From assembly GCF_018069925.1 (NCBI RefSeq), contig NZ_JAGPXB010000017.1, positions 1-64,000 on the forward strand: 64,000 bases of DNA, read 5' to 3'. Each line of letters opens with the position of its first letter. Positions within the stretch are counted from its first letter, which is position 1. Position numbers and translations under genes: made by a program. Origin of the DNA: Flavobacterium erciyesense. Its GTDB lineage: Bacteria; Bacteroidota; Bacteroidia; Flavobacteriales; Flavobacteriaceae. The notes beneath the pieces were generated by a model. The model made no database searches, was not told the origin of the DNA, and worked only from the letters and a program-made list of their open reading frames with translations. This document shows positions 1 through 64,000 of the stretch, in pieces.

Positions 1-1
1 T

Positions 2-577
2 CAAAAAAATGTAACCGATTTAACCTGTATTTCAAACAATGCCGGTGTAGATGATTTTGGACTTGGACTGCTTTTGCAAAAGCGCCAAATCAAAAAAATG
101 ATCTCATCGTATGTGGGTGAGAATGCCGAGTTTGAACGTCAGATGCTATCAGGCGAACTAGAAGTAGAATTGACACCTCAAGGAACTTTGGCAGAAAAGT
201 GCCGTGCTGCACAAGCCGGAATTCCTGCTTTTTTTACGCCAGCAGGTTACGGAACTGAAGTAGCTGAAGGAAAAGAAGTTCGCGAATTTAATGGTAAAAT
301 GCACATCATGGAACTCGCTTACAAAGCTGATTTTGCTATTGTAAAAGCATGGAAAGGTGACGAAGCAGGTAATTTAATTTTTAAAGGAACTGCTCGTAAT
401 TTCAATTCTAGCATGGCTGGAGCTGCAAAAATTACTATTGCAGAAGTAGAAGAACTTTTGCCCGTAGGCGCATTAGACCCTAACGAAATCCACATTCCTG
501 GAATTATGGTACAACGTATTTTTCAAGGAGAAACGTTTGAGAAAAGAATTGAACAACGAACTGTGAGACAAAAGTAG
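2..577 (+). CDS. scoA: 3-oxoacid CoA-transferase subunit A, 5'-truncated by window edge
   Basis: The reading frame is open to the first bases of the window, so this is the C-terminal 191 residues of subunit A of succinyl-CoA:3-ketoacid CoA-transferase. It moves CoA from succinyl-CoA to acetoacetate in ketone-body and branched-chain breakdown in the cytoplasm. Visible marks are the NNAG stretch just inside the window, the [10 protein letters not shown] segment, and [12 protein letters not shown], all typical of the family. An internal TTG at 74 is not the real start. The subunit B gene follows 90 bp downstream in the same direction, the usual operon order. The missing N-terminus lies to the left of the window. 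Confidence 0.95.
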
Positions 578-667
578 TATTCAGTTTGCAAATAATTATA
601 TGGACTTCATTTTATGATTTAAGTATACTCAAATTATAAAAACCTTACCAGTTTCAAAAATAAAATT

Positions 668-1327
668 ATGGCTTTAACAAAAGAAGATATAGCAAGAAGA
701 ATTGCCAAAGAAGTACAAGACGGCTATTATGTTAACCTAGGGATTGGAATTCCTACCTTGGTGGCTAATTATGTTCGCACCGATATTTCAGTTGAATTTC
801 AAAGTGAAAATGGCGTATTAGGCATGGGACCATTCCCTTTTACCGGAGAAGAGGATGCCGACATCATTAACGCAGGAAAACAAACTATTACTACCTTGCC
901 TGGCGCATCGTTTTTTGACTCCGCTTTGAGTTTCGGGATGATACGTTCTCAAAAAGTAGATTTAACCATTTTGGGCGCTATGGAAGTTGCCGAAAATGGC
1001 GACATCGCAAACTGGAAAATCCCAGGAAAAATGGTAAAAGGAATGGGTGGCGCAATGGATTTAGTCGCTTCTGCTGAAAATATCATTGTAGCCATGATGC
1101 ATGTAAACAAAGCAGGCGAATCAAAAATCCTTAAAAAATGCTCTTTGCCATTAACGGGCGTAGGTTGCGTTAAAAAGGTAGTAACCGAGCTTGCAGTACT
1201 AGAGGTTACCCCAGCAGGTTTTAAGCTTTTAGAGCGCGCGCCAGGCGTTACAGTAGAACACATCATCGCTTCTACCGAAGCTAACTTGATAATTGAAGGT
1301 GATATTCCTGAAATGGATATCAACTAA
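668..1327 (+). CDS. scoB: 3-oxoacid CoA-transferase subunit B
   Basis: The 219-residue length is normal for subunit B, which carries the catalytic glutamate that forms the enzyme-CoA thioester. The glutamate is visible in the SENG motif at about residues 46-49 (FQSENGVLGMG). Other family marks are the NLGIGIPTLVANY start of the fold and GGAMDLV in the middle. It pairs with the subunit A gene just upstream, and the two should form the heterodimeric or heterotetrameric enzyme. A strong hairpin with a T run follows 17 bp after the stop, so the operon ends here. Confidence 0.96.
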   Translation: MALTKEDIARRIAKEVQDGYYVNLGIGIPTLVANYVRTDISVEFQSENGVLGMGPFPFTGEEDADIINAGKQTITTLPGASFFDSALSFGMIRSQKVDLTILGAMEVAENGDIANWKIPGKMVKGMGGAMDLVASAENIIVAMMHVNKAGESKILKKCSLPLTGVGCVKKVVTELAVLEVTPAGFKLLERAPGVTVEHIIASTEANLIIEGDIPEMDIN

Positions 1328-1343
1328 TCGACATCAAGTCCTA

Positions 1344-1382
1344 TAAAAAAACCTCAAATGAAGTTCATTTGAGGTTTTTTTA
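1344..1382 (+). terminator. Rho-independent terminator after scoB
   Basis: An inverted repeat, AACCTCAAATGAA with TTCATTTGAGGTT, is followed by a T run on the plus strand. It has an A run on the other side, so it could work in both directions. It closes the scoAB operon. Confidence 0.9.
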
Positions 1383-1520
1383 TGACTTTTAGAATTCTGT
1401 CGATTCTCATCAGTTACGAAGCTCGGAACTTTATATTTTCCGTTAAAATTAAAAATTCTTGTGAAACATTAGCTTACTACAAAATTCCCAATTGCGAGAA
1501 ACGCTTGTCAGAAGTAGCAA

Positions 1521-1913
1521 TTATTCATCATTTTTGTCATGATTTGCTACCATAAAACTTTGCGCGATACTATCTCTATCTAAAAATATGATTAGTTCTT
1601 TCGAATATCTTTGGTCTATTGTTAAATCTTTTTCCGAGGTTATACTATATTTGACATACTTTGAATGCGATGTTGATTCAATTTCTACGTTTCCTAAGAG
1701 CTTTTCAATTTCTGAATATTTTAGACCTTTAATTTTATGATTGTCCAATAAGTCATAAAGCATTTTTTCTCGATCTCTGTAGCAATCTTTCTGTTGATTA
1801 CTTAACCATAATCTTTTGTCAAACTTCAGTTTAGTTACACATTCAACTTTTTTTTGACACGCTTGAATTGCCAAGACACTTAAAAGTAAAAACACTATTC
1901 TTTTAAATTCCAT
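1521..1913 (-). CDS. Small lipoprotein of unknown function
   Basis: I do not recognise a named family. From the ATG at 1913 the protein starts MEFKR, then a hydrophobic stretch ending LAIQAC, which is a lipoprotein signal peptide with the lipid cysteine at about residue 19. An ATG 15 bp further upstream is possible but lengthens the n-region without benefit. The mature part is about 110 polar residues. The segment GLKYSEIEKLLGNVEIES resembles the helix-plus-LLG start of SmpA/OmlA-like small envelope lipoproteins, but this is only a resemblance. It stands alone between scoB (opposite strand) and another minus-strand unknown gene 46 bp upstream of it. Confidence 0.7.
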   Translation of the reverse strand: MEFKRIVFLLLSVLAIQACQKKVECVTKLKFDKRLWLSNQQKDCYRDREKMLYDLLDNHKIKGLKYSEIEKLLGNVEIESTSHSKYVKYSITSEKDLTIDQRYSKELIIFLDRDSIAQSFMVANHDKNDE

Positions 1914-1959
1914 AGTTTCTTTTTCCAAGGTTTCGAGAAAGGTTTCTACTAACTTCTTT

Positions 1960-2352
1960 CTATTTACTTTCTAAATATTCCGTTAGTGCTGTTGCTGCAT
2001 GTGTAAAACTAGGAAATTGCTCCACCATACTTACCGCTCTTTTTTTATTTAGTTTGTAAGTCAAATCAAACTCTGTTGTAAACAAAATTGCTGACAAAAA
2101 CGGATTATTAATAAATGGCAATAAACGATCAAATGCGCTGCCGATTGAGTGAATTTCAAATAATTCTTCTTGCTGAAATTTAAACTTTAACTCCAATTGT
2201 AAATCATTCTCCACCACTACCGGCCGCACATAAATATTCATCAATAAAGTGTTCCCAATGGTTTTAGCTAGCGTTAATTTGGCAAAAGTACCATCCTGCA
2301 AACTTGCTTTTACCTTAGAATAAAACTCTGAAAAGGTTTCTTGAAATGACAT
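1960..2352 (-). CDS. Conserved-looking hypothetical cytoplasmic protein
   Basis: This is a 130-residue protein with no signal peptide and no membrane helix, and I do not recognise the family. The ATG at 2352 (MSFQETFSEF) is preferred. The longer frame would start at 2373, inside the stem of the fumarase terminator. The protein mixes amphipathic helices with a central beta-rich part (NTLLMNIYVRPVVVEND, LQLELKFKF). It lies downstream of the fumarase gene on the same strand, separated by a terminator, so it probably needs its own promoter or read-through. Confidence 0.6.
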   Translation of the reverse strand: MSFQETFSEFYSKVKASLQDGTFAKLTLAKTIGNTLLMNIYVRPVVVENDLQLELKFKFQQEELFEIHSIGSAFDRLLPFINNPFLSAILFTTEFDLTYKLNKKRAVSMVEQFPSFTHAATALTEYLESK

Positions 2353-2371
2353 AAAATTAGATTTATGAAGC

Positions 2372-2408
2372 AAAAAAACCGCACAAACACTCCCGGTTGT
2401 GCGGTTTA
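2372..2408 (-). terminator. Terminator downstream of fumarase gene
   Basis: On the minus strand the stem AAACCGCACAA pairs with TTGTGCGGTTT across a short loop and is followed by a T run. It begins 17 bp after the fumarase stop codon. Confidence 0.88.
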
Positions 2409-2425
2409 TAGTTTGCTTTAATTAA

Positions 2426-4027
2426 TTACAAATTATTGAAAAAATCGTTCCCTTTATCATCAGTAATAATGAAGGCTGGGAAATTTTTTACTGTTATTTT
2501 TCGAACAGCTTCCATACCTAACTCTTCAAAGTCAACTACTTCTACCTTTAAGATGTTATCTTGTGCTAAAATAGCTGCTGGACCTCCAATAGAGCCTAAA
2601 TAAAAACCACCGTAAGTTTTACAAGCATTCATAACTTGTGGCGTTCTATTTCCTTTAGCAAGCATGATCATACTTCCGCCGGCTTTTTGAAATTCTTCTA
2701 CGTAAACATCCATTCTTCCAGCTGTGGTTGGTCCAAAACTACCTGATGGCATTCCGTCTGGAGTTTTTGCTGGTCCCGCATAATACACCGGATGATTTTT
2801 GAAATACTCTGGCATAGGTTTTCCTGCATCCAAAAGTTCTTTGATTTTAGCATGCGCAATATCACGCGCTACAATCAAAGTTCCGTTCAGTTTCAAACGC
2901 GTTTTAATTGGATATTGTGATAACTTTTTAAGAATATCCGCCATCGGTTGGTTCAAATCAATCTCTACAGCAGGTTCTAAATGTGGCGGCGTTGCAGGCA
3001 ATAAACGCCCAGGATTCACCTCAAGTTGTTCTACAAAAATACCTTCTTTGGTAATTTTTCCCTTTATGTTTCTATCGGCAGAACACGAAACCCCTAATCC
3101 TACAGGGCAAGAAGCAGCATGTCGTGGTAAACGAATTACACGTACATCATGCGTAAAATATTTTCCACCAAATTGTGCTCCAATAGCGCTTTCTTGGCAA
3201 ATTTGTTGCACTCTTTGCTCCCATTCTAAATCACGAAATGCTTGACCGGCCATGTTTCCTGTAGTTGGCAAGTGATCGTAATAACCTGCTGATGCTTTTT
3301 TAACAGCAGCCAAATTAGCCTCGGCTGAAGTACCCCCGATTACAAACGCTAAGTGATATGGCGGACAAGCAGAAGTTCCTAAATCCATGATTTTAGCACG
3401 TACAAACGCATCCATCGACTTTTCGTTCAAAAGGGATTTCGTTTGTTGGTACAAATAGGTTTTATTGGCAGAACCGCCCCCTTTTGCTAAAAACAAAAAC
3501 TCGTACGTATTTCCTTTTTTGGCATAAATATCAATTTGAGCAGGGAGATTAGAACCAGAATTCTTTTCTTCGAACATACTGATCGGCACAATTTGAGAGT
3601 AACGCAGGTTTTTCTCCTGGTAGGTGTTGAAAATTCCTTTTGAAAGCCACTCGGCATCATCCACACCTGTGTATACGTTTTCTCCTTTTTTAGCCACTAC
3701 AATCGCTGTTCCGGTGTCTTGACAAGATGGTAATTGACCGTCAATAGCAACTGCAGCATTTTGCAATAAATTATAAGCCACAAAACGATCATTATCTGTC
3801 GCTTCTGGATCATCCAAAATAGCACGTAATTTTTCTAAGTGTGAAGTACGAAGCATAAAAGAAACGTCTTTCATGGCTTCTTGCGAAAGCAACTCCAAAC
3901 CTTTTGGATCAACGGTAAGGATTTCTCTATCACCCAGCTGTTCTACTTTTACGTAGTCTGAAGATATTTTTCGGTATTGTGTATCGTCTTTTAAAATAGG
4001 ATAAGGATCCTGATAAATAAAGTCCAT
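2426..4027 (-). CDS. fumA: Fumarate hydratase, class I (iron-sulfur)
   Basis: This is a 533-residue single-chain class I fumarase, which interconverts fumarate and malate in the TCA cycle using a [4Fe-4S] cluster. The three cluster cysteines expected for the family are visible: C102 in SCQDTGTA, C221 in GTSACPPYH and C315 in GVSCSADR. The N-terminal alpha domain and C-terminal beta domain (from about residue 350, with GPTTAGRMD and KGNRTPQV) are joined, as in E. coli FumA/B. The start ATG at 4027 has a TATATTTG -7 box 16-23 bp upstream. The gene is monocistronic, with its own terminator. The oxygen-sensitive enzyme class is common in Bacteroidota. Confidence 0.96.
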
Positions 4028-4042
4028 GGTGTAATGTTTTTA

Positions 4043-4050
4043 CAAATATA
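4043..4050 (-). promoter_or_regulatory. Bacteroidota -7 box upstream of fumarase
   Basis: TATATTTG on the minus strand fits the TAnnTTTG -7 consensus and lies 16 bp before the fumarase ATG. I do not see a clear TTTG -33 element at the expected distance. Confidence 0.5.
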
Positions 4051-4099
4051 AAATAGTTAGTGTAAGTTTAAAAGTTACTCAAAAAGCAACGCTAAACTA

Positions 4100-4171
4100 C
4101 TACGTTAAAATACTTGTTAGTAAAAAAAGAATTAGCAAACCGATGGCGATGTATTTGGTATATTTTGACAT
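4100..4171 (-). CDS. Possible 23-residue single-pass membrane peptide
   Basis: A minus-strand ATG at 4171 opens a 23-codon frame closed by TAG. It starts MSKYTKYIAIG and continues with leucine, isoleucine and phenylalanine for about 12 residues. That gives a basic N-terminus followed by one membrane-spanning helix, the shape of many real small bacterial membrane proteins. No ribosome site is obvious, but few genes in this window have one. It lies 240 bp downstream of the SpmA/SpmB-like gene and just upstream of fumarase. A chance AT-rich frame cannot be excluded. Confidence 0.35.
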   Translation of the reverse strand: MSKYTKYIAIGLLILFLLTSILT

Positions 4172-4410
4172 TGTGATATGAATTAAAAAAATTATTGAAT
4201 CCCTCAAAAGAATGAAAAATTGATTAAAAATCCTAGTACATAATTGGTTCGTGCGAAATCAAATCAAAATTTAACAATATGTTGTGTTACTACGAAAGTT
4301 CAATTATAAGTTTTTTTGTTTTGTCAACGGATTTTAATCCGTTGTAATTAGTCACCATAAAATTGAGAACCTTAGGATTGGCACATTTTTAAGAAAATTT
4401 ATCGACTGGC
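4172..4410. other. Intergenic stretch between fumA region and SpmAB-like gene
   Basis: This AT-rich spacer holds no convincing gene beyond the small frame at its left edge. The only structure I see is a 20-bp perfect palindrome at 4325-4344. Confidence 0.6.
4325..4344. repeat. REP-like palindrome
   Basis: CAACGGATT and AATCCGTTG form a perfect inverted repeat separated by two bases. Short palindromes of this GGATT/AATCC type recur between genes in Flavobacterium, to my memory, and resemble targets of REP-associated transposases. With one copy here this is only a suggestion. Confidence 0.4.
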
Positions 4411-5850
4411 TTAAAAAAACCAGCTAGCTACAAAAATTGCTGTAATTACACATATCACGTCTACTAGCAACATGGTTCCTAAAGCGTAACGCGTATTTTT
4501 GATATTCACCGACCCAAAATAAACCGCAATTACGTAAAAAGTACTTTCGGCGCTACATTGAAAAATACTACTCAAACGAGCTGTTAAGGAATCCGGACCG
4601 AAAGTGTTCATAGAATCAATCAAAAACCCTCTAGAACCTGCAGAACTAAACGGACGCAATAATGCAACTGGCAAAGCATCTGTGATTTCTTTGCTTACAC
4701 CCATGTTAGAGAAAATAAAGGCAATTCCGTTACTGATAATTTCAAACAAACCACTATTTCTAAACAAGGAAATAGCAACCAACATCCCTAAAACGTAAGG
4801 AAAAATAGTTACTCCTGTTTTCACACCATTGTTAGCACCTACTACAAAAGCATCAAAAACGGTAGTGCTTGCGGCAGTAAATTTCTTTTCATTCCAGAAT
4901 GAAAAAATCAAAGTGAACGCAATAATAGCGATTAAAATTAAAGCTGACAGATTAGATGTAAAGTAGTTTTTACCCACTAAATCAAGTTGGTTCACATACA
5001 TCAGCAAACCAATAATAGCTGCGATTAACGTAATTAAAACCAATACCAATGACGCACTTTTAAAATTGATTTTTTGTTTGATACCCACGATCAAAAAGGC
5101 TGCAATGGTACCTATGAACGACGTGATAATACAAGGCAACATCACATCGGCAGGATTAGCGGCATTAGCGGCAGCACGATAGCCAATGATTGAAGTAGCT
5201 ATCAAGGTAAGCCCCGAGGCATGCAAGCACATGAACATAATTTGTGCATCACTAGCTTTATCTTTTTCAGGATTGATTTCTTGTAAACTTTCCATGGCTT
5301 TGAGGCCAAAAGGCGTTGCAGCCGAATCTAAACCAAGAAAATTAGCTGCAAAATTCAAAGTCATATACGAAATCGATGGGTGATTTTTGGGAATACTCGG
5401 AAATACTTTTACAAAAACTGGACTTAAAGCTTTGGCCAATTTCCCCGAAGCACCTGAAATAATCAGAAGCTCCATTAACCCACAAAAGAAAGCCAAATAA
5501 GCCATTAATGGCAAAACTAAATCTAGTAAAGTACTTTTACAAGTAGGCAATAAACCATCTGATTTTTGTACGCCACTGTAGATTTTTACGGTTTTATTTT
5601 TAAAAACATAAGTTGTATCCGCGTTTAAAGTGTCGCGATTGACAATCATGGTTTGATCTGGTGCATTTTTGATACTGTCTTTGATAAAAAGGGGCAATTG
5701 CTCCGGCATTTTTTCAGAAATCAAAATCGGGTCGTCTTTTTTTCCATTCAATACATAATCAATTGTATAGGTGTTTGCACTGAACAAACTCACTACTACA
5801 AAAACAATTGATGAAATAAAAATAACCAACCAAAATCTACTCAATACCAT
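4411..5850 (-). CDS. Nucleoside-recognition (Gate) domain membrane protein, SpmA/SpmB fusion type
   Basis: This 479-residue protein has an N-terminal membrane anchor (residues about 5-25), an extracytoplasmic loop of about 80 residues, then about ten hydrophobic segments. The segment around residues 165-190 (YMTLNFAANFLGLDSAATPFG) is typical of SpmA-like Gate domains. The second half (SNMGVSKEITDALPVALLRPFSSAGSRG, split across two loops) matches the SpmB half. In non-sporulating Bacteroidota this fusion is common and its transported substrate is unknown. It stands alone, read on the minus strand, with no terminator obvious to me. Confidence 0.85.
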   Translation of the reverse strand: MVLSRFWLVIFISSIVFVVVSLFSANTYTIDYVLNGKKDDPILISEKMPEQLPLFIKDSIKNAPDQTMIVNRDTLNADTTYVFKNKTVKIYSGVQKSDGLLPTCKSTLLDLVLPLMAYLAFFCGLMELLIISGASGKLAKALSPVFVKVFPSIPKNHPSISYMTLNFAANFLGLDSAATPFGLKAMESLQEINPEKDKASDAQIMFMCLHASGLTLIATSIIGYRAAANAANPADVMLPCIITSFIGTIAAFLIVGIKQKINFKSASLVLVLITLIAAIIGLLMYVNQLDLVGKNYFTSNLSALILIAIIAFTLIFSFWNEKKFTAASTTVFDAFVVGANNGVKTGVTIFPYVLGMLVAISLFRNSGLFEIISNGIAFIFSNMGVSKEITDALPVALLRPFSSAGSRGFLIDSMNTFGPDSLTARLSSIFQCSAESTFYVIAVYFGSVNIKNTRYALGTMLLVDVICVITAIFVASWFF

Positions 5851-5968
5851 AACTTATAATTTTTGTAAATGTAATAAATCGATATCAATAACAATTACAA
5901 TGTCAATTTCAATAAAAGAATTTTAAATTGAGATTTCATTTTGACATTCATACTGCCATTCAAGTTAC

Positions 5969-6682
5969 TTACACATGAATAATCTCGTCTTCTATCAACA
6001 ACTCTTCTCTACGCAAACGCAGAAAAATTTGCGCTACAGCAATAGTATCTCGCTCACAATAAGTAACAATGCGGTCAATGTCTTTTTCCACATAAAAAAC
6101 ATGACCCACTTGACTACCATCGATATCGCCTTTTGAAGAAGGAATGCCTAGTACTTTACACATCAATTTCAAAGAAGTAAAATGTTTGTAATCGCCAAAT
6201 TTCCACAATTCTAATGTATCTAAATGCGGAATTTCCCAAGGTTTTTTTCCAAATAAATTCAGCTTGTTTGGAATTGCAATATTGTTGATAATCATGCGCC
6301 TAGCCAAAAAGGGAATATCAAATTCTTTGGCGTTGTGTCCGCACAAAACATGCTGTGGTTGATTGAAGTGATTGTTGAGCAAATTATTAAAGTCGGAAAG
6401 TATTTTTTTCTCCTCGCCAAAAAAACTCGTTACTCGAAAATTACGAATGTCACCTTTGATGGTAAAATAACCTACCGAAATACACACAATTTTACCAAAC
6501 TCGGCCCAAATACCCGCACGATCATAAAAATCTTCGGGAGAAAACTCTTCTTTGCGCTGGTATTGAGTTTTGTGTTCCCAGAGCGATTGCATTTCAGGAT
6601 CTAAAGCATCGTAATTTTCAGATTCTGGAACGGTTTCTATATCGAGAAACAGAATGTTGTTGAGATTTATTTTTTCGATCAT
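5969..6682 (-). CDS. DnaQ-like 3'-5' exonuclease, PolB-type proofreading fold
   Basis: This is a 237-residue stand-alone exonuclease of the DEDDy superfamily. ExoI is FLDIETVPE (D14, E16), ExoII is GHNAKEFDIPFLARR (D122) and ExoIII is YCERD (Y208, D212). The YxxxD form of ExoIII is that of family B polymerase proofreading domains. Such free-standing proteins are common in Bacteroidota and presumably trim DNA or RNA ends with two metal ions; the physiological substrate is not known. There is no polymerase domain. The next gene downstream in this direction (SpmAB-like) is 118 bp away and unrelated. Confidence 0.88.
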   Translation of the reverse strand: MIEKINLNNILFLDIETVPESENYDALDPEMQSLWEHKTQYQRKEEFSPEDFYDRAGIWAEFGKIVCISVGYFTIKGDIRNFRVTSFFGEEKKILSDFNNLLNNHFNQPQHVLCGHNAKEFDIPFLARRMIINNIAIPNKLNLFGKKPWEIPHLDTLELWKFGDYKHFTSLKLMCKVLGIPSSKGDIDGSQVGHVFYVEKDIDRIVTYCERDTIAVAQIFLRLRREELLIEDEIIHV

Positions 6683-6690
6683 TTTTTATG

Positions 6691-6735
6691 GCACGCAGAT
6701 GACGCTGATTTAAAAGATTTGCACGGATAATCTTA
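6691..6735. repeat. Degenerate flavobacterial intergenic repeat (GCAGAT family)
   Basis: The spacer upstream of the exonuclease holds GCACGCAGATGACGCTGATT followed by TAAAAGATTTGC and GGATAATCTTAAA. I recall this pattern, CGCAGAT ... GATTTAAAAGATTTGCG ... AGATAATC, as a frequent non-coding repeat in Flavobacterium genomes. No gene is seen in it. Confidence 0.45.
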
Positions 6736-6765
6736 AACGAATATAAAAAAAATATTCATAACCAA

Positions 6766-7236
6766 CTAAAATAAACTATGTTGCGGGGAAGGATTTTCAT
6801 GCTCTAACAACCATTTTTTGCGCCATAATCCTCCTGCATAGCCCGTTAATGAACCATCACTACCAATGACTCTGTGACAAGGAACTACAATCCAAAGTGG
6901 GTTTTTCCCATTTGCGGAAGCCACAGCTCGAATGGCTTTTGGATCACCAAGAAATTTGGATTGTTCTAGATAGGTTCTTGTTTTACCGAACGGAATATCA
7001 AGTAATGCGTTCCACACTTTTTGTTGAAAATCAGTTCCCTTGGGATTGAGTTTAAAGGTAAAATCAGTTCTTTGAGAATTGAAATATTCTTGAAGTTGCT
7101 GTACAGCCTCTTGTAAAAAAACGGGAATTTGAGCGGATACTTCACCCTCTTCTAAAACTGTTATTTCAGAAACACCATGTACATCACCTGTAATGGCAGC
7201 AATTCCTAGCGGAGTATTGATGTAGACTGTTTCCAT
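6766..7236 (-). CDS. ogt: Methylated-DNA--protein-cysteine methyltransferase
   Basis: This is a 156-residue O6-alkylguanine DNA alkyltransferase. It removes alkyl groups from O6-guanine by irreversible transfer to C120 in the PCHRVIGSDG motif. The helix-turn-helix DNA-binding part lies before it (FQQKVWNALLDIPFGKTRTY, about residues 70-89), followed by ASANGKNPLWIVVPCHRV elements. The short N-terminal domain lacks the Ada cysteines, so it is of Ogt type. It is monocistronic. Confidence 0.96.
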   Translation of the reverse strand: METVYINTPLGIAAITGDVHGVSEITVLEEGEVSAQIPVFLQEAVQQLQEYFNSQRTDFTFKLNPKGTDFQQKVWNALLDIPFGKTRTYLEQSKFLGDPKAIRAVASANGKNPLWIVVPCHRVIGSDGSLTGYAGGLWRKKWLLEHENPSPQHSLF

Positions 7237-7281
7237 TTTTTAAAGGTAAAAAAATAATCATTGTAGACTACATACGGTCAT

Positions 7282-7316
7282 AAAAAAACCATTCGTACTT
7301 GCGAATGGTCTTTGTT
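7282..7316 (-). terminator. Terminator after the hemB-cytochrome c transcript
   Basis: ACCATTCG and CGAATGGT pair around a six-base loop, followed on the minus strand by a run of T. It lies beyond the structured element at 7319-7418, so that element would be part of the 3' untranslated region of the heme transcript. Confidence 0.8.
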
Positions 7317-7318
7317 TT

Positions 7319-7418
7319 TAGCCCTGATAGAAGCGGCATCTCCCGATTTAGAAAAACAAGGCTTTTTTGCCGTAGTTTTTATTTATCGGGAATACAGCGG
7401 ATAGCAGGATATAGCTCC
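7319..7418 (-). repeat. About 100-bp structured intergenic element, copy 1
   Basis: On the minus strand this begins TAGGAGCTATATCC after a T run and ends CTATCAGGGCTA. Stems visible on the plus strand are TCCCGAT (7341-7347) with ATCGGGA (7385-7391), and an outer helix AGC-CCTG (7320-7326) with CAGG (7405-7408) and AGCT (7413-7416). It lies between the cytochrome c stop and the terminator, so it is transcribed with them. A diverged copy of the same length is at 46772-46872. I recall this ...GCTATCCGCTGTATTCC... pattern as widespread in Flavobacterium, but I cannot name a family with certainty. Confidence 0.65.
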
Positions 7419-7432
7419 TAAAAAAAGTAGCT

Positions 7433-7819
7433 TTATTTTATATGAGAATAGACGTAGGCTTCTAACGCTTTCAATTCCTCGTCAGACATGGCTTTTGTGA
7501 GTGCAAAGTTAGCTTTCATTACCTCGTATTGACTTGGGTCTACAATTGGTTCGCCTTCGCCTTTTAAAAACGTGACCATGTCAGCATTTTTACTTTTATA
7601 AATACCCGCAATGTCTTGTAAGCTGGGACCGATTACCTTTTTGTCAATTTGGTGACAGGCGATACAATTTCCCTTTCCTTCAAAAATTTCTTTTCCTAAT
7701 TCTACTGGAGTTTGAGCAACTTCTTCAGTAGTTGTTGGGTACAAGGATTCTTTTTTGGTTTCTTCTTTTTTACAAGATAGAAAGCAACATACTGCTACTA
7801 AGCAAAGGATCTTTTTCAT
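7433..7819 (-). CDS. Cytochrome c lipoprotein (single heme)
   Basis: This 128-residue protein has a lipoprotein signal peptide (MKKILCLVAVCCFLSCKK, lipid cysteine probably C16). One heme-c site, CIACH at residues 52-56, sits in a compact cytochrome fold of the c551/c552 type. It should be a periplasmic, membrane-tethered electron carrier. Its ATG overlaps the hemB stop by one base (TAATG), so it is translationally coupled to hemB and is the last gene of the heme operon. Coupling a heme-c protein to heme synthesis makes functional sense, but its redox partner is not visible here. Confidence 0.9.
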   Translation of the reverse strand: MKKILCLVAVCCFLSCKKEETKKESLYPTTTEEVAQTPVELGKEIFEGKGNCIACHQIDKKVIGPSLQDIAGIYKSKNADMVTFLKGEGEPIVDPSQYEVMKANFALTKAMSDEELKALEAYVYSHIK

Positions 7820-8817
7820 TATTTTTTATTTAAAAGTATAGCGGCTTCTTTAGCAAAATAAGTCGAAATTAAACTGGCTCCTGCACGCTTGATGCACATT
7901 AACTGCTCCATCATGGTTTGGTCGTGATCCAACCAACCTCTTTCGGAAGCGGCTTTGATCATGGCATACTCGCCAGAAACATGGTATACCGTTACAGGCA
8001 CATGAACCGCATTTTTTACCTCACGAACGATATCTAAGTATGCAATCCCGGGTTTTACCATGACCATATCAGCGCCTTCTTCAACATCCCAAAGTGCTTC
8101 TTTGATGGCTTCAAGACGATTGGCATAATCCATTTGATAGGTTTTTTTATTTTTTGGAACAACGACATCCGCTTCTTTCGGAGCAGAGTCTAGAGCATCG
8201 CGAAAAGGTCCGTAAAATGCCGAAGCATATTTGGCAGAATAACTCATGATGCCCACGTTATGATACCCTGCAGCATCTAAACCTTGGCGCAAGCGTAGTA
8301 CACGTCCGTCCATCATATCGCTTGGCGCTACAAAGTCGGCACCAGCTTGAGCATGAGATACGGCCATTTTTACCAAAGCATCGTTGGTAGAATCATTTTC
8401 GACATCGCCATTTGCTATGATTCCGTCATGACCATAAATAGAATACGGATCTAAAGCTACATCAGGCATGACAATCATTTCTGGACAAGCGGCTTTGATG
8501 GCACGAATGGCATTTTGCATAAGTCCGTTTGGGTTCCAGGCTTCAGTACCGGCGTTGTCTTTTAGATTTTCGTCAACTTTTACGTAGATGTTTACTGCTC
8601 GAATTCCTAAATCGAATAATTCTTGCACTTCTTTAACCGTCAAATCAATAGAACGGCGGAAAATTCCCGGCATAGATGGAATTTCTACTTGTACGTTTTC
8701 GCCTTCGGCAATAAACATAGGAAACATAAAATCACTTGGACTTAATGTAGTTTCTCTAACTAAGGAACGAATGGATTCGTTAACTCTCAATCGACGACCT
8801 CTTTGTAATGGGAACAT
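7819..8817 (-). CDS. hemB: Porphobilinogen synthase (delta-aminolevulinate dehydratase)
   Basis: This 332-residue enzyme condenses two 5-aminolevulinates into porphobilinogen in the cytoplasm. The two Schiff-base lysines are K196 (SYSAKYASAFYGPFRDA) and K255 (MVMVKPG). The loop that carries zinc cysteines in the zinc-type enzymes reads DVALDPYSIYGHDG here, with no cysteine, so it is of the magnesium type. Its ATG lies two bases after the stop of the 652-residue insert gene. hemB translation therefore depends on transcripts that first cross that cassette, unless a promoter is hidden within it. Confidence 0.97.
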   Translation of the reverse strand: MFPLQRGRRLRVNESIRSLVRETTLSPSDFMFPMFIAEGENVQVEIPSMPGIFRRSIDLTVKEVQELFDLGIRAVNIYVKVDENLKDNAGTEAWNPNGLMQNAIRAIKAACPEMIVMPDVALDPYSIYGHDGIIANGDVENDSTNDALVKMAVSHAQAGADFVAPSDMMDGRVLRLRQGLDAAGYHNVGIMSYSAKYASAFYGPFRDALDSAPKEADVVVPKNKKTYQMDYANRLEAIKEALWDVEEGADMVMVKPGIAYLDIVREVKNAVHVPVTVYHVSGEYAMIKAASERGWLDHDQTMMEQLMCIKRAGASLISTYFAKEAAILLNKK

Positions 8818-8819
8818 GA

Positions 8820-10778
8820 TTATTTGAATATTTTTAATATTATTATAACTACTATTAATAGTATTGGGATGACCAAAAATGATATGATTCTGACAGTTAT
8901 TAGCTCATTACGTTCATATTTTTTTGAAACAAAAGATCTTAACATTAGTAAAAATGAAATTAATACAACAAACATTATAAGTAACGCATATAGTTTATCA
9001 TCAAAAGGCACACTTGAATTTGATGTATATGCCCCTTGGAATAACAATGCAATTATAGCAGAAAAAATACCTAATAATTCAATGTTTTTCTTTGAATTAC
9101 TTTTAATGTCTTCTTGTAGTTCATCTCTATCTTTTTCAAAATGCTTCATTATTGAATTAAGATTACTTAGACTCTTTATTTCATTTTCAACCCTTAAAAT
9201 GGATGCCTCTGTATACTTTTCAAATTCATCATACTTTTCAAATTCTATTGGTAAAGAGAAAGTAGCAGAAGAAAACACATTGATAATCTTATCTCCTAAA
9301 ACATGTTTTTTTAAGCATTCTCTGAAAGGTAATTGATATGAATAATTCAAATGTACTTTAGACCACTTTAAAAATCTTTTAAAAAAATCAAAATATTTCT
9401 TTAAAAGATCTAATGATTTATTTACTTGTTTTATTGAATCCTCTGAATCCTTATTATTAAGTGAAAATTCACTTATTTTAATTTCAATGTAATTATTTAA
9501 AAAATCACATATTTTATAATATGGAAAAAAATTATTTAGAAAAGATTCATCTTGAATTTTTTGAATTTTTTTAATATCGCCATTAATAAGCATCTCTATC
9601 TCATCTATATGCAAATCAAAAGAGATATTCCTAATTGCTTCTGAGAAAACATTATTTGATATATAGTTCTTAATTTTATTTAATGAGAAACTATCAAAAA
9701 CTATATTATCAATCGGTATTGAGTCAATTTCTGTTAAAAGCTCTTTAAGTTTATTTAAATCTGTATTTAAATCTTTGTAGCATTTCGTTAAAGCGTGAAA
9801 ATCTAAAGCACTGACCTTACCTATTTTTAGTATTTTTTGAGAATTCCTATTCAGAGTGATTGATTTCTCATAATTATCCTCGCTTAAAAAGTGATTTTTA
9901 GAATATCTATCCCAATCTTTAAAAACATCAAATTGGAGTTTATGAGAAACAAAATCGAAGTTAGATTCTTTTCCCAAAAAAACATAATTTTCATTATGTA
10001 CATCCTCTTCTTTATACTTTCTAATTATAAATTTTCTAATTAAAAAAGTGCTTTTTTCGATTAATAAAATTAAAATATTGGAAATAGCGGGAGTTGATTT
10101 AAAGTACTTATTACAGCTCTCTAATTCATTTTTTGAAATTAATAAACTTTTTAGATCTTCAATATCATATTTTAGATAGAAATCCTTTCTTAATAAGATT
10201 AAATTATTTTTTATAGAAAGTAAAAGCTCTTTTTTTAAATCACTATCATTTATAAAACGGCTATTCTTTAGCTCTTCTAAAATGTCTTGAGTTTGGTCAG
10301 ATAAATCAAAAAGTGTATTTAAAGATGGATTTTCCACCAGTCGCAATAAAAATTTAGAGTTAGATTGATATTCAATGAGACACTTTTTTAAAATTGACAA
10401 TGGCTCTATCTCCTCTATTTTTCCCTCTAATGATAGTAGTAATTTTTCATCGATACCTTCCTTAAATTGAACATATTGTAGTCTACCACAAACAGCAATT
10501 GTTTTTTTTATTGTATCCAAAAAATCATTAAGGAAGCACTCACCAGCAATTATAGATAAATGCAAATATTCAAAATACTTTACTAAAACGTCTTCTTCGA
10601 ACTTTTGAATTTCATTTTCAAAATGACTCAAAAAAACATCACCATAAAAATCTTCATCTTCTTCAATTCCTATTAAAGAGGTCTCTCTTAGAGCATTTTC
10701 ATATGCTTCTGTAGACCAATCTGTCTTTGATAAAACAGTAATTTGATTTAATATTTCTTTTAACCATTCACAATTCAT
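8820..10778 (-). CDS. Large coiled-coil-rich protein with C-terminal membrane tail; candidate Panacea-partner effector
   Basis: I do not recognise this 652-residue protein. The first 560 residues are helical, charged and rich in K, E, N and I, with no catalytic motif that I can name. The tail from about residue 564 carries three hydrophobic segments (about 566-584, 596-614 and 627-650), preceded by KSNSKKNIELLGIFSAIIAL. That kind of helix-into-membrane ending occurs in various accessory and defence proteins. The ATG at 10778 is preferred over an upstream TTG; it lies 5 bp after the stop of the Panacea gene. Base use is far more AT-rich than in the hem genes around it, which suggests horizontal gain. 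Confidence 0.75.
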   Translation of the reverse strand: MNCEWLKEILNQITVLSKTDWSTEAYENALRETSLIGIEEDEDFYGDVFLSHFENEIQKFEEDVLVKYFEYLHLSIIAGECFLNDFLDTIKKTIAVCGRLQYVQFKEGIDEKLLLSLEGKIEEIEPLSILKKCLIEYQSNSKFLLRLVENPSLNTLFDLSDQTQDILEELKNSRFINDSDLKKELLLSIKNNLILLRKDFYLKYDIEDLKSLLISKNELESCNKYFKSTPAISNILILLIEKSTFLIRKFIIRKYKEEDVHNENYVFLGKESNFDFVSHKLQFDVFKDWDRYSKNHFLSEDNYEKSITLNRNSQKILKIGKVSALDFHALTKCYKDLNTDLNKLKELLTEIDSIPIDNIVFDSFSLNKIKNYISNNVFSEAIRNISFDLHIDEIEMLINGDIKKIQKIQDESFLNNFFPYYKICDFLNNYIEIKISEFSLNNKDSEDSIKQVNKSLDLLKKYFDFFKRFLKWSKVHLNYSYQLPFRECLKKHVLGDKIINVFSSATFSLPIEFEKYDEFEKYTEASILRVENEIKSLSNLNSIMKHFEKDRDELQEDIKSNSKKNIELLGIFSAIIALLFQGAYTSNSSVPFDDKLYALLIMFVVLISFLLMLRSFVSKKYERNELITVRIISFLVIPILLIVVIIILKIFK

Positions 10779-10783
10779 TATAA

Positions 10784-11329
10784 TCAAACTAAATCTAAAT
10801 TAATAACTTTTATATCTTTAGTAATATCTTCTTTTGGGATTATAGAAGAATATGAATTCCTAGCTCTAGCTAGCATATAATTTTTTCTCCAACAATTCCA
10901 TTTATGCGATAAATCAACAAGAGTTCCTGCATCAGCAAAGACTAATCTCGGCTCAAGTTCCATTAAGATTTCAATTGAAGACAATATCTTAGATTCTACA
11001 TTTTGATTAATTAACGGCTTATTTCCTGTGAAAGTAATATTGTCATTTGACAATATAAATTCATTAAAATTTTTATTAATTCTAATTCTGGTATAAACAG
11101 TAGTTTCAACTGGACCATAAGGCATCGCCCAAAATTCATTCTCATTTAAGAGCAAATCATCTTTGTCACTATTTATTGCAATGACAAAAAAATGAAGTTT
11201 AATTAATTTTAAAATACTAAAATCATTATTTCTGTTAAAATCTTCAATAGAGACAATGTTGTTTTCTTTCATATACCAATCACGCAAATGAAAAACTACG
11301 TTTTTGAATATTTCAATTGAATTTTCCAT
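10784..11329 (-). CDS. SocA/Panacea (DUF4065) domain protein, candidate antitoxin
   Basis: This 181-residue protein matches the Panacea/SocA pattern. It has a first helix pair (SILKLIKLHFFVIAI, about residues 34-48), the family core AMPYGPVETTVY (about 68-79), and the C-terminal LVDLSHKWNCWRKNY block corresponding to the usual LS-L-T-H---W---Y. Panacea proteins are known as antitoxins that neutralise very different toxins, and as the SocA proteolysis adaptor. Directly downstream, 5 bp after its stop, is a 652-residue membrane-tailed protein, the natural partner. It sits 36 bp after hemF in the same direction and is strongly AT-rich. Confidence 0.82.
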   Translation of the reverse strand: MENSIEIFKNVVFHLRDWYMKENNIVSIEDFNRNNDFSILKLIKLHFFVIAINSDKDDLLLNENEFWAMPYGPVETTVYTRIRINKNFNEFILSNDNITFTGNKPLINQNVESKILSSIEILMELEPRLVFADAGTLVDLSHKWNCWRKNYMLARARNSYSSIIPKEDITKDIKVINLDLV

Positions 11330-11365
11330 AAAAACTCGTTATTTAGATTAAGTAAATGTAATGTA

Positions 11366-12268
11366 TTAAATCCAATTTATCGGGTTTTCTAGCACTTTCA
11401 ATAACTTTTCTTCTTCGCTTCCATCCTCTGGATGATGATCGTATACCCACTGAACGTGTGGTGGTAATGACATCAAAATAGATTCAATTCTTCCATTGGT
11501 TTTTAGGCCAAATAAAGTGCCTTTGTCGTGTACCAAATTGAACTCAACATAACGACCTCTTCGGATTTCTTGCCAGGTTCTTTGTTCTGGGGTATATGGT
11601 AAATTTTTTCGTCGTTCTAAAATTGGAACATAAGCGGTAAGAAATGAATTGCCAACTTCGGTTACAAAATTGTACCAGTTTTCCATTGACATTTGTTCGG
11701 TTTCCTTGCAATAATCAAAGAATAATCCGCCTAGTCCACGAGCTTCATTACGGTGTGCATTCCAAAAATAGGCATCACATTGTTTTTTATATTTCGGATA
11801 AAACTCTGGATTGTGTTTATCACAAGCAGTTTTACAGGTTTGATGAAAATGAACTGCATCTTCTTCAAATAAATAATAGGGCGTTAAATCCTGTCCGCCA
11901 CCAAACCAACTGTTGATTACGTTTCCGTTATCGTCATACATTTCGAAATAACGCCAATTGGCATGAACCGTAGGTGCCATTGGGTTCTTAGGATGGATTA
12001 CCAAACTCAATCCGCAAGCAAAAAAATCAGCTTCGCCCACGTTGAATAATTTCTGCATCGAATCGGGTAATTTTCCGTGCACTGCCGAAATATTGACTCC
12101 GCCTTTCTCGATAACATTTCCGTTTTCAATTACACGTGTTCGTCCTCCGCCACCTTCTGGACGTTCCCAAAGATCTTCCTTGAATTTGGCTTGACCTTCA
12201 ACAGCTTCTAAGCCAGCAACAATCTGGTCTTGAAGATTTTGTATGTAGGTGTAAAATTTATTTTTCAT
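11366..12268 (-). CDS. hemF: Oxygen-dependent coproporphyrinogen III oxidase
   Basis: This 300-residue enzyme decarboxylates coproporphyrinogen III to protoporphyrinogen IX using molecular oxygen. Family signatures are visible: GGGGRTRV near residue 39, VHANWRYFE, the GGQDLTPYYLFEEDAVHFH block, and RRGRYVEFNLVHDKGT with NGRIESILMSLPP near the end. Length and order are normal. It follows hemE by about 60 bp, a spacer filled by a short CAGTCGCAGT repeat. It would normally be next to hemB, but a two-gene cassette intervenes. Confidence 0.97.
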   Translation of the reverse strand: MKNKFYTYIQNLQDQIVAGLEAVEGQAKFKEDLWERPEGGGGRTRVIENGNVIEKGGVNISAVHGKLPDSMQKLFNVGEADFFACGLSLVIHPKNPMAPTVHANWRYFEMYDDNGNVINSWFGGGQDLTPYYLFEEDAVHFHQTCKTACDKHNPEFYPKYKKQCDAYFWNAHRNEARGLGGLFFDYCKETEQMSMENWYNFVTEVGNSFLTAYVPILERRKNLPYTPEQRTWQEIRRGRYVEFNLVHDKGTLFGLKTNGRIESILMSLPPHVQWVYDHHPEDGSEEEKLLKVLENPINWI

Positions 12269-12272
12269 ATTT

Positions 12273-12330
12273 ATCAGTTATCAGTCGCAGTTGCCAGTCG
12301 CAGTTATTCGGTAAACTGAAACTGAGACAG
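12273..12330. repeat. Short CAGTCGCAGT-type tandem repeat between hemE and hemF
   Basis: The unit (A/C)CAGTCGCAGTT occurs twice in a row, flanked by related ATCAGTT, AACTGAAACTGAGACAG pieces. Such CAGT-rich tracts are frequent in Flavobacterium spacers, to my memory. It lies between hemE and hemF, so it is transcribed within the operon. Confidence 0.5.
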
Positions 12331-12331
12331 T

Positions 12332-13357
12332 TTACTTTTGATACTCCTTCACAGCATCAATAAATGCTTTGGCATGATCTACCGGAATATTTGGTAAAAT
12401 ACCATGGCCTAAATTCACAATGTATTTGTCTTTTCCGAATTCGTCAATCATTTCGTGAACCATTTTCTTGATAGTTGGAATTGGTGACAACAATCTTGAT
12501 GGATCAAAATTACCTTGTAAAGTGATGTTTCCACCTGACAAATAACGTGCATTTCTAGGTGAACAAGTCCAATCTACTCCTAGTGCAGAGGCTTTACTTT
12601 TACCCATTTCATTTAAAGCAAACCAACATCCTTTTCCAAAAACAATAACTGGAGTTACTTCAGCTAAGGCATCGATGATTTGGTTGATGTATTTCCATGA
12701 GAATTCTTGGTAATCAACTGGCGATAACATACCGCCCCAAGAATCAAATATTTGTACTGCATTCACACCTGATTTTACTTTTTCTAATAAGTATAAAATA
12801 GTAGTATCGGTGATTTTTTGTAATAAAGTGTGCGCCGCTACTGGATCTGAGAAACAGAATCCTTTGGCAGTATCAAAACTTTTAGACCCTTTACCTTCAA
12901 CAGCATAACAAAAAATAGTCCATGGCGAACCCGCAAAACCTATTAAAGGAACCTCATCGTTCAACATTTCTTTTGTCAACTTTACAGCATCAAAAACGTA
13001 ACCTAAAGTTTCATTTACATCCGGAACAAACACTTGGTTTACTTGTTCCATGGTACGAATAGGATTTGGGATAATTGGTCCTAAATTGTCTTTTAATTCC
13101 ACGTGAATTCCCATAGCGCGAGGCACAACAAGAATATCCGAAAATAAAATGGCAGCATCTGGGGCAATTCTACGAATAGGTTGAACCGTAATTTCGGCAG
13201 CTAATTCAGGAGTTTCGCAACGAGTGAAAAAGTCATATTTGTCTCGCAAAGCTCTAAATTCTGGTAAATACCTTCCTGCTTGACGCATCATCCATACCGG
13301 TGGGCGTTCAACAGTTTCTCCTTTTAGTGCTCTTAAAAACAAGTCATTTTTTAACAT
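12332..13357 (-). CDS. hemE: Uroporphyrinogen decarboxylase
   Basis: This is 341 residues, the normal length. It removes four carboxyls from uroporphyrinogen III to give coproporphyrinogen III. The family signatures [16 protein letters not shown] (residues about 19-34) and [12 protein letters not shown] (about 140-151) are both clear, as is [14 protein letters not shown] near the C-terminus. It lies about 55 bp after hemD on the same strand, within the hemA-C-D-E-F order. Confidence 0.98.
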
Positions 13358-13411
13358 AATTCTATTTTTTTATTCCTCTTTGAGGGTTTGTTTTGATCTA
13401 TTTGATAGGCT

Positions 13412-14092
13412 TTATTCGCCTTCTGTTGTATAATATTCTATGAGTCCGATAATTAAATCTTCAATAGTTGGCTCTTCGGCCACCACAATGCTCTTTGTTT
13501 TTCCTTTTAAAGCCGCGGCGGTAGTCTCGCCAATGCAAAAGCAAACTTCTTTTTTTAGCTTATTTTCTTTTAAGTAACTCTCTACTCCCGATGGGCTAAA
13601 AAAGAGGATCCCTGCAAAATTTTCTAGACTTGAAATTTTAAATGGTGCTAACTTAGTTTGGTACACTTCAATTTCATTAAACACGATTCCAGCATCCTTT
13701 AGTGCTTGCGGTAAAGTTTCTTTACGCAAATTACCACTAAAAAAAGTGTAGCTGTTTTGACTGTAAATTAAGGTGATAATTTCGGCTAGCTCTGAAGCAT
13801 AATCCATGTAAACATCTACCGTAAAACCATTTTGCTCTAGTAATTCTTTGGTTTTGATGCCTACGCAAAAAGCAGTTTTGGTTCGTAAACCTTCCCAACC
13901 GTCTTGTTCTAACAAACTTAAAACAGCGTTCTGACTACTGAAAATAAGATTTTCTTGAATATTTTGAAGTGAAAATGGAGTGTTTGTTATTTCGATAAAA
14001 TCTTGTTCCAAAAGATCAAAGTTGGCATCGAGAACCGCTTTTCTTTGAACTCCAGAAAGTGTTTTGGTAGATAAAATATTAATTTGCTCCAT
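13412..14092 (-). CDS. hemD: Uroporphyrinogen III synthase
   Basis: At 226 residues it has the usual length for this very variable enzyme, which closes and inverts ring D of hydroxymethylbilane. Weak but typical marks are SQNAV near residue 52, FCVGIKTKELLEQNGF, and ILFFSPSGVESYLKEN with FCIGETTAAALKG in the second lobe. Position is the main support: its ATG overlaps the hemC stop by one base (TAATG), the usual hemC-hemD coupling. Confidence 0.93.
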   Translation of the reverse strand: MEQINILSTKTLSGVQRKAVLDANFDLLEQDFIEITNTPFSLQNIQENLIFSSQNAVLSLLEQDGWEGLRTKTAFCVGIKTKELLEQNGFTVDVYMDYASELAEIITLIYSQNSYTFFSGNLRKETLPQALKDAGIVFNEIEVYQTKLAPFKISSLENFAGILFFSPSGVESYLKENKLKKEVCFCIGETTAAALKGKTKSIVVAEEPTIEDLIIGLIEYYTTEGE

Positions 14093-15012
14093 TATTTCTT
14101 TAAGCTGTTTTTGATGGATGTCATAAGTGCTGCTCCACCATTTTCAAGAATTTCTTGTGCGCAATAAAATCCTAATTTTTTCCACTCTTGCATTGGAACG
14201 GTTTTTTCTACTTCGATTTTTTCTTTTCCATCAATAGAAAACAAAACGCCTTTGAAAACAATATCGTCATCTACAAAAACGGCTAAAGCACCAATTGGAG
14301 CTGTACAACCGCCTTCTAGCGTTCTTAAAAATTGTCTTTCAATGTGGGTGCACACTTCTGTATCAATATCATTCAACTCATGCAGAGCTTGTCTTGAAAA
14401 TTCATCTTCAGCCATGGCTACTACCAGCATAGCTCCTTGGGCTGGTGCGGGAATCATCCAATCAAGATCAATATAATCTTCTGGTTTAAGGTTGATTCTT
14501 TCCAATCCTGCTGCTGCAAATACAGCTCCACTCCAATCGCTTTCTTGTAGTTTTTTCATGCGTGAATTTACATTTCCGCGTAAATCAACCACCGTATGAT
14601 TCGGGTATTTATTAAGCCATTGTGCTTGACGGCGCAAACTACCCGTAGCAATGGTTCCAGTTTGATTTAAAAAATCGAGATTGCCTTTGTGTACTAAAAT
14701 ATCGAGTGTATTGGCTCTTTCGAGAACGGCTGCTTGAACAATTCCGTGTGGTAACGCAGTTGGAACATCTTTCATAGAATGTACCGCAATATCAACATCG
14801 CCATTAATCATAGCCACATCGAGTGTTTTAGTAAAAATTCCAGTGATTCCTAATTCATAAAGAGGCTTATCAAGAATGATATCGCCTTGCGATTTTACGG
14901 CTACAATTTCAGTTTTGTACCCTAAATCATTTAGTTTTTTTTGGACGGTATGAGCTTGCCAAAGTGCCAATTCGCTATCGCGAGTTCCTATTCTAATTAC
15001 TTTTTGAGCCAT
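14092..15012 (-). CDS. hemC: Hydroxymethylbilane synthase (porphobilinogen deaminase)
   Basis: This 306-residue enzyme polymerises four porphobilinogens on a dipyrromethane cofactor. The cofactor cysteine is C236 in LEGGCTAPIGA. The catalytic and binding arginines lie in GTRDSELALWQA (N-terminus), TGSLRRQAQW and DLRGNVNSRM. It lies about 50 bp downstream of hemA and overlaps hemD by one base. Confidence 0.98.
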   Translation of the reverse strand: MAQKVIRIGTRDSELALWQAHTVQKKLNDLGYKTEIVAVKSQGDIILDKPLYELGITGIFTKTLDVAMINGDVDIAVHSMKDVPTALPHGIVQAAVLERANTLDILVHKGNLDFLNQTGTIATGSLRRQAQWLNKYPNHTVVDLRGNVNSRMKKLQESDWSGAVFAAAGLERINLKPEDYIDLDWMIPAPAQGAMLVVAMAEDEFSRQALHELNDIDTEVCTHIERQFLRTLEGGCTAPIGALAVFVDDDIVFKGVLFSIDGKEKIEVEKTVPMQEWKKLGFYCAQEILENGGAALMTSIKNSLKK

Positions 15013-15061
15013 ATTACGATTGCATCCTTAAAAAACGAAAGGATTATTTTATTGTGTAATT

Positions 15062-16366
15062 TTAAGACAAATTAATCTTGTATTTTTCTTCAATTGCTGA
15101 AGGTACAACTTTTGGGGCCAACTGTCCAATTTGAAACACTTTTTCAATAAAATCAATGCTATCGTCTACCGATGTATTTTCATCTTTTAGATGACTTGCA
15201 AAATGATTAGTTATTTTTTGAATGATTCTTGAACTGATTAAATCCGCTTGTTCCTCGTCAAAGTTAATTGTTTTTTTTCTTTGTAACGCCAATTCGGTCG
15301 CAACAATATCATTTAACTTAGCTTTTAGTGCGTGAATAGTTGGCGCATATTTACGACCATTCATCCAAGTATTTAACTCTAATTTTAAATCCTCAATAAT
15401 CGCTTCGGCAGCAGGAATGTGCTGTTTTCTGCGCTCTAAAGTGTCATCCGTCATTTGAGATAAATAATCTAAATGAATTAATGTTACACCATCGATATCA
15501 GCAACATCAGGATTTACATTTCTTGGAATTGATAAATCCAGAATTAAAAGCGGCTTTTTAAGGTTCAAAAGTGTTTTGTCAATAGTTGGATTCTTGGCTC
15601 CGGTAGCCACAACTAGCACATCTGTTTGCTGAATTTCTTCTTGCAAATTGGCATAATCTTTTACAACAACATTCAATTTTCCAGCCAATTGTTCCGCCTT
15701 ATTTTTTGTTCTGTTGATTAGCGTTATGTGACCGTTTTTTGTGTGTTTTACTAAATTTTCGCAAGTATTTCTACCAATTTTTCCAGTTCCAAAAAGCAAA
15801 ATGTTTTTGTTACCAATGTTTTCTACATTACGAATAATATATTGAACTGATGCAAACGAAACCGATGTTGCACCAGATGAAATTTCAGTATCTGTTTTAA
15901 TTTTTTTACTCGCTTGAATAACCGAGTTTACTAAGCGATCCATAAAGGTGTTTACTAAACCTTCTGTTTTACTTACTTTGAATGCATTTTTGATTTGGCT
16001 GATGATTTCAAAATCACCTAATATTTGACTATCTAAACCTGTTCCTACACGAAACATGTGGTTGATAGCATCTTGACTTTTATAAATGTAAGCTACTTCT
16101 TGAAACTCTTCGACAGAGCCATTGCTGTTTTCACAAAGTAATTTGATTAACTCGTAAGGATGATTAGCAAATCCGTATATTTCGGTTCTATTACAAGTAG
16201 AAGTAACAATTAAGGATTCTATTCCTTCTTCTTTAGCTTGCGCCAAAAGTGCTGATTGTGCACTAGCGTCAAGGCTAAATTTCCCTCTCATGGTTGCGTC
16301 TGCTTTCTTGTAACTTAAGCCTAAAGCATAAAAAGTGGTGTTTTTGGACATACTAAATTTTTCCAT
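15062..16366 (-). CDS. hemA: Glutamyl-tRNA reductase
   Basis: This 434-residue enzyme makes glutamate-1-semialdehyde from Glu-tRNA, the first committed step of the C5 heme route. The catalytic cysteine is C58 in TSTCNRTEIYG. The NADPH-binding lobe has GTGKIGRNTCENL (about residues 193-205), and a C-terminal dimerisation helix follows. An internal ATG at 16351 (MSKNTTFYALG) is an alternative start. It is the first gene of the minus-strand heme operon; hemL, the next enzyme, is not in the window. Confidence 0.97.
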   Translation of the reverse strand: MEKFSMSKNTTFYALGLSYKKADATMRGKFSLDASAQSALLAQAKEEGIESLIVTSTCNRTEIYGFANHPYELIKLLCENSNGSVEEFQEVAYIYKSQDAINHMFRVGTGLDSQILGDFEIISQIKNAFKVSKTEGLVNTFMDRLVNSVIQASKKIKTDTEISSGATSVSFASVQYIIRNVENIGNKNILLFGTGKIGRNTCENLVKHTKNGHITLINRTKNKAEQLAGKLNVVVKDYANLQEEIQQTDVLVVATGAKNPTIDKTLLNLKKPLLILDLSIPRNVNPDVADIDGVTLIHLDYLSQMTDDTLERRKQHIPAAEAIIEDLKLELNTWMNGRKYAPTIHALKAKLNDIVATELALQRKKTINFDEEQADLISSRIIQKITNHFASHLKDENTSVDDSIDFIEKVFQIGQLAPKVVPSAIEEKYKINLS

Positions 16367-16724
16367 ATTATACTTTCCTTAAAAAGTTCAACAAAATTAT
16401 TACTAACTATTTTATAAAAACAACGCTAGAGGTACTTTTTATATCGCTATGAAATTAAATATTTGATTGGTGCCTTTTTTGCTCTTAAAAGAGTCGATTT
16501 TCACTGAAATCAAGCTTTAAACACAGTGTTATATATATTAATTCTAAATAAAGGGTTTGTTTTTCCAAGATTTGCGATTGTAAAAAATATCGCTAAGGGT
16601 TCAAAACATCGAGTAGTATTTGTAAAAATTATTTAATTTAAAATACGTTACTCTACATTATTACTTTAACAAAAAAGAAATAAAAACGCTACCCAAAAAA
16701 GGTAGCGTTTTTAACCTTTTCATA
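16367..16724. other. Intergenic region before hemA and after the globin-like gene
   Basis: These 358 bp must hold the heme-operon promoter (reading leftwards) and the terminator of the globin-like gene (16682-16712). The middle is AT-rich. I see no gene, no RNA gene and no clear operator in it. Confidence 0.55.
16682..16712 (-). terminator. Terminator of the globin-like lipoprotein gene
   Basis: AAAAACGCTACC pairs with GGTAGCGTTTTT around a seven-base loop, ending 13 bp after the stop codon on the minus strand. Confidence 0.9.
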
Positions 16725-17312
16725 CTATTCTTGTACGATTGGAGCTCTTAAAGACTCTAATACTGCAACAATATCAGTATATAATTTTGTGTTAGCTGCA
16801 ACACCATTAGCATTTGCAGCTGCACCTACGTACCCAACAAATTTAGTGTACTCAGCTGCATTAGATTTTTTACCCATACGTGGGTTTGTAGCTGGATTGT
16901 GTGCTGCTACCATGTTAAGACCAGAATAAGTGTTTACTGCATTTGTTCCTCCTGTATTGAAAGAGAAAAAGTCAGTAAGATTATCAACTAAAACAGCTAG
17001 TTTAGTTGTATTTCCTGCTCCAACTTCAGTCAATACTGGTGCAAAATGTGCTCCTAAGTTACCTGAAGCATTATTTTGAACATCAGCTACGATAAGCCCT
17101 ACAGTAGAGTTTACTACTTTGCGGAAATTTAGACGTCCTTGCTCAATCATTTGACCAGAATTATCTGGATCAGCAACCATTGCACTTCCGCCTAAACGAG
17201 CGTAGATTGAAGCCTCTGCTGCTGGTGCAGCATCATCATCATTGTTACAAGAAACCAAAGTTGCTGATGCAACTAATAACACACCAAGTGTTAATTTTGA
17301 AAAATGTTTCAT
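16725..17312 (-). CDS. Truncated-hemoglobin-like lipoprotein
   Basis: This 195-residue protein has a lipoprotein signal (SATLVSCNN, lipid cysteine C22) and a low-complexity linker (DDDAAPAAEA). The body starts SIYARLGG, the hallmark opening of group 1 truncated hemoglobins. It ends with GLNMVAAH (H138), at the place of the proximal histidine block, followed by helices to LESLRAPI. The middle is longer and Ala/Gly/Asn-rich compared with classic truncated globins. If it binds heme, it would do so at the periplasmic face of a membrane. It lies at the end of a minus-strand run with the HMA-like and DUF5777 genes, next to hemA. Confidence 0.65.
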   Translation of the reverse strand: MKHFSKLTLGVLLVASATLVSCNNDDDAAPAAEASIYARLGGSAMVADPDNSGQMIEQGRLNFRKVVNSTVGLIVADVQNNASGNLGAHFAPVLTEVGAGNTTKLAVLVDNLTDFFSFNTGGTNAVNTYSGLNMVAAHNPATNPRMGKKSNAAEYTKFVGYVGAAANANGVAANTKLYTDIVAVLESLRAPIVQE

Positions 17313-17330
17313 AATAAAAGTATTTAAGAA

Positions 17331-17765
17331 TTAATTAAAAAATTGATTTACTTTTTGAAAAAATTTATAGCTCGCGCTGTTTTGATCTACAGGGCAAACT
17401 TCTTTATTAGCTAAAGCTTCTGGTAAAATGTAACGCTGTGCGTCATATGCTCCTTTAGCCATCAACTCATTGTATACTTTCTCAGAGTTGGTTACTTTGT
17501 TATTGTGGAAGTACACCACCACATTGCGTTTTACAATAATAGAGTCAGAAGTCAATCCATCTATTGTTCTCAAATCAGCACAAATTTTCTTTGCTTGCAC
17601 AGAGTCAATGTTTGATTTAAAATCGATTCGGCTCACTTGTAAGTTGGGAGTATCATATACAGCGGGCTTAGCCGTTATAATATGAAAGATAAAAATGGCA
17701 ATAAACAACACAACTATAGTTAGTCCTGCCCAAAGTACCTTTTTAAAAATTTTGTTTGTTTTCAT
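17331..17765 (-). CDS. Membrane-anchored HMA-like domain protein
   Basis: This 144-residue protein has one N-terminal membrane helix (about residues 10-31, AGLTIVVLFIAIFIFHIITA) and an extracytoplasmic domain. The pattern VSRIDFKSNIDSVQAKKICA ... VYFHNNKVTNSEKVYNELMAKGAY follows the beta-alpha-beta-beta-alpha-beta order of heavy-metal-associated domains. The CxxC metal site is absent; two separate cysteines (CADLR and VCPVD) remain. I infer a ferredoxin-like fold and do not claim metal binding. It lies 18 bp upstream of the globin-like gene, so the two are very likely one operon. Confidence 0.55.
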   Translation of the reverse strand: MKTNKIFKKVLWAGLTIVVLFIAIFIFHIITAKPAVYDTPNLQVSRIDFKSNIDSVQAKKICADLRTIDGLTSDSIIVKRNVVVYFHNNKVTNSEKVYNELMAKGAYDAQRYILPEALANKEVCPVDQNSASYKFFQKVNQFFN

Positions 17766-17905
17766 AGGTTTGTTGTTTTTTATTTGTTGTATTTGTGTTG
17801 ATATACGTGCACTATTTTAACTTGGTTTTTTCAAAATGTGTTAAAAAAGCTATTTAAATTCATTTTAAATAAAAAAAATAGTACAAACTTCTCGTTTTTA
17901 ACTTC

Positions 17906-18745
17906 TTAAAAAACTCTGGCCAAATTAAATCCAAAGAAAACATCTCCTTTGTTCCAATCTCCAGTTGTTCTTCCTAAGAAACCTGCTTCGTCAATTCCTT
18001 GTGAATTAGTAAAGTGCATTTGAAAAACGTGTCCACCCGTTTCCAAATCAAAACCAATAGAAAGTGGATTATTAAATACTGAATTTCCTGCACGGTTTAA
18101 ATGAGCCGCATAATCAATATTTAACGACCATCTTTTAGAAAACTTATATCTACCACCCATACCTATTGCGTATTGTGTATTGTCTTGCAAAGGATTGTCT
18201 ACAAAATTTTCATGAAATATAGATGGAGCAAGTTCAAGAGATAATTTTTCTGAAAACTTACGAGAAATCAGTAATTGACCAACGTAGGTTAAACGATCAC
18301 TGAATTCTAGATTTGGATACAAACTTTCTTTTAAAGTATTGTTGATAGACATACTATTGAAGCCAGCAATAGTAACCGGAAAACCATCTTTAACTTGTGA
18401 AAACAAAGCGTATTTTGCAGCAAAATCATACGCCAACTGATTACGCGCAGCACTTACATGTAAACCTTCGGTTAAACCATAAATGAATTTTATTTGTGTA
18501 TTGGCATTATCTAGACCATAAAATCCTTCAAAGCCATCTTTAACAGACCCAAAACGGTGCGCTACTACAAAATATAGATCGCCTTTTGCAGCAAGTTTAG
18601 TAGATTCTAAGTTTACAATTTTAAGCGCCTTGAATGCAGAGGTAACTTTCTCTTTGCCAGCAGCGGGTTCAACACCATCTAACAAATCATCTTGTGCAAA
18701 AGTCAATAAGGGTAATAGAAATAATAATAAGGTTAATTTTTTCAT
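17906..18745 (-). CDS. DUF5777-type outer-membrane beta-barrel protein
   Basis: This 279-residue protein has a signal peptide (MKKLTLLLFLLPLLTFAQ) and alternating beta strands to a C-terminal aromatic residue (FGFNLARVF), the outer-membrane barrel pattern. The VVAHRFGSVKDGFEGFYGLD block and the GGHVFQMHFTNSQG block are typical of DUF5777 proteins, which in Bacteroidota often occur next to YceI and cytochrome c genes, as here. The function is unknown. It follows the OB-fold gene by 25 bp, so they are probably co-transcribed. Confidence 0.8.
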   Translation of the reverse strand: MKKLTLLLFLLPLLTFAQDDLLDGVEPAAGKEKVTSAFKALKIVNLESTKLAAKGDLYFVVAHRFGSVKDGFEGFYGLDNANTQIKFIYGLTEGLHVSAARNQLAYDFAAKYALFSQVKDGFPVTIAGFNSMSINNTLKESLYPNLEFSDRLTYVGQLLISRKFSEKLSLELAPSIFHENFVDNPLQDNTQYAIGMGGRYKFSKRWSLNIDYAAHLNRAGNSVFNNPLSIGFDLETGGHVFQMHFTNSQGIDEAGFLGRTTGDWNKGDVFFGFNLARVF

Positions 18746-18770
18746 GTGTTTGGGTTTTTAAAATTGTTGT

Positions 18771-19160
18771 TTATTTAACTATCGAAATTTGATCTAGCTT
18801 GTACTCTTCTAATAATTCATCATAACCTAAAAATCTACCTTTAATCGTTATCGTTTTTCCGGTTAAAGCCTTAAGAGGCGTTTTTTCAATGAAAGTTCCA
18901 AAAACTTTTTCACCTAATACAATTGAGTTATTTGCCTCATCTACACTAGTAACCACATCAACCAACTCAATAGTTTTGTCTGAATATTTGGCATTAGCAA
19001 CGCTATCATTGGTTTGAAATTCAACATCCATATTAGGAATAGAAACCACATAATCAGCTGTTTCAGTTTTAATATCACGATGCTCTTTGTATAAAAACAG
19101 ATAAGAGCAAGTAGCAACTACTCCTACAAGTGCAATTCCTACAAGTATTTTTTTGTTCAT
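18771..19160 (-). CDS. OB-fold (tRNA_anti-like) membrane-anchored protein
   Basis: This 129-residue protein starts at the ATG at 19160 (MNKKILVG); an ATG 9 bp upstream would add three residues. It has one N-terminal hydrophobic helix, then an extracytoplasmic domain ending IKGRFLGYDELLEEYKLDQ, the signature end of tRNA_anti-like OB-fold proteins of Bacteroidota. It begins the minus-strand group DUF5777, HMA-like, globin-like. A divergent promoter region separates it from the heme-c lipoprotein gene. Despite the fold name, no nucleic-acid role is implied. Confidence 0.72.
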   Translation of the reverse strand: MNKKILVGIALVGVVATCSYLFLYKEHRDIKTETADYVVSIPNMDVEFQTNDSVANAKYSDKTIELVDVVTSVDEANNSIVLGEKVFGTFIEKTPLKALTGKTITIKGRFLGYDELLEEYKLDQISIVK

Positions 19161-19190
19161 GGTGGGCAATTTTTTAGGTTTAAGGGATAT

Positions 19191-19323
19191 ACGATAAAAA
19201 GATTCTTATGGTTTCTTCATTATTTTTTAATATTGTTTAAAACTAAAGCTTCGTTTTTATCGTAAATAAAATTATAATTCACTACTATTGGTAATTATTT
19301 AAAAGTTAACAACTTACGATAAA
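19191..19323. promoter_or_regulatory. Divergent promoter region with three spaced ACGATAAA motifs
   Basis: Between the OB-fold gene and the heme-c lipoprotein gene, ACGATAAA occurs at 19191-19198, inverted at 19256-19263 (TTTATCGT), and again at 19316-19323, with starts 65 and 60 bp apart. A fourth ACGATAAA is at 21287-21294 in front of hemH. They could be operators of a shared regulator, perhaps the nearby AraC protein. The motif is short and AT-rich, so chance is possible. Confidence 0.35.
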
Positions 19324-19338
19324 TTTAAAACAAAAAAC

Positions 19339-19713
19339 ATGAAATCACAATTAGTATTCACAGCTTTAACGTTTGTTGCACTTTTGACAAGCTGCAGCAA
19401 TGAGGATTCAGAAACACTTACATCAACGCCACCTCCTAACTCTACGGCCAAAGTGACCTATAATCAAAACATTAAAACAATTATTGACAACAATTGCGTG
19501 GTTTGCCATGCGGCAGTACCACGAAATGGCGCTCCAAATTCATTAGTAACTTACGCACAGGTAAAAGAATCGATTACCAATCGTGGTTTATTAAACCGCA
19601 TCTCTCTTCCTAACGGGAATGGTTTACTAATGCCACAAGGCGGGCCAAGGATGCCACAAGGTACGATAGATTTAGTTGCGAAATGGCAACAAGACGGATT
19701 ATTAGAACAATAA
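19339..19713 (+). CDS. Heme-c-binding lipoprotein
   Basis: This 124-residue protein has a lipoprotein signal peptide ending LLTSCSNED (lipid cysteine about C19). A single heme-c site CVVCH (about residues 54-58) follows the helix YNQNIKTIIDNNC. The rest (LLMPQGGPRMPQGTIDLVAKW) includes methionines that could provide the distal ligand. It resembles the small c-type domains found before YceI in Bacteroidota. It should be a periplasmic electron carrier. The YceI gene starts 10 bp after its stop. Confidence 0.87.
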   Translation: MKSQLVFTALTFVALLTSCSNEDSETLTSTPPPNSTAKVTYNQNIKTIIDNNCVVCHAAVPRNGAPNSLVTYAQVKESITNRGLLNRISLPNGNGLLMPQGGPRMPQGTIDLVAKWQQDGLLEQ

Positions 19714-19723
19714 ATAATTGAAA

Positions 19724-20263
19724 ATGAAGAAATTAATAACTGTAGCGTTATTATGCCTAACTCTAACAGGCTTTGCGCAAGAAAAAATGATCACTAAAAC
19801 AGGTAAAATTAACTTTGAAGGATCGGTTTCATCTTTTGAAGAAGTTAAAGCCTCGAACAACAATGTCACATTTGTATTAAATCCTAACACAGGAGAAATT
19901 GCAAGTTTAGCATTAGTAAAAGGTTTTCGATTTAAAGTGGCACTTATGGAGGAACATTTTAACGAAAACTACGTAGAAAGCGATAAATACCCAAAAGCTA
20001 CTTTTAAAGGTAAACTTTCTAGCTTTGACGTAAAAAATCTAAGTGAAACACCAAAAGAGTTCCCGTTAACCGGTAAATTAGAGTTGCATGGCAAAACGAA
20101 TGATATTAAAACCACTGCAAAAATAAGTAAAACTGCTGCGGGCATTAAGATTGTCTCAAACTTTGCAGTAAATGCTAGTGATTACAATATTGCTATTCCT
20201 GCTGTTGTAAAACGAAAAGTATCAAACAAGATTAACATCGAAATTGATGCTACCGTAAAATAG
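19724..20263 (+). CDS. YceI-family periplasmic protein
   Basis: This 179-residue protein has a signal peptide (MKKLITVALLCLTLTGFAQ) and the YceI lipocalin-like barrel. Visible family marks are GKINFEGSVSSFEEVKA, HFNENYVESDKYPKATFKG and LELHGKTNDIK. YceI proteins bind isoprenoid-type lipids such as quinones. The ATG at 19724 is preferred over a TTG 6 bp upstream, since it gives a normal signal peptide. It is coupled to the heme-c lipoprotein just before it, which suggests a shared role in periplasmic quinone or electron handling. Confidence 0.9.
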   Translation: MKKLITVALLCLTLTGFAQEKMITKTGKINFEGSVSSFEEVKASNNNVTFVLNPNTGEIASLALVKGFRFKVALMEEHFNENYVESDKYPKATFKGKLSSFDVKNLSETPKEFPLTGKLELHGKTNDIKTTAKISKTAAGIKIVSNFAVNASDYNIAIPAVVKRKVSNKINIEIDATVK

Positions 20264-20395
20264 AGTACAAAGAATAAAATTTGTATAAAATTATGGCGTA
20301 CGCTCTGTAAAACCGTGAAAAAGATTTAATTTTGAAAGACAAAAACAATCTGACGCCTAGCTGTGGATTGAAAATTTTAAAAAAGAAATCAAAAC

Positions 20396-21265
20396 ATGGA
20401 AGAAGAAATTAACATTGAAAACGATTTTACCTTAATTCGATTTCAAAACGACAGTTCGGCCCCATTGTTTGCGCAGCGTGAAACTACAAGTGGTTTAATT
20501 CAATTTCATTTTGGTCTAAAAGGAAATGCCAAGTTTTTGTTTAATCAGGGTAACTATGCTTTAGAACTAAAAGAAGAAAAGTCGCTACTTTTATACAATC
20601 CACAAAAAGAACTGCCCTTGAACTTGGAATTAGCTCCAAATTCTTGGGTTATTTCTGTAATAATTTCTATTAAAAAATTTCACGCTCTTTTCTCTACCGA
20701 AGCTGATTATATCACATTTTTAAGTGCTGATAATAGAGACAAAAAATACTATAACGAAGGAAATATAAGTCCATCAATGGCTATTGTGCTGTCACAATTG
20801 TTTCATTACAATTTGCATCCTTCTATTAAAAACTTGTATTACAAAGGCAAAGGCTACGAGTTGTTGAGCCTGTATTTTAACCGTACCGAAGATCCAAATG
20901 CAGAGCAATGTCCGTTCTTGATTGATGAAGACAATGTAATTAAGATAAAAAAAGCCAAAGAAATCATCATTTCAAACATGGCAGAACCACCGGGATTGCA
21001 AGAATTAGCAGACGAGGTGGGGCTGAATATCAAAAAACTGAAAATGGGATTCAAACAAATTTATGGCGACACCGTTTACGGATTTTTATTTGATTACAAA
21101 ATGGATTTTGCACGCAAACTACTTGATAGCGGTTCATACAACGTGAACGAAGTGGGATTAAAAATCGGCTATAGTACCGGCAGTCATTTTATTGCAGCAT
21201 TCAAAAAGAAATTTGCCACCACGCCAAAAAAATACTTAATGTCCATCAACCCAAACATGAATTAG
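20396..21265 (+). CDS. AraC-family transcriptional regulator
   Basis: This 289-residue protein has a C-terminal AraC DNA-binding domain with two helix-turn-helix units: LQELADEVGLNIKKLKMGFK (about residues 200-220) and VNEVGLKIGYSTGSHFIAAF, followed by KKKFATTPKKYL. The N-terminal part is a cupin-like sensor that I cannot assign to a ligand. In Flavobacterium an AraC gene commonly lies beside hemA and hemH, which suggests control of heme or iron genes. Here it is 99 bp upstream of hemH. Confidence 0.9.
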   Translation: MEEEINIENDFTLIRFQNDSSAPLFAQRETTSGLIQFHFGLKGNAKFLFNQGNYALELKEEKSLLLYNPQKELPLNLELAPNSWVISVIISIKKFHALFSTEADYITFLSADNRDKKYYNEGNISPSMAIVLSQLFHYNLHPSIKNLYYKGKGYELLSLYFNRTEDPNAEQCPFLIDEDNVIKIKKAKEIIISNMAEPPGLQELADEVGLNIKKLKMGFKQIYGDTVYGFLFDYKMDFARKLLDSGSYNVNEVGLKIGYSTGSHFIAAFKKKFATTPKKYLMSINPNMN

Positions 21266-21335
21266 GGTATTGATTTTAGATATTAAACGATAAATAAAAA
21301 ATAGTTAATCTCCGGATATAAAAAGTAAGTTTAAT

Positions 21336-21343
21336 TACTTTTG
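21336..21343 (+). promoter_or_regulatory. -7 box upstream of hemH
   Basis: TACTTTTG fits the Bacteroidota TAnnTTTG -7 element and lies 20 bp before the hemH ATG. A matching TTTG -33 box is not clear. An ACGATAAA motif lies about 42 bp upstream of it. Confidence 0.5.
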
Positions 21344-21363
21344 TTCTAACAAAAAACAACAAC

Positions 21364-22419
21364 ATGAAAGGTGTATTATTAGTAAACTTAGGCTCTCCAG
21401 AAAGTCCAACTCCAAAAGATGTAAAGCCGTATTTAGATGAGTTCTTGATGGATAAATACGTGATAGACGTTCCATTTTTATTGCGTGCATTATTGGTACG
21501 TGGAATCATTTTACAAACGAGACCTAAAAAATCAGCTGCAGCTTACTCAAGGATTTGGTGGGACGAAGGATCTCCGCTTGTTGTTATTTCGCGTCGTATG
21601 CACGAAAAAGTGCAAGCGCAAGTTGATGTGCCAGTTGCTTTAGCAATGCGCTACGGAAATCCATCCTTATTGTCTGGTTTACAAGAACTACATGATAAAG
21701 GAGTGACCGAAGTAATGTTGTTTCCGTTGTACCCACAACACGCGATGGCCTCTACTACAACCATTTTAGAATTAGCCGAAGAGCACCGCAAAAAATATTT
21801 CCCTGAAATGAAATTCACGATAGTACCTGCGTTTTACAACAAACCTGACTATCTACAAAACTTAGCCGACTCGATCAAAGGCCATTTAGAAGGTTTTGAT
21901 TACGATCATTTGTTGTTTTCATACCACGGAATTCCAGAACGTCACATTCGTAAAACAGATGTAACCAAATCACACTGCAAAATTGATGGATCTTGTTGTA
22001 ACACACCATCACCAGCGCATGAGTTTTGCTACCGCCATCAATGTTACGAAACTACCAAACAAGTAGTTAAACTTTTGGGAATTCCAGAAGGAAAATACAG
22101 CCAAACCTTTCAGTCACGTTTAGCAGGTGACAAATGGTTGCGTCCATACACTGACGTGGAAGTAAACAAAATGCCTGAAAAAGGAATTAAAAATCTAGCT
22201 GTAGTTACTCCTGCATTTGTCTCTGACTGTTTAGAAACACTAGAAGAAATTGCAATGGAAGCCAACGAAGAATTCTTGCACCACGGTGGCGAAAAATTTA
22301 TGGCGATTCCTTGTTTAAATGATAGTGACGATTGGTGTAAAACTGTGAGCAATTGGATTACTAATTGGACAAAAGTAACAACAACAAGTACTGCAACAGC
22401 AGAATCTGTTGCAGTGTAA
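21364..22419 (+). CDS. hemH: Ferrochelatase
   Basis: This 351-residue enzyme inserts ferrous iron into protoporphyrin IX, the last step of protoheme synthesis. Visible signatures are LLVNLGSPESPTPKDVKPYL at the N-terminus, YPQHAMASTT, and LLFSYHGIPERHIRK with the catalytic histidine. A further block is CYRHQCYETTKQV, followed by TPAFVSDCLETLEEIAMEA. The C-terminal 15 residues are a Thr/Ala-rich tail. It has its own -7 box. The rest of the heme pathway lies on the other strand to the left. Confidence 0.98.
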   Translation: MKGVLLVNLGSPESPTPKDVKPYLDEFLMDKYVIDVPFLLRALLVRGIILQTRPKKSAAAYSRIWWDEGSPLVVISRRMHEKVQAQVDVPVALAMRYGNPSLLSGLQELHDKGVTEVMLFPLYPQHAMASTTTILELAEEHRKKYFPEMKFTIVPAFYNKPDYLQNLADSIKGHLEGFDYDHLLFSYHGIPERHIRKTDVTKSHCKIDGSCCNTPSPAHEFCYRHQCYETTKQVVKLLGIPEGKYSQTFQSRLAGDKWLRPYTDVEVNKMPEKGIKNLAVVTPAFVSDCLETLEEIAMEANEEFLHHGGEKFMAIPCLNDSDDWCKTVSNWITNWTKVTTTSTATAESVAV

Positions 22420-22834
22420 AGTTATCAAAGCTCCCTGTTATTTATAACAAGTGAAAAATGATTTAAACAGCCTTTGCGATAAAGTAAATGCTCTACAAAT
22501 CCATAATTTTTATAGATAATTCCCCAACTGTTGGGCAATAAATCGGTTTGCATTACATTATTGTCGTGTCCGTTTTATTGCCCATCAATTTTTAATAACA
22601 TCAACAAAAGAGCTTATAAAATTGATAACAGCAATATTTTGCCTAATATTTCAATAAAAATCAACAGCTTTAGGCTGGAGTAAACTCAGATTTTTCTTTT
22701 TTCTGCAAGTAGTCAATCTACCTTTTTTTAGGTATTTTTGGACTGCGAATTGAACTTCTGATTTTTGATGCACTTACTCACTAACGGTTTTCAATTTGAA
22801 CCAAAAAATCTACACGCAACTAAAAAACAAATAA
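22420..22834. other. 415-bp spacer between hemH and hemJ
   Basis: I see no gene here. The spacer contains the alternative hairpins at 22523-22593 and, at about 22670-22685, a short AGCTTTAGGCTGGAG piece that looks like a worn REP-type repeat. The hemJ promoter must lie in its right half. Confidence 0.5.
22523..22593 (+). terminator. Long hairpin with competing small hairpin after hemH
   Basis: CCCAA-CTG-TTGGG (22523-22535) forms a small hairpin. The same TTGGG can instead join TTGGGCAATAAATCGG, pairing with CCGTTTTATTGCCC-AT-CAA (22571-22588), followed by a T run at 22589-22593. The large stem with its T run looks like a terminator for hemH, and the small stem would compete with it. Confidence 0.45.
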
Positions 22835-23389
22835 ATGGAATTCTACAATTACATTAAATCTCTTCACCTCATCTTCGTAATCACTTGGTTTGCAGGTTTA
22901 TTTTATATCGTACGATTGTTTGTATACCAAATTGAAGCTGCTGCAAAACCTTCACCAGAAAAAGAAATCTTACAAAACCAATACAAAATAATGACCTACC
23001 GCTTATGGTATATCATCACTTGGCCATCAGCGGTTCTAGCAAGTATTTTTGCTTTTTGGATGTTGTTTTTTACGGAACTAGGGCAAGCTTGGTTACAAAT
23101 GCCATGGATGCACGTAAAGCTTGGCTTTGTTTTTGCGCTGTATTTGTACCATGCCAAGTGCCAGCAAATTTTCAATCAATTGCAACGAAATGAAGTAAAA
23201 TATTCTACTAATTTCATGCGATTATGGAATGAAGGAGCTACCATTATTTTGTTTGCCGTAGTGTTTTTAGTAATTTTAAAAAACGCTGTCAATTGGATTT
23301 ATGGCGTAGTTGGGATTTTCCTTTTCTCCATTATTATCATGCTTGGTTTTAAATTTTATAAAAAAATAAGAGAACGCAACAATTCTTAA
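22835..23389 (+). CDS. hemJ: Protoporphyrinogen IX oxidase, HemJ type (UPF0093)
   Basis: This 184-residue integral membrane protein has about four hydrophobic helices, with the family opening YIKSLHLIFVITWFAGLFY. H11 is at the position of the essential N-terminal histidine. The MHVKLGFVFALYLYHAKC block supplies the conserved lysine and histidines. HemJ oxidises protoporphyrinogen IX to protoporphyrin IX, the substrate of the ferrochelatase encoded 415 bp upstream. No HemG or HemY is present in the window, so this is the likely enzyme for that step. Confidence 0.9.
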   Translation: MEFYNYIKSLHLIFVITWFAGLFYIVRLFVYQIEAAAKPSPEKEILQNQYKIMTYRLWYIITWPSAVLASIFAFWMLFFTELGQAWLQMPWMHVKLGFVFALYLYHAKCQQIFNQLQRNEVKYSTNFMRLWNEGATIILFAVVFLVILKNAVNWIYGVVGIFLFSIIIMLGFKFYKKIRERNNS

Positions 23390-23430
23390 TTCAAAACCAG
23401 ATAGCGAACAGCTATTGTAAATTACTCAAC

Positions 23431-24903
23431 ATGTTCAAAGGCTTCAAAATAGCAATGCTTTCACTGCGGATTAGGATTTTCCTATCTATGATTGTATTGA
23501 TATTAATGGCTTCGGTAATTTTGGCATCTATCTCAATTATTCAGTTTAAAAATGAGGCTAAAGAATACCATCAAGAACGCCTCGAGCGCAATGAAAATGC
23601 AGTAAAACAGCACATTAATTTTATTCTTTCTACGACTACTTATCCTTTGAATGCCGCGAATTTAGATCTGATTTTTAAAGATAAAATTCACGAATTGGCG
23701 CACATCCACAACATTGAAATCAATATTTACAGTTTGGATGGAAAGTTACTAAAATCATCAAAAGAGTCCTTTTCAGTTGATAAAGTAGCACCGCCGATAC
23801 CGAAATACATTTTAAAACTCGTACGCTCTTCTATTGAAAAAAGGTATGTTGACATCAAAACGATTGAAGGTAAAAAAAACCGTTCGGCATTTAGCCAAAT
23901 CAAAGACGACAAATTCAAACCTCTTGGTATTTTAAATTTACCTTACGTAGAGGACGATGGCTATTATGAAAATGAGCTCAAAAACTTCCTCATTCGCTTG
24001 GGACAAGTCTACACTTTTATGTTGGTAATGGCCTTTGCGCTAGCCTATTTTTTATCATCGTATATTACAAAATCACTCAAAACTATTTCTGACAAGTTGA
24101 GTGAAACTAGCTTGAACCAAAAAAACGAAAAAATTGTTTTGGAGGCCAATAGTAAAGAGATCAATTTGCTTATCAAAGCCTACAACGCCATGGTGGATGA
24201 ATTAGAAAAAAGTGCTATTAAACTGGCTCAAAGCGAACGCGAAGGCGCTTGGCGCGAAATGGCCAAACAAGTGGCGCACGAAATCAAAAATCCGTTGACT
24301 CCAATGCGCTTAACTGTGCAGAGTTTTCAGCGTAAATTTGACCCCACTGATGCCAATGTAAAACAAAAAATGAATGATTACTCCGAAACACTCATTCAAC
24401 AAATTGATACCATGAGCGCTGTGGCTTCGGCATTTTCAAACTTTGCCTCGATGCCAGCACAACAAAACGAAACCCTAAATGTGGTTGAAGTAGTTGAGCT
24501 TGCGATGGATATTTTTAACGAAGAATATATTGAGTTCAAAAGCGAATCACCCGAAATTATTTCTAAAATTGACCGTACGCAACTCATTCGGATTATTACC
24601 AACTTGGCAAAAAACGCCATTCAGTCTATACCCGAGCAGCAAGAGGAAAAGAAAGTTACCGTTACCATTCGTAAAGAAATGAACACCGTTTTAATCACCG
24701 TTTCAGATAATGGAGTTGGTATTCAGGCAGGTGATGTACATCGTATTTTTGAACCTAAATTCACCACTAAAAGCAGTGGAATGGGACTTGGTCTTGGAAT
24801 CATAAAAAACATTATTGAAAATTATAAAGGAACAATTACCTTTGAGAGCGAATACGGAAAAGGAACCACTTTTACGGTATCGCTACCGATTTTGCACACA
24901 TAA
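23431..24903 (+). CDS. NtrY-like sensor histidine kinase
   Basis: This 490-residue protein has two membrane helices (about residues 14-36 and 190-212) around an extracytoplasmic sensor domain. A HAMP-like linker follows, then a dimerisation/phosphoacceptor region with H283 in VAHEIKNPLTPMRL. The ATPase domain shows the N box (NLAKNAIQSIP), G1 (DNGVGI) and G2 (GMGLGLGI). The NPLTPM variant is typical of NtrY-like kinases. No response regulator lies next to it, so it is an orphan in this window. It lies 42 bp after hemJ and 13 bp before the enoyl-CoA hydratase gene, so the three may be one transcript. Confidence 0.93.
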   Translation: MFKGFKIAMLSLRIRIFLSMIVLILMASVILASISIIQFKNEAKEYHQERLERNENAVKQHINFILSTTTYPLNAANLDLIFKDKIHELAHIHNIEINIYSLDGKLLKSSKESFSVDKVAPPIPKYILKLVRSSIEKRYVDIKTIEGKKNRSAFSQIKDDKFKPLGILNLPYVEDDGYYENELKNFLIRLGQVYTFMLVMAFALAYFLSSYITKSLKTISDKLSETSLNQKNEKIVLEANSKEINLLIKAYNAMVDELEKSAIKLAQSEREGAWREMAKQVAHEIKNPLTPMRLTVQSFQRKFDPTDANVKQKMNDYSETLIQQIDTMSAVASAFSNFASMPAQQNETLNVVEVVELAMDIFNEEYIEFKSESPEIISKIDRTQLIRIITNLAKNAIQSIPEQQEEKKVTVTIRKEMNTVLITVSDNGVGIQAGDVHRIFEPKFTTKSSGMGLGLGIIKNIIENYKGTITFESEYGKGTTFTVSLPILHT

Positions 24904-24915
24904 AAAACAAAATAT

Positions 24916-25698
24916 ATGAACTACGAAAACATTTTAATTACAACTGAAAATAACATTGCCACGGTTACCATTAATCGTCCTACAAAACTCAATGCGCTAA
25001 ATGTTGCAACGATTTCTGACTTGCACAAAGCGTTTAAAATATTAGCCAAAAATGACGAAGTAAGAGCTATTGTATTAACTGGTAGCGGTGAGAAGGCTTT
25101 TGTTGCTGGTGCTGATATTTCAGAATTTGCTCATTTCTCTATTGAAGAAGGAACGCAATTGGCTGCTGAAGGACAAGAAAAATTATTCGATTTCATAGAA
25201 AATTTAAAAACTCCTGTAATTGCAGCGGTTAACGGCTTTGCATTGGGTGGTGGTTTAGAATTGGCGATGGCATGTCATTTTAGAGTAGCTTCAGACAATG
25301 CCAAAATGGGTTTACCTGAAGTTTCATTAGGTGTAATTCCAGGTTACGGAGGAACGCAACGTTTGCCACAGCTAGTTGGAAAAGGTCGAGCTATGGAACT
25401 TATTATGACTGCTGGAATGCTTACTGCTACCGAAGCGCACGGAATGGGATTAGTTAATCACGTGGTACCGCAAGAGGAATTAGTAGCGTTTTGTATGACT
25501 ATTGCCAACAAAATAATTAAAAACTCTCCTTATGCCATTGGCAAAGCTATCAAGGCTGTAAATGCTAACTTTAAAGAAGGAAAAAACGGCTACGAAGCCG
25601 AGATTAAAGCCTTTGGTAAATGTTTTGGAACACAAGATTTTAAAGAAGGAACAACGGCTTTCTTAGAAAAAAGAAAAGCAGTTTTTACTGGGAAATAA
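24916..25698 (+). CDS. Enoyl-CoA hydratase/isomerase
   Basis: This 260-residue crotonase-fold enzyme is of normal length. Oxyanion-hole segments are AFVAGADISEFA (about residues 62-73) and NGFALGGGLELAMAC (about 104-118). The catalytic glutamate region, LPEVSLGVIPGYGGTQRLP, follows. It should add water to 2-enoyl-CoA in fatty-acid or amino-acid breakdown. It follows the kinase gene by 13 bp and ends at a bidirectional terminator. Confidence 0.95.
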   Translation: MNYENILITTENNIATVTINRPTKLNALNVATISDLHKAFKILAKNDEVRAIVLTGSGEKAFVAGADISEFAHFSIEEGTQLAAEGQEKLFDFIENLKTPVIAAVNGFALGGGLELAMACHFRVASDNAKMGLPEVSLGVIPGYGGTQRLPQLVGKGRAMELIMTAGMLTATEAHGMGLVNHVVPQEELVAFCMTIANKIIKNSPYAIGKAIKAVNANFKEGKNGYEAEIKAFGKCFGTQDFKEGTTAFLEKRKAVFTGK

Positions 25699-25703
25699 AA
25701 AAC

Positions 25704-25735
25704 AAAAAAAGAGAGCCATTTGAGCTCTCTTTTTT
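25704..25735. terminator. Bidirectional terminator
   Basis: AAAGAGAGC pairs with GCTCTCTTT around CATTTGA, with A and T runs on the two sides. It serves the enoyl-CoA hydratase gene on the plus strand and the HD gene on the minus strand. Confidence 0.9.
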
Positions 25736-25739
25736 GTTA

Positions 25740-26393
25740 CTACTTCTCTCCTTCCCATTCGGCATAAAATTGAGAAAGGAAACCTTCCATGTATTTATGA
25801 CGCTGTTGTGCTATTTGTTTACCAGTATCCGTGTTCATTTTATCTTTTAAAAGCAATAGCTTTTCGTAAAAATGATTGATCGTCGGCGAATCGTTCTTTT
25901 TGTACTCCTCCTTACCCATGCCTGTTTTTGGGGCAATTTCAGGATCATAGAGCGTTCTATTCTTAAAACCGCCATAATTGAACGTTCTAGCAATTCCGAT
26001 AGCTCCAATCGCATCTAATCGATCAGCATCTTGAACAATATCCAATTCTTTTGAACTGAATTTCTTTTCAAAATTACCCCCCTTGTACGAGATATTTTCA
26101 ATAATGAGCACCACATGATCAATAACATCTTGCGCCACTGTTTTCGATTCTAAATATTCTCGGGCTACTCTAGGGCCTACGGTTTCGTCTCCGTTGTGAA
26201 ACTTACTATCTGCAATGTCGTGTAGCAAAGCACCGAGTTGTACTACCAAAGCATCACAATCTTCTGTCTTAGCAATAAGCAAACTATTTTTGTACACGCG
26301 CTCGATATGAAACCAATCGTGGCCGCCCTCTGCATTTTGCAATTCTTGTTTTACGAAAGCAATTGTATCTGTAATTAATTGTTCTGAGTTCAT
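25740..26393 (-). CDS. HD-domain phosphohydrolase
   Basis: This 217-residue protein has the metal-binding HD pattern: H25 and H29 in GGHDWFHIERV, the HD pair H58-D59 in LLHDIADSKFH, and the later aspartate in IVQDADRLDAIGAIGIAR. It resembles the YpgQ/YedJ group of stand-alone HD hydrolases acting on nucleotides or other phosphate esters. The exact substrate is unknown. It is monocistronic between two terminators. Confidence 0.9.
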   Translation of the reverse strand: MNSEQLITDTIAFVKQELQNAEGGHDWFHIERVYKNSLLIAKTEDCDALVVQLGALLHDIADSKFHNGDETVGPRVAREYLESKTVAQDVIDHVVLIIENISYKGGNFEKKFSSKELDIVQDADRLDAIGAIGIARTFNYGGFKNRTLYDPEIAPKTGMGKEEYKKNDSPTINHFYEKLLLLKDKMNTDTGKQIAQQRHKYMEGFLSQFYAEWEGEK

Positions 26394-26404
26394 TAAAACT
26401 TGGT

Positions 26405-26453
26405 TTAAAAAAAATGCTGAACACTATCGTTTATACAATAGCATTCAACATTT
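26405..26453 (-). terminator. Terminator after the acyl-ACP desaturase gene
   Basis: On the minus strand, AATGTTGAATGCTATTGT pairs with ACGATAGTGTTCAGCATT through Watson-Crick and G-U pairs and is followed by a T run. Confidence 0.75.
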
Positions 26454-26473
26454 CATAATTTTGTTTGACTTGA

Positions 26474-27463
26474 TTAACGCACCAAAGCAGGCTCAACCCA
26501 CTTAAAGATGTGCGATTCTTGGGGAATCACCAATCGTTCTGAAATTTTAGCCATTCTAGCTGGTAATTTCATCAAGTAATCACGCGCTTTTTCAGCCTCA
26601 TCAGTTAAATTTCCTATTTTATCAATTTCCCACTTATCAATTAATTTTTGCATGATATCTACATAATCAGCAGCGGTATATACGCCAATACGTTGTGCAG
26701 AATCAGAAAATTGTTCAAAAGCAGTACTTATTTTTTCACCAGACTCTCTTAAAAAATGCGCAGGCATTACAATTTTAGCTTTCATCATGTATTGAAAAGC
26801 CAACATCATTTCACTTGGATCAATTTGAAAAATACGGTTCACAAACTCGCTATATGCATGGTGGTGACGCATTTCATCGCCAGCAATCATTTTACACATT
26901 TTAGATAATTTGTTATCGCCATATTTCTTAGCCATTTGCGCCACACGGTTGTGCGATACATAGGTAGCTAACTCTTGAAAACTAGTGTAAATAAAGTTCT
27001 TGTAAGGATCTGTACCCGTACCAATATCAAAACCGTCGTTGATCAAATGTTGCGTAGTCATTTCAACTTCGCGCATATTTACACGACCCGATAAGTACAA
27101 ATATTTGTTTAGTAAATCACCGTGACGATTTTCTTCACCTGTCCATTGTCTAATCCATTTAGCCCAACCATTACGCTCTACGTTATCAACACCTTCTACA
27201 TCCATCAACCATGATTCGTAGGTTGGCAAAGCTTCTTCAGTGATGGTATCACCTACAAGCGTAACCCAAAAATCGTATGGTAAGTCTTTAGCTATTTCGC
27301 GTAATTCTTTAACCTCATCAAAGAAATTTTCACTTTGAGAATTGGGTAAAAAATCAGTTGGTTGCCATATTTTTTCAACAGGAATCAAGTACTGATCGAC
27401 AAAGCTATCTACGTTTTTTTCCAAAAACTGCATTACTTCTAATCGAATGTTTTTTATTGACAT
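26474..27463 (-). CDS. Acyl-[acyl-carrier-protein] desaturase, soluble di-iron
   Basis: This 329-residue member of the plant-type stearoyl-ACP desaturase family puts a double bond into ACP-bound acyl chains, using a di-iron centre and oxygen. Ligand motifs are EENRH (E111, H114) and DEMRHHH (E197, H200), with E164 in SFQELATYVSH between them. It lies 10 bp after a PlsC acyltransferase gene on the same strand. The pair probably makes and uses unsaturated acyl chains for membrane phospholipid. Confidence 0.94.
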   Translation of the reverse strand: MSIKNIRLEVMQFLEKNVDSFVDQYLIPVEKIWQPTDFLPNSQSENFFDEVKELREIAKDLPYDFWVTLVGDTITEEALPTYESWLMDVEGVDNVERNGWAKWIRQWTGEENRHGDLLNKYLYLSGRVNMREVEMTTQHLINDGFDIGTGTDPYKNFIYTSFQELATYVSHNRVAQMAKKYGDNKLSKMCKMIAGDEMRHHHAYSEFVNRIFQIDPSEMMLAFQYMMKAKIVMPAHFLRESGEKISTAFEQFSDSAQRIGVYTAADYVDIMQKLIDKWEIDKIGNLTDEAEKARDYLMKLPARMAKISERLVIPQESHIFKWVEPALVR

Positions 27464-27473
27464 TATATATAAA

Positions 27474-28208
27474 TTAAATTTTTATTCCTTGAACAACTGC
27501 TGCTTCGGTTTGTTCCATTAAATCAGCAAAGTTGTATTCGCTCACTGCTAGCGGTTTATGTATTACAAAGGTAAGGCGATTTCCTAAACCTACGGGGAAA
27601 AACCCATATTTAACTATTTTCCAAGAATTGTTTATGCTTACAGGAACTACGTAGGCTGAAGGTGCGTTTTTGCACAAAATTTTCAAGCCTGTTTGAGAAA
27701 AAGCTTTGGGAACACCAGTTTTACTGCGGGTTCCTTCAGGAAAAATAACTGCTGATCGTTTGTGTTTTTCAATATAATCAGACAATCCTTTGATAACAGG
27801 AATGGCTTGCTTAGGGTCTTTCCTATCAATTAAAACTGATCCGCCGTGACGTAAATTATAAGAAACACTAGGAATACCGCTGCCTAGTTCCTTCTTGCTT
27901 ACAAATTTACAATGAAAACGGCGTAAATACCAAATCATTGCAATAATATCATACATACTTTGATGGTTGCACACAAAAATCAAGGGTACATTTTTGGGAA
28001 TGCTCTCTACGTTTTTAAAAGTATAGCGCGTTCCTAGTAAGTTCGTACACTTAACTAGAAAAAAGTTCAAATAATCAACACTTTTTTTGTGGGCTTGGTA
28101 GCCAAAAACATTGAAACAAACCCATTGAATAGGGTGAAAAATAACCAAGGTAAGACCGAAACACAGATAATAAATTACGGAAATAGGATAGGAAATTAGT
28201 TTTTGCAT
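27474..28208 (-). CDS. plsC: 1-acyl-sn-glycerol-3-phosphate acyltransferase
   Basis: This 244-residue protein starts at the ATG at 28208 (MQKLISYPISVIYYLC). A longer frame from 28253 adds an unlikely 15 residues. N-terminal hydrophobic helices are followed by the acyltransferase motifs NHQSMYD (HX4D) and FPEGTRSKTG. It acylates lysophosphatidate to phosphatidate at the inner membrane. It sits 10 bp upstream of the desaturase gene. A second PlsC-like gene is at 42.5-43.2 kb. Confidence 0.93.
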   Translation of the reverse strand: MQKLISYPISVIYYLCFGLTLVIFHPIQWVCFNVFGYQAHKKSVDYLNFFLVKCTNLLGTRYTFKNVESIPKNVPLIFVCNHQSMYDIIAMIWYLRRFHCKFVSKKELGSGIPSVSYNLRHGGSVLIDRKDPKQAIPVIKGLSDYIEKHKRSAVIFPEGTRSKTGVPKAFSQTGLKILCKNAPSAYVVPVSINNSWKIVKYGFFPVGLGNRLTFVIHKPLAVSEYNFADLMEQTEAAVVQGIKI

Positions 28209-28294
28209 GCTGTTACAATTTTGCGACAAAAGTAATAAATATATTTTTAGCACTATTTAAACGCAAAATAATATACTTGCTATTGCTTAAATCG

Positions 28295-28302
28295 TAAATT
28301 TG
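28295..28302 (+). promoter_or_regulatory. -7 box upstream of rnpA
   Basis: TAAATTTG matches the TAnnTTTG consensus and lies 33 bp before the rnpA ATG. Confidence 0.45.
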
Positions 28303-28335
28303 CGGGTTATACTACCAATTTTTTAGTCAGCAAAA

Positions 28336-28758
28336 ATGAATTTCACCTACCCAAAATCAGAAAAATTAAAGAGCAAAATCACCATTGGATTGTTGTTTAC
28401 TGAGGGCAAATCAGTCTCAAAATACCCTTTGCGATTGGTTTATAAAGCAGGTTCATTTGGCCCAAACGACACATCGGACGGGAAAATAAAAATGGGAGTT
28501 TCCGTCTCGAAAAAGAATTTTAAAAAAGCAGTAGATCGCAATTACTTCAAGCGCGTTTTGCGTGAAACGTATCGGTTAAACAAACACCTTTTGATAGATA
28601 ATCTGGACCAACCGTATTCGTTTATGTTTTTTTACCAAACCAAAGAACGCTTGACTTATCAAGAAATCAACACAAAAACCAAACAACTGTTTGAAAAGTT
28701 TGTGGCTCAAAACAGTCCGAAACCAACAACCGAAAACCAAGACAGTACTAAATCGTAA
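28336..28758 (+). CDS. rnpA: Ribonuclease P protein component
   Basis: This basic 140-residue protein has the RnpA signature: KMGVSVSKKNFKKAVDRNYFKRVLRETYRLNK, seen over about residues 54-86 in pieces (VSVSKK, AVDRN, KRVLRE). It binds RNase P RNA and helps mature the 5' ends of tRNAs. A short Ser/Thr/Pro-rich tail ends the protein. Its usual neighbour rpmH is not here. It precedes the S41 protease gene by about 107 bp. Confidence 0.95.
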   Translation: MNFTYPKSEKLKSKITIGLLFTEGKSVSKYPLRLVYKAGSFGPNDTSDGKIKMGVSVSKKNFKKAVDRNYFKRVLRETYRLNKHLLIDNLDQPYSFMFFYQTKERLTYQEINTKTKQLFEKFVAQNSPKPTTENQDSTKS

Positions 28759-28865
28759 AAGGTTAACGACATTTGAAAATTCTATCGAATGTTTCAGCTG
28801 TCAATAGCCAACTATTAAACGATTTATTGTTATTTTAGTAACTTCTAATTTACTTACACCAACCT

Positions 28866-30500
28866 ATGAACTTTCTTCAAAAAAAATTTATAATTCCAGT
28901 TGTTGCTTCCTCTTTTCTGTTTATTGGAAGTAGTTTTAAAGACGACTTTTTTGAAATAGCGAAGCAAATTGAAATTTTCACCACTCTTTTCAAAGAATTG
29001 AACAGGAATTATGTTGACGAAACCAATCCGGGTGACTTAATGGACAAAGCCATCAAAGGGATGCTTGCCAACTTAGACCCGTACACGGTTTATTTTAATG
29101 AGCAAGATGTTGTTCGATTTAAGATCAACAATACTGGCGAGTACACCGGTATTGGTGCCATGTTGACTCGAAAAGAAGATCAGTTGATTATCAAAGAATC
29201 GTACAAAGATTTTCCGGCGGACAAAGCAGGTTTGCGTCCTGGCGATGCTATTATTCAAATTGGGGATGTGCTTTTAGCTGATTTTAAAGATGATGCTTCG
29301 CAACTTTTAAAAGGTGCCAAAAATACCAAAATTGCTATCAAGTATATCCGTCAAGGAAAAACAAATACCACCGAAATTGTTCTAGACGAAGTCGCTATTA
29401 AATCAGTACCGTTTTTTGCGAAAATTGACGACAAAACCGGCTATATCGTTCTGGCACATTTCAACAAAAAAGCTTCGAATGAAACCAAAGAAGCTTTGGA
29501 GCAACTTAAAAAAGAAGGCGCTGAACGCATTATTTTGGATGTTCGTGATAATCCGGGAGGTTTATTGAACGAAGCAGTAAACATCTGTAATCTTTTTGTA
29601 GAAAAAAATGAAGTTATTGTAACTACAAAATCGAAAATAGAAAAACACAACACCACTTACAAAACCACTCAAAGCCCGGTAGACACTGCAATTCCTTTGG
29701 TAATTTTAGTTAACGGCCGCAGTGCCTCAGCCTCTGAAATTGTTGCGGGAGCCTTGCAGGATTTAGATCGCGCCGTTGTAGTTGGCAGTCGCAGTTTTGG
29801 AAAAGGATTGGTTCAAAGACCCGTTGACTTAACCTTCGGCACACAACTAAAAGTGACTATTTCTCGCTACTACACGCCTTCTGGCAGATGTATTCAAGCT
29901 TTGGATTATTCTAAAAAAGACAAAAACGGCATGGCTATTAAAACCGAAGCCAAGAATTTTACCGCTTTTAAAACCCGAAAAGGGCGCACTGTATATGATG
30001 GCGGTGGTATTCAACCCGACGTAGAATTAGACGAAGCCAAATCAAGCCCGATTACCAATGCCTTACTCAGAAATGATGGAATTTTTAATTATGCTACTGT
30101 GTATTATTATAAAAATCCGAACTTGGGAAAACAAATTCCAGTGATTACTGATGCGGATTATGCTGACTTTAAACAGTTTTTAAAAGCCCAAAAATTTAGT
30201 TTTGACACCGAGACCGAAGTGGCACTGAAGAAAACTTTGGCCGCAGCCAAAAAAGAAAATCTAGACGAATCGATTCAGGCCGAATACCAACAATTATTGA
30301 CCGCTTTGCAAAAATCAGAAAGTGCTTTGCTAGACAAACACCAAAAAGAAATTAAGAATTTATTGCTTGACGAAATCATTAAAAGGTATCAGTATCAAGA
30401 AGGTTTATATCAATATTACACCAAAAACAACACTGAAATTAAAAGAGGAGTAGCTATATTCAACTCGGCTACCGAATATAAAGCCATTTTAAAAATGTAA
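28866..30500 (+). CDS. S41-family C-terminal processing protease
   Basis: This 544-residue protein has an N-terminal signal or anchor (about residues 8-24) and a PDZ domain (about 85-170, GEYTGIGAML, GLRPGDAIIQIGD). A tail-specific protease domain follows. Ser288 lies in NGRSASASE and Lys313 in FGKG, 25 residues apart as in the E. coli Prc dyad. It should cut protein C-termini in the periplasm. Its stop overlaps the start of the OmpA lipoprotein gene by one base (TAATG). Confidence 0.95.
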   Translation: MNFLQKKFIIPVVASSFLFIGSSFKDDFFEIAKQIEIFTTLFKELNRNYVDETNPGDLMDKAIKGMLANLDPYTVYFNEQDVVRFKINNTGEYTGIGAMLTRKEDQLIIKESYKDFPADKAGLRPGDAIIQIGDVLLADFKDDASQLLKGAKNTKIAIKYIRQGKTNTTEIVLDEVAIKSVPFFAKIDDKTGYIVLAHFNKKASNETKEALEQLKKEGAERIILDVRDNPGGLLNEAVNICNLFVEKNEVIVTTKSKIEKHNTTYKTTQSPVDTAIPLVILVNGRSASASEIVAGALQDLDRAVVVGSRSFGKGLVQRPVDLTFGTQLKVTISRYYTPSGRCIQALDYSKKDKNGMAIKTEAKNFTAFKTRKGRTVYDGGGIQPDVELDEAKSSPITNALLRNDGIFNYATVYYYKNPNLGKQIPVITDADYADFKQFLKAQKFSFDTETEVALKKTLAAAKKENLDESIQAEYQQLLTALQKSESALLDKHQKEIKNLLLDEIIKRYQYQEGLYQYYTKNNTEIKRGVAIFNSATEYKAILKM

Positions 30501-31306
30501 TGAAACAATTGCTATACTTGCTTATTGTTTTGATTTTTAGTTCCTGCTACTCTCAAAACAGAGCAGTGACTACGGTATATTTTGAATTTGACAAACACAA
30601 ATTACCACAAGATCAAATACAAGTGATTGTTGATTTTATGAAAACCGTCGATACTACCAAAATCGAATCCATACAAATATTTGGATATTGCGATGACCGC
30701 GGCGCTAAAGATTACAACTACGACTTATCTAAAAAAAGGGTGATGACAGTCCAAGATATCTTGACTGCCAACGGATTCAATCAAAATAAAATTGTCATTA
30801 TTGAAGGTAAAGGTCGTGTCATCATTCAAAAAGATGATATTGAAAACTTATCCGAAATACGATCTAAAAACCGTAGAGTGGACTTGTTCTTGGTCAAAAA
30901 GAACAGCTATGGCAAAGGAATTTACAATTCGTTTAGAGACAATCAAAAAGTTGGTGACCGCATTTACTTAGAAACTATTTTGTTTCCGCTAGGAAGCAGC
31001 AAATTAACATCTTCCACCAAACAAGAATTGGATAAAATTGTGGCTATTTTACAGAAGAAAAAAACATTAGAATTTGAAATACGAGGCCATGTATGCTGCA
31101 CACCAAGTTATTACGAAGATGCTATTGACAAAGACACAAAAGAAAGAAAATTGTCTTTGAACCGTGCCAAAAGCGTTTACCGCTACTTGCTTTCAAAAGG
31201 AGTTAATAGTTTACGTATGCACTATGTAGGTTGTGGAAACAAATATCCTTTAGGACAAGGAGATGCTTTAGACCGACGAGTTGAATTTTTAATCTTAAAA
31301 ATTTAG
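30500..31306 (+). CDS. OmpA-family lipoprotein with two OmpA-like domains
   Basis: This 268-residue protein has a lipoprotein signal (LIVLIFSSCYS, lipid cysteine C16). Two peptidoglycan-binding OmpA-like domains follow: about residues 22-135 (VYFEFDKHKLPQDQ, then SKKRVMTVQDIL, RSKNRRVDL) and about 150-268 (ILFPLGSSKLTSSTKQELDK, then LSLNRAKSVYRYL, GDALDRRVEFL). It should link the outer membrane to the cell wall. It is translationally coupled to the S41 protease before it. The stop codon abuts the stop of the convergent GNAT gene with no spacer. Confidence 0.9.
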   Translation: MKQLLYLLIVLIFSSCYSQNRAVTTVYFEFDKHKLPQDQIQVIVDFMKTVDTTKIESIQIFGYCDDRGAKDYNYDLSKKRVMTVQDILTANGFNQNKIVIIEGKGRVIIQKDDIENLSEIRSKNRRVDLFLVKKNSYGKGIYNSFRDNQKVGDRIYLETILFPLGSSKLTSSTKQELDKIVAILQKKKTLEFEIRGHVCCTPSYYEDAIDKDTKERKLSLNRAKSVYRYLLSKGVNSLRMHYVGCGNKYPLGQGDALDRRVEFLILKI

Positions 31307-31753
31307 TTACTCGCGCACCATTTCTATATGCGGAATATCATCTTCCAAATACATATCGCTAGTTTGAATAAATCCGTGACTTTCGTAAAATTTCTTCAAG
31401 TACAACTGCGCTCCAATTGTGATTTTGGTTTCGTTAAAATGAGTAGCAATGCCAGCAATAGAGTGTTGCATTAATTCATGACCCCATTTTCTGTCGCGGT
31501 ACTTTGCAGATATAGTAACACGACCAATTGATGCATTATCAAAACTTACACCAGCAGGAAACAATCTAGAATGTGCTACAATTGTACCATCATAAACCCC
31601 TAAAAGATGCAGGGCTACTTTATCTTTCCCGTCAAGGTCTAAATAAACACAATTTTGCTCTACAACAAATATCTCACTACGCAGTTGCAATAAATCGTAT
31701 AGTTCATGTACTGTAAGCGCATCAAACGCCTTGATTTCCCATTGAATTGTCAT
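31307..31753 (-). CDS. ElaA-like GNAT acetyltransferase
   Basis: This 148-residue protein is of the ElaA type within the GNAT fold. The opening ALTVHELYDLLQLRSEIFVVEQNC and the acetyl-CoA binding stretch SIGRVTISAKYRDRKWGHELM are seen in order, ending with YLKKFYESHGF. The acceptor is unknown. It converges on the OmpA lipoprotein gene with directly adjacent stop codons. It follows DUF4837 by about 37 bp on the same strand. Confidence 0.9.
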   Translation of the reverse strand: MTIQWEIKAFDALTVHELYDLLQLRSEIFVVEQNCVYLDLDGKDKVALHLLGVYDGTIVAHSRLFPAGVSFDNASIGRVTISAKYRDRKWGHELMQHSIAGIATHFNETKITIGAQLYLKKFYESHGFIQTSDMYLEDDIPHIEMVRE

Positions 31754-31790
31754 TGTGTTCTATTTATTTTGAAATGCAAATTAAAGCATT

Positions 31791-32777
31791 TTAACGCTTT
31801 CTTTTTACAACCGTGACTGATTTTATAATGGATTCTAATTCGTGCATTAAATCGCGTTTATCTTTGGATGGCGCGTAACTAAAACCTTCTAATACTAAAA
31901 TTCTGTTGTAGGCACGATCAACAATCGCGTAATTGATGAATGGTCCTGACATGAAATCATTATTCAATTGCCAAGTTCCTTTAGTCTCGTAGGTCATTTT
32001 ACCATCTAACTCTATTTTTGCAAAATACGGAGCATATGCCTCTTCAGTAATCATATTGGTATTGGCTTCCTTGCCACTAATGTATAATTTACCAATAGAA
32101 TCACGCATTTTGATAATGCTACTACTAGCTTCGGAATTTTTTTTAATACTTCCCAACGGAATTTGGTACACCAAAATACTCGTATTACCTCCAATATTTT
32201 CCTTTTTTAGCCACATGAAGTTACGTTTTTGCAAAACATAAACATAGCCTGTAGGAATAGCAATGCCAATATGAAATTTATTTTTAATAATTGCTGGATC
32301 AATAAGCGCTGATTGATGCTGTTTTTGGGTTTCAGCCAATTCTCCATTTTTAATAATTTGCAACATTTGAGGAGCGTTACTTTCAAGAGAAGTAATAATA
32401 TCGGCTGCGGTTTTACCAGTTATGTGGAAAACATTTTGAGGTGAGGCGTATTGATTTTTTTTGATTTCGAAAATATTCTTGTCTGCTTTTTTAACAACAA
32501 TAATAGCTCGAGTTGCGGTCATAAAACCTTCAAGTAACTTAACAGGGTATTGATTGATGTTAAACAAGGGTTCCTCTTGTGGAAGCCCAATTACTGGCGA
32601 GGCAAACTTGTTTCTAATACTATCTCCAATTTCACCATTCCACAGTTGATCATCAATAATTACAGAAATCGTATTTATTTTTCCTGAAGATTGACGGTTG
32701 CGTTCGCTGCTTTCTTTTTTACAAGAAAACAAAAACAAAGACACAAACAACATTAGAAAATAGGTTTTACGCATCAC
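31791..32777 (-). CDS. DUF4837-family lipoprotein
   Basis: This 328-residue protein has a lipoprotein signal (LFVSLFLFSCKKES, lipid cysteine about C19) and the DUF4837 opening ISVIIDDQLWNGEIGDSIR. Later marks are WLKKENIGGNTSILVYQIPL and GPFINYAIVDRAYNRILVLEGF. The function is unknown; the family is widespread in Bacteroidota. It lies 45 bp downstream of the LysM transglycosylase gene and is probably in one transcript with it, suggesting an envelope role. Confidence 0.9.
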   Translation of the reverse strand: MMRKTYFLMLFVSLFLFSCKKESSERNRQSSGKINTISVIIDDQLWNGEIGDSIRNKFASPVIGLPQEEPLFNINQYPVKLLEGFMTATRAIIVVKKADKNIFEIKKNQYASPQNVFHITGKTAADIITSLESNAPQMLQIIKNGELAETQKQHQSALIDPAIIKNKFHIGIAIPTGYVYVLQKRNFMWLKKENIGGNTSILVYQIPLGSIKKNSEASSSIIKMRDSIGKLYISGKEANTNMITEEAYAPYFAKIELDGKMTYETKGTWQLNNDFMSGPFINYAIVDRAYNRILVLEGFSYAPSKDKRDLMHELESIIKSVTVVKRKR

Positions 32778-32822
32778 GATTTGATTATAAAATAAAACCC
32801 AAATTTATTGAAGTTAATCGGT

Positions 32823-34835
32823 TTATCCGTTAATTTTTAGCTTCATTCCAGGTTTGAGTTGTTCACCACTAATACCGTTCCATTTTTTCAAATCGGAGGT
32901 AGTAACTCCCGGATATTTTTTTGCAATACTGAATAAAGAATCCCCTTTTTTCACGTAATAATCAGAGCTTGAAGCTTTGCTCTTCATCGCTGAAGCTTTA
33001 GTTTTAAAAGAATTTACTGAGGCCTTATCGGTTACAATTGCAATTTCATCTTTGGCAACAATTAAGCTTTTACCAATTGTTATGGTGTTATCATTTAACT
33101 TATTCCATTGTTTGATATCACTTAAAGAAGTTCCAAATTTAGAAGCAATTGCGCTTAAGTTATCGCCTTTTTGCACTACATATTCGACATCTCTGCGCTC
33201 CTGAGCATTTGCTAGATCTTGTTTTGTATCTACTTCTAATTTAGCAATTTGTATAGTAGCTCCTATTTGAACAGCATCAGTAGTAAGTCCATTCCAACTT
33301 TGAATATCAGCTACAGAAACATTGTATTTTTTGGCAATATTACCCAAGTTATCGCCTTTTTGTACTACATAAATTGCTTCTGATGATGTGGTAGCTTCTT
33401 TATCATCCTTGACGTTTTTTGAACTAGCACTAGCTGCAACCACATGATTTGTTTCTCGAATTGGCTTTGTTATAATCTTATCTTGTTTACCTGTAGGAGG
33501 TTCAATTCTCAAGCTTTTTCCGTAAGCAAGTGAATTGCTCCTTAAATTATTCCATTGTTTAATCTCGGCTACAGTAACATCGTATTTAGCCGCAACATTT
33601 GACAAATTATCACCGCGTTGCACTCTATAAAAAGATGATTTAGGACCAGAATCATTTGCTTTAGTACCGATGCTATCTTTTACTACAACAGCTCTAGACA
33701 TTTGAAATGGTTTTTCACGCTGATCCATTTCGTGTTGGGCATAAGCGTACATTTTGTCCTCGTTAGAAGCAAAAACAGCAATTTTGTCTTGTGGCAAACG
33801 CAAAAAATGTTCTTGATCGTGGTAATACGGAACTACATTTAATTTATACGAAGGATTTAAAAGTTGTAATTGTGCTACGGGAACATCTAATAAATCAGAA
33901 ATTTGTTTGAATGTGAGCTGTTGCTTGATGCGGATGGTATCAGTAGCAAAGTGTTTGATAAAAGCTTTTTCAGGAACAATTCCATGCTCTTTATGGTATT
34001 CGTAGATGTACATTGTGGCTAAAAATGCAGGGACATACCCTTGAGTTTCTTTGGGTAAATTTTTACGAATGTTCCAATAATTTTGTTGCCCTCCAGAACG
34101 ACGAATGGCTTTAGAAACATTGCCTGGCCCTGAATTGTACGAAGCAAGAACCAAATCCCAATCGCCAAAAATCTTAAACATATTGGTCATATAATTCGCG
34201 GCAGCTTCGCTTGCTTTTAGCGGATCACTGCGCTCATCAACATACGAGTCAATTTTTAATCCGTATTGTTTTCCAGTTTGATACATAAATTGCCACAAAC
34301 CAGTAGCACCCATTCTAGAGACCGCTTTAGGGTTTAGTGCCGACTCTACCACGGCTAAATACTTGATTTCTAATGGGACATTTTTACGTGCCAATGCTTC
34401 TTCGAAAAGCGGAAAATAATATTCCGATACGGCCATCAAACGCTCAAAAGATCTTTTTCTATTTTTTAAAAAGGATTTAATGATATTTTCTAAACCTATG
34501 TTGTACTCAATATTAAACGGAGACTTGGCATCCATTGCGGCCAAACGTTTTTTAAGCAAATCGGTTGGAAGTTCAAAATCAATTTTTTGATCAAAATTCC
34601 CATTCTGAATATCTTCAGAAATTGTATTGTACAAATCTAAACTAGTTAACTCTCTAATCCACAAACTGTCTACACTTGCTGCCAATCGATGTTTGACAAA
34701 TGTTTTTTTAATAGAATCCAGGTATGAAATCTTCGGTTCTAGTTTTATATTAGCTTGTAATTCCTGACTGTTTTGTGCAAACATTTGCGCTGAAATAAAC
34801 AGTACAATTGCGGCAATGGTATTTTTTACATTCAT
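32823..34835 (-). CDS. MltD-like membrane-bound lytic transglycosylase with four LysM domains
   Basis: This 670-residue protein has a signal peptide (to about residue 20). An SLT domain (about 145-285) carries catalytic E164 in VVESALNPKAVSRMGATG, followed by LASYNSGPGNV. Four LysM repeats lie at about 402-444, 489-531, 551-594 and 626-668, each with a QRGDNL/QKGDNL/KKGDSL core. It cleaves peptidoglycan glycan strands in the periplasm. MltD of E. coli has fewer LysM units; several are common in Bacteroidota. Confidence 0.95.
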   Translation of the reverse strand: MNVKNTIAAIVLFISAQMFAQNSQELQANIKLEPKISYLDSIKKTFVKHRLAASVDSLWIRELTSLDLYNTISEDIQNGNFDQKIDFELPTDLLKKRLAAMDAKSPFNIEYNIGLENIIKSFLKNRKRSFERLMAVSEYYFPLFEEALARKNVPLEIKYLAVVESALNPKAVSRMGATGLWQFMYQTGKQYGLKIDSYVDERSDPLKASEAAANYMTNMFKIFGDWDLVLASYNSGPGNVSKAIRRSGGQQNYWNIRKNLPKETQGYVPAFLATMYIYEYHKEHGIVPEKAFIKHFATDTIRIKQQLTFKQISDLLDVPVAQLQLLNPSYKLNVVPYYHDQEHFLRLPQDKIAVFASNEDKMYAYAQHEMDQREKPFQMSRAVVVKDSIGTKANDSGPKSSFYRVQRGDNLSNVAAKYDVTVAEIKQWNNLRSNSLAYGKSLRIEPPTGKQDKIITKPIRETNHVVAASASSKNVKDDKEATTSSEAIYVVQKGDNLGNIAKKYNVSVADIQSWNGLTTDAVQIGATIQIAKLEVDTKQDLANAQERRDVEYVVQKGDNLSAIASKFGTSLSDIKQWNKLNDNTITIGKSLIVAKDEIAIVTDKASVNSFKTKASAMKSKASSSDYYVKKGDSLFSIAKKYPGVTTSDLKKWNGISGEQLKPGMKLKING

Positions 34836-35213
34836 ATTTTTACGATCAAAGACCTATATTTCAAATGATTATAAATTTGCTTTTCACAAACTTAAGTGGT
34901 TTAAACTAAAAAATTCACTAAATATTGTTAAAAATGCAATCTTTGCTCCTTTTAGAAAGAATTTTAGTCACTTTAAGAACTGTTTTCAGGTTAAAAAAAT
35001 GAAATTACTAAGAATATCTCTTCAAAAAGTAAGTAAATAACTAAGTACGATAGTGCAATTTGCAATACAAATTCCGTTTTTCTTCTATTTTTCATCTGAT
35101 AAATAACCTCTTAACGTGCAAAAACCTTAGATACAGTAAAGTACTAAGGTTTTTACAGGACTAGTATATTTATAAAAAAAGCAACAAAGCTTGATTATTT
35201 TTTTAATCAAAAT
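34836..35213. other. 378-bp spacer between mltD-like gene and pgk
   Basis: This spacer contains the mltD-like promoter region on the left and the pgk terminator at 35120-35154. A plus-strand frame at its left side is rich in K, F and L, lacks a family look, and I do not count it as a gene. Confidence 0.55.
35120..35154 (-). terminator. Terminator after pgk
   Basis: AAAAACCTTAG and CTAAGGTTTTT form the stem, with T runs on both strands. It lies about 60 bp after the pgk stop. Confidence 0.82.
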
Positions 35214-36401
35214 CTATTTTAAAATTGCTTCAATACCAGGTAAACTTTGGCCTTCAAGCATTTCAAGCATTGCTCCTCCACCGGTAGATACGTAACTCAT
35301 TCGATCTTCTAAACCAAATTGTTTTACTGCGGCAACAGAGTCACCACCACCAACAAGCGAGAAGGCACCGTTAGAAGTTGCTTCAGCAATAAAATTACCT
35401 AAAGCAATAGTCCCATTTGCAAAACTTTCCATTTCAAAAACGCCCAATGGACCGTTCCATAAAATAGTTTTCGAAGCTAAAATTACTTCTTTAAAGTTTG
35501 CTAATGATTTTGGTCCTGCATCCAAACCTTGCCATCCATCAGGAATTTCATTTACATCAACAACTTGTGTATTAGCTGTATTCGAAAAATCATCTGCCGC
35601 AATTACATCAACTGGAATGTGAATTTGAACGCCTTTTTCTTTGGCTAATCTTAAAATTTCAAGAGCTAATTCTTGTTTGTCATCTTCGCAAATAGAATCT
35701 CCTACTTTTCCGCCTAGGGCTTTAACAAAAGTAAAAGTCATACCACCGCCAATAATCATGTGATCTACTTTATCTAAAATGTTTTCAATCACCGTAATTT
35801 TCGATGATACTTTTGATCCACCAAGAACTGCTGTTACTGGTTTTTCACTATTTTTTAAAACTTTGTTTAAGCTTTCTATTTCTTTGGCTAATAACAAACC
35901 GAAACATTTGCTTTCTGGGAAAAACTGAGCAATAATAGTAGTCGATGCGTGCGCTCTGTGCGCAGTACCAAAGGCATCGTTTACGTACACGTCTCCTAAT
36001 GAGGCAAGCTCTTTTGCAAAAGCAACATCACCTGCTTCTTCTTCAGTATGAAAACGCAAATTTTCTAGTAACAACACTTCACCTGCTTTCAATTGAGCCG
36101 CCGCTGTTACAGCTGTTTCTCCAACACAATTAGCTGCAAATTGAACCGGTACACCAAGAACCTCAGCCGTAGTTTTTAAAATGTGTTTTAAAGAATATTT
36201 TTCTTCTACACCTTTTGGTCTTCCTAAATGCGACATCAAAATGACACTACCGCCTTGCGCCAAGATAGCTTGTATGGTTGGTTTAGCAGCTTCGATACGT
36301 GTAGCATCAGTAACATTGAAGTTTTCGTCCAAAGGCACATTAAAATCTACTCTAATTAAAGCTTTTTTATTTTTGAAATCGAAATCATTTAGTGTTTTCA
36401 T
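35214..36401 (-). CDS. pgk: Phosphoglycerate kinase
   Basis: This 395-residue enzyme transfers phosphate between 1,3-bisphosphoglycerate and ADP in glycolysis. Visible marks are [20 protein letters not shown] at the N-terminus, [42 protein letters not shown] and the nucleotide-binding [13 protein letters not shown] with [15 protein letters not shown] at the end. It is monocistronic with its own -7 box and terminator. Confidence 0.98.
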
Positions 36402-36440
36402 CAGTGTGTATTTTTAGATTAATGGTACGTCCAAGAGCAA

Positions 36441-36448
36441 CAAATATA
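36441..36448 (-). promoter_or_regulatory. -7 box upstream of pgk
   Basis: TATATTTG on the minus strand fits TAnnTTTG and lies 39 bp before the pgk ATG. A TTTG lies about 25 bp further upstream, slightly farther than the usual spacing. Confidence 0.5.
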
Positions 36449-36673
36449 GAACTTTTAAATTAGTAATAAATTCCAAAAAAGATTGAAAATTAAATTAACA
36501 GCAACGAAATCGATGTAAATCAATAAATAATGTTATTTTTTGTCGAATAACCTGCATTATAGCAATAGTAACAAACACCAAATTACTTTTATCAAGTTGA
36601 TTTTAACGGTTAGACCAGTGGGCTGACATTGCAAACTTTGATGTTTAAAATTTTAGACTAAACCATTTTCTGT

Positions 36674-36681
36674 TATCTTTG
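36674..36681 (+). promoter_or_regulatory. -7 box four bases before the holB start
   Basis: TATCTTTG matches TAnnTTTG and ends only four bases before the holB ATG at 36686. Transcription would then start at or near the ATG, giving a leaderless or nearly leaderless message. No clear -33 box is seen at the usual distance. Confidence 0.5.
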
Positions 36682-36685
36682 CTAC

Positions 36686-37834
36686 ATGCAATTTTCAGAA
36701 ATTTTAGGGCAGGAACACATAAAAAATCACTTGACACGAAGTGCTAATTTAGGTCGTATTCCACATGCGCAGTTGTTTGTAGGCCCTGAGGGAAGCGGCA
36801 CACTGGCCATGGCAATTGCTTATGCACAATACATTATTTGCAACAATCAAAATGGCGAAAATAATGGCGAAAATAGTGCCTGTAATTTAAAATTCGAAAA
36901 AACTTCGCATCCTGATTTGCATTTTATTTACCCAACAGTAAGCACCGAAGATGTAAAAACCAAACCCAAAAGCATCGATTTTATAGCCGAATGGCGCCAT
37001 TTTCTTGACAACAATCCTTACGGAAGTTTGTTTGATTGGTATCAAATGTTGGGTGTAAAAAACAAGCAAGGTGAAATTCGAGTTGATGATGCGCAGGAAA
37101 TCTTAAAATCATTATCACTTAAATCCTTTGAAGGAGGTTACAAGATTATGATTATTTGGATGGCTGATAAAATTAATACGGCCGCCTCGAACAAATTGCT
37201 AAAATTACTAGAAGAACCAACGGATAAAACGGTTTTTATTTTAATCTCTGAAAACGAGGAAGATATTTTACAAACCATTCGTTCACGTTGTCAAGTCCTG
37301 CATTTTAACGGTTTACCCGAAACCGTAATTGCAGATGCTTTGGTAAAAAAACAAAACATTGCAGCAAATGAAGCCTTGCGTATTGCACATCAAGCACAAG
37401 GCAATTACAATAAAGCATTGCAATTATTGCAACCGGATAGCGAAACTGTTTATTTTGAAAAATGGTTTGTTGATTGGGTTCGTGCCGCGTTTAGAGCCAA
37501 AGGGAATGCAGCAGCCATTCAAGATTTAATACAATGGAGCGAACTAGTGGCCGCCTTGGGTCGCGAAACACAAAAGAAGTTTTTACAGTTTTGCATCGAA
37601 ATGTTTCGACAAGCGCTACTACTAAATTATGAGAGCAAAAACTTAGTTTACATGGAACCAAAAGTCGAAAAATTTAAGCTCGAAAATTTTGCACCCTTCG
37701 TAAACGGCAATAACATCCAAGCTATTTTTACTGAGCTATCTGATGCAATGTATCATATTGAGCGCAACGGAAACGCAAAAATCATATTGACTGATTTATC
37801 TATAAGACTTACCCGTTTAATCCACAAAAAATAA
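36686..37834 (+). CDS. holB: DNA polymerase III delta' subunit
   Basis: This 382-residue clamp-loader subunit opens FSEILGQEHIKNHLTRSANLG. Its worn P-loop, GPEGSGTLAMA, ends in a threonine without the usual GKT, as is typical for the non-hydrolysing delta'. Further marks are DDAQEILKSLSLKSFEGGYKIMII, ASNKLLKLLEEP and IRSRCQVLHF, which carries the SRC arginine finger. Between residues 52 and 68 a cysteine pair remains of the zinc module (ICNN ... ACNL). The DoxX gene starts 4 bp after its stop. Confidence 0.93.
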   Translation: MQFSEILGQEHIKNHLTRSANLGRIPHAQLFVGPEGSGTLAMAIAYAQYIICNNQNGENNGENSACNLKFEKTSHPDLHFIYPTVSTEDVKTKPKSIDFIAEWRHFLDNNPYGSLFDWYQMLGVKNKQGEIRVDDAQEILKSLSLKSFEGGYKIMIIWMADKINTAASNKLLKLLEEPTDKTVFILISENEEDILQTIRSRCQVLHFNGLPETVIADALVKKQNIAANEALRIAHQAQGNYNKALQLLQPDSETVYFEKWFVDWVRAAFRAKGNAAAIQDLIQWSELVAALGRETQKKFLQFCIEMFRQALLLNYESKNLVYMEPKVEKFKLENFAPFVNGNNIQAIFTELSDAMYHIERNGNAKIILTDLSIRLTRLIHKK

Positions 37835-37838
37835 ACAC

Positions 37839-38222
37839 ATGAACAACATTACTTCTATTTTAATTTTGATTTTTTTGGCCATTACTTTTTTACAATCAGG
37901 CTACGATAAACTATTTTATTGGAAAGATAATGTAGAATGGTTAAAAGGCCATTTTGCTAATACTCCGCTTAAAAATCAAGTGCCACTTGCATTAGGAAAC
38001 ATTCTAGTTTTAGAACTAATATCAGGAGTACTTAGCGTAGTAGGCTGCGTTGAGTTATTCATCAACAACGGTAGAGTTTTTGGTTTTTACGGAGCTGTTT
38101 TTTCATGTATCACTTTATTGATGCTGTTGTTTGGTCAACGTTTGGCCAAAGATTATGATGGCGCCAGAACAATTGTCATATATTTTATTCCTGCAATTTT
38201 AGCCGTGTATTGGTTAAACTAA
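37839..38222 (+). CDS. DoxX-family small membrane protein
   Basis: This 127-residue protein has four hydrophobic helices and the DoxX-like opening ILIFLAITFLQSGYDKLFYW. The segment VLELISGVLSVVGCVEL fits the same family. The role is unknown; some relatives take part in redox or thiosulfate metabolism. It starts 4 bp after holB, so the two are probably co-transcribed. Confidence 0.75.
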   Translation: MNNITSILILIFLAITFLQSGYDKLFYWKDNVEWLKGHFANTPLKNQVPLALGNILVLELISGVLSVVGCVELFINNGRVFGFYGAVFSCITLLMLLFGQRLAKDYDGARTIVIYFIPAILAVYWLN

Positions 38223-38275
38223 TTCAAAGTACATACACTTTACACAACTATAACCTTTTTAGTTTTACAAAAATT

Positions 38276-38785
38276 ATGAATGCAAAATATCCTTCTGAAT
38301 CTTTAACCACACTTACTGATTTAGTTTTACCAAGCGAAACCAATCCGTTAAATAACTTATTTGGTGGCGAATTACTAGCCCGTATGGACCGTGCCGCAAG
38401 TATCGCTGCACGCAGACATTCACGCCGCATTGTAGTTACTGCCTCCGTAAACCACGTAGCATTTAACAGAGCAATTCCGCTAGGAAGTGTCGTTACGGTC
38501 GAAGCCAAAGTATCGCGTTCATTCAAAAGTTCAATGGAAATTTACATTGACATTTGGGTAGAAGACCGCGAATCTGGTAATAAAACCAAAGCTAACGAAG
38601 CCATTTATACTTTCGTTGCTGTAGATGATACCGGAAGACCTGTTGAAGTACCTCAAATTATCCCAGAAACCGACCTGGAAAAACAACGATTTGAAGCTGC
38701 TTTGCGCAGAAAACAATTGAGTCTGGTATTGGCCGGAAAAATGAAACCCGAAGAAGCTACAGAATTGCGTGCATTATTTGTGTAA
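38276..38785 (+). CDS. Acyl-CoA thioesterase (hotdog fold)
   Basis: This 169-residue protein starts at the ATG at 38276 (MNAKYPSESLTTL); the longer frame from 38210 overlaps the DoxX gene and is not needed. Family marks are VLPSETNPLNNLFGGELLARMDRAA, seen as two parts, and VNHVAFNRAIPLGSVVTVEAKV. It hydrolyses acyl-CoA to free acid and CoA. The chain-length preference cannot be read. It lies 53 bp after DoxX. Confidence 0.93.
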   Translation: MNAKYPSESLTTLTDLVLPSETNPLNNLFGGELLARMDRAASIAARRHSRRIVVTASVNHVAFNRAIPLGSVVTVEAKVSRSFKSSMEIYIDIWVEDRESGNKTKANEAIYTFVAVDDTGRPVEVPQIIPETDLEKQRFEAALRRKQLSLVLAGKMKPEEATELRALFV

Positions 38786-38965
38786 AAAAATAATAATGCA
38801 GAGGTAAATTGTTACCAACAGAAAAATTTTCAATTGAAAAAAAAAGTATTTTTACGAAAACAAATCTTTAAAATCAAAATCAACTACTGAATTGCAATTC
38901 ACAACAATTCAAACGGTTACAGCGATAAAAAAAGCAATTAAATGAAAGAAAAGGCAAAAGAGAAG

Positions 38966-39973
38966 ATGAGCACAGAAAAAGAATCAAAATTAAAAGCACT
39001 ACAGCTTACGCTAGACAAACTAGACAAAACCTACGGTAAAGGAACCGTAATGAAAATGGGCGATAAAGCCATTGAGGAGGTAGAAGTTATATCTTCAGGA
39101 TCTTTGGGAGTAGATTTAGCTCTTGGAGTAGGCGGTTACCCAAAAGGACGTATCATCGAAATTTACGGACCAGAATCATCTGGTAAAACTACTTTGACTT
39201 TGCACGCTATTGCTGAAGCTCAAAAAGCAGGCGGAATTGCAGCATTCATTGATGCAGAACACGCTTTTGACAGAAATTATGCTGAGAAGTTAGGCGTAGA
39301 TATCGAAAACTTAATTATATCGCAACCTGACAACGGGGAACAAGCACTGGAAATTGCTGAAAACTTAATTCGTTCAGGCGCAATTGATATTGTTGTAATT
39401 GACTCGGTTGCTGCACTTACACCAAAAAGTGAAATTGAAGGCGAAATGGGCGACTCTAAAATGGGTTTACATGCTCGTTTAATGTCACAAGCATTGCGTA
39501 AATTGACAGGAACTATCAGTAAAACGAATTGTACTGTATTTTTCATTAACCAATTAAGAGAAAAAATTGGTGTAATGTTCGGAAATCCAGAAACAACAAC
39601 GGGTGGTAACGCTTTAAAGTTTTATGCATCTGTACGTTTGGATATTCGTCGTTCTACTCAAATTAAAGATGGTGAAAATGTAATTGGTAACAGAACCAAA
39701 GTAAAAATCGTTAAAAACAAGGTTGCACCACCTTTCAAAGTAGCTGAATTTGATATCATGTACGGAGAAGGAGTTTCAAAAACTGGTGAAATTTTAGATT
39801 TAGCAGTTGAATTTGAAATTGTGAAAAAATCAGGTTCATGGTTTAGCTACGGCGAAACAAAGTTAGGACAAGGTCGTGATGCAGTTAAATCGTTAATCAA
39901 AGACAATCCTGAATTAGCTGATGAATTAGAAGAAAAAATCAAAGCTAAAATTAAAGAATTAGCTGAAGCATAA
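38966..39973 (+). CDS. recA: Recombinase RecA
   Basis: This is about 335 residues from the ATG at 38966 ([13 protein letters not shown]), which has an AGAGAAG ribosome-site-like stretch before it; an in-frame ATG at 38942 adds eight lysine-rich residues. The Walker A motif is GPESSGKTT, Walker B is [12 protein letters not shown], and [23 protein letters not shown] spans loop 2. It catalyses strand exchange and SOS activation. A clear terminator follows. Confidence 0.98.
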
Positions 39974-39978
39974 AACTT

Positions 39979-40005
39979 AAAACCCGATTTATTCGGGTTT
40001 TTTTT
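39979..40005 (+). terminator. Terminator after recA
   Basis: AACCCGA and TCGGGTT pair around a short loop and are followed by a long T run. Confidence 0.92.
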
Positions 40006-40101
40006 ATAGCTCAAACGCAACCTTTTAAGAGTCTATTCATCTACAAATTAGCCGCAAAGTAAAGTAGTAAGCGGGAAATATTTATCTTTAAAACAAATAC
40101 G

Positions 40102-40512
40102 ATGAAAAAGCTAATTGCCATTACATTATTATTAGTAAGTATAGCGTCTTGTAGTACTGATAACGACTCCAATAATTATACTTATGAGGTATTACCAATA
40201 GCCAGTTATACCGTTCCTACGGAGTTTAAATTAGGTGAAACCTATACAATAACTTTGAAGTACCAAAAACCAACGGCTTGCCATTATTATCAAGGCATCT
40301 ATTATGATAAAAACTTAAATGTGCGCACCATTGGTATTCAAACCGCTGTAGATAACGATCAAGTTTGTAATGCAGCACTTCCGCCAGAATCTGAAACTTC
40401 ATTTCAATTTTTTGTAACAAATACTGGATCATACATCTTTAAATTTTATAAAGGCGAAGATGCTGCAGGAAATAATATCTTTGAGGAGGTAGAAATTCCT
40501 GTTACCAATTAA
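40102..40512 (+). CDS. Small lipoprotein upstream of ECF sigma factor
   Basis: This 136-residue protein has a lipoprotein signal (LLVSIASCSTDNDS, lipid cysteine about C17). The mature part looks beta-rich (FKLGETYTITLKYQKPTACHYYQGIYYD), with two cysteines that might pair. I do not recognise a named family. It is the first gene of a probable operon with a sigma factor 15 bp downstream and a barrel protein, so it may take part in the same envelope response. Confidence 0.7.
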   Translation: MKKLIAITLLLVSIASCSTDNDSNNYTYEVLPIASYTVPTEFKLGETYTITLKYQKPTACHYYQGIYYDKNLNVRTIGIQTAVDNDQVCNAALPPESETSFQFFVTNTGSYIFKFYKGEDAAGNNIFEEVEIPVTN

Positions 40513-40527
40513 ACCTTCTATACCAAA

Positions 40528-41073
40528 GTGAGCATTGACCAATTAATTACTGATTGTAAAAAAAACTGCCCTAAAGCACAAGAGCAAGTATACCAACTGT
40601 TTTCTAAAAAACTATTTGGAGTATGCTTACTCTATTCTAGTAGTTACGTTGATGCTCAAGACAATTTACAAGATGGATTTTTGATCATTTTTAATAAAAT
40701 ACATCAATTTAGCGGTAGCGGTTCTTTCGAAGGATGGGCCAAACGTATAATGATCAATACGGCTTTGCAAAAATTCAGAAACGTGCGATTCATGGAGCGC
40801 GTAGATGACAACATTGCCATAGCAGATGAAGTCGAAATTGAAGACGAAAACATTCCGCTAGATTACCTACTGCAAATGATTCAAGAGTTACCAGACCAAT
40901 ACCGCTTGGTTTTTAGTTTGTATGTCTTGGATGATTATTCACATAAAGAAATCGCCGAAATGCTCAAAATAAGTACCGGCACTACAAAATCAAACTTGGC
41001 CAGAGCAAGAACGATTTTGAAAGAAAAAATAGAGCTTTACTACAAAATAAACCCCTTGCCTACTGCCAAATGA
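40528..41073 (+). CDS. ECF-type RNA polymerase sigma factor
   Basis: This 181-residue protein has sigma region 2 (AQDNLQDGFLIIFNKIHQFSGSGSFEGWAKRI, in pieces DNLQDGF, GSFEGWAKRI) and region 4 (LPDQYRLVFSLYVLDDYSHKEIAEML, then STGTTKSNLARAR). The start is probably the GTG at 40528, since no ATG suits. Its last codons overlap the ATG of the next gene by 4 bp (ATGA), a strong sign of coupling to its regulator. It directs polymerase to a regulon not visible here. Confidence 0.93.
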   Translation: MSIDQLITDCKKNCPKAQEQVYQLFSKKLFGVCLLYSSSYVDAQDNLQDGFLIIFNKIHQFSGSGSFEGWAKRIMINTALQKFRNVRFMERVDDNIAIADEVEIEDENIPLDYLLQMIQELPDQYRLVFSLYVLDDYSHKEIAEMLKISTGTTKSNLARARTILKEKIELYYKINPLPTAK

Positions 41074-42485
41074 GTGATAACAAAAATATAGATCGTATAT
41101 TCAAGGAACAATTCAAAGATTTTGAAGCGACTCCTGCTGCAGGCACTTGGGACCAAATTGCAGCACAATTACAGCACAAAAAGAAACGTAGAGTAGTTCC
41201 GTTTTGGCTAAAATCATCAGGTATAGCAGCGGCTTTAGTGTTAGGTTGTTTTTTACTATTTGACCAAAATTCGACCCTTGAATTGCCACAAAATAAAGTA
41301 GCTACAGGAAAAAAAACAAACCCTAAAGGCGAGCCATCGCTTAAAAGCAAAACAACTATTTCAACGAAACCGGATAGTGAAGTTGTGTCGGCTCCACCTA
41401 CACGAGTTGCCAATCAATCTATTATAACCAATCCATTAGGAAAAGTAACTCTTAAAAGTAATTTTGTAACAAATAACACAACTCGATTTGCTAATCAAAA
41501 TCAATTTATTACAAAAAATAGTTTAGTACAAAATAATTTTCAGGAATCCGAAAAGAACACTGATAAGCTAGGTAATAATTTAAATAATTATGAAAGAAAC
41601 TTGGAGAATGAAAGCAGCATTTATCCAAGAAACTCATCTAGCAACAAAACCATTGCTAATCCTGCACTAGCAACAACAGATTCAGATGTGAATATAGAAA
41701 AACAAATTATTCCAAACGAATTAGAATTGCTTTTGCAACAAAAAGACGGAGTTCAAGCAGTGGTAACCATTGAAAAAAGTCAACAAAAATGGCAAATTAA
41801 ACCTACTGTCGCTCCGCTATTTTTAAATACTAACGCTGGAGGTTCAGCAATTGACCCTCAATTTGCAAACAATCCAAAATCAGCAGAACAAAATCTTAGT
41901 TATGGCGTAGGGGTTCAATATGCATTGAACAAAAAAGTGAAAGTACGGACCGGTGTAAACAAATTGGCGTTAGATTACAACACCAAAAATATTGTTTATT
42001 CTACGAGCTTAATGAGCAATAATTTACCCAACATCACGTATACAACAAACCAATTCATTGAAATTAAGAATGAAAACACATTAGAAACTTTAATTTTATT
42101 TGAAAAAGACCCACAACCAACCACCGCAGGACAAATCAACCAACAGTTGGGTTACATTGAGCTACCAATGGAACTATCCTATGCATTATTGGATAATAAA
42201 TGGGGGATTAACCTTATTGGAGGTGTAAGTACTTTATTTTTAAGTCAAAATAAAATTGCAATCGTGGGCGAGCAAGGCCGAATTCCATTGGGCGAGGCAA
42301 ATAATTTAAATTCGGTACATTTCAGCTCCAATGTGGGTGTTGGTTTTTCGTATCAAATAAAGCCATCCTTGCGTTTTAATTTCGAACCGATGATGAAGTA
42401 CCAATTCAATACTTTTTCGCAAAATAATAGCAGTTTTAAGCCTGCCTTTATCGGTTTATATTCAGGCTTGAGTTTTAGTTTTTAA
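41070..42485 (+). CDS. Anti-sigma-like N-terminus fused to outer-membrane beta-barrel domain
   Basis: This 471-residue protein opens with a short cytoplasmic segment (residues about 1-45, with the motif TPAAGTWDQIAAQL). One membrane helix follows (SSGIAAALVLGCFLLFD, about 49-65), then a long Asn/Ser/Thr-rich linker to about 220. The C-terminal part of about 230 residues alternates beta strands and ends in YSGLSFSF, the barrel-type ending. Such sigma-coupled proteins are common in Bacteroidota. The N-terminus could hold the sigma factor while the C-terminus senses the envelope. Its end overlaps the convergent PlsC gene by 11 bp. Confidence 0.75.
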   Translation: MSDNKNIDRIFKEQFKDFEATPAAGTWDQIAAQLQHKKKRRVVPFWLKSSGIAAALVLGCFLLFDQNSTLELPQNKVATGKKTNPKGEPSLKSKTTISTKPDSEVVSAPPTRVANQSIITNPLGKVTLKSNFVTNNTTRFANQNQFITKNSLVQNNFQESEKNTDKLGNNLNNYERNLENESSIYPRNSSSNKTIANPALATTDSDVNIEKQIIPNELELLLQQKDGVQAVVTIEKSQQKWQIKPTVAPLFLNTNAGGSAIDPQFANNPKSAEQNLSYGVGVQYALNKKVKVRTGVNKLALDYNTKNIVYSTSLMSNNLPNITYTTNQFIEIKNENTLETLILFEKDPQPTTAGQINQQLGYIELPMELSYALLDNKWGINLIGGVSTLFLSQNKIAIVGEQGRIPLGEANNLNSVHFSSNVGVGFSYQIKPSLRFNFEPMMKYQFNTFSQNNSSFKPAFIGLYSGLSFSF

Positions 42486-43230
42486 GTTTACTGGCTTCAA
42501 ACTTTAATAATTGTTGGTAAATAAGATTCCACAATTGCTCCTTTAGCTCTTTTCTATCAGCCTCCACTTTGTTTTTGGTTTCCACATGATGGTGCAATTT
42601 AACACGCATTAAACCTGGGCTTCCACTCAAAAAAGTATAAGAGAAACGCTCTTTATTATCAGCAAAAGTCATCGGAACAATTGGTATTTGGTGTTCTACA
42701 GCCAGACGAAAAGCACCGTCTTTAAAACTATCTAAAACAATCGATTCATCATCCGGAACGCCGCCCTCAGGGAAAATACAAATACTCAGTCCTTGTTTAA
42801 TGCGTTTTTGAGCACGATCAAATACTTCCATTCGGCTTTTGGTAGAGCCACGATCTACCAAAATACAAGTTCTTTTGTAAAAAAATCCAAACAAAGGAAT
42901 CTTAGATAATTCCTTTTTACCTACAAAAACGAAAGGATTTTTGGTTATGGCTAGCATCAACATAATATCTGTCATGGATGTGTGATTGGCCACAATCATG
43001 TAACTCTTTCCTATTTCCATTTCTTGATCACGATCTACGGTGTAGCGAAAACCCATTCCAAACAAAATACATTTGGCCCAAATCCTGGCCATTTTAAAGA
43101 AATAGGGATAACTGCTTTCCCTCAAAATAGAGGCTACCAAAAAAGGAAACATCGCCAAGATAGGAATGGCCATCAAGATATAAAACCAAACGCGCCACAA
43201 TACCCAAAAAATAATTTTTAATGCTCTCAT
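42475..43230 (-). CDS. 1-acyl-sn-glycerol-3-phosphate acyltransferase (second PlsC-like)
   Basis: This 251-residue protein has an N-terminal membrane part (ALKIIFWVLWRVWFYILMAI) and the acyltransferase motifs NHTSMTD (HX4D) and FPEGGVPDDES. The EGG form, replacing EGT, differs from the paralogue at 27.5 kb, which suggests a different acyl donor or acceptor. Its 3' end overlaps the sigma-coupled barrel gene by 11 bp in convergent orientation. Confidence 0.9.
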   Translation of the reverse strand: MRALKIIFWVLWRVWFYILMAIPILAMFPFLVASILRESSYPYFFKMARIWAKCILFGMGFRYTVDRDQEMEIGKSYMIVANHTSMTDIMLMLAITKNPFVFVGKKELSKIPLFGFFYKRTCILVDRGSTKSRMEVFDRAQKRIKQGLSICIFPEGGVPDDESIVLDSFKDGAFRLAVEHQIPIVPMTFADNKERFSYTFLSGSPGLMRVKLHHHVETKNKVEADRKELKEQLWNLIYQQLLKFEASKLKN

Positions 43231-43320
43231 GTGTTCAAAAGTAAGAAATCGTAGGCGAATAATACTAAAAGAATTTGCTTTGGAAAACTACTTATTAGAA
43301 AAACTTTACAATCGTTGCCA

Positions 43321-43350
43321 ACTTTGCGGAAATCTTTGCGAACTTTGCGG
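43321..43350 (+). repeat. CTTTGCG repeat in front of trpS
   Basis: ACTTTGCGG, TCTTTGCGA and ACTTTGCGG follow each other within 30 bp. Such CTTTGCG tracts are frequent before Flavobacterium genes, to my memory. They look like repeated -7 boxes, and one may serve as the trpS promoter. Confidence 0.5.
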
Positions 43351-43367
43351 GAAAAGTTAAAATCATA

Positions 43368-44342
43368 ATGGCAAAAATACTTACTGGGGTTCAAAGTACA
43401 GGAACTCCTCACCTTGGCAACCTACTTGGCGCAATTATACCTGCAATAGCATTATCAAATCAACCTGAAAATGAATCCTTCTTGTTCATTGCCGATTTAC
43501 ACTCGGTTACTCAAATTAAAAATGGAGAAACCCTGCGCACCAATACCTACAGTACTGCTGCAGCTTGGTTAGCTTGTGGATTGGATATTAATAAAGTGGT
43601 TTTTTACAGACAATCAGATGTGCCACAAACAGCAGAGTTGTCTTGGTACTTGAGCTGCTTTTTTCCGTTCCAACGTTTGACTTTGGCACACTCTTTCAAA
43701 GACAAATCAGATCGTTTAGAGGATGTAAATGCAGGATTGTTCTCCTACCCTATGCTTATGGCAGCTGATATTTTATTGTACGATGCTGAGTTTGTACCTG
43801 TAGGTAAAGATCAATTGCAACACCTTGAAATTACTCGCGATGTAGCCTCAAGATTCAATCATCAAATGGGCGAAACCTTTGTGCTTCCTGAAGCTAAAAT
43901 TCAAGAAGACAGCATGTTAATTCCGGGTACCAATGGCGGAAAAATGAGTAAATCAGCTAATAATATAATTAATATTTTTCTAGACGATAAAGCGTTACGC
44001 AAACAAGTGATGAGTATTGAAACCGATAGTACACCACTTGAAGATCCTAAAAATCCAGATACTTGCAATGCATTTGCTATTTATGCTTTATTAGCAACTG
44101 AAGAACAATTAGCTGAAATGCGAGCCAATTATTTAGGCGGCAATTACGGTTACGGTCACGCCAAACAAGCTTTGTTTGAATTGATTTGCGACACCTTTAA
44201 AACAGAAAGAGAAAAATACAACTACTACATGAACAACCTTCCTGAAGTAGATGCCCTTTTAAAAATTGGTGCTCAAAAAGCTTCGGCTGTGGCCAATGGA
44301 GTACTAGCCAAAGTACGCGAAAAACTAGGATTCGAAATATAA
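43368..44342 (+). CDS. trpS: Tryptophanyl-tRNA synthetase
   Basis: This 324-residue class I synthetase charges tRNA-Trp. The HIGH-type motif is TPHLGNLLG (about residues 13-21), and the KMSKS motif is GKMSKSANN (about 192-200). FLFIADLHSVT and PMLMAADILLYDAEFVPVG lie between them. It is followed by two related hairpins and a repeat mosaic before dprA. Confidence 0.97.
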   Translation: MAKILTGVQSTGTPHLGNLLGAIIPAIALSNQPENESFLFIADLHSVTQIKNGETLRTNTYSTAAAWLACGLDINKVVFYRQSDVPQTAELSWYLSCFFPFQRLTLAHSFKDKSDRLEDVNAGLFSYPMLMAADILLYDAEFVPVGKDQLQHLEITRDVASRFNHQMGETFVLPEAKIQEDSMLIPGTNGGKMSKSANNIINIFLDDKALRKQVMSIETDSTPLEDPKNPDTCNAFAIYALLATEEQLAEMRANYLGGNYGYGHAKQALFELICDTFKTEREKYNYYMNNLPEVDALLKIGAQKASAVANGVLAKVREKLGFEI

Positions 44343-44357
44343 TTCCCTTTTTAAAAT

Positions 44358-44407
44358 AACCGCAGATTCGCAGATCATGGTAATGTTTAATCTGCGAATC
44401 TGCGGTT
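44358..44407. repeat. Hairpin element copy A after trpS
   Basis: AACCGCAGATTCGCAGA (44358-44374) and TCTGCGAATCTGCGGTT (44391-44407) form a perfect 17-bp stem with a 16-base loop. A diverged second copy lies at 44492-44540. It could end trpS transcription, although no T run follows. Confidence 0.75.
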
Positions 44408-44424
44408 CAATACAATCTGTAATT

Positions 44425-44462
44425 GCGCGAAGTCAGAGACATTCGCGTAGCAAGCCGAAGTG
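44425..44462. repeat. GCGAAGTC...CATTCGCG intergenic repeat
   Basis: CGCGAA and TTCGCG flank GTCAGAGACA, followed by TAGCAAGCCGAAGTG. I recall relatives of this CTTCGGCTT...CGCGAATGTCTC...TTCGCG pattern in many Flavobacterium spacers. It sits between the two hairpin copies. Confidence 0.45.
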
Positions 44463-44491
44463 TTTTCGAAATTTAATTACCTTTGTAAAAT

Positions 44492-44540
44492 TACCGCAAA
44501 TTCGCAGATTATGGTAATATTTAATTTGCCAATTTGCGGT
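44492..44540. repeat. Hairpin element copy B before dprA end
   Basis: ACCGCAAATTCGCAGATT pairs with AATTTGCCAATTTGCGGT with two imperfect positions. Its loop ATGGTAATATTT matches the loop of copy A apart from single changes. On the minus strand it follows the dprA stop by 8 bp and may terminate that gene. Confidence 0.7.
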
Positions 44541-44548
44541 TTTTCTAT

Positions 44549-45649
44549 TTATATTGCTTCAAATAATTTGCCTGGTAGCGGCCGGATTACGCCTTTTAAT
44601 TCCATATTCAGCAACATTCCTGATATTTTGTAAATCGGGAGATCGCATTGCAAGGCAATAATATCTATGAGCTCTTTGCCTGTTTTTAAGAGATAATCGT
44701 ATACCTTTTGCTCGTCGGGATCAAGTTCTACAAACAATTGTTTCTGCACGGGTTTTACTTCTTTTTGAATATCCCAATTTAAAATATAAACCAAATCGGC
44801 AGCGCTAGTGAGCACATTTGCTTTTTGTGTTTTAATCAAATTGTTGCAGCCTTGGCTGTACTTATCGGTAACACGGCCGGGAACTGCAAAAACATCTCTG
44901 TTGTAATCATTGGCCATATTGGCTGTAATAAGCGATCCTCCACGCTCAGCCGATTCAATTACAATTGTAGCTTCACACATACCAGCAACAATGCGGTTTC
45001 TGCGAACAAAATTCTCTTTATCAGGATTAGAAGAACTCCAAAACTCAGTCAGAAAACCACCATTTTGTTCCACTTTGGACACATACTTTTTATGCGTTTT
45101 CGGGTAAATCTGATTTAAACCATGAGCTACAACACCTATAGTTTGCAAGTTATAATCCATAGCAAGTTGATGCGCTACGATATCAACTCCATAAGCAAAA
45201 CCACTAACAATGACCGGATCAAGTGGCGCTAAATCAGCTATCAATTGCCTGCAAAACTCGGTTCCGTAAGCGGTGATTTGGCGCGTGCCAACAATGCTGA
45301 TCATGCGTCGGTTATTCAAATTTATGTTTCCAGAACTGAACAAAAGTAGCGGTCCATCTACGCATTGCTTTAAACGCTCTGGATAGTTTGCTTCCTGAAA
45401 AAAAGCAGTGGTGATGTTGTTCTCTTTTATAAAATCCAATTCTTTTTGTGCTTTCGCAAATACCGATTTATCTTTTAAATTTTTTAAAAGCATAGCTCCT
45501 ACTCCATCAATTGCAGCAAGCTGTGTCGATTTACTGGTAAAAATAGCTTCGGCAGATCCTAAATGAGTCAATAATTTTTTGGCCATAATATCGCCAACTC
45601 CTTCTACACGCTGCAGTGCCAGCAAATAAAATAAATCCTGTTCGTTCAT
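44549..45649 (-). CDS. dprA: DNA-processing protein DprA
   Basis: This 366-residue protein loads RecA on incoming single-stranded DNA during transformation. An N-terminal helix-hairpin-helix region (GVGDIMAKKLLTHLG, about residues 17-31) precedes the Rossmann domain. That domain shows MISIVGTRQITAYGTEF, SGFAYGVDIVAHQLA, FVRRNRIVAGM and SAERGGSLITANMA. A C-terminal winged helix (about 305-360) ends it. It is divergent to the HU-SPOR gene. Presence of the gene fits natural competence but does not prove it. Confidence 0.96.
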   Translation of the reverse strand: MNEQDLFYLLALQRVEGVGDIMAKKLLTHLGSAEAIFTSKSTQLAAIDGVGAMLLKNLKDKSVFAKAQKELDFIKENNITTAFFQEANYPERLKQCVDGPLLLFSSGNINLNNRRMISIVGTRQITAYGTEFCRQLIADLAPLDPVIVSGFAYGVDIVAHQLAMDYNLQTIGVVAHGLNQIYPKTHKKYVSKVEQNGGFLTEFWSSSNPDKENFVRRNRIVAGMCEATIVIESAERGGSLITANMANDYNRDVFAVPGRVTDKYSQGCNNLIKTQKANVLTSAADLVYILNWDIQKEVKPVQKQLFVELDPDEQKVYDYLLKTGKELIDIIALQCDLPIYKISGMLLNMELKGVIRPLPGKLFEAI

Positions 45650-45716
45650 GCTAAAAGTTTGAGGCTGAAATGTATAAATTTTTGTCGGAATTGTTAATAA
45701 AAATTGTGAATAAAAT

Positions 45717-45746
45717 TTTGATAACTATTTTCGTTGTATAACTTTG
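45717..45746 (+). promoter_or_regulatory. Complete Bacteroidota promoter before HU-SPOR gene
   Basis: TTTG at 45717-45720 and TAACTTTG at 45739-45746 are separated by 18 bp, matching the TTTG / TAnnTTTG arrangement. The -7 box ends five bases before the ATG at 45752, so the message should have almost no leader. Confidence 0.7.
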
Positions 45747-45751
45747 TAAGT

Positions 45752-46708
45752 ATGAAAATCGAACTATACATCGCGCAGTTACTCTACCGTTATCAATGTG
45801 TTACCGTTCCTGGTTTCGGAGCTTTTTTGACCGAAATCCAGTCGGCTAGGCGAAATGAAGCTACGAATTCATTCTCACCGCCTAGAAAGAGAATTGCTTT
45901 TAATACCAATTTAAAAAACAACGACGGTTTATTAGCCAACCACATTGCATTGGCTGAAAAAACATCTTATGAATATGCCGTAAGTGCCATTCAATACGAA
46001 GTTTTTGCTTGGAAAAAAGCGTTGGAAGAACAACAAGTTTTAGTACTAAAAAATATTGGTGATTTACGTTTGAACGCCGAAAACAATATAGTTTTTACGC
46101 CAAGCGAAACAACGAACTATTTAACTAGCTCTTTCGGACTAAGTACGTTTACAAGTTCTCCAGTGGTTCAAGAAGAAACTGAGGTTACTAATGAAATTAT
46201 CGAAGTTCAAAACGAAACTCCAGTTTATACTCTAGAAACCGAAGCTGTTCGTTCTATCAATCCGTATTTGAAATATGCTGCAGTTGTAGCAATAGCACTA
46301 GGTTTAGCTGGTACTGTAGGTTACCCGATGTATCAAAATCAAATCAATTCAGAAAGACTTTTGGTAGAAACAGCGGTACAAAAACAGGTGCAAAATAAAA
46401 TACAAGAAGCTACTTTTTTTATCAAAAACCCAATTCCTGCCGTTACACTAACTGTAAAAGCAACTCCAGAAGCCAAAATGCCTTACCATATCATGGCGGG
46501 TGTATATCGTGAAGAAGTTAACGCTAATAAAACCTTGCGCGATTTGACCCAATTGGGCTACAATGCCAAGCGTATTGCTCCAAACAAAAACGGTTATTTT
46601 CCCGTTCTTTATGGTAGCTACTCTACTTTCGCCGAAGCTGAAAAAGCAAAAAAAGAAATCAACGAGAAACACAATCCGGATGCTTGGATTTTAATTCAAT
46701 CCTTGTAA
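45752..46708 (+). CDS. HU-CCDC81-like and SPOR domain membrane protein
   Basis: This 318-residue protein starts at the ATG at 45752 (MKIELYIAQLLYRYQC). A TTG 18 bp upstream lies before the -7 box ends and is excluded. The first 130 residues are two HU-like units (VTVPGFGAFLTEIQSA, RIAFNTNLKNNDGLLANHIA, VLVLKNIGDLRLNAE). One membrane helix follows (YLKYAAVVAIALGLAGTVGYP, about 178-198 in part). A C-terminal SPOR domain (about 240-318, YHIMAGVYREEVNAN) binds denuded peptidoglycan. The design could tie DNA or another cytoplasmic partner to the cell wall. Confidence 0.88.
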   Translation: MKIELYIAQLLYRYQCVTVPGFGAFLTEIQSARRNEATNSFSPPRKRIAFNTNLKNNDGLLANHIALAEKTSYEYAVSAIQYEVFAWKKALEEQQVLVLKNIGDLRLNAENNIVFTPSETTNYLTSSFGLSTFTSSPVVQEETEVTNEIIEVQNETPVYTLETEAVRSINPYLKYAAVVAIALGLAGTVGYPMYQNQINSERLLVETAVQKQVQNKIQEATFFIKNPIPAVTLTVKATPEAKMPYHIMAGVYREEVNANKTLRDLTQLGYNAKRIAPNKNGYFPVLYGSYSTFAEAEKAKKEINEKHNPDAWILIQSL

Positions 46709-46731
46709 ACCGAATTTTAAAATACTGACTG

Positions 46732-46770
46732 AAATCCTCAAAAAGCGAAAGTTTTTTGAGGATTTTTTTT
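46732..46770 (+). terminator. Terminator after HU-SPOR gene
   Basis: AAATCCTCAAAAA pairs with TTTTTTGAGGATTT around GCGAAAG and is followed by a T run. Confidence 0.92.
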
Positions 46771-46771
46771 A

Positions 46772-46872
46772 GGAGCCAATTAGCTCCGCTGAATCTCCGA
46801 TGTCTAGCTATTTAGTTACAATCTTTTGAGCTAAAAACAAGCGCAAAAGGATTTTCACTCCTAACTGGGCTA
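46772..46872 (+). repeat. About 100-bp structured intergenic element, copy 2 (diverged)
   Basis: The element starts TTTTTTTAGGAGC, has CCGCTGAATCTCCGAT near its left end and finishes CCTAACTGGGCTA. Copy 1 at 7319-7418, read on the minus strand, has TTTTTTTAGGAGC, CCGCTGTATTCCCGAT and CTATCAGGGCTA at the same places and has the same length. The interior is not conserved. A small hairpin GGAGC-CAATTA-GCTCC marks the start. Confidence 0.5.
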
Positions 46873-47100
46873 GGTAATTTTAATTTGGAACACAAACTGC
46901 GTTTTTAGACGATTTGCGGTTTAAATTTTAATAAAAGCTCTTCTTGATAGTAATTCTTAAAAACGCATTTAAAAACGATAATTTTAAAGCTCAAATCCAA
47001 TGCTAGATTTAATGTTGAAGAGATGTATGATGTGTTGAACCGTAAATCATTCACAAAAGTTTTATGATTAGAACTGCAGGTATATCGTTGAAAAGAAAAA

Positions 47101-47685
47101 TTAATTATTTACGGCTTTTGCAACAGTAATAATATCTGACTTAAAAGTAGCTTTTTGCTTAAATCTGGCATCTATTGCCACAATAGCAGCCGGATAGTCT
47201 TTGTAAAACTCTTTTAAAACATCTTTAAATTTTTCTAGATTTCGCATACCTGTATTGAAGAATTCAAAAGTTCCATCTGCTTTTTCAAAAGTATAAAAAG
47301 TCCCTAGGGATCCACCGTTTTGATTCACGGTTTCAAATTTATAAATACTTGTTTTTGGACCTAAAACAATAGCCTCAAGAAATCTATAATTATTTTTAGT
47401 TATGGTAGGTTTTCCAAAAAACCGATATTCTTGACCCTCAAACGTAAATCCGAAACTTTTAATCGCATCAGGTTTTAATTTTTGCAAACTCCCATCAGAC
47501 TCTACTACTTCCACCTTGAACAAAAATTTTGAAAAATCCAATGATCCAAAAATTGATTTTGGTACTTTTAGCTGACTCTTCACCGTATCATTTGACATCG
47601 AGACATAAAAACCTGTAGCTAATTCCTGTGCACAAACAGTTGAAACTGTTAGCAAAAAAACCAGTGATAAAAACGCTTTTTTCAT
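47101..47685 (-). CDS. Secreted protein of unknown function
   Basis: This 194-residue protein has a signal peptide (MKKAFLSLVFLLTVSTVCAQ). The mature part starts ELATGFYVSMSNDTVKSQLK, with beta-rich segments (FGFTFEGQEYRFFGKP) and a C-terminal helical part (LEKFKDVLKEFYKDYPAAI). I do not recognise the family. The layout resembles Bacteroidota periplasmic proteins that begin with a D-T-V loop. It is monocistronic. Confidence 0.65.
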   Translation of the reverse strand: MKKAFLSLVFLLTVSTVCAQELATGFYVSMSNDTVKSQLKVPKSIFGSLDFSKFLFKVEVVESDGSLQKLKPDAIKSFGFTFEGQEYRFFGKPTITKNNYRFLEAIVLGPKTSIYKFETVNQNGGSLGTFYTFEKADGTFEFFNTGMRNLEKFKDVLKEFYKDYPAAIVAIDARFKQKATFKSDIITVAKAVNN

Positions 47686-47791
47686 GTGTACTAAATTTAA
47701 TTATTATGCCAATTTTAAAATCTTACTCAAGCTATAGTTTATTCAAAAATACTTCTATTATCAATTCAGAATCAAAAAACTGCATTTCAAT

Positions 47792-50059
47792 TTAATTCAA
47801 ACTAGCCTTGTACATACGCGCTTCATCCCAAGAAAATTTGGTACCGTGTTGTTCCATTAATGCATTAAGCGATTCTTCTTTGTAACCCGCGAAAGCAGCG
47901 GCTAAGTCTTGAAGTTTATCTTGGGGTAGCAATTCATTTATGGCAACGGCTTTGGTTTGAATCAATTTTACAAAATGTCCGTAAATAGTTTGCTTGGTCA
48001 AAACCCTTATCGCAGCAATATCTTCAATCGATTTTTTCTCAACCCACAAATCATAAGTTTCCTGTACGGTAGATTTTTTATTAACAGTCGTTTTTCCTTT
48101 TTTGGATGTATAACGCTGTAAATCTTTTTCATCTTCTATGAGTGTAACATTCAACTCTTTAAATTGTTTTTGGATTGCTTCTGTTTTTCGGGTGATGTAT
48201 GATTTAATCTCACTTGAACTTAGGTTTTCTTTTGAAATTGTTTCCCCAGCCACCACAATTTCAATCAACAATTTGGCTTTCATCAATCGCAAAACCGTTT
48301 TGGTTTGCATTTCCTCTAAAATGGTCAATTCATCAAAAAAAGTTTTGGCTTTTTTGCTGCGCTTAACCTCTTCAATTTTCCATAAAATTTCAAAAACAAG
48401 ATCGTCCAAGGATTTAAAAAAATAAGAATAAGCAGCCTGAACACGAGCCGCAATATGATTTAAATCGGCAGTTTCTTGACCAAAAAGTGAATGCAGTTGT
48501 TTAATAAATTTTTGCGAAGGTTCTAGTAATTCATCCATAGCATTTGCTTGGTTTTTTGCCCAAACCGCATGCTTTGATTTCTCAGAATTTTGAGCATCTT
48601 CGTTGTAACTAAAACGGTGATTGCGCCATTCTTGTGCCACATCGTTCCAGTCAAACGATTGAACTAAATATTGATGGATAAAATTTTTGGTTTCAAAATG
48701 CAATGCATTAGCCAAAAAATCCTCACTTGCCTTGTTGTTCGCATAATCCATCACGTCTTGGTCATTTGAAATGCCATTCATTCGCAACGCAGAAAGCAAA
48801 ACAAGGCCGTTTAACGAACGTAAACGCGATAATGCAACATAGGCCTGCCCCGGTAAGAAAACCTGTGATACATCAAGCGCTGCTTTGTCAAAAGTTAAAC
48901 CTTGACTTTTATGCACCGTAATGGCCCACGCCAATTTGATAGGATAGTGCACAAAAGTCCCTAAAACCTCCTCTTCAATCTCTTTTGTGGCAGGATCAAC
49001 TTTATACCTAATGTTCTGCCACTCGTATTTTTCAACCTCAATAGTTTTGTTTTCTTCAGGAAAGTGTACCAGAATTTCTTGACTAGCAAGTGATTTAATG
49101 ACGCCCATTTTTCCGTTAAAATAATGCTTGTCAAATGATAAGTCATTTTTCACAAACATAATTTGGGCGCCTACTTTAAGTTTTAAGTCTTGCTCTACAG
49201 GATAAATCTTATCCGGAAAGTCTCCTGTAATTTCAGGTTTATAGGTTATCAATTCTCCTTTCAAATCTGCCAATGCCTGCGCATTCATCGCATCGGCTTT
49301 ATGATTGTGCGTAGTCAGTGTGATATACCCTTTATTAGCTTTTAAATCAAAATCAGGTTTAACAAATTGGTTAAGTGTTTGTAGATCTTGTTGCGTGATT
49401 TGATTGTTGCGCAAATTGTTCAATACTGAAATAAAAGCATCATCTGTTTGACGAAAAATTTTAGATAACTCAATATACAAAGGCGGATGTTGCTGAATCA
49501 CGTGCGAATGAAAGAAAAACTTTCCGCGGTAATAATTTTTTAAAGTACTCCACTCCTCATCACGAATAACCGGCGGCAATTGCAGTAAATCACCAATATA
49601 CAAAACTTGAACCCCACCAAAAGGAAGATTTTTCTTTCGAACTGTTTGCATCATAAAATCCATAGCATCCAGTAAATCAGCACGAAGCATACTTACTTCG
49701 TCAATAACTAAAAGCTCCATATTTCGTATAACCGACTTCTTTAAACCACTCATTTTAAAGTGCCGACGCAAGGTAGCTTTGGTTTCAAACTTGGTACTTT
49801 CAGAAAACTGCGGCGCCGAATTATCAGGAATAAAACCACCAAAAGGCAACTGAAACATCGAGTGAATAGTCACTCCGCCGGCGTTAAGCGCAGCAATGCC
49901 TGTTGGCGCAACAACAACGGTGTTTTTATGTGTTGTTTGAATAATTTCACGCAATAGAGTGGTTTTACCAGTTCCTGCTTTTCCAGTCAAGAAAACAGAA
50001 CGTTGCGTTTGATTGATAAATCGTAAGGTGTAAGAAGCGGCTTCGGATATAGTTTGCAT
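47792..50059 (-). CDS. Pif1/RecD-type superfamily 1 helicase with C-terminal HTH
   Basis: This 755-residue protein has Walker A GKAGTGKTTLL (residues about 22-32) and Walker B LLVIDEVSML. Further helicase motifs are GDLLQLPPV and the C-terminal WAITVHKSQGLTFDKA with YVALSRLRSL. Beyond residue 450 is an extension ending in a helix-turn-helix (VQETYDLWVEKKSIEDIAAI), as in RQC-linked HTH domains. It probably unwinds DNA from 5' to 3' in repair or replication. This long form is typical of Bacteroidota. It stands alone. Confidence 0.92.
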   Translation of the reverse strand: MQTISEAASYTLRFINQTQRSVFLTGKAGTGKTTLLREIIQTTHKNTVVVAPTGIAALNAGGVTIHSMFQLPFGGFIPDNSAPQFSESTKFETKATLRRHFKMSGLKKSVIRNMELLVIDEVSMLRADLLDAMDFMMQTVRKKNLPFGGVQVLYIGDLLQLPPVIRDEEWSTLKNYYRGKFFFHSHVIQQHPPLYIELSKIFRQTDDAFISVLNNLRNNQITQQDLQTLNQFVKPDFDLKANKGYITLTTHNHKADAMNAQALADLKGELITYKPEITGDFPDKIYPVEQDLKLKVGAQIMFVKNDLSFDKHYFNGKMGVIKSLASQEILVHFPEENKTIEVEKYEWQNIRYKVDPATKEIEEEVLGTFVHYPIKLAWAITVHKSQGLTFDKAALDVSQVFLPGQAYVALSRLRSLNGLVLLSALRMNGISNDQDVMDYANNKASEDFLANALHFETKNFIHQYLVQSFDWNDVAQEWRNHRFSYNEDAQNSEKSKHAVWAKNQANAMDELLEPSQKFIKQLHSLFGQETADLNHIAARVQAAYSYFFKSLDDLVFEILWKIEEVKRSKKAKTFFDELTILEEMQTKTVLRLMKAKLLIEIVVAGETISKENLSSSEIKSYITRKTEAIQKQFKELNVTLIEDEKDLQRYTSKKGKTTVNKKSTVQETYDLWVEKKSIEDIAAIRVLTKQTIYGHFVKLIQTKAVAINELLPQDKLQDLAAAFAGYKEESLNALMEQHGTKFSWDEARMYKASLN

Positions 50060-50243
50060 GGCGTATAAAATAAAATGCTAAAGTATTGAAAATGTGATAA
50101 AAACAAAAAAAGGTGCAATAAATTTTAATCTCAAATATGAATAATCACAATAAATAGCTCCTTTTGAGAATAAGCGTAACTAGGAACAAAAAATTACCAG
50201 CAAATAAACAAACATTGAATCACAATGTCAATTTCAATTTGAA

Positions 50244-50281
50244 TAAAAAATGCCTTCAATCTATTGCTAGACGAAGGCATA
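50244..50281 (-). terminator. Terminator after OmpH-like lipoprotein gene
   Basis: On the minus strand, ATGCCTTCGT pairs with GAAGGCAT across a loop and is followed by a T run. It starts about 29 bp after the stop codon. Confidence 0.8.
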
Positions 50282-50309
50282 AATTTAGAATTAATAACCC
50301 CTTTACTTA

Positions 50310-50924
50310 TTACTTTTTAGGAGCGGCTTTCTCTTCTGTTTTGGCAGCACCTTTGTACTTGTCGTTCAAGGCTTTAATAATATCTTTAGTAATGTCAAAC
50401 TTTTCTTCAGCATATAAAATTGATGCCGCATCTCCTGTACCGTAGATGTAAGCGTATCCTTTCTCTTTGCCGTAAGCTTTAATGAATTTAGTAACTCCGC
50501 TAATTAATGAATCTCTTTCTTTACTCATTCCCATTTGTAACTCTTGAGACAAGGCCTGTTCCGCATATCCTAATTGTTGTTCTCTTTTTTGCAGTTCAGC
50601 ACCTTTTTTCTGAGCCCACTCTTGTCCGTTAGCTTGCGCTTGTGCCTGAAAATTAGCTGCTTCTTGTTTGAAACGATTGATTTCAGCTTCCAATTGACGG
50701 CCTTTTTCTTCCGCTTTAGACTTGTATTTTGCTTCTAGATCTTTTGCTTCGGTGTATTCTTTCATCAATTCAGCTGTATCAACATAAGCAGTTTTTACTT
50801 CTTTTGCAGCTTCAGCTGGTTTGTTGCAACTTACTAACGCAACAGTTAAAGCAACGAGTACTAATGCTTTTTTACTTTTTTGAGAAAGAGTAGTTTTTTT
50901 TAAATTTGGAATCATTGCTTTCAT
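50310..50924 (-). CDS. OmpH/Skp-like lipoprotein
   Basis: This 204-residue protein has an unusually long basic N-terminus (about 18 residues) and then a lipoprotein signal (LVALTVALVSCNK, lipid cysteine about C33). The mature part starts VKTAYVDTAELMKEYTEAKD, the Skp/OmpH opening, followed by a long coiled coil (about residues 60-135) and a compact end (GYAYIYGTGDAASILYAEEK). It should be a periplasmic chaperone for outer-membrane proteins, here tethered by lipid. It is monocistronic with a terminator. Confidence 0.88.
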   Translation of the reverse strand: MKAMIPNLKKTTLSQKSKKALVLVALTVALVSCNKPAEAAKEVKTAYVDTAELMKEYTEAKDLEAKYKSKAEEKGRQLEAEINRFKQEAANFQAQAQANGQEWAQKKGAELQKREQQLGYAEQALSQELQMGMSKERDSLISGVTKFIKAYGKEKGYAYIYGTGDAASILYAEEKFDITKDIIKALNDKYKGAAKTEEKAAPKK

Positions 50925-51169
50925 TTTGTGAATTTCTGGTTTTTTAGTAATAAGGACAAAAATATAAAAAATTAGATAGGATTGGCAAAAACTGCAAAAA
51001 ATCAGCTGATTTTTATATTATAAACAAAGCTTATACATACCCTGAAAAATATTATTTACATCTATCAAAAACGGCTTTTATATATTTAATTTAACGGAAG
51101 ATTTTAAAATAGGTATATTAATTGACAACAAACACCTGAAAAAGCCTGTAAATGGCCTTAAAATGATTT

Positions 51170-52018
51170 TTACTTGTTTTTAAGCACATAAATGTGTGAT
51201 GAATACTCTTTACTACTCACAGCTTTCAAATTACTTTTTAATCCGATAAAAAAAGCTTTGATAAAATTCATTTTACCATTTTTATACTTTTCAGATAATA
51301 AACTAACATAAAAAGAATCAAACTTCATTGGAAGTACTTTTTTCAATTTCATGTTTTCTTTTGCAAATAAAAGTTCAATCGCCTTTTTAGAGAAATGCCA
51401 AAAATGAATGGGTACGTCATAAGCTGCCCAAAATTTTCCGTAATGATTTGCATCAAAAGATTTGAAGTTAGGAACAGCCACAATTAAAGTTCCGCTAGGC
51501 TTTAATAAACGCTTTAGTTCTTTAATTTGAAAATCAAGATCTGGCACATGCTCTAATACGTGCCACATGGTAATAACATCAAAAGAATGATTAGCTAAAT
51601 CAGTCGTGTTCTCAACAAATGAAATTCCTTTTGTAGTTGCAATAGATTTAGCTTTTGGGCTAGGTTCAATTCCAGTTGTGCTCCAACCATTTTGTTTTGC
51701 AACAGCTAAAAAATCTCCTGTACCCGCACCAATATCTAAAATAGCTCCTTTTGAGGATTGTTCAAGATTTATCAAATTCAACTTATTTTTGAGCGCAATT
51801 CCTTTTACCACATGATAGGCTTTTTCAAAAAGAGAACGTTTGCTATCAGTGTGCGAAATATAATCGTCACTTTCGTAATATTTACCTAATTCATCCAAAC
51901 TAGGTTGTGGCTGTGTAACCAACATATCTAAATTTGAATCATAGTATAAATTAAAAATTTCCTGAGAAACAGAATGATCTTGAACAGTTAAAAAAGGCTG
52001 TTGATTTGAAATATCCAT
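51170..52018 (-). CDS. Class I SAM-dependent methyltransferase
   Basis: This is 282 residues from the ATG at 52018 (MDISNQQPFLTV); the longer frame runs into the hairpin upstream. The SAM site is ILDIGAGTGDFLAVA, followed by TTGIEPSPKAKSIA and the later motif FDVITMWHVLEHVPD. It ends with a FHFWHF-like segment (PIHFWHFSKKAIELLF). Such Methyltransf_23 proteins often act on sugars, lipids or quinone precursors. The substrate cannot be read here. It follows mnmG on the same strand after about 145 bp and a hairpin. Confidence 0.88.
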   Translation of the reverse strand: MDISNQQPFLTVQDHSVSQEIFNLYYDSNLDMLVTQPQPSLDELGKYYESDDYISHTDSKRSLFEKAYHVVKGIALKNKLNLINLEQSSKGAILDIGAGTGDFLAVAKQNGWSTTGIEPSPKAKSIATTKGISFVENTTDLANHSFDVITMWHVLEHVPDLDFQIKELKRLLKPSGTLIVAVPNFKSFDANHYGKFWAAYDVPIHFWHFSKKAIELLFAKENMKLKKVLPMKFDSFYVSLLSEKYKNGKMNFIKAFFIGLKSNLKAVSSKEYSSHIYVLKNK

Positions 52019-52051
52019 TAATTTATTATGCTTTTGTTTTATTAGTAAACG

Positions 52052-52090
52052 AAACCCTGAAAACCACAAACAGCGTTTTTCAGGGTTAAA
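52052..52090 (-). terminator. Hairpin downstream of mnmG
   Basis: AACCCTGAAAA and TTTTCAGGGTT pair around a loop of about a dozen bases. The T run after it on the minus strand is weak, so termination is likely but not certain. Confidence 0.6.
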
Positions 52091-52139
52091 AAATTATTTT
52101 ATTCTGTCATTTCTTAGTAATGACGGGACTTGCGGCCGT

Positions 52140-52155
52140 AGTTTCACGTGGAACA
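52140..52155. other. parS-like ParB-binding site downstream of mnmG
   Basis: AGTTTCACGTGGAACA differs by one base from the inverse of the parS sequence TGTTCCACGTGAAACA. It lies 7 bp after the mnmG stop. Confidence 0.75.
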
Positions 52156-52162
52156 AGATTTA

Positions 52163-54034
52163 TTATCTACCCATATAAATAAGTAATACCGAAATATCAC
52201 TTGGTGAAACACCACTAATTCTTGAAGCTTGCGAAATAGTTACGGGTCGAATTTTACTCAATTTTTGTTTTGCTTCAATTGACATTGACTTTATTTTTTC
52301 ATAATCAAAGTTTTCAGGAATCTTCACATCTTCTAAGCGAGTTAATTTATCGGCATTGTTACGCTCCTTTTCGATATAACCAGAATATTTAACTTGAATT
52401 TCAGCTTGCTCTAAAATTTCTTGATCCAATTCATTTTCTTGAACATATTCTTGAACTTTGCCAAATTTCATGATATCTTCCAAATCAATTTGCGGACGAG
52501 AAAAAACTTTAAACATTTTATCCCCTTGCGAAATCAAAGCAGTATTTTTTGATTCTAATATTGGATTAGCTTCTGAAACTGAAACACTAGTTTCTTTGAA
52601 GAAAGCAACCATCTTTTCAGACTCATTCAACTTATGCTCCATTCTTCTCAAACGAGCTTCTGAGGCTAAACCAATTTCATATGACATTGGTGTTAATCTA
52701 AAATCAGCATTATCCTGACGCAACAAAGTTCGGTACTCTGCACGTGAAGTAAACATTCTATATGGCTCCTCCGTACCTTTGGTAATTAAGTCATCAATCA
52801 GAACTCCAATATAAGCTTCATCACGCTTTAATATCAATGGCGCTTTTTCATGAACTTTCAAATGCGCATTGATACCAGCCATTAAACCTTGCGAAGCTGC
52901 TTCTTCATATCCTGTTGTCCCGTTTATTTGTCCAGCAAAATACAAACCTTCAACCAGCTTCGTTTCGAGCGTATGCTTTAATTGCGTTGGAGGAAAATAG
53001 TCGTACTCTATCGCGTATCCAGGTCTAAAAAATTTAACCTTCTCAAAACCCGCAACAGAACTCAACGCTTTAAATTGAATATCTTCAGGTAAAGAAGTAG
53101 AAAAACCATTTACATAAACTTCACAAGTATTCCAACCTTCTGGCTCTACAAAAAGTTGGTGTCTTTCTTTATCAGCAAAACGATTGATTTTATCTTCAAT
53201 AGATGGACAATAACGCGGACCCAAACTTTTGATGCGACCATTAAACATTGGCGAACGATCAAAACCTTCACGTAAAATATCATGTACTTGCAAAGACGTA
53301 TACGTCATATGACAAGATCTTTGATGCGTCAATGGTTTGGTCACATCTGAATAAGAAAATTTATCTGGGCGCGTATCACCTTTTTCTTCATTCATTTTAG
53401 AAAAATCAAGCGAACGTCCATCAACTCGAGGAGGTGTACCAGTTTTCATTCTACCAGCTTCGAAACCTACAGCAACCAAATCTTCAGTAATTCCGTGAGC
53501 TGCACTTTCACCAGCTCTACCTCCTCCAAATTGTTTTTCTCCAATATGAATCAATCCATTCAAAAAAGTACCATTTGTAAGCACAACAGATTTAGATCGA
53601 ATTTCGACACCGAGAGAAGTTTTAATTCCTTTTACTTTTCCATTTTCGATGATCAACCCTTTCACCATCTCTTGATAAAAATCAAGATTAGGTGTTCCCT
53701 CCAACATCATCCTCCATTCCTCAGCAAAACGCATACGATCACTTTGAACTCTAGGAGACCACATCGCAGGACCTTTAGATTTATTCAACATTTTAAATTG
53801 AATCGCCGTACGATCAGATACAATACCAGAGTACCCACCTAAGGCATCAATCTCCCGCACAATTTGCCCTTTGGCAATACCACCCATAGCAGGGTTACAA
53901 GACATCTGCGCAATGTTTTGCAGGCTCATCGTAACCAATAAAGTTTTTGAACCTAAATTTGCTGCCGCCGCGGCGGCCTCGCTACCAGCGTGACCTGCAC
54001 CAACAACAATAACATCATATTCGTTTTGAAACAT
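52163..54034 (-). CDS. mnmG: tRNA U34 carboxymethylaminomethyl modification enzyme MnmG (GidA)
   Basis: This 623-residue FAD protein forms, with MnmE, the cmnm5 group on U34 of several tRNAs. The FAD site is VVGAGHAGSEAAAAAA at the N-terminus, followed by CNPAMGGIAKGQIVREIDALGG and the GGGRAGESAAHGI block. YFAGQINGTTGYEEAASQG lies at about residues 365-384. The gene is flanked on both sides by parS sites; in many bacteria mnmG lies near the origin. Confidence 0.98.
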   Translation of the reverse strand: MFQNEYDVIVVGAGHAGSEAAAAAANLGSKTLLVTMSLQNIAQMSCNPAMGGIAKGQIVREIDALGGYSGIVSDRTAIQFKMLNKSKGPAMWSPRVQSDRMRFAEEWRMMLEGTPNLDFYQEMVKGLIIENGKVKGIKTSLGVEIRSKSVVLTNGTFLNGLIHIGEKQFGGGRAGESAAHGITEDLVAVGFEAGRMKTGTPPRVDGRSLDFSKMNEEKGDTRPDKFSYSDVTKPLTHQRSCHMTYTSLQVHDILREGFDRSPMFNGRIKSLGPRYCPSIEDKINRFADKERHQLFVEPEGWNTCEVYVNGFSTSLPEDIQFKALSSVAGFEKVKFFRPGYAIEYDYFPPTQLKHTLETKLVEGLYFAGQINGTTGYEEAASQGLMAGINAHLKVHEKAPLILKRDEAYIGVLIDDLITKGTEEPYRMFTSRAEYRTLLRQDNADFRLTPMSYEIGLASEARLRRMEHKLNESEKMVAFFKETSVSVSEANPILESKNTALISQGDKMFKVFSRPQIDLEDIMKFGKVQEYVQENELDQEILEQAEIQVKYSGYIEKERNNADKLTRLEDVKIPENFDYEKIKSMSIEAKQKLSKIRPVTISQASRISGVSPSDISVLLIYMGR

Positions 54035-54083
54035 TATATCATTCTTTACGCCTATAGAGGCATGATTGATTTATTAAAATATT

Positions 54084-54099
54084 TGTTCCACGTGAAACA
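54084..54099. other. parS site 1 upstream of mnmG
   Basis: TGTTCCACGTGAAACA matches the established bacterial parS consensus TGTTNCACGTGAAACA at every base. It lies 50 bp upstream of the mnmG start. Confidence 0.92.
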
Positions 54100-54124
54100 A
54101 ATCAAATAAAGAGCTACTAATACA

Positions 54125-54140
54125 TGTTCCACGTGAAACA
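54125..54140. other. parS site 2
   Basis: This is a perfect TGTTCCACGTGAAACA, 41 bp from site 1 in the same orientation. It lies between ybeY and mnmG. Confidence 0.92.
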
Positions 54141-54159
54141 TAAATTTAATATACTTAGA

Positions 54160-54579
54160 TTATTGTTCCACGTGAAACAATAAAATTTTCTCATCTTCTT
54201 TAGCGCGCATCAGTATCTCGTCATCATCTGACTTGTCTTTGTATCCACAGTAATGTAATATACCATGCACCAAAACTCTTTTTAATTCTTCATCAAAAGC
54301 AACATCAAAATCTGAAGCGTTTTCTTTGACACGTTCAATAGAAACAAAAACGTCACCATTTATTTCACTACCTACACAATAATCAAAACTAATGATATCA
54401 GTGAGTGTGTCATGTTGAAGATACTCCATGTTAATTTTATGCAAATAATCGTCATCGCAAAAAATATAATTTATCTCCCCTTCTTTTTTATTTTCTGACT
54501 CAATAACTCGACTTAACCACTGTTCAAAAGCAGTCTCATTGTCTAATTCAAAATCAGTTTCGTAATTAAAATTGATCAT
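54160..54579 (-). CDS. ybeY: Endoribonuclease YbeY
   Basis: This 139-residue enzyme takes part in 16S rRNA maturation. The metal motif is HGILHYCGYKDKSDDD. The first two histidines are present but the third ligand position, usually histidine in GYDH, is an aspartate (GYKD), a variant I recall from Bacteroidota. Its last residues (FHVEQ) are encoded by a parS sequence. Its ATG overlaps the DUF4175 stop by 4 bp (ATGA), so the two are coupled. Confidence 0.93.
   Translation of the reverse strand: MINFNYETDFELDNETAFEQWLSRVIESENKKEGEINYIFCDDDYLHKINMEYLQHDTLTDIISFDYCVGSEINGDVFVSIERVKENASDFDVAFDEELKRVLVHGILHYCGYKDKSDDDEILMRAKEDEKILLFHVEQ
54164..54179. other. parS site 3, inside the 3' end of ybeY
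   Basis: This is a perfect TGTTCCACGTGAAACA, 39 bp from site 2. It lies within the final codons of ybeY, so the C-terminal residues of YbeY are fixed by the site. Confidence 0.92.
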
Positions 54580-57500
54580 TTTTTATTAAAATATTCTTGA
54601 ACTTTTTGATTAAAATTCGAGCGCAAAGGTAGCGATTGTCTATTTAATATTTCAATACTATTTAAATAATCAATAAGCGCGCTTGGAAGTGCATTAACCC
54701 GATTGTTGAATTCTTTTTTAGACCCCTCAGCTTGTCTGCTATTATCTTGCCCTTGCTGCTGAAGAGCAGATTTTAGTTTAAGCAACTCTTGCTTAATGTT
54801 TAATATTCTTTGTAGCGTTTCATTTTTAAAACCTTTGTTCAGGATTTGTTTTTCTAGCTGCTTCATTTGCTCAATAGCATTTTGTCCTATACTACCAGCT
54901 CCTTGCTTATTCAATTCATTTTGCAACGATTCACGAAGTAATTTCTGCTCTTGATAAATTTGTAATATCAACTCTGCATCACCTTCACCCTCTTCTCCTC
55001 CACTTCCTTTACTTCCGACTTTGCCACCACTACCGGGGTTACTACTATCAGGTTTATTACCTTGTTTGGATCCCTGTTTCATTTTTTCTCCTAAACCATC
55101 CTGTTTTTGAATAATATCTGGCAATTGCATGCCACTACCTTGACCAGGTTGGGGCTTTCCGATACCCATACCAGATAACTGCATTTGCATATTACTCAAA
55201 ATTTCGCTCAAAAAATCAGCGAGTTTGTTCGAGGCTGATACCGCATATTGTTGATGAGAAATACCTTTGGGTAATTGCGCATCTGTAAAACTACTAATTG
55301 CATTATCAACATTGTAACTTACATTCCCGATTTCCTTTGTTATATTTCCTTCGATCTTAGGATTTCGCAACGACATAGCAAATAAACTATCGTCAACATG
55401 CTTAAATTGCTGCTTTAAGTCTTGCTGAATCTTAATGTTTTTATTAAAAGATGGAGCACCAATTTTGTAACCCTTGAATTGCTTCATTAAATCTTCTTGC
55501 GATACAGAATAAGCCAATAAATTATCCAATACCTGTCTAAGCATAACAACATCTTCTTGCAATTGATCTTTCGCACTTTGCTCTAATTCGACTTGCATCT
55601 TTTGAGCCATTTCCTTCATTTTTTTACTCGCACTTTTCTGGTTCGATTTGGCTTTCTCTTGTTTACTTTTGGTCAAATCATCATTAGCTTTATCTAAATC
55701 ATCATCAATGCTTTTCTCTTTAGCAGCATCATTTGGAATATCCAATGGTGATTTTAATTGTTTATTTTCTTGACGTAATTCTTTCAACTCGTCTTTAATT
55801 TTATCAAAGTTACGATTAATGTCTTCTTGCTTTTTAAGTGTATTATTTTCTTTAGACTCTGAATTCTTATCTAAAGATTTAGATAACTTTTCAAGTTTAT
55901 CAGCTACTTGTTCAGCCTTTTTCTCGACATAATACCGCTTAGTCAACTCCACTAATTGCTCTAAATTCTTAATTTGGTTTTTACTATTTTGCTTAAATTT
56001 ATCTAATTTGGAAAGTAATTCTTCACTCTGAATTTTATCATTTAATTTCTGAAGTTCGTCTAATAATTTCTTATTCTTTTCACTTTCTTCCTCAGATTTA
56101 TCAAGCCTTTTTTGCAATTCTTCTTTTTTCAAATCTCTTTTATCAGATTTGAATTGAGACAAATTGTCATTAAGTTTCTTAGTAAAATCTTTAACTATCT
56201 CGTCTTGTTTAAATTGCTGTTTAATAAAATCATCAACTTTTTGTTGATCTTTAAAATCGAAATTATCTTTCTCTTTGCCCGATTTTTGTAATTTATCAAT
56301 AGCGTCAATCTGTTTGTCCTGTGCCTTAAGTGATTTTTGCAAACCTTGAATATTGTCGTTTTGTTCCTGTAGCACTGCCTGCTCTTTTTCAGTATCTGTT
56401 ACTACACGACTAGAAAACACTGCCGATCTACTACTCTTAAAATTATGAATAACATCATTATCAAAAACTTCAAAATAATAATCATAAACAACACCCTTCT
56501 GAACAGGTAGATTAGCAGGAAAAGCAAACACAAATTGATCAATACTACCTTTCTTAAATGTTATTGTTCCACGTTTAACATTAGAAATATTATCTCTATC
56601 ATAATACACTACTTGCAATTTAGATATGCCATAATCATCAGCAATTTGACCCACAATGTACTTAGTATCTACCTTCAAACTATCAGGAATTACAGCAGCA
56701 TTAATAGAAGGAAACTGATCCTTAACAACATTTAATCGATAATTTAATTTTTCGAAGTTCTGAACGGAACTATTGGAAGTAACTATTTGATATTCTGTAT
56801 CTTGATTAATATTTTTAGTAAAACTAAATGAATTATCGATTTTATTAAACTTAAAAACCTGATTTCCATCATTAAAAACTACACTTTGCGTAGCTTGAGT
56901 AAGCATTACCCACCTGACACGCGTCCCTTCGGGCACAATAGCGTTACCAGTTCCTTTAACTAATTCTGAATTTCTATTAATGTATGCAGGAAAATCTAAC
57001 CTCATTTCAAAATTTGCAATAGCAGGAACAGCTACAACAGAAACATGATAATCTTGTGATTCTATTCCATTCGCTTCTAAACTAAAATCAATATCGAATG
57101 CAAGTTTACTAAACTTATATTGGAATTTAGACCCTCCAACAACTTCCATGAAATAACTTTCATCTCCTATTTTTACAACAACATTTTCAGGTACAACCTT
57201 ACCGACCGTTTCCACGTTTAGAATAAAATCCTTCCCTTCTTGAATAATAAAATCTTTATTTTTAATATTAAAAGTAAAAGGCGCTGGCGGAGAGAATGCA
57301 GTATTAAATCGAACTACACGATTTAAACCTTGTGAAATAACCGCACTATTACCTGAGAAATAAATGAAACAAATACATATTACAGGAACAATTGCGACAG
57401 GATAATACTTTCTGTTAGAACTAAAATTTATAGCTTTTACAAAAGGAATTGGCGCCAAATCATTTGCTTTTTGCTCGATAGAAGCCAACCACAATTCCGA

Positions 57501-57875
57501 ATTATTACCAACTACATTATTCTCTGATAACTGTAAAAAATTAATCAACTTGTCACTGACTTCAGGAAAATGATTACCAATAATTGAAGAAGCTTGCTGA
57601 TAATTAATCCCTTTTTTAAGTTTAAAAAGTTTAAACATTGGAAAAGCGATAAAACGAATTAACAAAAACAATTCAGTACCAACAAAAGCAATAAACAATA
57701 AAGTTCTACCTGCAGGTGGCAACCATAAAAGATACTCGATAAAAACAGTAACCAAAAAATACAACAATCCCAAACCTATAAAAAATATACTACCTCGAAT
57801 CAATTCATTGGTATAATATTTTTTAATAAAAGATTCTAATTTATTGTAAATAAGCTTTTGAATTTCCACTTGCAT
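54576..57875 (-). CDS. DUF4175-family large membrane protein
   Basis: This 1099-residue protein has two N-terminal membrane helices (about residues 30-50 and 57-78) and a third at about 155-173. A beta-rich extracytoplasmic part runs to about 500. A long coiled coil (about 510-800, rich in K, Q, D, E) follows, then a Gln/Gly/Ser-rich part (about 900-985) and a helical end. The function is unknown; the family is widespread in Bacteroidota and often precedes ybeY and mnmG, as here. A worn parS-like sequence lies in its coding region at 56565-56580. Confidence 0.9.
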   Translation of the reverse strand: MQVEIQKLIYNKLESFIKKYYTNELIRGSIFFIGLGLLYFLVTVFIEYLLWLPPAGRTLLFIAFVGTELFLLIRFIAFPMFKLFKLKKGINYQQASSIIGNHFPEVSDKLINFLQLSENNVVGNNSELWLASIEQKANDLAPIPFVKAINFSSNRKYYPVAIVPVICICFIYFSGNSAVISQGLNRVVRFNTAFSPPAPFTFNIKNKDFIIQEGKDFILNVETVGKVVPENVVVKIGDESYFMEVVGGSKFQYKFSKLAFDIDFSLEANGIESQDYHVSVVAVPAIANFEMRLDFPAYINRNSELVKGTGNAIVPEGTRVRWVMLTQATQSVVFNDGNQVFKFNKIDNSFSFTKNINQDTEYQIVTSNSSVQNFEKLNYRLNVVKDQFPSINAAVIPDSLKVDTKYIVGQIADDYGISKLQVVYYDRDNISNVKRGTITFKKGSIDQFVFAFPANLPVQKGVVYDYYFEVFDNDVIHNFKSSRSAVFSSRVVTDTEKEQAVLQEQNDNIQGLQKSLKAQDKQIDAIDKLQKSGKEKDNFDFKDQQKVDDFIKQQFKQDEIVKDFTKKLNDNLSQFKSDKRDLKKEELQKRLDKSEEESEKNKKLLDELQKLNDKIQSEELLSKLDKFKQNSKNQIKNLEQLVELTKRYYVEKKAEQVADKLEKLSKSLDKNSESKENNTLKKQEDINRNFDKIKDELKELRQENKQLKSPLDIPNDAAKEKSIDDDLDKANDDLTKSKQEKAKSNQKSASKKMKEMAQKMQVELEQSAKDQLQEDVVMLRQVLDNLLAYSVSQEDLMKQFKGYKIGAPSFNKNIKIQQDLKQQFKHVDDSLFAMSLRNPKIEGNITKEIGNVSYNVDNAISSFTDAQLPKGISHQQYAVSASNKLADFLSEILSNMQMQLSGMGIGKPQPGQGSGMQLPDIIQKQDGLGEKMKQGSKQGNKPDSSNPGSGGKVGSKGSGGEEGEGDAELILQIYQEQKLLRESLQNELNKQGAGSIGQNAIEQMKQLEKQILNKGFKNETLQRILNIKQELLKLKSALQQQGQDNSRQAEGSKKEFNNRVNALPSALIDYLNSIEILNRQSLPLRSNFNQKVQEYFNKK
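56565..56580. other. Degenerate parS-like sequence within DUF4175 gene
   Basis: TGTTCCACGTTTAACA differs from parS at two bases, both in the right half. It lies 2.4 kb from the perfect array. It may be a weak ParB site or chance. Confidence 0.4.
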
Positions 57876-58012
57876 TAGATTTAAAATATAACCAATAAAA
57901 GTAGTAATTATAACGCTAGAGTGTACAAAAAAAATTCAAGAATCAATGGCACGCAATAAAACGACACATACAACTAACAATCAAAAAACTATCACTAAAA
58001 ATTTTGAAAGTG

Positions 58013-58020
58013 TATCTTTG
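58013..58020 (+). promoter_or_regulatory. -7 box upstream of gltX
   Basis: TATCTTTG fits TAnnTTTG, 15 bp before the gltX ATG. No convincing -33 TTTG lies at the expected distance. Confidence 0.5.
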
Positions 58021-58035
58021 TAAAAAATCATAAAA

Positions 58036-59541
58036 ATGTCTCAACAAGTACGCGTGCGATTTGCACCAAGTCCAACAGGACCTTTACATATAGGCGGTGT
58101 CCGTACCGCATTATTTAATTATTTGTTTGCCAAAAAAAACAATGGAACCTTCTTTTTACGTATAGAAGACACAGACCAAAACCGATTTGTTCCTGGAGCC
58201 GAAGCATACATTATGGAAGCATTAGAGTGGCTAGGTATTGCTCCTGATGAAACAATTGGGAAAAACGAAAAATTTGCACCTTACCGTCAAAGCGAAAGAA
58301 AAGATCTATACCAAAGATATGCAACTGATTTGATAAATTCAGGCAATGCATATTATGCATTTGATACTCCAGATGCATTGGATGCAGCTAGAAAATTAGA
58401 AGAAGAACAAGGAAAAACGTTCATATACAACCATACTAACAGAGAAAAATTAGATACCTCTTTAGTAATTTCTACTGAAGAAACGGCTAAAAGAATTGCA
58501 GATGGCGAACATTATGTTATACGTTTTAAAACTCCTGTGAATGAGACTTTGTATTTGCATGACATTATTCGTGGTGATGTAAAATTTGATACTAATCTCT
58601 TAGACGATAAAGTTTTGTTCAAAAGCGATGGAATGCCAACATACCATTTGGCAAACATTGTAGATGATCATTTAATGGAAACATCACATGTAATCCGTGG
58701 AGAAGAATGGTTGCCTTCAATGCCTTTACACGCTTTATTGTACAGAGCATTTGGTTGGGATGCACCACAATTTGCCCATTTACCGTTGATCATGAAACCT
58801 GTTGGTAACGGGAAATTATCAAAACGTGATGGCGATAAAATGGGATTTCCAGTATTTCCATTGGATTGGAAAACAGATGAAGGAACATCTTCTGGTTACA
58901 GAGAAAAAGGTTTCTTTCCTGAGGCAGTTGTAAATTTTCTAGCACTGCTTGGATGGAATGACGGAACAGAACAAGAATTATTTTCATTAGATGAACTAGT
59001 TGCATCATTTGACTTACATAGAGTTCACAAATCAGGAGCAAAATTTGATCCTGAAAAAAATAAATGGTTCAATCACCAGTACTTAATAAAGCAAGAAGAT
59101 GCAACTTTAGCAAAAGCCTTCTCCCCTATTTTGCTTGAAAAAGGTTTTGATGTTGATGAATCAAAGCTTACTAAAATTGTTTCTTTAATTAAAGAGCGTG
59201 CCCATTTTGTATCAGAATTTTGGGAAATGAGTGATTTCTTTTTTGAGGCTCCAGCAAGTTATGATGAAAAAGCAAGCAAAAACTGGAAAGCTGAAACTCC
59301 TGAATTGATGCAAGATTTAATTTCTGTAATAGAGGAAATCGGCGATTTCACATCTCTCAATATCGAAATCATAGTAAAAGATTGGATGACAAAAAACGAA
59401 ATTGGCATGGGAAAAATTATGCAACCATTTCGTTTGAGTTTGGTGGGTGCTTTAAAGGGTCCTCACCTATTTGATATTGTGGAAGTTATTGGCAAAGAAG
59501 AAACAATTTCCAGAATCAACAAAGCTATTTCGAGTTTATAA
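58036..59541 (+). CDS. gltX: Glutamyl-tRNA synthetase
   Basis: This 501-residue class I synthetase charges tRNA-Glu, the substrate of the HemA encoded at 15-16.4 kb. The HIGH motif is in FAPSPTGPLHIGGVRTALFN and the KMSKS motif is KLSKRDGD. It is slightly longer than the E. coli enzyme. It is divergent from DUF4175 and ends in a strong terminator. Confidence 0.98.
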   Translation: MSQQVRVRFAPSPTGPLHIGGVRTALFNYLFAKKNNGTFFLRIEDTDQNRFVPGAEAYIMEALEWLGIAPDETIGKNEKFAPYRQSERKDLYQRYATDLINSGNAYYAFDTPDALDAARKLEEEQGKTFIYNHTNREKLDTSLVISTEETAKRIADGEHYVIRFKTPVNETLYLHDIIRGDVKFDTNLLDDKVLFKSDGMPTYHLANIVDDHLMETSHVIRGEEWLPSMPLHALLYRAFGWDAPQFAHLPLIMKPVGNGKLSKRDGDKMGFPVFPLDWKTDEGTSSGYREKGFFPEAVVNFLALLGWNDGTEQELFSLDELVASFDLHRVHKSGAKFDPEKNKWFNHQYLIKQEDATLAKAFSPILLEKGFDVDESKLTKIVSLIKERAHFVSEFWEMSDFFFEAPASYDEKASKNWKAETPELMQDLISVIEEIGDFTSLNIEIIVKDWMTKNEIGMGKIMQPFRLSLVGALKGPHLFDIVEVIGKEETISRINKAISSL

Positions 59542-59545
59542 AATC

Positions 59546-59582
59546 AAAAAGCTTCTACCCTAAAAAGGATAGAAGCTTTTTT
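59546..59582 (+). terminator. Terminator after gltX
   Basis: AAAAAGCTTCTA pairs with TAGAAGCTTTTT; a T run follows. It may also serve the convergent barrel gene at 59.6 kb. Confidence 0.92.
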
Positions 59583-59602
59583 AATTATGAACGAACTTTG
59601 TA

Positions 59603-60232
59603 CTATAAATAAATAATAAAATTACCGTTAAGTATACCGGCATTCCCTTTAATTTGTGCACCAATACTGCTTTTATTTACATTGCTAAAAGTATTAAGCA
59701 AACCATATTGATAGGAAATGTTAGCCCTAAAATGGCGTAGTCCAAAAGTAACACCTACAACAGGATATACATTAATGTTTGAAACACTTTTTAAATCCTT
59801 GGCTAACAAAGTAGTTCCTTTTATGATATCATTTTCATCACTAGCATTCAAACCTAACTTTCCATTCACTTGAACTGCGGGACCAAATTCAAAACTCAAA
59901 TGATTTTCAACTACTTTACAACTCGCTAGTAGTGAAAGTTGTGCATTCGCTAATTTATACGAAATAGGTTCCAAATTACTGTTTGTGACAGAAAACTTTT
60001 GCTCACTAAACTGCATCGCATAAACCAAATCCCAATTGTTATAGAAATTACCTCTCATAGAAAGGCCCGCATTCCACCCTAACTCCGGATTAGTTTCAAA
60101 ATCAGCTGTCAATAAGTTGAAATAATTTGTTCCTACAGAAATTCCAATACGATTGGCATCTCTATACCTGTGCTGAGCAAAAGAACTACTGGCACTAAAA
60201 GCTAAGATTATGATAAAACTAATTTTTTTCAT
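59603..60232 (-). CDS. Outer-membrane beta-barrel protein
   Basis: This 209-residue protein has a signal peptide (MKKISFIIILAFSASSSFAQ). Alternating hydrophobic strands run to the C-terminus (GNAGILNGNFIIYL). The opening HRYRDANRIGISVGTNYFNL and LGWNAGLSMRGNFYNNWDL fit small porin-like or PorT-like barrels of Bacteroidota. No finer family is clear. It is monocistronic and converges on gltX. Confidence 0.75.
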   Translation of the reverse strand: MKKISFIIILAFSASSSFAQHRYRDANRIGISVGTNYFNLLTADFETNPELGWNAGLSMRGNFYNNWDLVYAMQFSEQKFSVTNSNLEPISYKLANAQLSLLASCKVVENHLSFEFGPAVQVNGKLGLNASDENDIIKGTTLLAKDLKSVSNINVYPVVGVTFGLRHFRANISYQYGLLNTFSNVNKSSIGAQIKGNAGILNGNFIIYL

Positions 60233-60310
60233 ATTAATAATATTAACAAAGACAAACCTAAACTTTTTTTGTAAATTGTGAGGTAATTTTTAACTAATAA
60301 TAAAAACATT

Positions 60311-61297
60311 ATGGATATTGCATTAATTATCTTACTGGTCTTTGGTCTATTTATTTTACTGTCCTCTTTTTTCACCGTTAAGCAACAAACAGCGGTTGTT
60401 ATTGAACGCTTTGGTAAATTTTTAAGTATCAGACAATCGGGTTTACATCTTAAAATTCCGCTGATAGATCGCATCGCAGGTCGTGTTAACTTAAAAATCC
60501 AACAATTAGATGTAATCATCGAAACAAAAACCAAGGACAATGTTTTTGTGAAACTAAAAGTTTCGGTTCAATTTATGGTAATCAAAGAAACGGTTTACGA
60601 TGCCTTTTACAAATTAGAATATCCACACGATCAAATCACATCGTATGTATTTGATGTAGTTCGTGCCGAAGTACCAAAGTTAAAACTGGATGATGTTTTT
60701 GAAAGAAAGGACGATATTGCCATCGCTGTAAAGCGTGAACTAAACGAAGCCATGACAACTTACGGATACACTATCATCAATACTTTGGTAACTGATATTG
60801 ATCCAGATATTCAAGTTAAAAATGCCATGAATAGAATTAATGCTGCAGACAGAGAAAAAACAGTAGCAGAATTTGAAGCAGAAGCATCACGAATTAGAAT
60901 TGTAGCAAAAGCGGAAGCAGAAGCAGAAAGTAAACGTTTACAAGGACAAGGTATTGCTAACCAACGAAGAGAAATTGCAAAAGGTCTTGTAGAAAGTGTA
61001 GATGTATTGAACAGTGTAGGTATCAATTCACAAGAGGCATCAGCCTTAATCGTAGTAACACAACATTATGACACTTTACAAGCAATTGGCGCAGACACAA
61101 ATTCTAATTTAATTTTGTTACCAAATTCACCACAAGCCGGAAGCGACATGTTGAATAACATGATTGCTTCTTTTAGTGCCTCAAACCAAGTTGGAGAATT
61201 GATGAAAAAAAAATCAGCACCATCTGAAAATAGAAAGCGAACACAAATTCAAGAACCGCCAACAAACGAAACTGAAACTCCTGAAGAAGAAAAATAA
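60311..61297 (+). CDS. SPFH/Band 7 domain membrane protein (HflC/QmcA-like)
   Basis: This 328-residue protein has one N-terminal membrane helix (IALIILLVFGLFILLSSFF). An SPFH domain follows (QTAVVIERFGKFLSIRQSGLHLKIPL, split; VRAEVPKLKLDDVFERKDDIA), then an Ala/Glu-rich coiled coil (AEFEAEASRIRIVAKAEAEAE) and a polar tail. SPFH proteins form large membrane rings that gather proteases or other partners. The neighbouring FtsH or NfeD partner is not present. A terminator follows directly. Confidence 0.92.
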   Translation: MDIALIILLVFGLFILLSSFFTVKQQTAVVIERFGKFLSIRQSGLHLKIPLIDRIAGRVNLKIQQLDVIIETKTKDNVFVKLKVSVQFMVIKETVYDAFYKLEYPHDQITSYVFDVVRAEVPKLKLDDVFERKDDIAIAVKRELNEAMTTYGYTIINTLVTDIDPDIQVKNAMNRINAADREKTVAEFEAEASRIRIVAKAEAEAESKRLQGQGIANQRREIAKGLVESVDVLNSVGINSQEASALIVVTQHYDTLQAIGADTNSNLILLPNSPQAGSDMLNNMIASFSASNQVGELMKKKSAPSENRKRTQIQEPPTNETETPEEEK

Positions 61298-61299
61298 TT

Positions 61300-61325
61300 A
61301 AAGAGGCCAAGCGCCTCTTTTTTTT
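61300..61325 (+). terminator. Terminator after SPFH gene
   Basis: AAGAGGC pairs with GCCTCTT around a short loop and is followed by eight or more T. Confidence 0.9.
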
Positions 61326-61432
61326 GTGCTGTACATTTTTTTAAACTAAATCAAAAATTGACTACTCACCTACTCTTTCATTTTAAAATAAAATTGGTAA
61401 CCAAAATTCTTAGCACAATTTTCAAAAAATTA

Positions 61433-61448
61433 AATTTCACGTGAAAAA
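61433..61448. other. parS-like palindrome in AT-rich spacer
   Basis: AATTTCACGTGAAAAA matches 13 of 16 bases of TGTTTCACGTGAAACA, and the central 12 bp are a perfect palindrome. It may be a weak ParB site. Confidence 0.4.
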
Positions 61449-61682
61449 ATCAAAAACAAGTCACTTTTTAAAACTCAAAGCGCAAATTGCAACAAAATTC
61501 CAAAATAAGCGGCTCATTTTACGGTAAAAACTAAATAAACTATCTAAATTAAACGAAAATTTTAAAAACATATAAATTGATAACTTAATAAAAATAATGG
61601 CTTAAAATTAAAATATGAAAGTCAATTTTAATAGTTAAAAATAATAATTTTAAAAAATAAAATAGGAATTACTAATAATAAC

Positions 61683-61706
61683 AAAACTCCCGATTAAAGG
61701 AGTTTT
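61683..61706 (-). terminator. Terminator after glnS
   Basis: AAAACTCC and GGAGTTTT pair around CGATTAAA; it lies about 36 bp after the glnS stop, with a short T run. Confidence 0.75.
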
Positions 61707-61742
61707 AGTATTGGTAATATCTATAATTAAAAAAGTGATTTT

Positions 61743-63833
61743 CTAATTTAGTAAAGCAAGCACTTTTTCGTTTTTTTCTACATTTTTCAATTCTGCTAAA
61801 ACAGCTTCAAATAAAACGAAATTTTGAGCATCATTTTTCAAATTCAAAATTGCAGCAACTCGCACCGAAGCCAATTGACTTTTTAATGACATAGTATAGA
61901 ATTTTTGAACCACATCTGCATCAAACGAATTAATTTCAACTTTGTCAGAATATTGCACAATCAAATTAGCAAACAATAAGGCATTGTTATCATTTTTAAT
62001 ATTTTTGGTAACCGTTTGAACTAACAAACTATAGTTATCAACACTCTTAATGTTTTCAATAATAGGAATTAAAAGAGCGGCTGCGGCAGTTTCATCTTTT
62101 TCCTTAACGTACTTATTCAGATCTTTTTGAGTGTTCATCAAAAGATTTTCTTCTTTTTTGCCCTTTTCTTCCCAAGCATCTTTTAATCCAACCGTTTTGT
62201 TGAAAATAATGGTCTCAACAGAAGAGTCTTTATCAACATTAAAATATCCTAAACGCTGAAATTGAAATTTATCACCCGCTTTCACAGTAGCTAAACTGGG
62301 CTCTACATATCCTTTAACGACTTGAAGTGAATCCGGATTCATAAAATCTAAGAAGTTTTTATCTTTATGACTGTCAGGAGCTTGGTCTAAAAATAATCTG
62401 TCATATAAACGAACTTCCGTTTCCAAAGCATGAGCTACCGAAACCCAATGCAAGGTGCCCGCAACTTTACGTTGGCTAGCTTCACTTCCGCTACCACTCT
62501 TGCTATCTGCATCATAAGTAGCGTGAATTTCAAGAATTTCTCCTGAATCATCTTTTATAACAGATTCACCTTTAATGATATAGGCGTTTTTTAAACGTAC
62601 TTCACGACCGATACTTAATCTAAAAAATTTAGCAGGAGCATCTTCTAAAAAGTCTTCTCTTTCAATAAACAATGTCTTTGAAAAAGGTACTTTTCTGAAC
62701 CCAGCACTTTCATCTTCTTGATTATTTTCAGCATCCAGCCACTCTTCTTGACCTTCAGGATAATTGGTAATAACCAACTTTATTGGGTCTAAAACAGCCA
62801 TTACACGTGGTGCAGTTTTGTTTAAATCTTCGCGTAAGCAAAATTCTAACAATGAATAATCGATGATATTTTCACGTTTAGCAACTCCGATAATTTCGCA
62901 AAATTTACGAATAGAATTAGCTGTATAACCACGTCTGCGTAAACCAGAAATAGTTGGCATTCTAGGATCATCCCAACCGTTTACAATATTTTCTTGAACC
63001 AATTGGAGTAATTTACGCTTACTCATTACGGTATAATTCAAGTTCAAACGAGCAAATTCGTATTGATTCGGACGTACTTTTGTATCGTCATAAATTTGAT
63101 CCAAAAACCAATTGTACAATTCACGGTGCATTACAAATTCAAGGGTACAAATCGAATGTGAAATTTGTTCGATAAAATCGCTTTCTCCATGCGCATAATC
63201 ATACATTGGATAGATTTTCCAATCATTACCTGTTCTATGATGATGACGATGTAATACTCTATACATCAACGGATCACGCATTAACATATTGGTAGAAGCC
63301 ATATCAATTTTGGCACGTAAAACATGACTTCCTTCTGGGAAATCTCCATTTTTCATGCCTTCAAATAAAGTTAAATTTTCTTCAACTGAACGGTTGCGGT
63401 ACGGACCATCAACACCTGGTTGCGTAGGTGTACCTTTTTGGGAAGCCATTTCTTCAGAAGATTGACTATCTACATAAGCTTTCCCTTTTTTAATCATCAT
63501 TACAGCCCAATCATACAATTGTTGAAAGTAATCAGATGCATAACGTTCTTCAGCCCAATTAAAGCCCAACCATTGCAAATCTTCTTTTATCGCATCTACA
63601 TATTCTTGCTCTTCTTTGGCAGGATTGGTATCGTCAAAACGAAGATTAACTGGCGCATTGTACTTTAAACCCAAACCAAAATTCAAGCAAATAGACTTAG
63701 CGTGACCAATATGCAAATAACCATTTGGTTCTGGTGGAAAACGAAAACGTAAAGACTCTTTCGGGAAACCGTTAGATATGCTGTCTTCTATGATTTGTTC
63801 TATAAAATGGAGTGATTTTTCTTCAGTTGACAT
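61743..63833 (-). CDS. glnS: Glutaminyl-tRNA synthetase with C-terminal extension
   Basis: This is 696 residues. The class I core fills about residues 1-560: HIGH in PPEPNGYLHIGHAKSICLNF, FDDTNPAKE, and the KMSKS equivalent VMSKRKLLQLV. The anticodon-binding beta barrels end with VGLKDAWEEK. The last about 130 residues are an added helical domain (LNKYVKEKDETAAAALLIP ... VLFEAVLAELKNVEKN) at the place where some bacteria carry a YqeY-like domain, but the similarity is weak. It charges tRNA-Gln directly. Confidence 0.96.
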   Translation of the reverse strand: MSTEEKSLHFIEQIIEDSISNGFPKESLRFRFPPEPNGYLHIGHAKSICLNFGLGLKYNAPVNLRFDDTNPAKEEQEYVDAIKEDLQWLGFNWAEERYASDYFQQLYDWAVMMIKKGKAYVDSQSSEEMASQKGTPTQPGVDGPYRNRSVEENLTLFEGMKNGDFPEGSHVLRAKIDMASTNMLMRDPLMYRVLHRHHHRTGNDWKIYPMYDYAHGESDFIEQISHSICTLEFVMHRELYNWFLDQIYDDTKVRPNQYEFARLNLNYTVMSKRKLLQLVQENIVNGWDDPRMPTISGLRRRGYTANSIRKFCEIIGVAKRENIIDYSLLEFCLREDLNKTAPRVMAVLDPIKLVITNYPEGQEEWLDAENNQEDESAGFRKVPFSKTLFIEREDFLEDAPAKFFRLSIGREVRLKNAYIIKGESVIKDDSGEILEIHATYDADSKSGSGSEASQRKVAGTLHWVSVAHALETEVRLYDRLFLDQAPDSHKDKNFLDFMNPDSLQVVKGYVEPSLATVKAGDKFQFQRLGYFNVDKDSSVETIIFNKTVGLKDAWEEKGKKEENLLMNTQKDLNKYVKEKDETAAAALLIPIIENIKSVDNYSLLVQTVTKNIKNDNNALLFANLIVQYSDKVEINSFDADVVQKFYTMSLKSQLASVRVAAILNLKNDAQNFVLFEAVLAELKNVEKNEKVLALLN

Positions 63834-63969
63834 TTTTTTGTTTTATTTTAGCAAAGATAAAAAAGTTTAAGGTTTAATGTTTACTGTTTGTTAGAAACCT
63901 ACCACAGTGTTACAATTACTTTATACCAAATACGTTTAAAAAGCACAAATGGGAATTATAACATTAAAA

Positions 63970-64000
63970 AACATCCGCACTTATTCGTACCACGGATGTT
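63970..64000. terminator. Hairpin at right window edge
   Basis: AACATCCG and CGGATGTT pair around a loop of 15 bases, with an A run on the left side. It looks like a terminator for a gene beyond the window that reads leftwards. The edge cuts it off. Confidence 0.6.

Follow-up and report, generated by a model that had tools for sequence, protein, structure and literature searches.

A bipartite ECF-type promoter shared by three transcription units of a Flavobacterium island of exported proteins

One bipartite ECF-type promoter, AAA[AT]C[CT]-N16-CGTANAT (AAAWCY-N16-CGTANAT), is carried by all three transcription units of a six-gene island in Flavobacterium erciyesense and recurs across Flavobacterium, which is the new finding of this work. 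By this promoter, uncharacterised genes and a globin lipoprotein become one testable regulon, which may represent a means by which the outer membrane of Bacteroidota is protected or electrically wired. As the original prediction had proposed, the six genes belong together; they form a conserved core and an HMA-GLB pair, with one promoter type on all three units.

The island and its shared promoter

Within the window (the whole stretch of DNA analysed, 64,000 nucleotides), six ORFs, all encoding exported or membrane proteins, were confirmed between hemA (15062..16366, minus strand) on one side and, on the other, a gene for an AraC-family regulator (20396..21265, plus strand, recognised by Pfam), the usual divergent neighbour of hemA, and hemH (21364..22419, plus strand). 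Four genes lie on the minus strand: GLB (16725..17312), a lipoprotein modelled as a group-1 truncated globin; HMA (17331..17765), with an N-terminal membrane helix and a ferredoxin-like HMA domain; BBP (17906..18745), a DUF5777 protein, its outer-membrane beta-barrel being taken from the family description; and OBF (18771..19169, ATG start probably at 19160), a membrane-anchored OB-fold protein. The plus strand carries CYC (19339..19713), a monohaem c-type cytochrome lipoprotein with a conserved MP near its C-terminus, and YCE (19718..20263, ATG start likely at 19724), a secreted YceI lipocalin-like protein. Pfam matches were clear for DUF5777 (PF19089, 290.7 bits with a cut-off of 23.1) and YceI (56.8 with 23.7), and close to the cut-off for tRNA_anti-like in OBF (24.6 with 23.5); CYC stayed below it (Cytochrome_CBB3, 18.8 with 27), yet contains CxxCH. 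GLB had no Pfam match and HMA three chance-level ones only, and neither rose above cut-off in NCBIfam. All six predicted labels were nevertheless borne out, these two weak ones by structure models. PADLOC gave no match for two further genes of the window. A strong intrinsic terminator directly 3' of GLB (16681..16713, minus strand) separates it from hemA, and a hemA within the GLB operon was rejected on this ground.

The promoter precedes HMA-GLB as an exact match (17801..17829, minus strand, AAAACC-N16-CGTATAT), OBF-BBP with one mismatch (19187..19215, minus strand) and CYC-YceI again exactly (19239..19267, plus strand, AAAACT-N16-CGTAAAT). When up to one mismatch is allowed, the three sites found in the 64 kb do not exceed expectation (100 draws from an order-1 Markov model gave a mean of 2.34 and a maximum of 10), and the window also has its exact halves at spacers 12, 19 and 21, a single time at each. 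What is unusual are the exact matches at spacer 16, two where 0.04 are expected, together with their placement. A scan for the sigma-70 consensus was uninformative (19 sites, below the shuffled mean of 28.2).

We then turned to 131 Flavobacterium loci, equal to 119 distinct places (repeats arose where a place had been fetched twice or where genomes were near-identical, and many of the remaining places are closely related). The strict pattern was present in 46 of 56 distinct upstream regions of HMA, 46 of 71 of CYC and 27 of 60 of OBF. When spacers from 8 to 24 were scanned upstream of these genes, 119 matches fell at 16 and 3 at all other spacers together, and a control with a scrambled -10 gave none. 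Since the promoter was first spotted by eye in the OBF/CYC region, the counts for these two genes are not independent of its discovery; those for HMA, and the fasciclin, YHS and sigK matches given below, are. A relaxed pattern was found 5' of HMA in 62/72 distinct places, among them 12 of the 18 whose stretch lacks both DUF5777 and hemA. We regard the promoter common to the three units as well supported. It is less frequent in core loci lacking HMA-GLB (strict pattern in 9/32 distinct regions for CYC, 2/29 for OBF) and hardly found in other genera, so that the link to a sigma factor weakens outside the hem-type clade.

As a sign of co-regulation with heme synthesis, the island promoter was also sought upstream of hemA, AraC and hemH, and was found in none of 55, 50 and 49 distinct regions, respectively; the upstream regions of hemC, DUF5777 and YceI likewise gave no match. 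From this distribution, the island genes look co-regulated with each other rather than with heme synthesis, to which they are linked by place and not by promoter.

In F. psychrophilum, a CGT box at -10 is regarded as indicating an ECF promoter, according to excerpts of PMC9723704. A pair of genes resembling SigK and its anti-sigma factor RskA lies near the island hemA or beside HMA-GLB in 18/131 loci (16/119 distinct places, representing about two lineages), and was found neither near the window nor in the stretches fetched from primary-locus relatives. Fasciclin genes have the same promoter on their 5' side in 23 loci (18 distinct places) and YHS-domain genes in 8 loci (5 distinct places), and some copies of the promoter adjoin both the SigK/RskA-like pair and a fasciclin gene so equipped. 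The SigK-like gene is itself preceded by the promoter in L221 (exact) and L219 (one mismatch), and in none of five other copies checked. Four pattern matches were attributed to the sigma gene; one or more of them, that of L162 included, fall within the gene's own reading frame. In mycobacteria, fasciclin-domain proteins are SigK/RskA targets (excerpts of PMC10540498). A SigK-type factor is thus a candidate, inferred from gene context, for the driver of the three units. No literature joining fasciclin, YceI and a sigma factor was found.

Two modules and their place beside hem genes

The island consists of two modules, a CYC-YceI-OBfold-DUF5777 core and the HMA-GLB pair. CYC, YceI and OBF are all present in 44/49 Flavobacteriaceae loci with a DUF5777 of at least 45% identity. 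Among Flavobacterium DUF5777 loci, CYC occurs in 80/80 and YceI and OBF in 79/80 each, these being the best 80 of 325 relatives and therefore leaning to close ones. At 40 loci from deeper in the Bacteroidota, hand-picked to cover many families, no more than four genes separate DUF5777 from CYC in 36 cases and from YceI in 31. The DUF5777 loci that were fetched leave out two matches below the cut-off. The core is therefore an old Bacteroidota unit. The CxxCH motif is kept in 93/93 Flavobacterium and 68/70 Flavobacteriaceae members of CYC, and in 32 of the 49 CYC-profile matches at deep loci, 17 being without it. DUF5777, on which our literature search found no paper, is present in 115 genomes out of 296 sampled from the phylum; at the loci that were examined, a cytochrome and a YceI protein accompany it in most cases. 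An aerobic-only distribution of DUF5777 was considered and dropped, since COX1 is present in 285/296 genomes and allows no contrast; the 11 genomes without COX1 all lack DUF5777, which carries little weight as 8 of them come from one family. A plasmid origin was rejected as well, DUF5777 matching only 4 of 72,556 plasmid records, and an identity of the OB-fold protein with CcmE was set aside, since its conserved His precedes the OB domain.

HMA-GLB is a Flavobacterium addition to the core. Roughly a third of the 150 Flavobacterium genomes sampled have the pair (52 and 53 genomes), the two genes being adjacent in all 34 loci compared, and an HMA profile run across 120 genomes of the family matched in its own genome only. 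It also lies between hemA and AraC where the core is missing, as well as at sites away from both. The original prediction had taken hemA and AraC to be close neighbours, which they usually are: among the first 40 listed AraC matches following the window's own, a divergent hemA lies 235-252 bp away in 35, and in the remaining five (G179, G185, G125, G182, G134) HMA-GLB or the whole island is in between. The hemA-AraC pair is thus interrupted, as the idea of an inserted group implied; insertion as one block is to be rejected, since there are sites at which HMA-GLB stands by itself and others at which hemA is its sole companion. A comparison of gene order and co-occurrence, which had been proposed as a check, accordingly shows that core and pair are each kept, and that the two are separable across genomes.

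No hemA or hemH was found in the fetched stretch around the core in any of the 49 Flavobacteriaceae loci. In many genomes, the island travels with a second cassette holding hemA and hemH copies, which are full-length and under purifying selection (median pN/pS of 0.13 for 9 hemA and 0.10 for 5 hemH sequences), and hemA stays adjacent to HMA-GLB after loss of DUF5777 and OBF in G228, G176 and G254. The hemA tree has 43 rows, near-identical rows within a class being omitted, so that L128 represents the window and 2 of 9 native copies are kept. Nothing on this locus appeared, by title, among the listed matches of a literature search for Flavobacterium YceI/hemA operons, nor in the literature on Flavobacteria YceI and cytochrome c, including the excerpted text of PMC5429918.

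Structure models of GLB and HMA

Truncated globins filled every top row of the structure matches of GLB (AlphaFold2 model, pLDDT 77.7), and alignment with 1s56 gave a VIA Z of 14.8 and an rmsd of 2.9 over 122 residues. This model identifies GLB as a group-1 truncated globin, the predicted 2-on-2 globin fold extending across its entire domain. The proximal His138 (F8), within the motif GG...Y.G..M..AH, is invariant in 24/24 rows and aligns with the His of trHb. Positions E7 and E11 are apolar (Leu108, invariant, and Leu112, nearly so), where the aligned trHb has Gln; in the Tetrahymena protein, these polar distal residues are Gln46 and Gln50. None of the 24 GLB members matched PF01152 (Bac_globin) at E up to 1.

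The mature N-terminus of GLB reads C-NNDDDD, and 32 of 50 distinct GLB sequences have at least three D/E at +2..+6 after the Cys. To our knowledge, the cell surface would be an unprecedented place for a truncated globin, and the lipoprotein differs already from the usual soluble ones. These acidic residues resemble the export signals of Bacteroidetes surface lipoproteins in the excerpted PMC5080379, and GLB is probably displayed on the cell surface. The label "periplasmic" given to the island therefore becomes doubtful for GLB. CYC has no such strong signal (0/62 distinct sequences with at least three D/E).

For HMA, the Foldseek top rows were mostly HMA domains, and the model superposed on 8rnz with Z 10.1 and rmsd 2.3 over 74 residues, indicating a beta-alpha-beta-beta-alpha-beta ferredoxin-like HMA fold. 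A CXXC metal site is absent throughout the 22-row alignment, in which H28, H87 and C124 are invariant.

Possible functions and known systems

Conserved gene groups, modelled folds and the shared promoter pattern are the computed ground from which we infer a SigK-type factor, localisations, a ligand and a chemistry. The reading we favour, tentatively and somewhat short of an even chance, is that of an ECF-sigma-controlled envelope redox regulon of two modules, a SigK-type defence against oxidised lipids or radicals. YceI relatives bind isoprenoids including quinone. Envelope damage would release the SigK/RskA-like pair, which would then activate the three units together. A quinone antioxidant would cross the periplasm to the outer membrane as the cargo of YceI and be kept reduced by CYC; the DUF5777 barrel would exchange the hydrophobic cargo, and GLB at the surface would bind or break down a small radical or gas, for which NO and a lipid peroxide are examples. 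A YceI protein and a cytochrome form a lipid-peroxyl-radical detoxification pair in Burkholderia (excerpts of PMC9113575). In a broader and doubtful version, CYC, YceI and DUF5777 would be a Bacteroidota-wide trans-envelope relay, coupled by a SigK-type sigma factor to a surface truncated globin in Flavobacterium: quinone would be shuttled by the soluble lipocalin, linking the respiratory chain with a unit of barrel and cytochrome in the outer membrane, where radicals of the outer leaflet would be quenched. If true, this relay would represent a novel type of redox machine at the outer membrane.

Other readings draw on parts of the same evidence. CYC adjoins DUF5777 even among divergent paralogues, as it might if the two formed an outer-membrane electron conduit leading from the respiratory chain to the cell surface or an external acceptor, with YceI as quinone carrier and the globin as accessory. 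Seven Flavobacteriaceae loci (L059, L061-L065, L068) add NrfD- and 4Fe-4S-cluster genes and also a multihaem c552-like and/or ethylbenzene-dehydrogenase-type protein (Pfam labels of neighbour genes coming from representatives only, here those of L061), and L087 has a T9SS-tagged cupredoxin between OBF and DUF5777. A conduit is possible but rather unlikely, however, since CYC with its one CxxCH does not have the number of haems that bridges a barrel in MtrCAB, the window island is without a quinol-oxidising complex or multihaem protein, CYC lacks the strong surface signal, and neither OBF nor YceI is known to take part in conduits. The original prediction suggested a role in heme, oxygen or NO handling outside the cytoplasm. 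We hold it unlikely that the island has such a role in step with heme synthesis, with GLB binding NO/O2 or storing haem that hemA and hemH would supply; the invariant proximal His of a truncated globin, the constrained second hemA and hemH copies and the hemA kept with HMA-GLB speak for it, but hemA, AraC and hemH do not share the promoter, a terminator stands between GLB and hemA, both modules occur away from hem genes too, and GLB has Leu in place of the Gln at E7/E11.

That the island handles envelope copper or iron, in traffic for exported haem or copper proteins, seems very unlikely: the HMA fold with its invariant H28, H87 and C124, the YHS protein under the same promoter and the cupredoxin-type neighbour in L087 fit this, whereas HMA lacks CXXC, the six genes include no metal transporter and the HMA profile is so narrowly distributed in its family. 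The separability of the modules, found in different places, would suit unrelated exported genes gathered by chance at a permissive site beside hemA; this is barely credible and already contradicted, as the promoter keeps its exact spacing even where HMA-GLB is far from the core, and the core is kept across the phylum.

The proposed envelope redox regulon can be compared with several known systems. MtrCAB is a decahaem cytochrome conduit of outer-membrane barrel and cytochrome. The island likewise encodes an outer-membrane barrel with a cytochrome, but the latter is single-haem, has no decahaem partner, and the barrel family differs by name. GLB shares with trHbN (group-1 truncated hemoglobin, e.g. 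1s56) the 2-on-2 fold of its model, the proximal His and its motif, and differs as a lipoprotein with a surface-type signal, extra inserts and Leu at both E7 and E11. With the presumed ECF promoters of SM6 in the same genus (F. psychrophilum), the island promoter has the -10 CGT box in common; the SM6 genes named in the excerpts of PMC9723704 are T9SS components and Band-7 proteins, with YceI, globin, lipocalin and SigK unmentioned there. BcnA-LcoA of Burkholderia cenocepacia is also an exported YceI lipocalin encoded with a cytochrome and located in the envelope; LcoA is a cytochrome b561 according to PMC9113575, whereas the island cytochrome is a c-type lipoprotein, and the island adds the DUF5777 barrel and OB-fold protein and, in Flavobacterium, HMA and globin. 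No b561 match was found by Pfam among the six genes, though the known YceI mechanism uses one. Finally, the mycobacterial SigK/RskA regulon with its fasciclin-domain proteins MPB70/MPB83, as far as the excerpts of PMC10540498 and PMC7509140 describe it, pairs, as is proposed here, an ECF sigma with an RskA-type anti-sigma factor over a small set of exported proteins, with fasciclin as a likely common target and the sigma gene sometimes near its targets; the Flavobacterium redox proteins are absent from the excerpted mycobacterial list, and the likeness is computational and does not come from promoter letters.

Transcription units and their shared promoter

According to the original prediction, six genes separate hemA from hemH, and six ORFs were indeed found at 16725-20263, encoding a globin-like lipoprotein (GLB), an HMA-fold membrane protein (HMA), an outer-membrane barrel of the DUF5777 family, an OB-fold protein (OBF), a c-type cytochrome lipoprotein (CYC) and the lipocalin-like YceI. 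Spacing suggests three transcription units: two on the minus strand, HMA-GLB (18 bp gap) and OBF-DUF5777 (25 bp gap), and one on the plus strand, CYC-YceI (4 bp gap). Pfam confirmed the DUF5777, OB-fold and YceI families for the window genes; CYC contains CxxCH with a Pfam score below cut-off, and GLB and HMA had no useful match in Pfam or NCBIfam. Among the best 80 of 325 relatives, the closest named one found was Flavobacterium turcicum (DUF5777 98%, hemA and the flanking regulator AraC 100% identical). Elsewhere in the window, a second, clear cytochrome c lipoprotein (7433-7819; Cytochrom_C, 42 bits) adjoins hemB directly, and two genes at 8820-11329 break up the hem cluster ahead of hemF: the product of one weakly resembles a SocA/Panacea antitoxin (E 0.0004, below cut-off) and has no PADLOC match, and that of the other is a 655-residue protein with no match in Pfam or PADLOC.

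Alignment of the divergent OBF/CYC region revealed a repeated element, AAAWCY-N16-CGTANAT, of ECF type; in F. psychrophilum, conservation of CGT in the -10 box is regarded as a mark of ECF promoters (PMC9723704). In 46 such regions of hem type and at least 100 bp, many of them near-identical, the pattern, with spacers of 13-18 allowed, is oriented toward OBF in 41 cases and toward CYC in 44; mononucleotide shuffling gives 0.0003 per region and strand. With near-duplicates removed, the spacer-16 form lies upstream of HMA in 46/56, CYC in 46/71 and OBF in 27/60 cases; all other spacers from 8 to 24 gave 3 matches for these genes together, and scrambled -10 boxes gave none. By the same count it was absent upstream of DUF5777 (0/63) and YceI (0/90) and occurred once ahead of GLB (1/54), at L156, a locus where no HMA was found. 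When the pattern is relaxed, it is found ahead of HMA in 74 of 84 loci, corresponding to 62 of 72 distinct places; of the 18 places that lack both DUF5777 and hemA, 12 have it.

Over all loci, 266 promoter matches were distributed among HMA (76), CYC (68), OBF (58), a fasciclin gene (23), a YHS gene (8), a sigma gene (4), others (5) and no ORF (24); by distinct place, the first five count 64, 57, 49, 18 and 5. Outside Flavobacterium, the loci from other genera (1.09 Mb) contain a single match and the deeper loci (0.62 Mb) contain none. Only three sites in the window have at most one mismatch, and they stand ahead of the three transcription units; this number is not above chance (Markov mean 2.34), whereas the two exact sites exceed it (expected 0.04). 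At each of the spacers 12, 19 and 21, the window also contains one pair of exact halves.

In 18 of 131 loci, or 16 of 119 distinct places, genes for an ECF sigma factor and an RskA_C anti-sigma factor are located close to the island hemA or next to HMA-GLB. Upstream of the sigma gene itself, L221 has an exact copy of the promoter and L219 a copy with a single mismatch; it is absent ahead of five other copies of the gene that were checked. Fasciclin-domain proteins are under SigK/RskA control in mycobacteria (PMC10540498), and SigK there relies on a disulfide that responds to redox state (PMC7509140, PMC8103513). In M. kansasii, light raises the expression of fasciclin genes that carry putative SigK sites (PMC9861118). 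We infer that a SigK-like factor is the predicted sigma factor of the island promoter.

A core unit and a separate HMA-GLB pair

Core linkage, HMA-GLB adjacency and the common promoter tie the genes together more firmly than the original prediction could know. The expectation that all six families are kept together held for the core (CYC-YceI and OBF-DUF5777) but not for the remaining pair: across 49 Flavobacteriaceae loci with DUF5777 of at least 45% identity, CYC, YceI and OBF were all present in 44, whereas GLB or HMA occurred in none; hemA or hemH were likewise found in 0/49. DUF5777 itself was present in 57 of 120 Flavobacteriaceae genomes (76 loci fetched around the matches) and in 115 of 296 genomes phylum-wide. 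Named Flavobacterium loci (best 80 of 325) carry CYC in 80, YceI and OBF in 79 each, GLB in 48, and HMA and hemA in 47 each. In 40 deep loci picked by hand from genomes of the phylum sample, CYC (36), YceI (31) and OBF (6) were within four genes of DUF5777, CYC-YceI-DUF5777 being a frequent order; CxxCH was missing from 17 of 49 CYC-profile matches there. Core loci without HMA-GLB carry the promoter less often (CYC 9/32, OBF 2/29 distinct regions).

Gene content around the core varies. Two different YceI genes follow CYC in most of L129-L149, L151-L165, L168 and L171; the window, L150, L163 and others have one. The OBF-DUF5777 gap can hold a T9SS-tagged secreted protein (L032:5935-6690; L087:8431-9000, with a cupredoxin domain). 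A Flavobacterium-type DUF5777 locus, L201, is on a contig titled Bifidobacterium breve MAG, probably a binning error.

HMA was found in 52 and GLB in 53 of 150 Flavobacterium genomes; the two are adjacent in all 34 loci whose gene order was compared, at sites that may or may not also hold hemA or the core. Among 120 genomes of the family, the HMA profile matched only its own genome. The GLB profile had three other matches, all weak, and two of these covered the globin half of 128-residue frames. In L227 (genome G254) the remains of a DUF5777 gene, interrupted by stop codons, adjoin HMA-GLB-hemA; the core was therefore lost there, with HMA, GLB and hemA retained.

Heme genes carried with the island

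Among the first 40 AraC matches listed after the window's own, divergent hemA lies 235-252 bp from AraC in 35, and the island or HMA-GLB intervenes in 5, bearing out the view that these genes are usually close neighbours. Several large Flavobacterium genomes have at least two hemA copies: the native copy adjoins AraC and lacks the island, and another sits in a cassette, hemA-GLB-HMA-DUF5777-OBF/CYC-YceI-YceI-AraC-hemH. A further hemA, often with hemH, is carried with the island apart from the native hem cluster in many large genomes (L132-L165, L229-L233). A hemA tree unites these second copies, 17 from loci with the core and 3 from loci that have just HMA-GLB, in a single cluster supported at SH-aLRT 93. 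The native copies retained in the tree, those of G161 and G222, fall outside this cluster; the deepest split is weak. Second-copy hemA and hemH evolve under purifying selection (median pN/pS 0.13 and 0.10, respectively). The hem genes have therefore moved together with the island and been retained, perhaps because additional heme is useful, or perhaps simply because all lay on one recombination tract.

Predicted folds and candidate functions

HMA combines a membrane helix with an HMA fold (model comparison Z 10.1, 74 residues); in a 22-row alignment, CXXC is absent and H28, H87 and C124 are invariant. For GLB, aligned with 23 relatives, the predicted structure (pLDDT 77.7) matched 1s56 with VIA Z 14.8 over 122 residues, and truncated globins head both structure-match lists and account for 12 of 13 PDB sequences matching its profile (best E 0.03). 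The model thus indicates a group-1 truncated globin, with His138 invariant in the alignment. Because Leu108 and Leu112 align with Gln46 and Gln50 in the Tetrahymena globin, sites we take to be E7 and E11, the distal pocket is predicted to be apolar.

The globin makes a shared role in heme, oxygen or nitric oxide handling, as originally proposed, possible. The tie to heme synthesis stands in position, beside the hem genes, but not in the promoter, whose spacer-16 form was absent (near-duplicates removed) upstream of hemA (0/55), AraC (0/50), hemH (0/49) and hemC (0/35). A rival reading is an electron conduit: in seven loci (L059, L061-L065, L068) divergent DUF5777 and CYC relatives cluster both with NrfD and 4Fe-4S genes and with genes of multihaem c552-like and/or ethylbenzene-dehydrogenase type, the Pfam assignment coming from L061 only, and these clusters resemble an uncharacterised electron conduit in Flavobacteriaceae.

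The favoured reading is that the island would protect the envelope from oxidised lipids or radicals, which fits the pairing of YceI with a cytochrome, the candidate SigK-like factor, the fasciclin co-target and the glutathione peroxidase gene adjoining HMA-GLB in L219. Most solved YceI lipocalins carry an isoprenoid such as ubiquinone-8, and Burkholderia strains mutated in either the YceI protein BcnA or the cytochrome LcoA show increased lipid peroxidation (PMC9113575).

In conclusion, an uncharacterised, phylum-wide cytochrome-YceI-barrel unit is joined with a probable surface globin in one predicted ECF regulon. Display of GLB on the cell surface is probable: at least three D/E occur at +2 to +6 in 32 of 50 distinct GLB versus 0 of 62 CYC, and its mature N-terminus, C-NNDDDD (C-SDDDD, for example, in other GLB), resembles the lipoprotein export signals of Bacteroidetes, SDDFE in F. 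johnsoniae and SDDDD in B. fragilis (PMC5080379).
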